DNA of 34,028 bases, taken from Blautia sp. GTDB taxonomy: Bacteria > Bacillota > Clostridia > Lachnospirales > Lachnospiraceae. The stretch's first letter is position 1. The number at the start of each line of letters is the position of its first letter. The position numbers and the translations under genes were made by a program. The stretch covers positions 1 through 34,028 of the forward strand of contig JAFUCO010000013.1 in NCBI GenBank assembly GCA_017459635.1, in the 5' to 3' direction. Under the pieces are notes generated by a model, which saw only the letters and a program-made list of their open reading frames with translations, ran no database searches and was not told the DNA's origin. Below, piece by piece: positions 1 through 34,028 of the stretch.

Positions 1-19
1 ACCACTTGGCTATCTCTCT
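1..19 (-). tRNA. Partial 5' end of a tRNA cut by the window edge
   Basis: Read on the minus strand, the last bases give AGAGATAGCCAAGTGGT. This matches the T8-A9 and D-arm pattern (TAGCCAAGTGGT) common in Cys- and Gln-type tRNAs. Only the acceptor 5' strand and D-arm start are inside the window, so neither the anticodon nor the 3' acceptor strand can be checked. The strong promoter at 142-170 points toward it, which supports a stable-RNA gene here. The identity is a guess, and an rRNA-leader segment is the alternative. Confidence 0.35.
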
Positions 20-141
20 TAATTACTGTCGGTTCGTTAAAACCGTCACAAAAATGTAAAGAAATCTTCGAGACTCGTATGTGTTTCACTGTTCAGTTGC
101 CAAGGTTCATTTAAGTTGCTGCCGCTTACGACAGCTTGACT

Positions 142-170
142 AATATAACACATTCAAACTGTCCTGTCAA
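142..170 (-). promoter_or_regulatory. Strong sigma-A promoter for the stable-RNA unit running off the left edge
   Basis: On the minus strand a perfect -35 TTGACA (165-170) is followed after 17 bases by TATATT (142-147). The 120-base leader beyond it contains AACCTTGGCAACTGAACAG, which resembles the conserved leaders found near rRNA/tRNA operons of Clostridia (from memory, not searched). The promoter lies just downstream of the two tRNA-Ser genes and reads toward the partial tRNA at position 1. Confidence 0.6.
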
Positions 171-210
171 CAACTTTTTTATTTTTTGTTTTAATTTCTT
201 AAAACAAAAC

Positions 211-299
211 GGAGAAGGTGGGATTTGAACCCACGCGCCGCTATTAACGACCTACTCCCTTTCCAGGGGAGCCCCTTCGGCCAGCTTGGGTACTTCTCC
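211..299 (-). tRNA. tRNA-Ser (anticodon GGA)
   Basis: The 89-base gene has a 7-bp acceptor stem, GGAGAAG (293-299) with CTTCTCC (211-217). It has a T-arm with GGTTCAAATCC and a long variable arm typical of class II tRNAs. The anticodon loop reads CTGGAAA, giving GGA at 262-264, which decodes UCC and UCU. CCA is not encoded. Confidence 0.95.
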
Positions 300-370
300 T
301 CACAGCCCGACTTACATCACAATATGAAGCTAAGCTTATTTGCATTCACGGCAGACATCCTGCCGTAAGC

Positions 371-455
371 GGAGAGAGTGGGATTCGAACCCACGCGCCC
401 TTGCGGACAAACGGTTTTCAAGACCGCCTCGTTATGACCACTTCGATATCTCTCC
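371..455 (-). tRNA. tRNA-Ser (anticodon TGA)
   Basis: The 85-base gene has acceptor stem GGAGAGA (449-455) paired with TCTCTCC (371-377), a T-loop GGTTCGAATCC and a long variable arm. The anticodon loop CTTGAAA gives TGA at 418-420, which decodes UCA. It lies 71 bases upstream of tRNA-Ser(GGA) on the same strand, so the two are probably co-transcribed. Confidence 0.95.
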
Positions 456-550
456 AAAGCGCTTTCATCAAAACGCAAAAAAGATTATAACATCACGATA
501 TTGCCTTGTCAACAACCAATTTGTATTTTTTTCAGGTTTTAGTTACCATT

Positions 551-628
551 GGTTACAATTCACGACCCAGCCGTAAGCGGCTGGGGCCTGCATTCGGAAT
601 CTCGCCCTTACGTCCGTGAATAGTAACT
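551..628. repeat. Short copy of the intergenic palindromic element
   Basis: It begins GGTTACAATTCACG and ends CGTGAATAGTAAC, so the ends form a 13-bp inverted repeat with one mismatch. Inside is the hairpin CAGCCGTAAGCGGCTG and the segment CATTCGGAATCTCGCCCTT, both shared with the full copies at 6646-6826 and 14905-15087. The copy lacks the 24-bp long hairpin of those copies, so it looks internally deleted. It lies between the tRNA genes and the 3' end of ispD; nothing else is visible in 456-684. Confidence 0.7.
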
Positions 629-684
629 ATCATTCATAGCCGCACGTCTGAGCAGTTATGTTCGTAAGCCCGATGCAGAGCCAT

Positions 685-1392
685 TCATGTTTCTTCATTA
701 AGAAAACAGTCTGCCAGCACCATGTCTGATGCTGTGGTTATCTTGATATTTGTATAGGCTCCCATCACAAGCTTTACCGGGCCGTTTCCGGCACGTTCCA
801 CTACCATTGCGTCATCTGTTATGCCTTCCATGCCATCCTTTATGCATTTTTCGTATGATGACATGATAAGATCATAGCGGAAGATCTGCGGTGTCTGTAC
901 TATCCAGAGTCTGTCACGCGGGAGTGTTTCTTTTACAGTGCCGTCTTCTCCCGACAGCTTGATCGTATCTTTTGAGGGAACCCCGACAACGCAGGCTCCG
1001 GCTTTTTTGACCTCTTCATACCCTCTCTCAATAATGCTTTCCGATATAAGAGGCCTGGCGCTGTCATGTATGAACACGTAGTCCGGAGAAATACACGCTT
1101 TCAGGCCTTCATAAACAGAGTCATAGCGTTCCTTTCCTCCCGGGACAATGGCTGAAACCTTTGAGATCCCCATTTTTTCAACATAGTCCCGGCGGCATTT
1201 TAGAACGGCATCCTCCGCGCACACGATCACAATGTCATCTATTATACTGCTTTTCTCAAAGCAGAGCAGCGAATAGCAGATCACCGGAATCCCACGCAGG
1301 AGCATGTACTGTTTCTCTATATCACTGTGCATGCGGCTTCCCCTGCCGCCCGCCAGAACTATCGCTGTACATTTATTCTTTTCTTTTATCAT
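685..1392 (-). CDS. ispD: 2-C-methyl-D-erythritol 4-phosphate cytidylyltransferase
   Basis: IspD transfers CMP from CTP to methylerythritol phosphate in the non-mevalonate isoprenoid pathway in the cytosol. The 235-residue length is normal for the family. The N-terminal nucleotide-binding signature [12 protein letters not shown] is followed by the conserved KQY (about residue 27), and HDSARPLI provides the metal/CTP-binding Asp. It overlaps the 3' end of tsaD by 4 or more bases (start at 1392, tsaD stop at 1389) and is the last gene of the tsaE-tsaB-rimI-rnz-tsaD-ispD operon, so translational coupling is likely. YgbB (IspF) is not beside it. The call is secure at family level; an IspD-like cytidylyltransferase of cell-wall polyol pathways (TarI/LicC) is the less likely alternative. 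Confidence 0.9.
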
Positions 1393-2396
1393 CTTTCTCC
1401 AAGCCTGAGGTTGGGCACTGCATTAAGGTCGAGCCCGTGCCTTGTTCCCTTCAGATATTCATAGTAAGCTGCGCAGCCTATCATCGCCGCATTATCCGTA
1501 CATAATACAGGTGAAGGTCTGAAAAATGAGTATCCTCTTTCTTTACAGGCATTGTCCATTGCATTCCGAAGAGCCGAGTTTGAGGCAACGCCTCCGGCTA
1601 TGGCTATCCTGTCCATTTTTAAGTCTTCTGCCGCCTTCATTGTATGGCTTACCAGCACATCTACAACAGATTTCTGGAAGGAAGCCGCCAGATCAGCGCG
1701 GTTAACTGCTGTACCTGTCATTCTCGCGTGATTTAAATAGTTGAGTACAGCCGATTTTACGCCGCTGAAGCTGAAATCGTAAGGATTGTCAGAGAGCTTT
1801 CCCTGTGGAAAGGTTATTGCTTCCGGATTACCCTCTTTCGAAAACCTGTCGATCTTCGGTCCTCCGGGATATCCGAGCCCTATTGCCCGGGCGACCTTGT
1901 CGAAGGCTTCCCCGGCTGCGTCGTCTCTGGTCCTGCCCAGTATCTCAAATCCCCCATAATCCCTTACTATAACAAGATGTGTATGTCCGCCGGAAACTAT
2001 CAGACAGAGAAACGGAGGCTCCAGGGATGGATTTTCTATATAATTTGCCGACACATGTCCTTCTATATGATGAACACCGACAAGCGGGAGCTTCCGCGCA
2101 TAAGCGATTGCTTTAGCCTCGGATACCCCCACAAGCAGAGCGCCTACAAGCCCCGGTCCATAGGTCACACCTATCGCGTCAATATCGTCAAGTGTCGTTC
2201 CTGAATCCGACAGAGCCTGCTCTATCACCTGGTTGATCTTTTCAATATGCTTTCTGGAAGCTATCTCCGGCACAACTCCGCCATAAAGTGTATGAAGGTC
2301 TATCTGCGACGAAATGACATTCGACAGTACTTCCCGTCCGTTCCTGACAACTGCCGCAGCGGTTTCGTCGCAGGAAGTCTCTATGGCAAGTATCAT
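1389..2396 (-). CDS. tsaD: tRNA N6-adenosine threonylcarbamoyltransferase
   Basis: TsaD transfers the threonylcarbamoyl group to A37 of ANN-decoding tRNAs, working with TsaB and TsaE, both encoded upstream here. It carries the N-terminal [12 protein letters not shown] motif, the metal ligands HHIEGH (His110 and His114) and the [10 protein letters not shown] signature. The chosen start at 2396 gives 335 residues, the family norm. An in-frame ATG at 2471 adds 25 residues (MNSADFC...) that do not look like the family. However, that start has a GAGGATGA ribosome binding site overlapping the rnz stop, so a longer, coupled product is possible. Function is near certain; only the start is open. Confidence 0.93.
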
Positions 2397-2474
2397 TATA
2401 TCGTCTTCCGCCGTTTTGGTTTTCTTATTCACTGTATATAAATAATTGCTGCAAAAATCTGCACTGTTCATCTG

Positions 2475-3389
2475 TCACTCATCCTCAAATTTCAGATCTG
2501 TACTTTTGCCGCCCTTACCCGGATACGCGTTTGCAAAGATCCCGCGTACAGATTCCATGTAATCCTCCGGTCTTACCAGAGACGGACTGTAATGAGTAAG
2601 CCACATTTCGTTAACACCGGCCCTTGAAGCAAGGAAGGCGGCTTCTGTAAAGGTCATATGCTTATGCTCCTTTGCCTTTTCAAGCATATCATCTTCACCG
2701 TACATTCCCTCACATATAAACAGATCAGAGCCGGCGGCATTTTTTATTATAGAATCGACCGGCCGTGTATCCGTAGAATAGGTCACAGATAAACCTTTAC
2801 GGGGCGGGCCGAGCACCATATCCGGTGTATAAATGCGTCCATCCTCCGCCTGTATGGTCTCACCCTTCTGAAGCGGATTCCAGTACTTAAGCGGAATTTC
2901 CTGTGCCCTTGCACGGTCCGCATCGAACCTTCCTCCTCTTAGAATATCCAGCCTGTATCCATAGCAGAGCACATTATGGTTTACACGAAAGGCCGTAATC
3001 CTGTACCCTGATATCTCAAACACCTGTTCAGATCCGTTTATCTCTATAAAACGAAGTTCAAACGGAAGCTCCGGGGCGATAACCCTCAGAGCGTTTACCA
3101 CCCGCTCAAGTCCCTTCGGGCCTATCAGCGTAAGCGGTTCAGTCCTGTCCGCATTTCCCATCGTAAGAAGCAGACCCGGCAGTCCACTGATATGATCCCC
3201 GTGGTAATGCGTAAAGCATACCACATCGATCGGCTTGAAGCTCCAGCCTTTTTCCTTGATGGCTATCTGGGTTCCCTCTCCGCAGTCTATCAGAAGGCTG
3301 CTGCCATTGTATCTTGTCATCAGTGCTGTCAGCCATCTTCTCGGAAGCGGCATCATCCCTCCGCATCCAAGCAGGCATACTTCCAACAT
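2475..3389 (-). CDS. rnz: Ribonuclease Z (metallo-beta-lactamase fold tRNA 3' endonuclease)
   Basis: RNase Z cleaves the 3' trailer of tRNA precursors that lack an encoded CCA. The 304-residue protein has the zinc motif THYHGDH (His61, His63, Asp65, His66), the following SGLPGLL, the LGPPRKG segment and a C-terminal WLTHYSP motif, all typical of the bacterial long RNase Z family. The start at 3389 is chosen because AAAGGAC lies properly spaced before it and MLEVCLLGCGG is the usual N-terminus; a longer frame reaches 3455. The nearby tRNA-Ser genes lack encoded CCA, which fits a need for this enzyme. It sits between rimI and tsaD. Confidence 0.88.
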   Translation of the reverse strand: MLEVCLLGCGGMMPLPRRWLTALMTRYNGSSLLIDCGEGTQIAIKEKGWSFKPIDVVCFTHYHGDHISGLPGLLLTMGNADRTEPLTLIGPKGLERVVNALRVIAPELPFELRFIEINGSEQVFEISGYRITAFRVNHNVLCYGYRLDILRGGRFDADRARAQEIPLKYWNPLQKGETIQAEDGRIYTPDMVLGPPRKGLSVTYSTDTRPVDSIIKNAAGSDLFICEGMYGEDDMLEKAKEHKHMTFTEAAFLASRAGVNEMWLTHYSPSLVRPEDYMESVRGIFANAYPGKGGKSTDLKFEDE

Positions 3390-3481
3390 ATTCTGTCCTT
3401 TCCGTCCTTTTTTTAAAGGCACTCTGTTGTCTATTTCAAAAATCTCTATAGTCAAATACGCAAATGCTGTAATCCATCTTA

Positions 3482-3919
3482 TTATATAACCACAGTCATC
3501 AGAACAGCGTTCTCCACAGGTTCGGTATAGTAATCCCTGCGGAGCCCGTCTTCTTTAAATTTCATGCGCTTATAAAGCCTCCTGGCTTCGCTGTTGCTCT
3601 CCCGTACCTCAAGATGTACATATTTAATCCCCTGCTCACCTGCAAGCAGCAGCAGGCTCCTTAGCAGGAAGGTCCCGATGCCTTCTTTTCTGCGGCTTTT
3701 CTTCACGGCTATGTTTACGATATCCGCTTCATCCAGCACCATAAGAAGTCCGCCGTATCCGATCAGCTCCCCTTTTTCCTCCACAACAAGAAAGAGTGTG
3801 TCTTTTCTTATAAGGAAAGTAAAAAACCCCTCCTCCGTCCATGCTTCTGCAGAAAAGGTCTCCCTCTCGATCTTCATAACTTCAGGCAGGTCATCGATCT
3901 CCATAATGCGGATTGTCAT
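3482..3919 (-). CDS. rimI: Ribosomal protein S18-alanine N-acetyltransferase
   Basis: This is a 145-residue GNAT-fold acetyltransferase predicted to acetylate the N-terminus of ribosomal protein S18. The acetyl-CoA loop RRKEGIGTFLL (about residues 80-90) and the SNSEARRLYKRMKF segment are the classic RimI motifs. Its start overlaps the tsaB stop by four bases (3916-3919), and the tsaB-rimI pairing is conserved in Firmicutes. In some bacteria the family member may acetylate other proteins, so the substrate is inferred from context. Confidence 0.88.
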   Translation of the reverse strand: MTIRIMEIDDLPEVMKIERETFSAEAWTEEGFFTFLIRKDTLFLVVEEKGELIGYGGLLMVLDEADIVNIAVKKSRRKEGIGTFLLRSLLLLAGEQGIKYVHLEVRESNSEARRLYKRMKFKEDGLRRDYYTEPVENAVLMTVVI

Positions 3920-4668
3920 ACCGCATCACCCGGACAGGCTGCGTCCGAAGGGTTCTTTCCTTCTCTTTTCAGTTCTCTCGCTTTCCTTTCACGCTCTGCC
4001 TGGGACAGGCGAAGATATTCAGGCCTGTGATCGGCCGCGCTCTCATATTTTCCTTCTATAAAATACTGCCTGCCGAGCCATGCTACAGCCCCGGCCCGCT
4101 GCCTGTTAAGATGAGCCGGTGCAAACTCTGCAGGAACACGCATACTTTCCTTTATGGTCTTTTCAAAAACAGGAACCCCGTCACCGAGAAAGATTGTCTT
4201 CTCACCGATGTCATTGAGCTTATCGATCAGCTCTCCTATTCCCATAGCCTCCTGGCCTGAAACTGTATTGAGACGTCCTTCATCAAAGCGGTATATCCCT
4301 GTATACACCTGTTCTCGTCTTGCATCCATTATCGGGCAGATCAGTCCGGGAGAGCCATACAGATTGCAGGCCATTGCAGCAAGCGCAGGAACCCCGACCA
4401 GAGGAATACCAAGCGCCAGCCCGAGGCCTTTTGCCGACGCCGAACCAATGCGCAGACCTGTAAAGGAACCCGGCCCTGCGGCAACCGCTATTGCATCCAC
4501 CTCTGACAGGTCAAGTTCTGTCATCCGTACTATCTCATCCAGCATGGGAAGCAGTGTCTGTGAATGAGTTTTTTTGTGATCTATCGTATATTCCGCACGC
4601 AGAGTCCCGTCCTCAAGAATTGCCGCCGAAGCCACGTTTCCTGAGCTTTCAAGCGCTATTATCTTCAT
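3916..4668 (-). CDS. tsaB: tRNA threonylcarbamoyladenosine biosynthesis protein TsaB
   Basis: TsaB is the catalytically inactive ASKHA-fold partner that dimerises with TsaD in the t6A complex. The N-terminus MKIIALESSGNVASAAILE and the GPGSFTGLRIG loop (about residues 66-76) identify the family. At 250 residues it is of normal length, with a slightly extended C-terminus rich in Arg, Glu and Lys. It overlaps tsaE upstream and rimI downstream by four bases each, so the three are clearly co-translated. Confidence 0.93.
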   Translation of the reverse strand: MKIIALESSGNVASAAILEDGTLRAEYTIDHKKTHSQTLLPMLDEIVRMTELDLSEVDAIAVAAGPGSFTGLRIGSASAKGLGLALGIPLVGVPALAAMACNLYGSPGLICPIMDARREQVYTGIYRFDEGRLNTVSGQEAMGIGELIDKLNDIGEKTIFLGDGVPVFEKTIKESMRVPAEFAPAHLNRQRAGAVAWLGRQYFIEGKYESAADHRPEYLRLSQAERERKARELKREGKNPSDAACPGDAV

Positions 4669-5117
4669 GCTTTTTCTCCTCTTATGTCTCCCTCTTCAGC
4701 CACGGTTATCCTGCGATAGTCAAATCCGCGCGATACGTCCTTCTCAATCTTTATGCGTATGCTGCCCGGAGGAAGTATCTCCTCTATTCTCTCAGGCCAT
4801 TCAATCATACATACTCCGCCGCCGAAGAAATAATCATCATATCCGATCTCCTCCATCTCATCGATGTCCTCGATCCGGTACGTATCAAAGTGAAAAAAGG
4901 GCAGACGCCCTTCATGATATTCCTGTACTATCGTAAAAGTCGGACTGTTCACCGGTTCCTTTATTCCAAGCCCCGAGGCGACCCCCTGTGTAAAAACGGT
5001 CTTGCCGACTCCAAGATCTCCCATAAGTGCATATATCTGCCCCGGAACAGCTTTCTCACCGAACTGCTGCCCGGCACGGAATGTATCCTCTGCCGAAAAG
5101 CTTTCCAAAACCAGCAT
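4665..5117 (-). CDS. tsaE: tRNA threonylcarbamoyladenosine biosynthesis ATPase TsaE
   Basis: TsaE is the P-loop ATPase that resets the TsaB-TsaD complex during t6A synthesis. The Walker A motif GDLGVGKT is at residues 33-40, followed by NSPTFTIVQEY and a late YRIED...GYDDYF segment typical of the family. The start at 5117 gives 150 residues and has a GAGGGG ribosome binding site; the frame extends open to 5168 without family similarity. It is the first gene of the operon, behind a divergent promoter. Confidence 0.93.
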   Translation of the reverse strand: MLVLESFSAEDTFRAGQQFGEKAVPGQIYALMGDLGVGKTVFTQGVASGLGIKEPVNSPTFTIVQEYHEGRLPFFHFDTYRIEDIDEMEEIGYDDYFFGGGVCMIEWPERIEEILPPGSIRIKIEKDVSRGFDYRRITVAEEGDIRGEKA

Positions 5118-5147
5118 GTTACCCCTCTTTCCATATTCAGGATTACT

Positions 5148-5176
5148 TTGACAAACATTAACGTGCATATTATAAT
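5148..5176 (+). promoter_or_regulatory. Consensus sigma-A promoter for the cyclophilin gene
   Basis: A perfect -35 TTGACA (5148-5153) and perfect -10 TATAAT (5171-5176) are separated by exactly 17 bases. Transcription would start about 40 bases before the cyclophilin ATG at 5222. It overlaps the promoter for tsaE on the opposite strand. Confidence 0.8.
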
Positions 5177-5197
5177 AGAACGAATCACGAATTACAA
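5169..5197 (-). promoter_or_regulatory. Divergent promoter for the tsaE operon
   Basis: On the minus strand TTGTAA (5192-5197) is followed after 17 bases by TATAAT (5169-5174). The -10 box shares bases with the -10 of the plus-strand promoter, because ATTATAAT reads as a -10 on both strands. Polymerase binding at one should exclude the other. Confidence 0.6.
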
Positions 5198-5221
5198 TAT
5201 TTTTGTCAGAGGAGATTTATT

Positions 5222-5740
5222 ATGCCAAATCCAGTAGTAACAATAACAATGGAAAACGGAGACATTATTAAAGCAGAACTCTATCCTGAGATTGCTCCGA
5301 ACACGGTCAACAATTTTATAAGCCTGATAAACAAGGGCTTCTACAATGGCCTTATATTCCACCGCGTGATTAACGGGTTCATGATCCAGGGCGGCTGCCC
5401 GGATGGTACCGGAATGGGCGGCCCGGGATATCATATCAAAGGCGAATTTACACAGAACCGGTTCAAAAATGACCTTAAGCACACCGAAGGCGTACTTTCA
5501 ATGGCGAGGGCAATGCATCCGGATTCCGCCGGCTCCCAGTTCTTTATCATGCATAAGACTTCTCCGCATCTTGACGGAAGCTACGCTGCTTTCGGCAAAG
5601 TCATCGATGGAATGGATGTTGTCAACCGCATCGCCGAAACCGATACCGACTACCGCGACCGTCCGCTTGACGACCAGAAGATCGCCAAAATGACCGTCGA
5701 GACCTTTGGCACAGACTATCCAGAACCCGAAAAACTATAA
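5222..5740 (+). CDS. ppiB: Cyclophilin-type peptidyl-prolyl cis-trans isomerase
   Basis: This cytosolic (no signal peptide) 172-residue cyclophilin catalyses proline cis-trans isomerisation during protein folding. Recognisable motifs are FHRVINGFMIQGG (active-site Arg and Phe) and the GSQFFIM strand, with YAAFGKVIDGMDVV near the C-terminus. The start follows a GGAG site seven bases upstream. It is a single-gene unit: the promoter is directly upstream, and a convergent YigZ-family gene lies downstream across 99 bases with no strong terminator visible. Confidence 0.92.
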   Translation: MPNPVVTITMENGDIIKAELYPEIAPNTVNNFISLINKGFYNGLIFHRVINGFMIQGGCPDGTGMGGPGYHIKGEFTQNRFKNDLKHTEGVLSMARAMHPDSAGSQFFIMHKTSPHLDGSYAAFGKVIDGMDVVNRIAETDTDYRDRPLDDQKIAKMTVETFGTDYPEPEKL

Positions 5741-5839
5741 TCAGAGCCTATAAGATGCTGCCCGAAACGCTGCTTTGCAGGATGCAGTCCTGTGCAGTGC
5801 CCCGGCCGCACAGATCCGGCAGTCACGAATAATAATAAA

Positions 5840-6493
5840 TCACGAAAAGATCTCTGCTTTTCCGTCTACCACGGCAAACCAGAGGTCTTTTTCTTTTTCT
5901 ACCATTGCCTTCGCTCCTGTTGCCTCTGTTACTGCTTTTCTGAATGCAGCCTCCTCTTCATTCGCAACTATAACATGCATGGTGACCTGATCAGTATATT
6001 CCGTGTCAGTAACCGGTATATGTCTTTCTGCAGTAATATACTGTATGCGGCCAAAATCAGTATAATCTGTATTTATACGGAGCTGCACTCCTCTGGTCCT
6101 GGTTATCAGGGTGCTTGCCTTAAGCCCTTCCTGTACTGCGCCCGTGTAAGCCCTGACAAGGCCTCCGGTCCCCAGCAGCACTCCTCCAAAATATCTTGTC
6201 ACCACCACGGCGGTATTGTAGAGTCCTTCCCCGAGGAGTACCTCCAGCATAGGCCGCCCTGCCGTGCCTGAGGGCTCGCCGTCATCACTGCAGCGTGTAT
6301 ACTCACGGTTCTCACCCGCTGTAAAGGCATAGCAGTTGTGACGCGCATCCCAATATTTTTTCTTCATCTCATCAATAAATGAAACAGCCTCTTCCTCAGA
6401 AGCGACAGGCCTTACCGTAGCAATAAAGCGCGATCTCTTCTCTATAAGTATCCCTTCGCCTCCGCGATAGACGGTTCTGTAATTATCATTCAT
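5840..6493 (-). CDS. yigZ: YigZ/IMPACT family protein (UPF0029)
   Basis: The 217-residue protein has the IMPACT N-terminal domain with KSRFIATVRPV, DARHNCYAF, DDGEPSGTAG and the signature GGLLGTGGLVRAY-like segment (VLLGTGGLVRAY), followed by a ferredoxin-like DUF1949 half. The family is widespread; the eukaryotic relative IMPACT binds GCN1, but the bacterial role is not established (translation or proline-peptide processing has been suggested). The start at 6493 has GGAGG upstream. It is monocistronic and convergent with ppiB. Confidence 0.88.
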   Translation of the reverse strand: MNDNYRTVYRGGEGILIEKRSRFIATVRPVASEEEAVSFIDEMKKKYWDARHNCYAFTAGENREYTRCSDDGEPSGTAGRPMLEVLLGEGLYNTAVVVTRYFGGVLLGTGGLVRAYTGAVQEGLKASTLITRTRGVQLRINTDYTDFGRIQYITAERHIPVTDTEYTDQVTMHVIVANEEEAAFRKAVTEATGAKAMVEKEKDLWFAVVDGKAEIFS

Positions 6494-6645
6494 ATACAGG
6501 AAACCTCCAGACAGTTTATATAAAAAAACTTAAATGTAAAACTAAAATTACAGTTTTCTTCAATATCAGTGTATAGTGTAGCATGGAACAAGCCAAAGAT
6601 TCAACATGTTTTGCGAATGGCTTTTCCCTGGCGGGCTGTTCTGTT

Positions 6646-6826
6646 TTCACGGCCCAGCCGCAAGCGGCTGGGTTCTGAGCCCTCCATTCGGAATCTCGCC
6701 CTTGCGGGCTCCATCGCCACTTCGCGTCTGGATTCCTCATGAAGGGCTCAGACCCTGTAAGGAAATATACTCTGCTCTGCTCATGCAAGCATGGCAGAGC
6801 AGAGTATATTTCCTTACGGCCGTGAA
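6646..6826. repeat. Full copy A of the intergenic palindromic element (181 bases)
   Basis: The outer arms are TTCACGGCC (6646-6654) and GGCCGTGAA (6818-6826). Inside are CCAGCCGCAAGCGGCTGG, then a wide TCTGAGCCCT/AGGGCTCAGA pair enclosing smaller hairpins. Last comes a perfect 24-bp stem (6757-6780 with 6794-6817) with a 13-base loop that itself contains CATGC/GCATG. It is about 85% like copy B at 14905-15087. The open frame that can be read through it is a by-product. The rest of 6494-6921 holds only an AT-rich leader of the YigZ-family gene and the PBP promoter. Confidence 0.9.
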
Positions 6827-6840
6827 TAACAACATTTAAC

Positions 6841-6869
6841 TTTACTAGATCATTTTGAAATGCTATAAT
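6841..6869 (+). promoter_or_regulatory. Probable promoter of the penicillin-binding protein gene
   Basis: TTTACT (6841-6846) and TATAAT (6864-6869) are separated by 17 bases. A second TATAAT lies at 6873-6878 without a good -35. The promoter begins only 15 bases after the palindromic element, so the element sits just upstream of the -35. Confidence 0.5.
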
Positions 6870-6921
6870 CGATATAATCACATTTTTTAATATCTGTGAT
6901 CTCTTTCAGGGAGGTTATTTC

Positions 6922-9603
6922 ATGAATTATGGTAAAAAAGCCATTTCCCGCAAGAGGAACTCTCTAATCTCGAGTTCTTCCATGCTTGGAAAAAAAGCTC
7001 ATGTTTCTTTAATAAGGATACTGTTTCTCGGACTTCTTGCAGTTATTGTCGCCCTGCTCTGTCTCGGGGCAGGTTCGATACGCGGGGTCATAGCCGGCGC
7101 TCCGGATGTAAACACCATCGACATACAGCCGCTTGGCTACGCGACATTCCTCTATGACAGCACCGGAAAGCAGCTTCGCAAGCTGGCTGCCCCTGACTCT
7201 AACAGGCTTCCTGTCATCATCGATGATGATCCCGCCAAAAACCAGATTCCGCAGGACCTTCAGGATGCAGTTGTCGCGATCGAAGACGAACGTTTTTACG
7301 AGCACAACGGCATCGACGTGCGCGGAATCCTCAGGGCCGCGGTACGGGCCATACAGACCGGTACCCTCTCAGAAGGCGCCAGTACCATCACTCAGCAGCT
7401 GCTTAAGAACAATGTCTTTCCAAACTGGACTTCCGAATCTTCATGGCTTGAAAAATTCACCAGAAAGTTTCAGGAACAGTACCTGGCGCTTGCCGTTGAA
7501 AAAAAGATAGGAAGCAAGCAGGTCATACTTGAGAACTATCTGAACACGATAAACCTTGGAGCCGGTGCCTATGGCGTACAGGCCGCATCCAAACAGTATT
7601 TCAACAAAGACGTGTGGGATCTGAATCTCTCGGAATGCGCAACGCTGGCAGGCATCACCCAGAACCCTACCAAATACAACCCGATTGATCACCCCGAAGC
7701 CAACAAGGCCCGTAAGGAAGAAGTCCTCGACCATATGCTGGCACAGGGATATATCGAACAGGAAGAGTACGAGCAGGCCATGTCCGATGACGATGTGTAC
7801 CGTCGTATTCAGGACGCCCAGGATGTGCATCGCGTATCTACCAGCACTGTCTATACATATTTTGAGGATGAGCTGATAAGCCAGGTCATTAATGACCTGA
7901 TCAACATGTGCGGCTACAGCAGGGCTGTTGCCCGCAACAAGGTATACAGCGGAGGGCTTAAGATCTACACCACGCAGGATCCTTCCATCCAGAGGATAGT
8001 TGACGAAGAATATGCGGATGAGTCAAATTATCCTGACGGAACTCAGTATGCGCTTGATTTTGCCCTGACCGTTGCTGATGATGAAGGCAATCAGACCAAT
8101 TACAGCAAGGAAATGCTCCGCCTGTACTTCCAGGATACCGAGGATCCTTCATTCAGCCTCCTGTTCGATTCGCCCGAGGCCGGACAGGAATATGTTGACA
8201 AATATAAAGCCTACGCGCTGTCGCAGACTCCGGGCGGCCACATTTTTGCCGAGCGGGTCAGCTTTGCACCACAGCCGCAGTCTTCAATGAGCATCATCGA
8301 ACAGGATACCGGCTATGTAAGGGCACTTATCGGCGGACGCGGCAAAAAGACCGCCAGCCTCACACTTAACCGGGCTACAGATTCAACAAGGCAGCCAGGC
8401 TCTACCTTCAAAATAGTATCGACCTATGCGCCCGCTCTTGATACGCTTGGTCTGTCGCTTGCCACTGTGTTTGTCGATGAACCATACAACTATCCCAACG
8501 GGTCGCCGGTCAACAACGCTTCAATGACGTTCGGAGGTGAAACCACCATAAGGCAGGCCATCACAAACTCTGTAAACGTTGTAGCTGTAAAATGCCTTGA
8601 ACAGGTCACCCCTGACCTTGGCCTTAAATACCTTACCGACAGATTCGGCTTCACTACCCTGGCAACCGGGGATCCTTTAAAGGACACGGACTACCTTGGC
8701 AATGTGTGGAGTGATGCCAACCTGGCGACCGCCCTCGGCGGTATCACCCACGGTGTCACAAACGTTGAGCTGTGTGCTGCATATGCGGCTATAGCCAACG
8801 GCGGAAAGTACAGGAAACCGACATATTATACACGCATTGAGGACCGCAACGGCAATATTCTCATAGACAACACAAATCCGGGAACAAAAGTTGCCATAAA
8901 GGATACTACCGCATGGCTTCTTACCAGCGCCATGGAGGATGTTGTCAATGAGGGTACAGGTACCATGTGCCGTATCAACGGACAGATAGTTGCCGGAAAA
9001 ACAGGTACTACCGAGGCTTACAATGACCTATGGTTTGTAGGATATACACCTTATTACACCTGTGCCGTCTGGTCAGGTTACGACAATAACGAAAAGATTC
9101 CGGATCCGGCAAGAAATTTCCATAAAGAACTGTGGCAGAAGGTCATGTCAAGAATACACGAAGGTCTTCCGGAGATAGATTTTGTAAGGCCGGCAGGCAT
9201 TACCGAAGCAACCGTGTGCAGCGAATCGGGCCTGCTTGCCCAGGACTACTGTCCTGCAATAACAGAATACTTTGATTCAGGAACCGTTCCGGAAGAATAC
9301 TGTGAGATGCACTGGTATGATTACGATTACGGCTACGGCTACGGATTCTACGATGAGTACGGCAACTACTACACCTACTCCCCCGACACCGGTGAAACAA
9401 TAGTAATAAATCCAAACACCGGCCTCCCCTACGGCGCCGAAGGTACCTACGGCTACGACACCTACACCGATTACGGAAACGGAGGCTACGACTACAACGG
9501 AGGCTACACTACCGACTACGGAGGCTACGGAGCCGACTACGGAGGCTACGGAGCCGACGGCACCTACACCGGCGACAGCATAATAACATACTATAATCAA
9601 TAG
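6922..9603 (+). CDS. Class A penicillin-binding protein (PBP1A-like) with Tyr/Gly-rich tail
   Basis: This bifunctional enzyme polymerises and cross-links peptidoglycan at the outer face of the membrane. A Lys/Arg-rich cytoplasmic start precedes one membrane segment (about 31-52). The glycosyltransferase domain has the catalytic EDERFYEH (Glu121) and GASTITQQLLKN. The transpeptidase domain has STFK (Ser494, Lys497), SVN (550-552) and KTGT (693-696). A Cys-containing segment (VCSESGLLAQDYCP) matches the usual PBP1A C-terminal extension. The last roughly 100 residues are dominated by Tyr, Gly and Asp (YDYGYGYGFYDEYGNYY and GGYGADY repeats), with a 21-base repeat at DNA level (9520-9540, 9541-9561). 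Length 893. GGGAGG precedes the ATG. Confidence 0.95.
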   Translation: MNYGKKAISRKRNSLISSSSMLGKKAHVSLIRILFLGLLAVIVALLCLGAGSIRGVIAGAPDVNTIDIQPLGYATFLYDSTGKQLRKLAAPDSNRLPVIIDDDPAKNQIPQDLQDAVVAIEDERFYEHNGIDVRGILRAAVRAIQTGTLSEGASTITQQLLKNNVFPNWTSESSWLEKFTRKFQEQYLALAVEKKIGSKQVILENYLNTINLGAGAYGVQAASKQYFNKDVWDLNLSECATLAGITQNPTKYNPIDHPEANKARKEEVLDHMLAQGYIEQEEYEQAMSDDDVYRRIQDAQDVHRVSTSTVYTYFEDELISQVINDLINMCGYSRAVARNKVYSGGLKIYTTQDPSIQRIVDEEYADESNYPDGTQYALDFALTVADDEGNQTNYSKEMLRLYFQDTEDPSFSLLFDSPEAGQEYVDKYKAYALSQTPGGHIFAERVSFAPQPQSSMSIIEQDTGYVRALIGGRGKKTASLTLNRATDSTRQPGSTFKIVSTYAPALDTLGLSLATVFVDEPYNYPNGSPVNNASMTFGGETTIRQAITNSVNVVAVKCLEQVTPDLGLKYLTDRFGFTTLATGDPLKDTDYLGNVWSDANLATALGGITHGVTNVELCAAYAAIANGGKYRKPTYYTRIEDRNGNILIDNTNPGTKVAIKDTTAWLLTSAMEDVVNEGTGTMCRINGQIVAGKTGTTEAYNDLWFVGYTPYYTCAVWSGYDNNEKIPDPARNFHKELWQKVMSRIHEGLPEIDFVRPAGITEATVCSESGLLAQDYCPAITEYFDSGTVPEEYCEMHWYDYDYGYGYGFYDEYGNYYTYSPDTGETIVINPNTGLPYGAEGTYGYDTYTDYGNGGYDYNGGYTTDYGGYGADYGGYGADGTYTGDSIITYYNQ

Positions 9604-9650
9604 CACAAAAAAGGACTGTGAAAATCCATTTTCACAGTCCCTTTTTGTGT
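9604..9650 (+). terminator. Rho-independent terminator after the PBP gene
   Basis: A 12-bp perfect stem, GGACTGTGAAAA (9613-9624) and TTTTCACAGTCC (9629-9640), has a 4-base loop and is followed by CTTTTTGTG. An A-run on the other side makes it usable in both directions, so it may also serve the convergent hprK transcript. Confidence 0.9.
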
Positions 9651-9661
9651 TATGGCCATAA

Positions 9662-9740
9662 AAAGCGTGCCCGGGGAAAGGGGGGTGTGGGGGGAAAACG
9701 TCGGGCTTCGCAACTCCGAGAGCGTTTTCCCCCCACGCTT
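9662..9740. repeat. Large GC-rich inverted repeat between convergent genes
   Basis: The arms GTGGGGGGAAAACG (9687-9700) and CGTTTTCCCCCCAC (9723-9736) form a 14-bp perfect stem. Outer sequence (AAAGCGTG at 9662-9669 and CACGCTTT at 9734-9741) can form a competing stem with the same arm. It lies between the PBP terminator and the hprK stop. It could be a terminator or processing site for hprK, but there is no T-tract next to the main stem. Confidence 0.6.
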
Positions 9741-9803
9741 TCCGGAACCAATACCTCTCGCCCATCGCGAAACAGATATATGAAAAGGGATGTCCCCCTT
9801 TCC

Positions 9804-10733
9804 TCAATTTCTCTTGCGTGCTATATTCGCCTGCACTCGTTTGTATAATTCTTCAGCTGCGTTATATCCCATCTTTTTCTGTCTGTGATTTATGGCAGCT
9901 GTCTCTACTATTATTGCCAGGTTTCTGCCCGGCCGTATCGGAAGGGAATGGCACACTATCTTGTTTCCAAGATATTCTGTATACTCTTCCTTAAGGCCAA
10001 GACGGTCATATTCCTTGTCCTTGTCCCACTCTTCAAGCTTGATGACCAGATCCACCGACTGTGTGTTGAGCACGCTCTCAACACCGAACAGTGTCTTGAC
10101 ATCGATGATCCCTATACCGCGCAGCTCTATAAAGTGTCTTGTAATATCAGGTGCCGAACCGACAAGAGTAACATCACTTACCTTCCTGAGTTCTACAACG
10201 TCATCGCTGACAAGGCGGTGTCCTCTTTTTATAAGCTCAAGAGCCGCCTCGCTCTTGCCTATTCCGCTTTCACCCGTTATCAGTACGCCCTCACCAAACA
10301 CGTCTACCAGCACGCCATGGATAGAAATGCACGGAGCCAGCTGCACTCCCAGCCATCTGATTATCTCTGCCATGAGGTTTGATGTTGTTCTTTCGGTGAC
10401 AAAAGTCGGAACATGATACTTAAGCGCCATATCTATCATGTCCTTTGACGGTCTGGTCATTGTGCTGAAGATGACGCAGGGAATGCTGCTTGAGATAAAG
10501 CGCTCGTACTTGAAGGCACGCTCTTCATCACTAAGCTGCATCAGATATGTATACTCAACATATCCGATGATCTGGACACGCTCATTTGCAAAATGTTCAA
10601 GATATCCTGTCAGCTGCAGAGCAGGTCTGTTTATCTCAGCCGTTATAATCTGGATCTCGGTAAGATCGATCTCAGGTGTAAGATTGGTAAGATTCAGCTC
10701 CTGTGCAAGATTCGTGAGCTGTACGCCCTTCAT
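9804..10733 (-). CDS. hprK: HPr kinase/phosphorylase
   Basis: HprK phosphorylates HPr on Ser46 in response to glycolytic intermediates and reverses it when phosphate is high, the central switch of CcpA-type carbon catabolite control. The N-terminal DRTGG-like domain is followed by IHG (His139), the P-loop GESGIGKS at 154-161, HRLVSDDVVEL and the signature PIRPGRNLAIIVE. The start at 10733 is chosen for the AGGAGG upstream and the MKGVQLTNLAQ start, giving 309 residues; a longer frame reaches 10769 inside uvrC. It follows uvrC by four bases, so it is in the same operon. Confidence 0.95.
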   Translation of the reverse strand: MKGVQLTNLAQELNLTNLTPEIDLTEIQIITAEINRPALQLTGYLEHFANERVQIIGYVEYTYLMQLSDEERAFKYERFISSSIPCVIFSTMTRPSKDMIDMALKYHVPTFVTERTTSNLMAEIIRWLGVQLAPCISIHGVLVDVFGEGVLITGESGIGKSEAALELIKRGHRLVSDDVVELRKVSDVTLVGSAPDITRHFIELRGIGIIDVKTLFGVESVLNTQSVDLVIKLEEWDKDKEYDRLGLKEEYTEYLGNKIVCHSLPIRPGRNLAIIVETAAINHRQKKMGYNAAEELYKRVQANIARKRN

Positions 10734-10737
10734 AGTG

Positions 10738-12594
10738 TTATTCCTCCTTCTGTCTGTGGAAAAATTCATATACCTGCCCGGCGGCTTTCATATTCATCGA
10801 CTCCGTCATGGCGAGTTCCTCTATAGACGCATCCCGTATATTCTCGGCAGTCCTGAATTTCCTCATCAGGGCTTTTCTCCTGGTCTCGCCGATACCCGGG
10901 ATATCATCAAGTACCGAATGTACCTGTCCACTGCTTCTAAGTGAACGGTGATACTCGATCGCAAAGCGGTGAGCTTCATCCTGTACACGAGTTATCAGCC
11001 TGAAGCCTTCGCTCGAAGTATCGATCGGTATTTCAACGTTATTATAATACAGTCCACGGGTCCGGTGGTGATCATCCTTGACCATCCCGGCAACAGGCAC
11101 CGTCAGTCCAAGTTTATCAAGAACCTTAAGAGCAATGTTGACCTGTCCTCTTCCTCCGTCCATCAGGATAAGATCCGGAAGCCTCGCAAAGCTGTCAAAA
11201 GCACCCTGGCTCTGATGAGTGAAACGCCTTGTCAGAACTTCTTCCATACTTGCATAATCATCAGGCCCTTCAACTGACCGGATGCGGAATTTGCGGTAAT
11301 CGCTTTTCTTCGGCTTTCCCTTTTCATAGACGACCATAGAACCAACCGAATCAAAGCCGCTGATATTTGAGATATCAAAGGCCTCCATCCTGACAATATG
11401 CGGAAGCGAAAGCCATTCCTCCACCTCATGAACAGCCCCTATCGTCCTGCCTTCCTCACGGCGGATCCTCTCACGGTCCTTCTGAAGCACCATCTCCGCA
11501 TTCTGGGCTGCCAGTTCAAGAAGCCCTTCCTTTGTACCTGCCTTTGGAACCTTCAGCTTTACCTTATGCCCTCTCAGGGAACTCAGCCATTCTTCAATAA
11601 GAGGTGCGTCCGGAAGCTCCTTCTGTATGATGATCTCACGCGGTACAAAAGGAGTCCCGGAATAATACTGTCTCACAAAGGACGAAAGTACCTGTGTTCT
11701 GTCATCTCCTCTTGCTACCTTGAGGAAGTAATGCTCCCTTCCGATCATCCTTCCATCTCTTATAAAGAACACCTGCACTACTGCATCCTGCCCGCGCAGA
11801 TCCTCACTCTCATCCATCGCCGCAGCTATCACATCCCTGTCTTCCTCGCCGTAGGAAGTGATCTTCTGACGCTCGCCTATACGTCTCACGTTCTGTATCA
11901 GATCACGGTATTCCGCCGCATCCTCAAAACGCATCTCTTCAGAAGCCAGGGTCATCTTTTCGCTCAGAGCATTTACCGTATCTTCAAAATCACCGCTCAG
12001 GAACCTGAGTGCCTGATCGATATTCTTACGGTATTCATCCGTGCTTACGTTTCCGGTGCAGGGAGCCGTGCACTGCCCCATATGATAATAAAGGCAGGGC
12101 CGCTCTTTCCCGAAGTCACGCGGAAGAGAACGGCTGCAGGAGCGTATCCTGAACAGCCTCCGCACGAGTTCTATTACATCCTTTACCGCGGCTGCGCTGG
12201 TATATGGCCCGAAATAACGGCATTTATCCTTCTTCATCCGCCTGGAAAACAGAATACGCGGATAATCTTCCTGCACGGTCACCTTTATAAACGGGTAGCT
12301 TTTATCGTCCTTCAGCATAGTATTATACTTGGGACGGTGTTCTTTTATCAGATTGCTCTCAAGCACCAGCGCTTCAAGTTCGGAGTCCGTCACGATATAC
12401 TCAAACCTGGAAATATGCGTGACCATCTGTTCGATCTTGACTCCCTTGTTGCGGCTGGCCTGAAAATACTGTTTTACACGGTTCCGAAGGCTTATGGCCT
12501 TTCCCACATAGATAATCTCATCCTTCTCTCCGTGCATTATATAAACTCCCGGCTTCGGCGGCAGTTTTTTCAGTTCTTCTTCGATCAGAAACAT
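10738..12594 (-). CDS. uvrC: Excinuclease ABC subunit C
   Basis: UvrC makes both incisions in nucleotide excision repair after UvrAB mark the lesion. The N-terminal GIY-YIG nuclease is visible as [20 protein letters not shown] (about 15-34), then the UvrB-interacting UVR helix (about 205-240), the RNase H-like endonuclease with [13 protein letters not shown], and a terminal helix-hairpin-helix ([18 protein letters not shown]). The 618-residue length is normal. AGAGG precedes the start at 12594. It heads the uvrC-hprK pair and lies downstream of ftsH across a strong inverted repeat. Confidence 0.96.
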
Positions 12595-12615
12595 TCAAAA
12601 ACCTCTGTATCAAAA

Positions 12616-12677
12616 GTAAGACAGGGGACGGTTCTCTGTCTTTTGAAAATAAGACAGAGAACCGTCCCCTGTCTTAC
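12616..12677. repeat. REP-like long inverted repeat, possible ftsH terminator
   Basis: GTAAGACAGGGGACGGTTCT begins the left arm (12616) and the right arm ends with the complement (12677), giving about 27 paired bases around a TTGAAA loop. The core ACAGAGAACCGTCCCCTGTC resembles a hairpin I remember as scattered through many Clostridia genomes, often near REP-associated Y1 transposases. A related core, AAGACAGGGACGG, is in the hairpin at 27585-27610. Its location between ftsH and uvrC would let it end or process the ftsH transcript. Confidence 0.8.
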
Positions 12678-12684
12678 TCTGTTT

Positions 12685-14823
12685 TCAGTCGACCGGTCTG
12701 TCCGCAGTATTCTCTTCAGGTTCTCCGGCTGCTGCCTCCCCGGCATTATTCTCGTCCGGGTCTTCGGCGGCAGCTTTCTCTGCACCAATCTCTGCAGCTT
12801 CCGGATCTGCAGCTGAGGTTACAGCCGCCTTTTCTGCCTGTATTTCAGCGTTCTCAGACACAGGAAGAATGGTATTTTCTTTAATGCGTGAAGCATCTCC
12901 GGTTTTGCCGCTGTCCTCGGGGAGCATAAGCTCGTCCAAATTTTCAGGGATCTCAATGCCCTTCTGAACGGCGCGCAGTATCTTCATGAATTCCTTGCCG
13001 GTGATGGTCTCCTTGCGGATAAGATACGCTGCTATCGCATCCAGTTCTTTCCTGTGCTCTGAAAGAATGCGTTTTGCCTCATTATACGACAAATGCAGCA
13101 GCTGCATCACCTCGTGGTCAACTTCGGTAGCTGTGTCATCGCCGCAGTTGAGCACCGTGTGGCCGGTAAGATACTGATTCTCCTGAGTAGCAAGTCCCAT
13201 CAGCCCGAATCTCTCTGACATGCCGTACTGGGTTATCATTGCCCGGGCAACCTTGGTTGCCTGTTCAATGTCGTTAGCTGCCCCGGTAGTCACAGTATCA
13301 AACACTATCTCCTCCGCTGCACGCCCTCCAAGGTAACCGACCAGCATTGCCTCAAGTTCCTTTTTGGTATTCAGGTATTTTTCCTCTTCGGGAACCTGCA
13401 TAACATAACCAAGCGCGCCCATCGTACGGGGAACAATAGTGATCTTCTGTACCGGCTCGGCATCCTTCTGAAGAGCATTTACAAGAGCATGCCCGACCTC
13501 GTGGTACGAAACTATCCTGCGCTCTTCGATGCTCAGTATCCTGTCCTTCTTTTCTTTACCGACCAGAACCACTTCAACCGACTCAAAAAGGTCCTTCTGG
13601 CTCACTGCCTTCCGGTTGTCCTTTACCGCAAGGATAGCAGCTTCATTGATCATATTTGCAAGGTCTGAGCCAACCGCGCCGGATGTGGCCAGCGCGATCT
13701 CATCAAAATCAACAGTCTCATCCAGCATGACATTGCGGGCATGGACTTTGAGTATCTCAACCCTTCCCTTAAGATCCGGCCGGTCTACTATGACACGGCG
13801 GTCAAACCTGCCGGGACGAAGCAGCGCAGGATCAAGAACCTCCGGCCTGTTTGTCGCAGCAAGTATCAGAAGTCCCTTCGATGTATCAAAACCATCCATT
13901 TCCGCCAGGAGCTGATTGAGTGTCTGCTCTCTCTCATCATTGCCCCCGCCCCATCTGGAGTCACGGCTTTTTCCTATCGCATCTATCTCATCGATAAAAA
14001 CGATGCACGGGGCATTTTTCTTGGCTTCCTCAAAAAGGTCACGAACCCTTGAAGCGCCGACACCGACAAACATCTCAACAAACTCCGATCCGGACAGTGA
14101 GAAAAACGGGCAGTGCGCTTCACCCGCCACAGCCTTTGCAAGCAAAGTCTTACCGGTACCCGGAGGGCCGACGAGCAATGCGCCTTTTGGAAGCTTAGCA
14201 CCGATAGTCGTATATTTTCCCGGATTATGAAGGAAGTCAACTACCTCCTGCAGTGATTCTTTGGCTTCATCCTGCCCTGCAACATCCTGGAAAGTCACAC
14301 CGGTTTCTTTCTGAATGTACGCCTTGGCGCGGCTTTTGCCGACTCCCATCATGCCGCCGCCAGTCTTGTTGATCCTTCTCATGAAAAGCATCATCATGCC
14401 GAAAAGAAGAACCGTAGGAAGAAGGACACTCAGAATTGTCGCGATGAATTCTCCGACAAGATCAGGCGCTTTGGCCTTGAAAATGATCCCGGTCCCCTCA
14501 AGCCTTTCTGTAAGGGCTGTAGTGTCCTCAAGAACTGTTGTGTAATATGTTACATCCTGATAAAGAGAATTCTGCTGCTTTGGTTTTATTATGATAGAAT
14601 CCGACTGCAGTGTTACTTCACGTATCTGGCCTTCCTCTATCATGTCAATAAACTTGTCATAGGTTATTTCGCTGGAGTTGTCCTTAAGCACGTTGGTAAA
14701 CAGCGCCCAGCAGCTTATGGTTACCAGCAGGCAGATCAGAAACGCAAGAAGGGACTGCCGGTTGTTTGCCCCTCTGCCGCCTCCGCCATTATGCTCGGAA
14801 TTATTATCCTGATGATTATTCAT
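12685..14823 (-). CDS. ftsH: ATP-dependent zinc metalloprotease FtsH
   Basis: FtsH is a membrane-anchored AAA protease that degrades unassembled membrane proteins and regulatory proteins. An Asn/Gly-rich start (1-22) precedes membrane segments at about 24-44 and 126-148. The AAA module has Walker A GPPGTGKT (219-226), Walker B VFIDEIDA (275-282) and the second-region SRH with [10 protein letters not shown]. The zinc site is HEVGH (441-445), with [10 protein letters not shown] supplying the third ligand. The last roughly 80 residues are an Ala/Glu-rich, probably disordered tail. Length 712. A good promoter and GGAGGAG site precede the ATG. Confidence 0.96.
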
Positions 14824-14852
14824 AGATGCTCCTCCTGTTGAATACCTTCACT

Positions 14853-14881
14853 ATTATAAGGATAATTTGGATAGAAATCAA
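14853..14881 (-). promoter_or_regulatory. Promoter of ftsH
   Basis: On the minus strand TTGATT (14876-14881) and TATAAT (14853-14858) are separated by 17 bases, with the start site expected about 25 bases before the ribosome binding site. The palindromic element B begins about 20 bases upstream of the -35. Confidence 0.65.
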
Positions 14882-14904
14882 CTGTTTCATTTTTTTTGGT
14901 TACA

Positions 14905-15087
14905 ATTCACGGCCCAGCCGCAAGCGGCCAGGGTCTGAGCCCTCCATTCGGAATCCCGCCCTTGCGGGCTCCATCGCCGCTTCGCGGCCGGATTCCTCAT
15001 GAAGGGCTCAGACCCTGTAAGGAAATATACTATGCTCTGCTCATGCAAGCATGGCAGAGCATAGTATATTTCCTTACGGCCGTGAAT
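14905..15087. repeat. Full copy B of the intergenic palindromic element (183 bases)
   Basis: The outer arms ATTCACGGCC (14905-14914) and GGCCGTGAAT (15078-15087) enclose a first hairpin CAGCCGCAAGCGGCCAG. A 13-bp pair GGGTCTGAGCCCT/AGGGCTCAGACCC encloses GGAATCC/GGATTCC and two small hairpins (GCCCTTGCGGGC and CCGCTTCGCGG). A perfect 24-bp stem (15017-15040 with 15054-15077) completes it. Relative to copy A, base 15032 is A instead of C and its partner 15062 is T instead of G, so pairing is kept. It lies between divergent ftsH and the C11 peptidase gene. Confidence 0.9.
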
Positions 15088-15185
15088 AACACCATATACT
15101 TTTTTGTAAAGAAACATAGCGACTTTGTTTGGGATATGATACAATATCTGATATGGACTTGATTACGAGAAGGAGGGAGTCAGCT

Positions 15186-17924
15186 ATGGCAGATAATCAA
15201 GGCAGAAACAGGCGTATATCCTCGGGAGGTACAGGACTTCATAAAAGAGGATCCGGACTCAATACCGGACCGGTCGGCAGGACTGACGGGTATTCAGGCC
15301 GTACAGGCAGCAGCTCTTCAGGCAGCGGACGTCCATCCGGCACTGGACATCCGTCCGGCGGTGGCGGCAGACGTTCTTCTGGCGGCGGCGGAATGAATCC
15401 GATCACTCTCATCATCGTGGTCGTTATCGCTCTTCTCGGCGGAGGCGGCGGACTTGGCGCTCTTCTTGGCGGAGGCTCCGGCAGCAGCTCTTCAGGCAGC
15501 TCCGGAAGTTCTTCTTATACATCCACCCAGCATACAGGCGGAAGTTCTTCAGGCACACATACCTCCTCGCAGTATTCCGGCAGCGGTTCCTACGGACAGT
15601 CAACATATGGAGGCTCCTCCGGAAGTTCTTCCCTGTACGGCAATTACAGCAGTTCCGGTACAGGCGGCGGTCTCCAGGGGCTTCTGAACGCTCTTGGCTC
15701 AAGCAGCCAGCAGACTCTGACCGGAACATACTCAAACTGGGAAGAAGGCAGCAACACCGGTACGCTTAATACAGCAACAGCGCCGGAAGCTTCCGGAAAA
15801 TTCACAAAGCTTAAAGGAAACGGCAAAGATACAGTTACTATCATGATCTACATGTGCGGGACTGATCTTGAGTCCAAAAGCTCGATGGCAACCTCCGACA
15901 TCGTAGAGATGTCAAAGGCGACCTTATCCGATAAGGTAAATGTGATACTTTATACCGGCGGCTGCACCAAATGGAAAAACAATATCATCAGTTCCAGCAC
16001 CAACCAGATCTATCAGGTAAAGAACGGCGGTCTCCAGTGTCTTGTATCAAATGACGGTGACCGTACAATGACCGACCCTGAAACACTTACCCGTTTTATC
16101 AAGTGGTGCGCCAAGAACTTCCCGGCAAACCGCAACGAGCTGATCATGTGGGATCATGGCGGCGGCTCAGTAAGCGGCTACGGTTATGACCAGAAACACG
16201 CAAGAGCAGGTTCCATGAGCCTTCCGCAGATCAAGAGCGCCATAAAGAATTCGGGACAGACCTTTGATTTCATAGGTTTTGACGCCTGCCTGATGGCAAC
16301 TGCCGAAACCGCGCTGGCTGTATCCGATTCCGCAGACTATCTGCTTGCTTCCGAGGAGACCGAGCCCGGAACAGGCTGGTATTACACCAACTGGCTCACC
16401 TCACTTTCATCCAACACTTCTATGCCGACTACGGAACTCGGCAAGAAGATAATCGATGATTTTGTCGATGTCAGCGCGCGTCAGTGCAGGGGACAGTCCA
16501 CCACGCTTTCGCTGGTCGATCTTTCCGAACTGAAAAATACCTTCCCGGACAGCTTCTCCGAGTTCGCGGACGGCCTTAATGATCTGCTTGACAGCAAGAA
16601 TTACACAGCGATTGCAACTGCCCGTAAGAAAACCAGAGAGTTTGCCCGCACATCACGCATCAATCAGTACGACCTGGTTCACCTTGCCAAAAACCTCGGG
16701 ACAGATGAAGCCCGGCAGCTGGCTGATACCTGCCTGAGCGCGATCAAATACAACCGCACCAGCTCCGATATGACAAACTCCTACGGCCTTGCAGTCTATT
16801 TCCCAAGCCAGAGCAAATATACCGATTCAATGACAGCAACCTACAAAGCCCTTGAACTCAGCAGCAGCTATGCAAACAGCTTCAGAAAGATCGCTGCAGT
16901 TCAGGATGCAGGGCAGGCCGTGTCAGGCGGCGGAACACTGAGCGACCTCTTTGGAAGTCTCACCGGTTCATCTTCCTCAGGCGGCAGCATCAGCGACCTC
17001 CTGGGTGGTTCAGGCGGCTATTCTTCCTCTGGCGGCGGCTTAAGCGACCTGTTAGGCGGCTCTGGCGGTTACTATTCTTCAGGCGGCGGCTTAAGCGACC
17101 TGTTCGGAAGCTCAGGCGGTTACTCTTCAGGCAGCAGCCTGTTCGGCAGCAGCAGTTCTTCCGACGACATGATGATGGATATGCTCGGAGCACTGTTCTC
17201 GGGGCGTTCACTCAACACTGATCATACTACTGAGTATATTGATGAAAGCGGATATACCGAAGAAGATCTTTCCGAGATGCTCAGCGGAAACGTATTCAAC
17301 GGCTACAGCCTTAAATGGACGCAGCAGGACGGCCGCTTCACAATGCAGCTCCCGATGCCGCAGTGGAGCCTCGTAGATCATCTGGAGCGCAATGTATTTT
17401 ATGACGATGGCGAGGGATACATAGACCTTGGGCTTGACAATTCCTACACTATATCCGATGACGGAACTCTTACAGCCCAGGCTGACAGATACTGGATCTC
17501 CATTGACGGACATCCTGTCGCCTATTATCACATCACCTCGTCAGTCACGGATGAAGGCACCGTTAGCATCGGCCGTGTCCCCTGTTACCTGAACGATGAC
17601 CGCTGCAACCTTATACTGATATTTGACGCCGAGAATCCTTATGGATATGTGGCAGGCGCATCGTTTGATTACATCAACGGCGAGACAGACACGATCCCGA
17701 AATCCATGACCTCACTAAAAGACGGCGATGTGATCGATTTTGTCTGCGACTACTACAATTATGACCAGGAATATGACAACACCTATCTTCTTGACCAGAT
17801 GGTAGTGGACGGCGAACCCGAAATCACCGACACCTACATAGGCGATGACCCCTGCTTCGTCACATACCTCTTCACAGATATTTACGGCAGAGAATACTGG
17901 AGCGATCCGGTATGGCTCTCATGA
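15186..17924 (+). CDS. Clostripain-family (C11) cysteine peptidase with Ser/Gly-rich linkers
   Basis: This is a predicted surface or secreted cysteine peptidase of the C11 family, which cuts after Arg or Lys. The start at 15186 has AGGAGGG nine bases upstream and gives 912 residues. A basic Ser/Gly-rich start is followed by one membrane segment (NPITLIIVVVIALLGG, about 75-90), a long Ser/Gly/Tyr linker, and the peptidase domain (about 200-560). That domain has the catalytic dyad His324 (WDHGGG) and Cys368 (FDACLM). A second low-complexity block of repeated SDLLGGSGGY-type units (about 580-660) precedes an acidic beta-rich C-terminal region of about 240 residues with no family I recognise. The N-terminus looks like an uncleaved type II signal anchor. 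It is monocistronic. Confidence 0.88.
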   Translation: MADNQGRNRRISSGGTGLHKRGSGLNTGPVGRTDGYSGRTGSSSSGSGRPSGTGHPSGGGGRRSSGGGGMNPITLIIVVVIALLGGGGGLGALLGGGSGSSSSGSSGSSSYTSTQHTGGSSSGTHTSSQYSGSGSYGQSTYGGSSGSSSLYGNYSSSGTGGGLQGLLNALGSSSQQTLTGTYSNWEEGSNTGTLNTATAPEASGKFTKLKGNGKDTVTIMIYMCGTDLESKSSMATSDIVEMSKATLSDKVNVILYTGGCTKWKNNIISSSTNQIYQVKNGGLQCLVSNDGDRTMTDPETLTRFIKWCAKNFPANRNELIMWDHGGGSVSGYGYDQKHARAGSMSLPQIKSAIKNSGQTFDFIGFDACLMATAETALAVSDSADYLLASEETEPGTGWYYTNWLTSLSSNTSMPTTELGKKIIDDFVDVSARQCRGQSTTLSLVDLSELKNTFPDSFSEFADGLNDLLDSKNYTAIATARKKTREFARTSRINQYDLVHLAKNLGTDEARQLADTCLSAIKYNRTSSDMTNSYGLAVYFPSQSKYTDSMTATYKALELSSSYANSFRKIAAVQDAGQAVSGGGTLSDLFGSLTGSSSSGGSISDLLGGSGGYSSSGGGLSDLLGGSGGYYSSGGGLSDLFGSSGGYSSGSSLFGSSSSSDDMMMDMLGALFSGRSLNTDHTTEYIDESGYTEEDLSEMLSGNVFNGYSLKWTQQDGRFTMQLPMPQWSLVDHLERNVFYDDGEGYIDLGLDNSYTISDDGTLTAQADRYWISIDGHPVAYYHITSSVTDEGTVSIGRVPCYLNDDRCNLILIFDAENPYGYVAGASFDYINGETDTIPKSMTSLKDGDVIDFVCDYYNYDQEYDNTYLLDQMVVDGEPEITDTYIGDDPCFVTYLFTDIYGREYWSDPVWLS

Positions 17925-18104
17925 ACAGACTGTCAACGGCTTCGCAATAAGGGGCCGGGGCAAGAGTAATAACCACAAACAGTTTCGTAGTTGTTCAGTA
18001 TCGCACATATCAGAGACACAAACAGTTGCAGGGTAATGCAAAGACCTGTCCTCGACAGTACCTTACGACTCAACTGGACAATTGCAGGGAAGGACAATTA
18101 AGAC

Positions 18105-19583
18105 ATGAAAATTGGATTTGACAATGAGAAATACCTGAAAATGCAGTCCGAACACATTCGCGAGCGCATCGGGAAGTTCGGGAACAAGCTTTACCTTGAA
18201 TTTGGCGGAAAACTATTTGACGATTATCACGCTTCTCGCGTTCTTCCCGGTTTTCAGCCCGACAGCAAACTGCGAATGCTTATGCAGCTTTCAGACCAGG
18301 CAGAGATAGTTATCGTGGTCAGCGCAGCCGACATTGATAAAAACAAGCTGCGCGGGGATCTTGGTATCAGCTATGGCATGGATGTTCTCAGGCTCAGAAA
18401 AGAATTTATGGACAGAGGCCTGTATGTAGGAAGTGTCTGCATCACCCAGTATACCGGTCAGGAAAGCGCCGACACCTTCCGCAAATACCTCGAAAAAATG
18501 GGCATACGCGTTTATATTCATTACGTCATTCCCGGCTATCCTCACAACACACGTCTTATCGTGAGCGATGAAGGCTACGGAAAAAATGAATACATTGAAA
18601 CCTCAAGGCCTCTGGTTGTTGTTACTGCTCCCGGACCCGGAAGCGGCAAAATGGCCACCTGCCTCTCGCAGGTTTACCATGAATACAAGCGCGGGACAGC
18701 TGCAGGCTATGCCAAATTTGAAACCTTCCCTATCTGGAACATTCCTCTGAAGCACCCGGTAAACCTCGCGTACGAGGCTGCAACCGCCGACCTTAACGAT
18801 GTAAACATGATCGACCCGTTCCATCTGGAAGCCTACGGTGAGACCACTGTCAACTACAACAGAGATGTCGAGATCTTCCCGGTCCTGCAGACAATGTTCG
18901 AAAAGATCATCGGTGAATGCCCCTATAAATCTCCCACAGATATGGGAGTTAATATGGCGGGCAACTGCATTATTGACGATGAGGTCTGCCGCGAAGCCTC
19001 CCGTCAGGAAATAATAAGAAGATACTACAAGAGCATGGATGCCCTCGCAGCCGGCACCGGCAAGGAAGAAGAAGCCTACAAGCTTGAGCTCCTGCTTCAG
19101 CAGGCGCATGCATCCGTTTCAGACCGCGCCGTGGTTCCCGCCGCAATGGCACTCGAAGAAAAGACCGGTGCCCCCGCCGCCGCTCTCGAACTGCCTGACG
19201 GCCGTATAGTGACAGGAAAAACCTCAGATCTCCTTGGTGCATCCTCAGCCCTTCTTCTGAACGCACTTAAAGAGCTCGGCGGTGTCCCCCACAGGAACAA
19301 AGTCATTTCTCCGGATGCACTGCGCCCGATACAGACTCTCAAAACCAAGTATCTCGGCAGCCAGAATCCAAGGCTTCACACCGACGAAACCCTGATAGCA
19401 CTCTCGATAAGCGCCGCCGACAACCCCGAAGCCCAGCAGGCCCTGAGCCAGATCCCCCTCCTCAAAGGCTGCCAGGCCCACACCTCCGTCCTCCTCTCCG
19501 ACGTGGACGTACAGGGATTCAGAAGGCTCGGAATAGAGCTGACATGCGAACCCAAGTTCGAGAAAGAAAGAAAATATGCCTGA
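18105..19583 (+). CDS. DUF1846 (UPF0371) family protein
   Basis: This 492-residue protein matches the DUF1846 family from its first residues (MKIGFDNEKYLKMQSEHIRE), with a P-loop-like APGPGSGKMATCLSQ stretch (about 174-188) and the late PTDMGVNMAGNCIIDDE segment. Structures of the family show a nucleotide-binding fold, but the role is unknown as far as I recall. GGAAGGAC lies 10-15 bases before the ATG. It stands alone between the peptidase gene and a bidirectional terminator. The 180 bases before it (17925-18104) contain a short repeat, ACAAACAGTT, twice and no clear promoter. Confidence 0.9.
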   Translation: MKIGFDNEKYLKMQSEHIRERIGKFGNKLYLEFGGKLFDDYHASRVLPGFQPDSKLRMLMQLSDQAEIVIVVSAADIDKNKLRGDLGISYGMDVLRLRKEFMDRGLYVGSVCITQYTGQESADTFRKYLEKMGIRVYIHYVIPGYPHNTRLIVSDEGYGKNEYIETSRPLVVVTAPGPGSGKMATCLSQVYHEYKRGTAAGYAKFETFPIWNIPLKHPVNLAYEAATADLNDVNMIDPFHLEAYGETTVNYNRDVEIFPVLQTMFEKIIGECPYKSPTDMGVNMAGNCIIDDEVCREASRQEIIRRYYKSMDALAAGTGKEEEAYKLELLLQQAHASVSDRAVVPAAMALEEKTGAPAAALELPDGRIVTGKTSDLLGASSALLLNALKELGGVPHRNKVISPDALRPIQTLKTKYLGSQNPRLHTDETLIALSISAADNPEAQQALSQIPLLKGCQAHTSVLLSDVDVQGFRRLGIELTCEPKFEKERKYA

Positions 19584-19588
19584 AAGCA

Positions 19589-19636
19589 AAAACAGTGGCT
19601 TTGGACAACGATAAAGTTGTCCAAAGCCACTGTTTT
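19589..19636. terminator. Bidirectional terminator between DUF1846 gene and galE
   Basis: A 21-bp perfect stem (19589-19609 with 19616-19636) has a 6-base loop, GATAAA. Runs of A on the left and T on the right give a T-tract in both directions. It directly follows the DUF1846 stop and abuts the galE stop, so it serves the convergent pair. Confidence 0.93.
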
Positions 19637-19637
19637 A

Positions 19638-20654
19638 TCATCCTTCAAAGCCATTCGGATTATTCGACTGCCAGTTCCAGGAGTCGGCGCACATTTCGAG
19701 GATTCCGTTTTCGGCTTCCCAGCCGAGTTCTTCTTTGGCTTTTGTTGCGTTTGCGTAGCATTCTGCTATGTCGCCGGGGCGGCGGGGTTTTATTGTGTAG
19801 GGTATCTTTACGCCGGTGGCTTTTTCGAAGTTCTGGACTATCTGCAGTACGCTGTAGCCCTGGCCGGTTCCGAGGTTGTAGATGTTGAGGCCTGAGTTAT
19901 CCTGCAGTTTTTTGAGGGCTTTTACGTGTCCTTTTGCAAGGTCTACTACGTGGATATAGTCTCTTACTCCGGTTCCGTCGGGTGTATCGTAATCGTTTCC
20001 GAATACTCCCAGCTCGGGCAGCTTGCCTACGGCAACCTGGGTTATAAAGGGCATCAGGTTGTTCGGAATTCCGTTCGGATTTTCTCCTATCAGGCCGCTC
20101 TTATGTGCTCCTATCGGGTTAAAGTAGCGAAGGAGGACAACATTCCACTCCGGGTCGGCCTTCTGGATATCCGACAGTATCTGTTCCAGCATGGATTTGG
20201 TCCAGCCGTAGGGATTTGTGCACGGTCCCTTCGGGCATTCTTCTGTGATAGGAACAAAAGCAGGATCTCCGTATACGGTTGCAGATGAAGAAAAGATGAT
20301 GTTCTTCGCGTTGTGCTTTCGCATAACATCCACAAGGATGAGTGTTCCGGATATATTATTCTCATAGTATTCCCAGGGCTTCCTTACAGACTCTCCAACG
20401 GCCTTAAGGCCTGCGAAATGGATGCATGAATCGATATCTTCTTTTGCAAATATCTCTTCCAGTGCTTCTCTGTCACGAATGTCCGCCTTATAAAACGGAA
20501 CCTTTTTTCCCGTTATCTGCTCTACCCTTTCCAGGCATTTCGGACTTGAGTTGGAAAGGTTGTCGAGCACTACAACATCATAGCCCGCATTCTGCAGTTC
20601 AATTACGGTATGGCTTCCGATAAAGCCTGCACCGCCGGTCACAAGAATTGCCAT
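19638..20654 (-). CDS. galE: UDP-glucose 4-epimerase
   Basis: GalE interconverts UDP-glucose and UDP-galactose using bound NAD, in galactose use and envelope polysaccharide supply. The Rossmann motif [10 protein letters not shown] is at residues 7-16. [11 protein letters not shown] provides the catalytic Ser/Thr, and [10 protein letters not shown] contains the Tyr-x-x-x-Lys pair. Length 338 is typical. CAGGAGGAATTAAAC precedes the start. It follows a sugar nucleotidyltransferase gene on the same strand, but 148 bases with three repeated dyads lie between, suggesting its own regulation. Confidence 0.95.
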
Positions 20655-20686
20655 GTTTAATTCCTCCTGTTACTTTTAAGGTTATC

Positions 20687-20788
20687 AAATAAATTGAGGC
20701 GATTTCGACAGTTGCTGAAACTTCATATCTGTGTGCTTCAATCAGTTACTGAAAACATTTATTGGTACGCTTCTATCAGTTCCTGAAA
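20687..20788. promoter_or_regulatory. Three dyad sites in exact 34-base phase upstream of galE
   Basis: Repeated cores TTCGACAGTTGCTGAAA, TTCAATCAGTTACTGAAA and TTCTATCAGTTCCTGAAA end at 20720, 20754 and 20788, exactly 34 bases apart. Each contains an inverted repeat TCAG-NNN-CTGA (ACAG in the first). The outer parts of the 34-base units are not conserved, which favours spaced binding sites over a plain tandem duplication. The protein that would bind is unknown. Confidence 0.55.
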
Positions 20789-20802
20789 GTTACTAAACGC
20801 GG

Positions 20803-21720
20803 TCACTCCCACAGCTTCTGAGGATAAACGCCTTCATCCTTAAGCTTCTGGAGAGCCTGTGTTACCATGGGTTTGTCTTCTTTGTAGGTTACTCCGTACC
20901 ATTTGTCATCTGATGTCATTACTTTTACTGAAGCCTTGCCTTCGGAAAGCAGTTCGTCGACTACAAAGGGCAGAAAGTATTCGCATTTAAGCGGGTTTTC
21001 AGCAAGCCCTTTTTTAAGGAAAAGCGGAAATCTTTCGTTCAGCGCTTCCAGCATTGATGAGGAAAAGCCCCACATATTCATGGAGACCGTCACATCCGGA
21101 GACAGCTCTATCCAGGTTTTTCCGTTGTCCTCTGTATCTGCTGCGCCTTCTCCCCGGCGTTCGATGTGTGTATGCTCCTTGATAGCAGTCAGCATTCCGT
21201 TCTGGTCGATACTGCAGACTCCTCGTGACACATGTCCATTGTCGGTCAGTGTGTTGCCAAGGCGGAAGCCGGTCATCATGAATTCTCCCGGGGCATCTCC
21301 GTGCTCCGCAAGGAAATCATAGGCCATTTTGAATGCATTTACCCCATAATAATCATCTGCGTTGATAACAACAAACGGACCATCGATAAGCCGTTCGGCA
21401 GAGAGAACCGCGTGTCCGGTTCCCCAGGGTTTTACACGGCCTTCAGGCACCTCAAAGCCTTCAGGTATATTGTCAAGCTCCTGAAACGCATATTTCACGT
21501 TGATGAAGCTGCTGAGCCTGTCCCCAATAACACTTCTGAAATCCGACTCATTTTCCCTCTTGATGATAAAGATTACATCCTGAAAGCCTGCGCGGACAGC
21601 ATCATATACCGAAAAATCCATTATGATGTGTCCATCGTTATCCATTGGATCCATCTGTTTAAGTCCGCCGTATCTGCTTCCCATGCCTGCGGCCATCACA
21701 CATAGTACCGGCCTTTTCAT
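20803..21720 (-). CDS. Sugar-phosphate nucleotidyltransferase family protein
   Basis: This is a nucleotidyltransferase fold protein that would activate a sugar phosphate with an NTP. The N-terminal CVMAAGMGSRYGGLKQMDPM carries the GxGxR nucleotide signature, and VINADDYYG carries the metal-binding Asp pair. The start at 21720 is supported by GGAGGAG upstream and gives 305 residues; the frame is open to 21915 but that extension looks non-coding. The downstream galE suggests UDP-sugar metabolism. It is not a canonical GalU, and the substrate cannot be named from the sequence. Confidence 0.82.
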   Translation of the reverse strand: MKRPVLCVMAAGMGSRYGGLKQMDPMDNDGHIIMDFSVYDAVRAGFQDVIFIIKRENESDFRSVIGDRLSSFINVKYAFQELDNIPEGFEVPEGRVKPWGTGHAVLSAERLIDGPFVVINADDYYGVNAFKMAYDFLAEHGDAPGEFMMTGFRLGNTLTDNGHVSRGVCSIDQNGMLTAIKEHTHIERRGEGAADTEDNGKTWIELSPDVTVSMNMWGFSSSMLEALNERFPLFLKKGLAENPLKCEYFLPFVVDELLSEGKASVKVMTSDDKWYGVTYKEDKPMVTQALQKLKDEGVYPQKLWE

Positions 21721-21936
21721 ATTAGCTTCACTCCTCCGATTATTTTCTGCAAGATATGTTCCGGCTATTCGCCTGGATATTCTGATTCTCTGATAGTCTG
21801 ATTCTCTGATTTTTGCCTGGATCCGGTTTTTTATGTACAGTTCCTTCAGCTCAGGCAAACCAGCCTTTTTCAGCATTCTGCTCCGGATCCTTAATAAAAG
21901 TGTACCACATCCCATTGTTTAAGACAATGTCTATGA

Positions 21937-22437
21937 TCAGAATTCGCGTATATCTTCATCCTCCGAATCGCTCTTTTCGATGGAGCGTATCACCAGATAA
22001 TAGCTGTATCCGTCGTTTACACGAACCTGTACTCTGTCTCCAACTTTGCTGCCCTTCAGTGCCATTCCTATCGGTGATTCAATACTCACACGGTTTTCCA
22101 TTGAGTTTCCGCGGATTGAGGTAACAAGCTTGTATTTTTCCACCTCGTCATCCTCTTCGAAATACACTTCCACGGTATCGTTGAGTCCCACTTCATCAGA
22201 ATCTGACTCCTCTGAGATAACTGTCGCGTTTTTCAGCATGTTTTTAAGGTATTTGATGCGGCTCTCGTTCTGGTTTTTATATCTCTTGGCAGCATAATAC
22301 TCAAAATTTTCGCTCAGGTCGCCCTGGGCTCTCGCTTCCTTTACAGCCTCTATCGCTTCCTGCCTGATCACCAGAGTGCGGTGTTCTATCTCCTGTTCAA
22401 TTTTTTCTACATCCTTCTTTGTTAATTTTTCTCCCAT
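21937..22437 (-). CDS. greA: Transcription elongation factor GreA-type
   Basis: Gre factors stimulate RNA polymerase to cleave backtracked transcripts. The N-terminal coiled coil carries the catalytic acidic tip GDLSENFEYY (about residues 39-48), and the C-terminal FKBP-like domain has SIESPIGMALKGSKVGD. The 166-residue length is slightly longer than usual because of an acidic tail (KSDSEDEDIREF). CTGGAGAGGCAGG precedes the ATG. It lies downstream of the translational GTPase gene on the same strand, across a tandem repeat block. Confidence 0.9.
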   Translation of the reverse strand: MGEKLTKKDVEKIEQEIEHRTLVIRQEAIEAVKEARAQGDLSENFEYYAAKRYKNQNESRIKYLKNMLKNATVISEESDSDEVGLNDTVEVYFEEDDEVEKYKLVTSIRGNSMENRVSIESPIGMALKGSKVGDRVQVRVNDGYSYYLVIRSIEKSDSEDEDIREF

Positions 22438-22466
22438 TTCCTGCCTCTCCAGTCCGGACCATCACT

Positions 22467-22706
22467 ACTGTATTTTATTCGCAACACAACTGTGAACGAA
22501 ATTCGGGTATCACCCGGAATTCCCGCAAATCAACACTGCATTTTATTCATGGCTTAGTCGCAGACGAAATTCGGGCATCATCCCGAATTTCCGCAAATCC
22601 ACCACTGCATTTTATTCATGGCTCAGTCGCGGACGGAATTCGGATGTCATCCCGAATTTCCGCATATTCACTGCTTCGTTTTATTCGCATACCAGCTGTG
22701 AATAAC
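22467..22706. repeat. Tandem repeat, three units of about 66-69 bases plus a partial
   Basis: Units start at 22467, 22535, 22604 and 22670 (partial), each beginning ACTG(C/T)NTTTTATTC. Each full unit contains a hairpin such as AAATTCGGGCATCATCCCGAATTT. The segment TTCATGGCTCAGTCGC resembles TTCACGGCCCAGCCGC of the dispersed palindromic element, and the block ends GTGAATAAC as that element does. It fills the gap between greA and the GTPase gene. Confidence 0.8.
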
Positions 22707-22730
22707 TTAGTGAGATTCCTGCATACAGCT

Positions 22731-25415
22731 TCACTCTTTTCCATCTTGTCCGGAATTTGCTTTTTTTGCCAGATATTCTGCTACATCCTGAGGTATCTCC
22801 TCCATCAGGAATGTATTGCTGCTTTTTCTTGTGCTCCCTATCAGTTCATGCATATCTCGCACGGCCGATCTGATTTCGGCATGAAGGCCGTCTGCGGAAA
22901 GCCTTGCGGCCCCCTGCCCCAGAATTATTATCTGTTCAAGTCCGTCCGAGGTGGCTACGGTCACACGGCTGCTTCTGCCGATCTTATGAACCGTCTTTTC
23001 AATATACTGGTCTGCTGTTTCAGCTTCTTTAGTATAAACAACATAAATATTATGGTACTTCTGTATCTCTTCCTGATGTCCTTCAACGCGGTAGGCATCG
23101 AACACAACGATAACGTTTCCGCCCCGAAGCGGCTGATAATTGCTGAGTATATCCTTAAGCCGGCTCTGGGCGAGGTGTATGTCGTCTTTTGCAAGTGTGC
23201 GAAGCTCTTCCCAGGCAAAAATCATATTATAGCCATCTACCAGAAGATATTCGTCCTGCGGCTTTTTGTTTTTTCCGGGTTTATATTCTGTTTCGGAAAC
23301 ACTGACTCTGCGTGGTGCATTCTCCGAGGGAAGCCTTCTTCTTACCGGACCGTAGGTACGCTCAAATATCTCCATCAGTTCCTTTTCGCCGGCGTAAGAA
23401 TCAACATACCCTGTACTCTTCTCCGCTCCGCTGCTGCCTCTTGAGCTGCTGTCCGTTTCATCACCATCGTTGTCTTCATCGCCTGTATCATTATGCATTC
23501 TGTGAAGGCCGCTCTCTACATGCATATGCTCCTCCACCTCATACCATGGCACAACAAAACCGGCTCCATGAGCGCAGAAAACCGATCCGGTCGGATTATC
23601 AAGGTCGGCTTCGGGATCATAACCTGTTTCCTTAACTATCTCATCCTGATCTTTGCATGGCTGATAGCCTGCAAGACTTGTGAAAAGCCGTCCCGTCCCT
23701 CTTGTATAGGCTGCAACCTGCAGCTGATAATCCCGCATCTCGGAAACAGCCGCCCGTCCTTTTATGATATAGCCTTCTCCTGAAGGTTCAGGGTCATCCA
23801 TGCTCCCCTGCATCCTCTGAATGTCAGAGATAGCCCTGCCAAGATATTCGGAAGGGATCTCGAGCATAAACTCATAAACCGGCTCCAGCAGGACTGATTC
23901 CGCTTTTCTGAGTCCCATCCGTACCGCCCGGTAGGTAGCCTGTCTGAAGTCACCGCCTTCAGTATGCTTTATGTGCGCTCTTCCGGTCAGAAGAGTGATG
24001 GCCATATCGGTTATCGGGGCTCCTGTCAGCACACCCCTGTGTTCCTTCTCGCTGAGATGTGTAAGTATAAGCCGCTGCCAGTTTCTGTCAAGGACATCCT
24101 CACTGCAGGCTGTAAAGAACTGAAGTCCTGATCCCGTTTCTCCCGGTTCAAGCAGCAGATGTACTTCCGCATAATGCCGGAGCGGTTCAAAATGCCCCAC
24201 TCCTTCCACGATATTGCTGATCGTTTCTTTATAGACAATGCTTCCGGCATCAAATTCCACTACTGTATGGAAGCGTTCCCATATCATCTTTTTAAGTATC
24301 TCAGTCTGGACTTCACCCATCAGCATTGCATGAATTTCCTGCAGGCGTGCATCCCACACAATATGCAGCTGGGGATCCTCTTCCTCAAGCTCCTTCAGTC
24401 TGGCAAGCATCACATGCACATCCACATTTTCAGGCAGCCTGATGCGATAATCAAGCACAGGCGAGAGCACGGGCAGTGCCGCATCCTTTTCTAATCCGAG
24501 TCCCTGTCCACAGAAGGTATCTGAAAGGCCCGTGACGGCACATACTGTACCGGCCTCAGCTTCCTGTACAGCCTCGTACCTGGCGCCGGAATAGATGCGT
24601 ATCTGATCCGCCTTTCCCTGTTCAAGAACCTGCTTTACCTTCAGGGTGCCGCCTGTTATCTTCATATAGGTGAGCCGGCTCCCCTTGTCGTCCCGCGCGA
24701 TCTTATATACCCTGGCCGCAAAATCCGGCGGATATTCCGTTGGAATCATGTACCGGTCTGTAAATTCAAGAAGCTCCCTGACTCCATCCATCCGAAGGGC
24801 CGATCCATATAAGCATGGAAAAGCTTTTCTTTCATGGATGACTCTGCTGATCTCTTCATCCGGGAGAGTTTCCTCCTGAAGGAAGATATCCATCGCCCTC
24901 TCATCACAGGTCGCCAGGTTTTCATAAAAAGCCGGCATTTCCTGCGGGTCATATACAACACAGCTTTCGCTAAGGTGTTTCTTTATATCCTCATATAGCG
25001 CCTGCCTGTCCGTCCCTTCCTGATCCATCTTGTTGATAAAAAGGAAAGTCGGTATTTCATATCTCTCAAGGAGCCTCCAGAGCGTCCTGGTATGTCCCTG
25101 TACACCGTCAGCGCCGCTTATGACCAGTATCGCATAGTCAAGCACCTGCAGCGTTCTCTCCATCTCGGACGAAAAATCCACATGCCCGGGAGTATCAAGA
25201 AGCGTCAGAATGGTATCCGGCAGGTGTATCACTGCCTGTTTGGAAAAAATAGTGATGCCCCGCTCCTTTTCCATCTCATAGGTATCAAGGAAGGCATCTC
25301 CGTGATCCACCCTGCCCGCTTTTCTTATCTCTCCTGAAAGATACAGCATGCTTTCAGATAATGTAGTCTTCCCCGCATCCACATGTGCAAGGATACCTGC
25401 TGCAATTCTTTTCAT
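22731..25415 (-). CDS. TetM/EF-G-like ribosomal GTPase fused to a Rae1/YacP-type NYN nuclease domain
   Basis: The 894-residue protein starts as a TetM/TetO-like ribosomal protection GTPase: G1 AHVDAGKTT (10-18), DTPGH (74-78), NKMD (128-131), then EF-G-type domains II-V to about residue 680. The domain IV tip region reads SVFCAHGAGFVVPWYEV rather than the YSPVSTP loop of TetM. An acidic, Ser-rich stretch (about 650-670) is inserted nearby. From about residue 720 a complete NYN/PIN domain follows: LLVDGYNMIFAWEELR (Asp727), VIVVFDAYRVEG (Asp773), TKEAETADQYIEK (Asp802) and ATSDGLEQ (Asp824). These motifs closely match B. subtilis Rae1 (YacP), which cuts mRNA in the ribosomal A site. Genes annotated as tetracycline resistance in this size class may be the same family. 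I infer a translation-linked ribonuclease factor rather than a drug-resistance gene. Confidence 0.88.
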   Translation of the reverse strand: MKRIAAGILAHVDAGKTTLSESMLYLSGEIRKAGRVDHGDAFLDTYEMEKERGITIFSKQAVIHLPDTILTLLDTPGHVDFSSEMERTLQVLDYAILVISGADGVQGHTRTLWRLLERYEIPTFLFINKMDQEGTDRQALYEDIKKHLSESCVVYDPQEMPAFYENLATCDERAMDIFLQEETLPDEEISRVIHERKAFPCLYGSALRMDGVRELLEFTDRYMIPTEYPPDFAARVYKIARDDKGSRLTYMKITGGTLKVKQVLEQGKADQIRIYSGARYEAVQEAEAGTVCAVTGLSDTFCGQGLGLEKDAALPVLSPVLDYRIRLPENVDVHVMLARLKELEEEDPQLHIVWDARLQEIHAMLMGEVQTEILKKMIWERFHTVVEFDAGSIVYKETISNIVEGVGHFEPLRHYAEVHLLLEPGETGSGLQFFTACSEDVLDRNWQRLILTHLSEKEHRGVLTGAPITDMAITLLTGRAHIKHTEGGDFRQATYRAVRMGLRKAESVLLEPVYEFMLEIPSEYLGRAISDIQRMQGSMDDPEPSGEGYIIKGRAAVSEMRDYQLQVAAYTRGTGRLFTSLAGYQPCKDQDEIVKETGYDPEADLDNPTGSVFCAHGAGFVVPWYEVEEHMHVESGLHRMHNDTGDEDNDGDETDSSSRGSSGAEKSTGYVDSYAGEKELMEIFERTYGPVRRRLPSENAPRRVSVSETEYKPGKNKKPQDEYLLVDGYNMIFAWEELRTLAKDDIHLAQSRLKDILSNYQPLRGGNVIVVFDAYRVEGHQEEIQKYHNIYVVYTKEAETADQYIEKTVHKIGRSSRVTVATSDGLEQIIILGQGAARLSADGLHAEIRSAVRDMHELIGSTRKSSNTFLMEEIPQDVAEYLAKKANSGQDGKE

Positions 25416-25461
25416 CAGTATTTCCTTTTACTGCAATTTGTAATTATCTGGTAACTGTTCA

Positions 25462-25533
25462 GACCCAGCCGCCTGCGGCCGGGCCGTGAATAACAATTAT
25501 CTTCCTGTAGTGAATAACAATTATCTTCCTGTA
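25462..25533. repeat. Degenerate element copy followed by a 24-base direct repeat
   Basis: CAGCCGCCTGCGGCCGG and GGGCCGTGAATAAC resemble the first hairpin and right end of the dispersed element. The sequence GTGAATAACAATTATCTTCC plus four more bases then occurs twice in direct tandem (25486-25509 and 25510-25533), as if the element's right end had been duplicated. It lies upstream of the GTPase gene and downstream of the ABC operon. No promoter for the GTPase gene could be singled out here. Confidence 0.65.
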
Positions 25534-25542
25534 ACGCATAGC

Positions 25543-25575
25543 AAAGGGAAGCAGGTTTATCTCCTGCTTCCCTTT
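25543..25575 (-). terminator. Probable terminator of the ABC transporter operon
   Basis: A 13-bp perfect stem, AAAGGGAAGCAGG (25543-25555) with CCTGCTTCCCTTT (25563-25575), has a 7-base loop and lies about 40 bases beyond the last permease stop. The T-run is short (CCCTTT then GC), so termination may be partial. Confidence 0.7.
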
Positions 25576-25613
25576 TGAATATATCATATTAAGATGATAC
25601 TGTCAAAGCAATC

Positions 25614-26486
25614 TCAGCCCTTTACGGCACCTTCGATCATACCGTTCATGATCTGTTTCTGAGCGATCAGGAAGATGATGATCATCGGAACTATTGCCAG
25701 CAGGGCGGCTGTAAGGATAAGATCCCACTGCTTTACATAGGATCCGACGAAAGCCTGAACTGCAACGGGAAGTGTTTTATACTTTCCGTTAAGTCCAAGA
25801 AGCATCGACGGAAGCAGATAGTCATTCCAGATCCACATACCGTTCAGGATGGTGACTGTGGTGAGAACAGGTGTAAGAAGCGGCAGGATGATCCTGAAGA
25901 AAGTACCTTCAGGAGAGCAGCCGTCGATAGCTGCTGCCTCTTCAAGGTCGTACGGTACGCCCTTGATGAAACCTGTCAGGATGAACACTGTCATGGCACC
26001 GCCGAATCCGCAGTATGCAAAAATAATGCCGGGGATCGTAGAGAGCATCGGAATGCCTACAAAGTTGCCGGCATCACGGAATGTAGATACCAGCGGAAGC
26101 ATAACTACCTGGAACGGAATGATCATCGAAGCGATGAATACCATGTAGATAGCGGTAGCCCATTTTTTCTTGTTGTTACGGCTGATTACCCAGCCTGCCA
26201 TGGCTCCGAAAAGAGCCAGGAGCGCCAGAGATATGACTGTGATCACTACAGATGAAAACAGGGCTCTCCAGAAGTTGAAGTTTGAGTTGTTGATAACCGC
26301 GCCAAGGTTTGTAATAAACTGCTTGAAGGAAACGCCCTTCAGCGCGATGGGGCTTGCTACGATATCTGCCTGAACCTTAAAGCTGTTCATCACAACCAGA
26401 TAGAACGGGAACAGTACGTAGATAGCAATGATGATTCCAACGATCGTAAGTACCAGCGATCTTCTTCTTCTCTCCTCGCCTACCAT
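25614..26486 (-). CDS. Carbohydrate ABC transporter permease, MalG type
   Basis: This 290-residue inner-membrane permease of the MalG/LacG family has about six membrane segments, starting at LTIVGIIIAIYVLFPFYLVV (about 14-33). The EAA loop EEAAAIDGCSPEGTFFRIILP (about 185-205), which contacts the ATPase, is clear. Its ATG overlaps the stop codon of the upstream permease (TAATG), so the two are translated together. No ATPase gene is in the operon; a shared MsmX-type ATPase elsewhere is the usual solution. The sugar is not identifiable. Confidence 0.93.
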   Translation of the reverse strand: MVGEERRRRSLVLTIVGIIIAIYVLFPFYLVVMNSFKVQADIVASPIALKGVSFKQFITNLGAVINNSNFNFWRALFSSVVITVISLALLALFGAMAGWVISRNNKKKWATAIYMVFIASMIIPFQVVMLPLVSTFRDAGNFVGIPMLSTIPGIIFAYCGFGGAMTVFILTGFIKGVPYDLEEAAAIDGCSPEGTFFRIILPLLTPVLTTVTILNGMWIWNDYLLPSMLLGLNGKYKTLPVAVQAFVGSYVKQWDLILTAALLAIVPMIIIFLIAQKQIMNGMIEGAVKG

Positions 26487-27532
26487 TACAGTTCCACCTC
26501 CTTAGAATTAGATATTCTGACCTGGATGAGTGATACGCAGGCAAGAATTATGAAGAACAATACTGCCTTAGCCTGGCCAAGCGCATAATTGTTCTTGGAT
26601 ACAGCCGTATTGTAGATGTTGAGCGCCAGCATCTGGGTACCGCTTGTCAGGTACTTGCCCATGAACTGTGCACTTCCTGTACCGCCTGTCAATGCCAGGT
26701 TGACATCGAACTGTTTGAATGCAGATGTCAGTGTAAGGAAAGTACAGATAGTGAAGGTCGATGCGATCATCGGAATCTTGATCTGGAACAGTGTCTGGCT
26801 TGGATTTGCGCCGTCGATCTGCGCAGCTTCAAGAACATCTCCCGGAATCTGGGTAAGGCCGGTGATATAAATAAGCATTATATAACCTGCATACTGCCAG
26901 ATGTAAACCACGATGATGGCGATCATGGCTGTCTTTGTCTGAACCAGCATGGATGTTTTGGTAATGTTGATAAGAACATTGTTAAACACGAACTGCCAGA
27001 TATAGCCAAGTACGATACCACCGATAAGGTTCGGAAGGAAATATGCTGCGCGGAAGAAGCCGTCGCCCTTGATACCATTGGTGCAGAGAAGCGCCAGAAG
27101 GAAGGCGATGACATTTACGAGAACCATGTTAAGCACAACGAAAATGAACGTGATCAGGATAGACCAGATAAACTGGGGATCCGAGAACATCGTTGTATAG
27201 TTCTCGAAGCCTACAAACTTCGTAAACTGAATTCCTGTCCAGTCTGTAAAGGAGTAGTAAATACCAAGGCAGAGAGGAATAATGACTGTCACCGCAAATG
27301 TAAACAGCAGCGGGAAAAGGAAAATGATATATATTATTCGTCTGTGGTATTTAAGTGTCGGGAAGAAATAAAGACCTGCGATTATCGCAACGATCCCAAG
27401 GATCAGAAACGCACCGCGATATTTTGCCCCGCTCCTGCTGAAATCCAGAATAAGCGCGTACACAAACAGAACCGCGCCGCAGATAAGCAGCAAAAGTGAG
27501 AGCAACTTTCTTGATGAAGAATTTGCTTTCAT
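26486..27532 (-). CDS. Carbohydrate ABC transporter permease, MalF type
   Basis: This is the partner permease of the MalF family, 348 residues from the start at 27532. That start has GGGAG spaced eight bases upstream and gives a basic MKANSSSRKLL start before the first membrane helix. A frame open to 27616 crosses the intercistronic hairpin and is unlikely to be coding. Two extra N-terminal helices precede the transport core. The EAA loop reads EAAQIDGANPSQTLFQIKIP. It lies between the binding-protein gene and the second permease. Confidence 0.93.
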   Translation of the reverse strand: MKANSSSRKLLSLLLLICGAVLFVYALILDFSRSGAKYRGAFLILGIVAIIAGLYFFPTLKYHRRIIYIIFLFPLLFTFAVTVIIPLCLGIYYSFTDWTGIQFTKFVGFENYTTMFSDPQFIWSILITFIFVVLNMVLVNVIAFLLALLCTNGIKGDGFFRAAYFLPNLIGGIVLGYIWQFVFNNVLINITKTSMLVQTKTAMIAIIVVYIWQYAGYIMLIYITGLTQIPGDVLEAAQIDGANPSQTLFQIKIPMIASTFTICTFLTLTSAFKQFDVNLALTGGTGSAQFMGKYLTSGTQMLALNIYNTAVSKNNYALGQAKAVLFFIILACVSLIQVRISNSKEVEL

Positions 27533-27584
27533 ATTGATTTTCTCCCTAAATATAGATTTTGTAGCTGCACCGGTACATAAGACA

Positions 27585-27610
27585 GGGACGGCGACTGCAG
27601 TCGCCGTCCC
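27585..27610 (-). promoter_or_regulatory. Intercistronic GC-rich hairpin between binding protein and permease genes
   Basis: GGGACGGCGAC (27585-27595) and GTCGCCGTCCC (27600-27610) form an 11-bp perfect stem with a TGCA loop and no T-tract on the minus strand. Placed 40 bases after the binding-protein stop, it most likely protects that mRNA 3' end or partly terminates, giving more binding protein than permease. Its left flank, AAGACAGGGACGG, matches the core of the repeat at 12616-12677. Confidence 0.65.
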
Positions 27611-27650
27611 CAGCATTCAAACCAGTATTATTGTTTAAACCACAGCTCTA

Positions 27651-28925
27651 TTATGAAGCATAGTAATCAGCAATTACAGATGTCATAGCCTGTGTAAAGC
27701 CTTCAGCATCCGGAATGCTGCCAAGAGCATAGTCAAGATACAGCTGGCCTGTAGCGTTCTGATCAAGACCGGATTTGTTCTTCAGCCAATGCCAGGATGA
27801 GGTCTTGCCTGCAGCAGTGTACTCGCTGATGGTCTCAGCAAACGGATCTTCTGCTACGAAAGAGCAGGACTTGAACGGGCTGATGAAGCCGCCCTTCATA
27901 ACAAGGATCTCCTGACCTTCGTCTGTTGCCAGCCAGTCAAGGAATGCCTTTGCAGCGTCGGTGTTGTCGTTCTGGAATACTGCCCACCAGGACGGGGAGT
28001 TGGTAAGGATGGTGTCGATGCCTTCTTCAAATGCATACGGGATCATACCAACTTTGAAGTTGCCTGCTTCTTCATACTGAGCAGCGTCGTCAGTTGTCAT
28101 GGTAGCGCCGATCCAGGAGCCCTGGGTAACAAACGCATATTTACCGGAAGCAAATCCAAGGATCTGCTGATCATAGGTGCCGGAGGTAAGGAAACCGGAA
28201 TCTGTATCAGCATACTCATTGAACAGCGCGATCATCTCTGCATAGTGCAGGAAACGGTCATGGTCGATCTGTCCGCCGTCAGCGAGAAGATCTGAATATG
28301 TGGTATCGTCGCGGTCAAGGCCTGCGTCGATGTAGTTTGCAAAGCTGTGTGAACCGGTTGACCAGTAGAGGTTCTGAGCCTCGCAGCACCAGCCGATGAC
28401 TGCTGTCAGGCCAAGGTCTTCCTTCTGAGCGTCGATTGTCTCAAATGCTGCGCGCATGGATTCCGGTCCTGTGATGGAAGCCGGGTCAACGCCTGCTTTT
28501 TCAAGGATATCAGCATTGTATGCAAGGCCGATAGCTTCTGTTGTGTACGGGAAGCCTACAAGGCCGTCTGTTCCAACATAGCCTGCATCTGTGTCAGCTG
28601 CCCATGCGCAGTCGCTCATGTCGGCAAGGAGTCCGTCCCAGTTGCCAAAGTCAGCATCTGAACCACATACGAAGATATCCGGCATTCCGGTGCCCTGATA
28701 CTGTTTCTTCAGCTCATCCTGAATGTTTACGCCGCCGCCCATGGATTCGATCTCTACATGAACTCCGGTCTCCTCCTCATACTTTGCAGCTGCTTCCTTC
28801 AGAGCTGCATCGACTTCGATCTTACCGTTGACAAGACGAAGAGATTCGCCGTCAGCATATGCGCCTGTGGAAAGGCCTGCAGCAACAACTCCTGCTACCA
28901 AAAGTGTTAAAAGTGATTTTTTCAT
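27651..28925 (-). CDS. Extracellular solute-binding protein of a sugar ABC transporter (family 1), no lipobox
   Basis: This 424-residue binding protein captures an oligosaccharide or sugar for the MalFG-type permeases encoded just downstream. A signal peptide MKKSLLTLLVAGVVAAGLST is followed by GAYA-DG, a type I signal peptidase site. No Cys is present in the first 30 residues, so it lacks the lipoprotein anchor normal for Gram-positive binding proteins. The family-typical NSPSWWAVFQND and LDWLATDEGQEIL segments are present. AAAGGAGG precedes the ATG. Expression is probably controlled by the divergent TetR regulator. The ligand is unknown. Confidence 0.9.
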   Translation of the reverse strand: MKKSLLTLLVAGVVAAGLSTGAYADGESLRLVNGKIEVDAALKEAAAKYEEETGVHVEIESMGGGVNIQDELKKQYQGTGMPDIFVCGSDADFGNWDGLLADMSDCAWAADTDAGYVGTDGLVGFPYTTEAIGLAYNADILEKAGVDPASITGPESMRAAFETIDAQKEDLGLTAVIGWCCEAQNLYWSTGSHSFANYIDAGLDRDDTTYSDLLADGGQIDHDRFLHYAEMIALFNEYADTDSGFLTSGTYDQQILGFASGKYAFVTQGSWIGATMTTDDAAQYEEAGNFKVGMIPYAFEEGIDTILTNSPSWWAVFQNDNTDAAKAFLDWLATDEGQEILVMKGGFISPFKSCSFVAEDPFAETISEYTAAGKTSSWHWLKNKSGLDQNATGQLYLDYALGSIPDAEGFTQAMTSVIADYYAS

Positions 28926-29013
28926 AAGATGCCTCCTTTTACTAATGCATGAGCAAAAGCAACATTATTATTACAAAAAGAGCACACGTTTCTGCCCCTT
29001 TTTCACAAAAGTG

Positions 29014-29042
29014 ATTATAGCATAACTATATATATTTAGCAA
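29014..29042 (-). promoter_or_regulatory. Promoter of the sugar ABC transporter operon
   Basis: On the minus strand TTGCTA (29037-29042) and TATAAT (29014-29019) are 17 bases apart. The leader to the binding-protein ATG is about 80 bases. The tetR promoter faces away from it about 60 bases further on. Confidence 0.65.
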
Positions 29043-29104
29043 GTTCTAATACAACAAAATCTTCACGTTTATTGTTTTTTATGGTCACCTTGTACCGAAT
29101 CATC

Positions 29105-29133
29105 TTGACCATTTCCACATACAGAAGTATAAT
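29105..29133 (+). promoter_or_regulatory. Promoter of the tetR-family gene
   Basis: TTGACC (29105-29110) and TATAAT (29128-29133) are separated by 17 bases. The perfect palindrome at 29136-29152 covers the expected transcription start. Confidence 0.65.
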
Positions 29134-29135
29134 TT

Positions 29136-29152
29136 CGAAAGATATTCTTTCG
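29136..29152. promoter_or_regulatory. Operator-like palindrome at the tetR transcription start
   Basis: CGAAAGA-TAT-TCTTTCG is a perfect 7-bp inverted repeat with a 3-base centre, starting three bases after the -10 box. Its size and position suit binding of a TetR-family dimer and negative autoregulation. This is inferred from placement only. Confidence 0.5.
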
Positions 29153-29188
29153 TTTTATGTTTTTGTAAGGACCGGATGGGAGTTATTC

Positions 29189-29698
29189 ATGGCTGAAATC
29201 ACGAAGATGTGGATCGCAGATAAGATGCGGGAGATTATGAAGCACAAATCCATAGACAAGATCCGTGTCACAGAGATCTGCCAGGCGGCAGACATCAAGC
29301 GTCCGACCTTTTACTATCATTTCAAAGACAAGTACGACCTTGTGGCGTGGATGTTCTGCACAGACGCCTATGTCACGGACATCACATCTGTCGCTTCCGT
29401 AGCTGCCGGAATGAACAAAATGAAGCAGGAGATCCTGTTCTACAAGCGCGCCTATGAAGATTCTTCTCAGAATGCCCTCTGGCGCTGCATGCTGGAGTAC
29501 TTTGTCCGCCGTTATTCCGAGCTTGCAAAAGAAAAGCTGGGTACCGATACTCTCGATACTCAGCTTGCCTATAGCATTCGATTCTATTGTATAGCTTCTG
29601 TCGGCATGACACAGGAATGGGTACTGAAGGACAACATTCATCGAAATAATCTGCCAGTTCCTGCTTTTTCTTCCAGAACTCTTCTATGGAGTCATTAA
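29189..29698 (+). CDS. TetR/AcrR family regulator with a replaced C-terminus
   Basis: The start at 29189 (GGGAG upstream) gives 169 residues. The helix-turn-helix reads KIRVTEICQAADIKRPTFYYHF (split as VTEICQAADIKR and PTFYYHF), followed by KDKYDLVAWMF, as in TetR regulators with a TetR_C-type ligand domain. Coding sense holds to about residue 150 (EWVLKDN). The last 20 residues are an antisense reading of the minus-strand fragment that ends at 29640, so the native C-terminus has been lost at a recombination junction. It is divergent from the ABC operon, its likely target. Confidence 0.85.
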   Translation: MAEITKMWIADKMREIMKHKSIDKIRVTEICQAADIKRPTFYYHFKDKYDLVAWMFCTDAYVTDITSVASVAAGMNKMKQEILFYKRAYEDSSQNALWRCMLEYFVRRYSELAKEKLGTDTLDTQLAYSIRFYCIASVGMTQEWVLKDNIHRNNLPVPAFSSRTLLWSH

Positions 29699-29813
29699 AC
29701 ACAACCTCGTCAAACAGGTGCCCCTCAAAGTGCTCTGTTTCTCCTGTTTCCGGATTTTCATAATCACCGCCATCTCTCAGGAACCGTAAATCATTCTCCG
29801 TAATGCCGGTCAC
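29640..29813 (-). pseudogene. Fragment of an unrecognised gene abutting the tetR junction
   Basis: A GTG at 29813 directly after the previous stop (TAAGTG) opens a frame with clear protein character: MTGITENDLRFLRDGG, then ETGETEHFEGHLFDEVVFND and SIEEFWKKKQELADYFDE. After YFDE (about 29640) the frame continues to 29382 but only as antisense of tetR, so the gene's 3' end is missing. I do not recognise the family. Coupling to the upstream ORF suggests both came with the same element. Confidence 0.5.
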
Positions 29814-30102
29814 TTAAAGGAACACGTCATCCTCGGAGTAATCATCGAAATTGGCCAGTGTCAGATGTCCGTCGCCATCCGGTTCATAGTGAAGCACTTT
29901 CATGTGAGGATCCTCAAGCCTTTTTTTCCATGCTTTAGAAGTCTGACCTGCATCAAACAAAAATCGGGCAGGTGTAATAAGTTCCACCACATTTGCTAAA
30001 TAATATGCACAATCCATAAAATGGTTATATATTGGCGGCATTCGAGTACTATCTGACTCCGTCTCTTCTTGGGGGATTCCCGATAATGTAATCAAACTTC
30101 AT
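29814..30102 (-). pseudogene. Remnant of an Eco57I-type adenine DNA methyltransferase
   Basis: An ATG at 30102 overlaps the end of the extended KilA-N frame and reads MKFDYIIGNPP, the start of the catalytic motif NPPY. The reading then shifts: the frame continuing with QEETESDSTRMPPIYNHF and VVELITPARFLFDAGQTSKA is offset, which fits loss of five bases where Tyr-Gln of NPPYQ should be. Downstream of KVLHYEPD the protein departs from the family and stops after DDYSEDDVFL. The enzyme would methylate adenine in a type II-like system. As it stands it is shifted in motif IV and truncated, so it should be inactive. Confidence 0.7.
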
Positions 30103-30229
30103 TTTCGTTCCTTCCTTCAGTATCTTTTGCAGTCTCAATTAGAGACTGTTTTAGGTTCTCAATTACTTTTCCGTTGCTTCTAAGCAGTTCCAATTGTCTG
30201 TACGCTTTTTCCCTCAGTATTTTCAGCCG

Positions 30230-30976
30230 CTATGACTGTGATAGCCCCTGTGCAATCAGATCGGCGTTTGTGTCCTCCAGGTTGATCAACACAACCAATT
30301 CCTCCGCCGACGCATAATCTCTGATATTCGGAGACATTCCCTTTGTATCTGTTTCCCGTCTCCACTGAGAAGCCGTTTTACCAAAAAGAGCCATATTCAG
30401 GACATCAGCTTCCGAAGCATACTTATACGATATTTCCTCCGGAGTAAGATCCGGCCTTATCAGAAATCTCTTAACTGCATCCGTATGAATGCGGTAGTTT
30501 ATCTTTGACAGCTCTCTCTTCGCATCCCAGCCAACAGACAAGCGCTGTGCTTCGTCTTTCTTCAGCCGCTGATAATCTTTTATCAGATAAAGCTTAAATT
30601 CCAGCGAAACCCATGATGCGAACTCAAAAGCGATATCGGAATGAGCATAGGTTCCGCCATATCTGCCTGCCTTGGAAACAATGCCGACAGCGTTCATTTT
30701 CTCAATCCATTGCGTTGGAGTCATAACCAGCCTTCCTGGCTCACTTCTAACCGTCTGGAATTCCATACGGTTAAAATTAGGATTGTATAGCCCCTCCCAC
30801 ATCGCAAGATAGTCAATCGTCGAATAGGAGCTCATCCAGTTAGATATAACAATGCGCGGATCATCGCTGTTTTTGTACTTGGCGATGTCAGTCATAGAAA
30901 TGTAAGCCTCTTCATTAACCACACTTCCATATAGCCTGATCTCCACGCCATTCGCATTGATCGTTTTGTTCTTCAT
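30230..30976 (-). CDS. KilA-N domain protein, shortened by an internal amber codon
   Basis: The 248-residue frame has the KilA-N DNA-binding-type fold of phage and mobile elements: EAYISMTDIAKYKNSDDP, then WMSSYSTIDYLAMWEGL, and the late FEFASWVSLEFKLYLIKDYQ. It stops at a TAG (30230-30232). Beyond it the same frame runs on sensibly for 45 residues (RLKILREKAYRQLELLRSNG and more) to a TGA at 30092-30094. The full gene was therefore probably 30092-30976, with one Glu codon changed to TAG. It sits inside the methyltransferase debris, seven bases after a small ORF. The role in such loci is unknown. Confidence 0.75.
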   Translation of the reverse strand: MKNKTINANGVEIRLYGSVVNEEAYISMTDIAKYKNSDDPRIVISNWMSSYSTIDYLAMWEGLYNPNFNRMEFQTVRSEPGRLVMTPTQWIEKMNAVGIVSKAGRYGGTYAHSDIAFEFASWVSLEFKLYLIKDYQRLKKDEAQRLSVGWDAKRELSKINYRIHTDAVKRFLIRPDLTPEEISYKYASEADVLNMALFGKTASQWRRETDTKGMSPNIRDYASAEELVVLINLEDTNADLIAQGLSQS

Positions 30977-30982
30977 ATGCGT

Positions 30983-31108
30983 CTATCCCCTTTTCAAAGA
31001 TACAAACTCCAAACTATTGTCTGCCCACCAGTCATATATCCTGCATAGTGGCCGTCTGTTTTCCGGTTCCGATTCTGTTCCATCGCCAAACATATCAAAC
31101 AATGTCAT
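30983..31108 (-). CDS. Small ORF of 41 residues upstream of the KilA-N gene
   Basis: ATG at 31108 to TAG at 30983-30985 encodes MTLFDMFGDGTESEPENRRP followed by a Trp-rich end with DWWADNSLEFVSLKRG. The composition is protein-like, and the sense frame can be traced further upstream (AHEKFRH). It may therefore be the 3' end of a broken larger gene rather than a free gene. It ends seven bases before the KilA-N ATG. The family is not recognised. Confidence 0.4.
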   Translation of the reverse strand: MTLFDMFGDGTESEPENRRPLCRIYDWWADNSLEFVSLKRG

Positions 31109-31145
31109 ATGCCGAAACTTTTCATGAGCCTTGCTTTCCTGAACT

Positions 31146-31292
31146 CTATATGCTCTGTCGGCTCATTATCTTTATTAAAACATCCAGCCAGCCGAACCAC
31201 ACCTCATCAATATGGTTGTTCATCATATTGCAGACCCATAGCGGCGTAAAAACCTCACCATGCGCTTTCGTCCTATCAGACTGCACCTCCAT
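31146..31292 (-). pseudogene. N-terminal remnant of an Eco57I-type methyltransferase
   Basis: ATG at 31292 opens MEVQSDRTKAHGEVFTPLWV and then CNMMNNHIDEVWFG. The RTKAHGEVFTPxWVC and W-F-G motifs are characteristic of the N-terminal part of Eco57I/type II methyltransferases. The frame then garbles (LDVLIKIMSRQSI, stop at 31146). One lost T in a T-run would instead continue as DVFNKDNEPTEHIEFRKA. The core with the AdoMet-binding region is absent, so this is a fragment. Confidence 0.6.
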
Positions 31293-31327
31293 CGCCTCTC
31301 ATCTTGTACTGGTTCAACTTTGCATTA

Positions 31328-31480
31328 TCAGCGTACACAGGCAGGTACCTCCTCTCCTTTGTACCCCAGGATCTTCTTCATGCAGAAGCTAGCACAAGGG
31401 CCATAGCAGCATCCTTCACAGGGGCTTTTCTTTTCGGAGACTCCACTAAGTAGTAGCAATTCTCTCTGCCGAGTGTACAT
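31328..31480 (-). CDS. Possible small Cys-rich protein
   Basis: A 50-residue frame from ATG 31480, with GGAAGGTAGG just upstream, contains SPCEGCCYGPCASFCMKKIL: five Cys within 12 residues, then a single later Cys. No family is recognised. It could be a real small gene of the element or chance; the spacing and ribosome binding site favour the former only weakly. A further short frame with its own AAGGAGG site starts about 60 bases upstream. Confidence 0.3.
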   Translation of the reverse strand: MYTRQRELLLLSGVSEKKSPCEGCCYGPCASFCMKKILGYKGEEVPACVR

Positions 31481-31519
31481 CCTACCTTCCGGTTTTTCCA
31501 GAAGCAACAGACCCGGCAA

Positions 31520-31922
31520 CTTCGTGTACGGTCAGCGTGATAGCGGACATCATCAGTCGATCCTCCTTTCCAACATTATTCCGCAGCAGATTCTGCGGAA
31601 ATGAAAAGAACCCGGCTACGAACTGTAATTCGTAACCAGGCTATGTAAGAGGAAGATCACTTCTGAATAAAGTTGTATAGATTTTGTCAGCCTACAAAAA
31701 GAAAGAAAAAAACTAAAAGCCGCATGCTTTCAAGGTTTTTTGATGTTTTTAAGCTTCGATTAACGCTTGCTGAACTGCGGAGCGCGTCTCGCGGCCTTGA
31801 GGCCGTATTCGAGCAAAATCAACCTCTGTGACCCTTGATTTTACTGGGCTTTCGGCCTGTAGACTTTTCCGTTACCTCTCCGTTAACTAAGCGCCTGCCC
31901 AGGCAATACAGACCCTCTGTAT
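31520..31922. other. Non-coding stretch beside the recombinase remnant
   Basis: There is no convincing gene. It holds an 8-bp hairpin TTCCGCAG/CTGCGGAA (31579-31586 with 31593-31600), a weaker pair TACGAA/TTCGTA just after it, an AT-rich block with T-runs near 31730-31755, and GCGGCC-TTGA-GGCCG near 31790. An attachment site would be expected near the recombinase 3' end, but none can be identified without the other junction. Confidence 0.4.
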
Positions 31923-32129
31923 TCACTTTTCGAGAGTCTCATTGACGACAGCAGATAACTGTTCTGGCTTATTATACTTCACCTTTGCGTAAATGTTCAT
32001 TGTAAACTTGCTGTTCTTATGCCCTGCCAGGTGCTGGACCGTTTTGGGATTGACTCCGGCGTGGATCAGATTCGAGATATACGTGTGGCGCAGCAGGTGA
32101 GGAGTTACAGGAAAACCGATAGTGTACAC
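31923..32129 (-). pseudogene. C-terminal fragment of a tyrosine recombinase (integrase)
   Basis: The 68-residue frame covers the end of the catalytic domain: PHLLRHTYISNLIHAGVNPK carries the H-x-x-R motif, and LAGHKNSKFTMNIYAKV carries the downstream His and the nucleophile Tyr. The core-binding domain and the first catalytic Arg are missing. Upstream the sequence becomes the beginning of a different gene. It marks the area as a former phage or integrative element and is not functional by itself. Confidence 0.85.
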
Positions 32130-32200
32130 AATACTCGGCTTGTTCCTGCATTGCTGCCCGCAAGCTTACAGGCGCTTTTGATCTGCTCCTTTCTGGTCAT
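32105..32200 (-). pseudogene. 5' stub of a gene interrupted by the recombinase fragment
   Basis: GGAGGATAAGCAA followed by ATG (32200) begins MTRKEQIKSACKLAGSNAG. The Shine-Dalgarno sequence overlaps the TAA of the upstream methyltransferase, so this was the next gene of that operon. After roughly 19 residues the frame enters recombinase sequence out of frame and stops at 32105. The product is not recognised from so short a piece. Confidence 0.5.
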
Positions 32201-32204
32201 TTGC

Positions 32205-33038
32205 TTATCCTCCGAAGACGATCTTAACGATCTTCATCCTGACAAGCCCATCACAGAAACGGATCATCAGCTTGTGGAACGTGCCGACGCTTCCGTAAAT
32301 ATCCCGGTAGCCGCGCATGTAGCTTTTGGCCGTAACTGAAACGAAACGATTGCTCCATCCGGCAAGCTCTGATTCATCCTCCAGGGAGAAAAAGGCACTG
32401 ACGTCCGTGATTCCAGCCTCCTTCAGCCACGTTTTCTGCATGAGCTTCGCACCGCGCTCGTTGCAGGAATCGAAGGCCAGCACGCCTCCGGGAAAGTGCT
32501 CGGCCATCGCCTGAAACAGTTTTTTTACATCGTCTGTTCTGAAATAATAGAAAACTCCTGCCGCAAAGAAAACCGCACCATCCGACGCGTCGATTTGATC
32601 CATCCAGGAAAAATCATTCAGATCACAGGCCAGATTTGTCTCCTGCTCGCCCGCAGGAAGCAGGTCGTTCCGTACTTTTATCACGTCCGGAAGGTCGATG
32701 TTATAGCCTCTGCACTTCCCGTTATCGACCTTCGAGAAGGTGTCATCCAGACCGCAGCCAAGATTCACAACAGCCGCTTTCGTATGCTCCTTCAAATAGG
32801 CCTCCGCCTCACAGCGAAGGTCATATTGCCGCTGCGCCACCTCCAGCGCCCCGAAAAGACCAGCGGCGGACTCCATCTTCTTCCGCTTGTCGGCAAAATC
32901 GTAGTCCAGGCTGTCGCAGATCCGCCTGGCCTCCGGGTCGGAAAACAGCTCCGGAAAGCGCTCGGAGCACACCAGCCGCCCGAAAAGCGGGATGACCAGC
33001 GTCTCCTGAACCGTATTTTTCTCAATGTGATATTTCAT
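32205..33038 (-). CDS. SAM-dependent methyltransferase, LCMT/TcmP-like
   Basis: This 277-residue class I methyltransferase belongs to the leucine carboxyl methyltransferase-like group, which includes polyketide O-methyltransferases such as TcmP. The AdoMet motif AAVVNLGCGLDDTFSKVDNG (about 88-107), the acidic RGYNIDLPDV and the later GGVLAFDSCNERG fit. AAAGGATTGAGCC precedes the ATG. It follows the ATC-hydrolase-like fragment by three bases. The substrate is unknown; small-molecule modification is the usual family role. Base composition is GC-richer than the preceding debris. Confidence 0.82.
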   Translation of the reverse strand: MKYHIEKNTVQETLVIPLFGRLVCSERFPELFSDPEARRICDSLDYDFADKRKKMESAAGLFGALEVAQRQYDLRCEAEAYLKEHTKAAVVNLGCGLDDTFSKVDNGKCRGYNIDLPDVIKVRNDLLPAGEQETNLACDLNDFSWMDQIDASDGAVFFAAGVFYYFRTDDVKKLFQAMAEHFPGGVLAFDSCNERGAKLMQKTWLKEAGITDVSAFFSLEDESELAGWSNRFVSVTAKSYMRGYRDIYGSVGTFHKLMIRFCDGLVRMKIVKIVFGG

Positions 33039-33041
33039 GGC

Positions 33042-33336
33042 TCAATCCTTTCTTCTGTATCCGCAGCCGCAGCAGGGACCGCCGGAAGCCAGCGTATATT
33101 CCCGCACAAAATCCGATACGCCACCTGCCTCGCTCATGATGTAGTCCAGACGGCACATCGCGGGAACCAGTTCGAAAAGCCCTGACTCCTTCATTAATGT
33201 GCGGATGCCGCAGATCGTAAAACGAGCCTCCAGACAAAGCCCATATGTCCAGTCCCGGGACAGCCTTCGCCGTATATCCATAGACTGTCTTTCGGAACAT
33301 GAGGGGGAACAGTTTTCCCATGATTCCAATCTTCAT
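33042..33336 (-). pseudogene. Frameshifted L-2-amino-thiazoline-4-carboxylic acid hydrolase-like fragment
   Basis: ATG at 33336 (AAGGAG upstream, four bases after the preceding stop) encodes MKIGIMGKLFPLMFRKTVYG and on to about GLDIWA. Sense then continues in another frame with RFTICGIRTLMKESGLFELV, CRLDYIMSEAGG and TLASGGPCCGCGYRRKD. The Cys-x2-Asp and final GGxCC motifs are those of the ATC hydrolase-like family C-terminus. The total of about 95 residues is under half the usual length, so the gene is both shifted and shortened. The family assignment rests on memory of the C-terminal pattern. Confidence 0.5.
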
Positions 33337-33340
33337 TGAT

Positions 33341-34028
33341 TCATTGCTCCTTTTGATTTGCGGGGCCTTCCATAAACTCGTCGACCGCCTGCAGCACCGG
33401 TGCGGTGTACTGCTCTCCGCCGAAAAGCCATTGCTCATGCTGCATATCGAATTCCCGGATCTCCGGATCCCGGAAATACTTCTTATAACGATTCAGATAC
33501 TTCTCGCCCATCTTGTTGGCATAAATAAAATGGACCCGGGTGCCCTCCACGTGAATATCGTCCTTCAGCCAGGTGAGCAGATCCGTGTAATACTCGTTTT
33601 TAATGGACTCCGGATTGAATTTGGAAAAGCAGCCCATGAACCGGTCCGCGGTCTCGTCGTCCATTTCAAAAAAGTTCTTGAGCTTTTCTCTGGTTTTTGC
33701 TTTCTTTTTCTCGCTTTTGGTAAAGCTGGTCAGAAGTGGTACGACCAGTTTTGACTGGAGCCAGGCGCTGAATTTCCCGCTCTGGTCCAGATCCGGGCTT
33801 CCGAAAATACCGTGATCGAGATGGATCTTTTCCCGTTGGATCAGCTGCCCCACAAAGGTGCTGCCTAAGGAGGAGCCGATCGCGCCATTCAGGCGACCTC
33901 CGAAATGATCCTGAATATATGTTTCAATCTTCTCAGTAACCGTGATGATGTCCGGAAAGATCAAATCACTGCCGTCAAAACCATCGTAGTTCACGCAGAT
34001 CAGGTGATATTTCTCGCCCAGCCGGTCC
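33341..34028 (-). CDS. Alpha/beta hydrolase, N-terminus beyond the window
   Basis: The frame runs through the right edge (DRLGEKYHLICVNYDGFDGS), so only the C-terminal 228 residues or so are seen. GAIGSSLGSTFVGQL is a nucleophile elbow of the G-x-S-x-G type, and FDMQHEQWL near the end supplies a plausible catalytic His. The Lys-rich middle (SEKKKAKTREKLKNFFEMDD) is a lid-like insertion. It ends four bases before the ATC-hydrolase-like ORF, so the three minus-strand genes form one operon. The substrate is unknown. Confidence 0.75.
   Translation of the reverse strand, partial: DRLGEKYHLICVNYDGFDGSDLIFPDIITVTEKIETYIQDHFGGRLNGAIGSSLGSTFVGQLIQREKIHLDHGIFGSPDLDQSGKFSAWLQSKLVVPLLTSFTKSEKKKAKTREKLKNFFEMDDETADRFMGCFSKFNPESIKNEYYTDLLTWLKDDIHVEGTRVHFIYANKMGEKYLNRYKKYFRDPEIREFDMQHEQWLFGGEQYTAPVLQAVDEFMEGPANQKEQ

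Follow-up and report, generated by a model that had tools for sequence, protein, structure and literature searches.

In the window, a stretch of 34,028 nucleotides from a Blautia sp. contig (JAFUCO010000013.1), a single gene encodes an EF-G/TetM-type GTPase (residues 4-590), a conserved tail (585-635), an 87-aa linker and a complete YacP/Rae1-type NYN nuclease domain (723-894) in one polypeptide chain. In related genomes, this fusion and the free yacP gene nearly exclude each other. The explanation we favor, to which we give about even weight, is that the fusion serves as the Rae1/YacP of these bacteria, held in cis with a dedicated EF-G-like GTPase that would sense stalled ribosomes. The fusion architecture itself is already in print. 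For ten species of Clostridiales, the accessible text of Atkinson 2015 (PMC4342817) describes Tet proteins that carry an RNase domain of the YacP-like NYN type, so the fusion is not unreported; our literature searches showed no other paper that treats it. What our analysis adds is the replacement of the free yacP, a frozen domain IV tip different from that of TetM, the one-clade pattern of the fused GTPases, surviving intermediates and a case of transfer.

Gene and domain architecture

The first-pass annotation of this DNA had read one protein here with the right coordinates. Its gene is an intact minus-strand open reading frame free of internal stops (Table 1), and the plus strand of the same interval carries stops. 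That annotation had also warned of a frameshift artefact. A frameshift or an assembly joint of two neighboring genes can be ruled out because the single long frame recurs in many other genomes: the order sample has the fusion in 55 of 157 genomes and the class sample in 55 of 146. The neighbors of the fusion gene differ between genomes, so the gene context gives no hint of function, and no Rfam family or RNA leader was found in or near the gene.

Table 1. Coordinates of the fusion gene, its parts and one neighboring gene in the window.
Feature	Residues	Position	Strand	Basis or remark
Fusion gene		22731..25415	minus	894 aa, ATG start, stop included in coordinates
GTPase (G) domain	4-223	24747..25406	minus	Pfam GTP_EFTU 8.8e-51; P-loop AHVDAGKT, DTPGH with H78, NKMD
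EF-G domains II and III	232-388	24252..24722	minus	Pfam EF-G_D2 232-301, EFG_III 319-388
EF-G domain IV	392-506	23898..24242	minus	Pfam EFG_IV
Domain IV tip loop 1 (GxGHxEPLxHYxE)	405-417	24165..24203	minus	Alignment of 103 fused and 29 unfused rows
Domain IV tip loop 2 (GxxHxKHTxGGDFR)	478-499	23919..23984	minus	Alignments with EF-G, TetM and subfamily rows
EF-G domain V	508-590	23646..23894	minus	Pfam EFG_C
Subfamily tail after domain V (PC..., SVFCxHGAGFxVxW..V...H)	585-635	23511..23663	minus	Conserved; almost wholly past the end of the TetM/TetO match (586-587)
Variable linker	636-722	23250..23510	minus	Between GTPase tail and NYN
Conserved linker motif (ELMEIFERTYG at 679-689)	676-693	23337..23390	minus	Pattern search of fused linkers
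YacP/Rae1-type NYN nuclease domain	723-894	22734..23249	minus	Pfam NYN_YacP (PF05991) 724-884
GreA gene, neighbor		21937..22437	minus	Context only, outside the claimed system

The G1, G3 (DTPGH) and G4 (NKMD) motifs of EF-G-type translational GTPases, which the first-pass annotation had named, are all intact in the translated frame. Pfam recovered the three domains it had proposed to search for (GTP_EFTU, EFG_IV and NYN_YacP), and the EFG_III match of 22.7 bits falls below its cut-off of 27. H78 is kept in all 29 unfused alignment rows and in all but one of the 103 fused ones, and K129 and D131 in every row; the 103 fused rows stand for 98 genes, since five are second cuts of genes already counted. 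By sequence, the closest solved GTPases are TetO (3e-76), TetM (1.6e-72) and EF-G (5.8e-71), with residues 1-587 aligning with TetO and 1-586 with TetM. The tail that follows has C587, S611, F613 and G617 invariant in the 103 fused and 29 unfused rows, and C614 and W624 invariant among the fused rows. Those unfused relatives that were taken at full length have their C-terminus at the tail end or a few residues away, which, together with the position of the tail beyond the TetM/TetO match, marks the tail as part of the GTPase.

The nuclease domain matches NYN_YacP with 162.6 bits (1e-47) against a gathering score of 24.6, and the solved YacP of B. subtilis with 3.7e-25. The NYN motifs quoted in the first-pass annotation are present, its numbering of Asp727 and Asp773 is exact, and the acidic site is complete: not one of the 120 fused and 32 stand-alone NYN rows compared departs from D727, D773, D802, E806 or D824 (each row having over 120 matched residues, identical sequences counted once). 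The C-terminal segment of the domain is absent from 29 of 119 fused copies versus none of 32 intact stand-alone ones (Fisher p 7e-4 with 33 stand-alone rows, shared ancestry ignored). Mapped on the GTPase tree, where 28 of the 103 fused rows are short, the losses take 15 steps, at least 12 of them forced by starred branches. The simplest reading of this repeated loss is that the GTPase might have taken over a putative ribosome-anchoring role of the segment. The accessible text of PMC6613710 counts the B. subtilis Rae1 substitution R166P, close to the C-terminus, as one of the efp suppressors interpreted as loss-of-function changes.

The linker varies in length among the 103 fused rows (median 78 aa, range 61-146). 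The pattern [ED][LVIA]xxI[FILYMV]x(0-2)[TE] nevertheless occurs in 94 of 103 linkers, whereas 200 shuffles gave 1.0 on average and never more than 4; it was composed after viewing the linkers, and a stricter first pattern matched 33 of 103. The linker bears on a rather unlikely alternative, in which the GTPase is a specialized translocation or recycling factor, the nuclease acts independently, and the fusion does no more than secure joint expression of two ribosome-bound activities. A long and variable linker would suit such an arrangement, as would the existence of unfused GTPases without YacP and of YacP without the GTPase. The retained linker motif speaks against it, and so does the repeated loss in fusions of a C-terminal segment found in every intact stand-alone copy; both suggest, at the level of sequence, that the GTPase and the nuclease work together.

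Distribution, origin and replacement of free yacP

In the family of the source genome, PF05991 matches 224 of 250 genomes, 219 of them with a single copy. Among the matches listed, ten NYN frames are 174-210 aa long, five are 252-601 aa (G078, G119, G054, G213 and G190, some at contig ends) and the others 848-1065 aa. Five of the 224 genomes have two NYN matches. The matches lie at contig ends in two of these (G061 and G145), one frame was matched as two pieces in another (G110), the second match is weak in G232, and it stands at a contig start in G030.

The remaining 26 of 250 genomes lack any NYN match, indicating a dispensable function. For an essential maturase this leaves no place in those genomes, and the characterized relative Rae1 is described, in the accessible text of PMC6613710 and PMC12320835, as a ribosomal A-site endoribonuclease that cuts mRNA. 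A role in processing rRNA or tRNA, with the GTPase guiding the enzyme to the ribosome, is thus a very remote prospect, even though rRNA and tRNA maturation was the role first proposed for NYN domains (cited in the accessible text of PMC4342817).

In the order sample of 157 genomes, 55 hold the fusion and 89 a stand-alone yacP, 2 of these hold both, and 15 hold neither. The first-pass annotation had raised the question of whether fusion genomes lack a separate yacP, and it is indeed nearly always absent: the two genomes with both forms compare with 31 expected under independence (shared ancestry ignored). The source genome, which is 66.8% complete, has one NYN_YacP match, the fusion itself. The class sample of 146 genomes comprises 99 with NYN (55 fused and 44 stand-alone) and 47 without. 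Stand-alone here means frames of 168-216 aa, and fused means 50 frames above 800 aa plus five shorter ones with the GTPase tail in the same frame (G529, G530, G433 and G450) or in an adjoining frame (G525). None of these 146 genomes clearly holds both forms, G499 having a second match of 21 bits. At the phylum level, a search with the tail matched 20 of 249 genomes; outside the own class lie 11 matches in frames of fused length and 3 to unfused genes. The named relatives (best 80 of 587) are mostly Clostridia, chiefly Lachnospiraceae and Oscillospiraceae, along with Anaerovorax, Fusibacter and others, and they point to Lachnospiraceae as the probable family of the source genome.

All 44 sampled fused GTPases fall into one clade (SH 99) nested among unfused relatives in a FastTree analysis of 73 rows, which took in 44 of 103 fused and 25 unfused sequences plus an outgroup of two rows and a contig-truncated sequence of G320 entered as two cuts. 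G320 is the only other member of the fused clade and is probably a fusion cut by the contig end. The free quick tree of the NYN domain (37 fused and 32 stand-alone rows) needs 4 changes; constraining the fused NYN domains to one clade gave a better likelihood than the free tree and was not rejected (p-AU 0.86). The single clade of fused GTPases fits one fusion event, and the fusion probably arose once.

The genomic place of the free gene traces its replacement. In 8 of 10 own-family genomes, the stand-alone yacP lies next to rlmB in a cysS-rlmB-yacP-sigH neighborhood; the yacP of L039, overlain by a longer antisense frame, was placed by the PF05991 search. In 18 fusion genomes, the source genome included, a search reaching about 1.5 kb from rlmB revealed no yacP, even with a threshold of E 0.05. 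In 16 of the 18, again including the source genome, rlmB is followed by sigH without yacP across a gap of 2-349 bases; in the other two (G235 and G156), sigH is not within reach of rlmB.

Intermediates of a stepwise loss of free yacP survive. Two genomes of one genus (G349 and G365) carry the fusion plus an intact yacP at the old rlmB-sigH place, a third of the same genus (G290) carries the fusion plus a yacP that is interrupted by stops and lacks parts, and in G265, from another family, all that remains of yacP between rlmB and sigH is a 5' stub. The GTPase of G109, which belongs to a different family from G290 and G365, is 82% identical to that of G290 and 81% to that of G365, as against 50% for RlmB, MrnC and SigH together, which shows horizontal transfer between families in this one case. 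The transferred fusion sits beside the native yacP, which is decayed in G290.

The unfused GTPase keeps a looser relation with YacP. It occurs at 85 bits or more in 18 of 89 order-level genomes with stand-alone YacP, and all 18 unfused GTPases at or above that score in the order accompany a stand-alone YacP; two of the 15 order genomes without NYN match the GTPase, one being G320, cut at a contig end, and the other G276 at 49.9 bits. Within the own family, the GTPase is present in 9 of 10 genomes with stand-alone YacP and in none of the 20 tested of the 26 NYN-less genomes, a contrast weakened if, as may be, the latter descend from fused ancestors. The idea that the unfused GTPase is necessarily retained along with YacP fails at the class level, where the unfused GTPase accompanies YacP in 4 genomes and occurs without any NYN_YacP match in 4 others (G456, G416, G442 and G419). 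With GTPases lacking YacP, and most stand-alone YacP lacking the GTPase, neither needs the other in general.

The domain IV tip and drug protection

The tip of domain IV is neither that of TetM nor that of plain EF-G, and our alignments show it almost frozen throughout the subfamily. Across the 103 fused and 29 unfused rows, G405, G407, H408, E410, P411, H414, Y415 and E417 of the first loop are invariant, as are H484, T485, G488, D489, R491 and R496 of the second, and the near-invariant positions have one (K483 and F490) or two (H481 and G487) exceptions among 132 rows. H481, a His in 101 of 103 fused and all 29 unfused rows, aligns with the loop His of EF-G, which we take to be H583 of the E. 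coli protein; TetM has Tyr there. K483 and H484 occupy the positions of Pro and Val in TetM. HYAE of the fusion stands opposite FWAS of TetM, and HIKHTEGGDFR opposite YSPVSTPADFR. The TetM-type tip, with Trp in one loop and Tyr-Ser-Pro-Val in the other, which presumably supplies the drug-releasing residues, is thus not found in the fusion. The first-pass annotation was right that the TetM loop is missing here; conserved His and Lys replace the TetM residues.

These features weigh on whether the protein protects ribosomes from tetracycline or another drug, the GTPase dislodging the drug and the RNase adding a new mechanism of resistance. Such a role was proposed in the accessible text of Atkinson 2015 (PMC4342817), and protection also formed part of the first-pass interpretation. 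TetO and TetM are the nearest solved GTPases, though EF-G is close behind, and a relative from Agathobacter rectalis is labeled as TetM/TetW/TetO/TetS family. Against this, the fusion scores 414.8 bits on the NCBIfam model tet_protect, with a cut-off of 775, and 285.3 on tet_protect_M_W, with a cut-off of 1100. Such failure at the curated cut-offs and the replaced tip residues leave the protection part of the earlier interpretation unsupported. The NYN domain, present mostly once in nearly every own-family genome, is also distributed unlike an occasional acquired gene. Moreover, four genomes (G512, G431, G173 and G420), chosen for a second GTPase frame of 643-644 aa, contain, in addition to the fusion, a TetM/W-type protein that exceeds the M_W cut-off, that of G420 reaching 1284.7 bits on TetM_W; if the fusion were a sufficient resistance factor, this co-resident protein would be unneeded. 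We consider drug protection quite improbable, and the best reading of the sequences is that the fusion is not a tetracycline-resistance gene.

A mobile resistance gene was also considered and rejected. Although 1347 of 72,556 plasmid records match the protein, only two cover at least 80% of it, one a Monoglobus replicon of 518 kb and the other an Agathobacter replicon of 252 kb, and no integrase or transposase was found among 10 neighbors scanned around three horizontally related copies.

Proposed action and relation to known systems

By analogy with its relatives, the fusion is expected to bind ribosomes, hydrolyze GTP and cleave mRNA in the A site. That the GTPase delivers a Rae1-like nuclease to ribosomes, as the first-pass annotation envisaged, seems a reasonable view to us; two findings favor it indirectly, namely that free yacP has been replaced and that fused NYN domains have repeatedly lost their C-terminal segment. 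An EF-G-type domain IV and Rae1 would each fill the A site and should not fit there at once, which points to sequential action, and the linker would be long enough for it. We speculate that the GTPase would recognize stalling by engaging ribosomes whose A site stays empty during paused or stalled elongation, and that the domain IV tip, with its conserved His and Lys-His-Thr/GGDFR loop, would probe or reset the decoding site. GTP hydrolysis would then free the GTPase from the ribosome, and the nuclease on its long variable linker would occupy the vacated A site and cleave the mRNA. The cut message would then be degraded, and non-stop rescue would deal with the ribosome.

More tentatively, a two-in-one quality-control factor may have replaced free Rae1 in many gut Clostridia: the GTPase would test whether elongation can restart, failing which the tethered nuclease would get the A site; the anchor of the nuclease would have become partly dispensable, and the native gene would have been lost after acquisition. 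If our favored explanation is true, a common gut-bacterial protein would be a ribosome-linked mRNA-decay factor that is at least sometimes labeled as tetracycline resistance (the Agathobacter rectalis record), and resistance-gene counts based on such labels could be inflated. Free and fused forms that interchange in evolution, with intermediates surviving, would also constitute a natural experiment on the access of Rae1 to the A site, in which the parts played by delivery through the GTPase and by the C-terminal segment of Rae1 could be tested directly.

Compared with known systems, the fusion shares the domain order and the domain IV loop His of EF-G, from which it differs in the remaining loop sequence and in its extra tail and nuclease; it scores 288.4 bits on the EF-G equivalog TIGR00484, below the cut-off of 659.4. 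TetM and TetO have the same five-domain GTPase, similar to the fusion at about 250-260 bits up to the end of domain V, but they have no NYN domain, no tail and different tip loops at what are presumably the drug-releasing positions. The Tet-NYN fusions of Clostridiales in Atkinson 2015 have the same architecture of an EF-G-type GTPase and a YacP-like NYN domain; the accessible text of that paper (PMC4342817) suggests antibiotic resistance and contains no analysis of the fusion tip, link to yacP loss or evolutionary order. B. subtilis Rae1/YacP (PDB 5mq8 and 5mq9) has an NYN domain alike by sequence with the same acidic residues, and its gene adjoins yacO (rlmB), just as the stand-alone relatives adjoin rlmB. 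A known substrate of Rae1 is S1025 (PMC11780869). Unlike the fusion, Rae1 is a free protein with no fused GTPase, and its stand-alone relatives retain the C-terminal segment that a part of the fusions have shed.

Native yacP genes in genomes with the fusion

In two genomes of one genus (G349 and G365), the native yacP persists beside the acquired fusion gene, and it sits at the end of a very long branch, with 1.19 changes per column, while its acidic residues are intact (loci L168 and L169). The gene thus looks as if it has been evolving under relaxed selection. The class-level genome G499, which also carries the fusion, contains a weak NYN_YacP-like match of 21 bits in a frame of 163 aa (L245). 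Neither rlmB nor sigH was found adjoining this match, which could represent a diverged or decaying stand-alone copy.

Leader and surroundings of the fusion gene

Reading the leader by eye, we recognized upstream of the fusion gene a tandem pair of the 24-base sequence tacaggaagataattgttattcac and, just upstream of the repeat, a 10-base hairpin with three T's after it. This element may terminate the operon of the ABC transporter, and the fusion gene is therefore probably its own transcription unit. Elsewhere, the window encodes a Clostripain-family (Peptidase_C11) protein, a protein with the phage-type KilA-N domain, and two neighbouring tRNA genes.

Positions of the leader elements, other window genes and the weak match in G499
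Feature	Position	Strand
Tandem 24-base repeat	window 25486-25533	-
Hairpin and three T's	window about 25546-25572	
Peptidase_C11 protein, N-terminal part long and Gly/Ser-rich	window 15129-17924	
KilA-N domain protein	window 30230-30976	
Two tRNA genes	window 210-455	-
Weak NYN_YacP-like match (L245)	G499:C1:2323953-2324090	

Relatives of the nuclease and GTPase parts

The NYN part was matched by 13 phage records, five of which covered at least 80% of it. They include faecal 'Bacteriophage sp.' records and records labelled Listeria, Staphylococcus and Enterococcus, and all are listed without annotation; possibly, they contain host DNA.

Among the subfamily GTPases, one genome (G487) holds two unfused genes with frames of 656 and 655 aa, and an apparent frame change breaks the genes at L198 (G082) and L246 (G525), reflecting either decay or an assembly error. 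At least 28 plasmid records of Ligilactobacillus salivarius encode an unfused GTPase resembling that of the window protein, with 48.5-49.5% identity over residues 1-634, and 27 of the 28 listed records bear a TetM/TetW/TetO/TetS family label.
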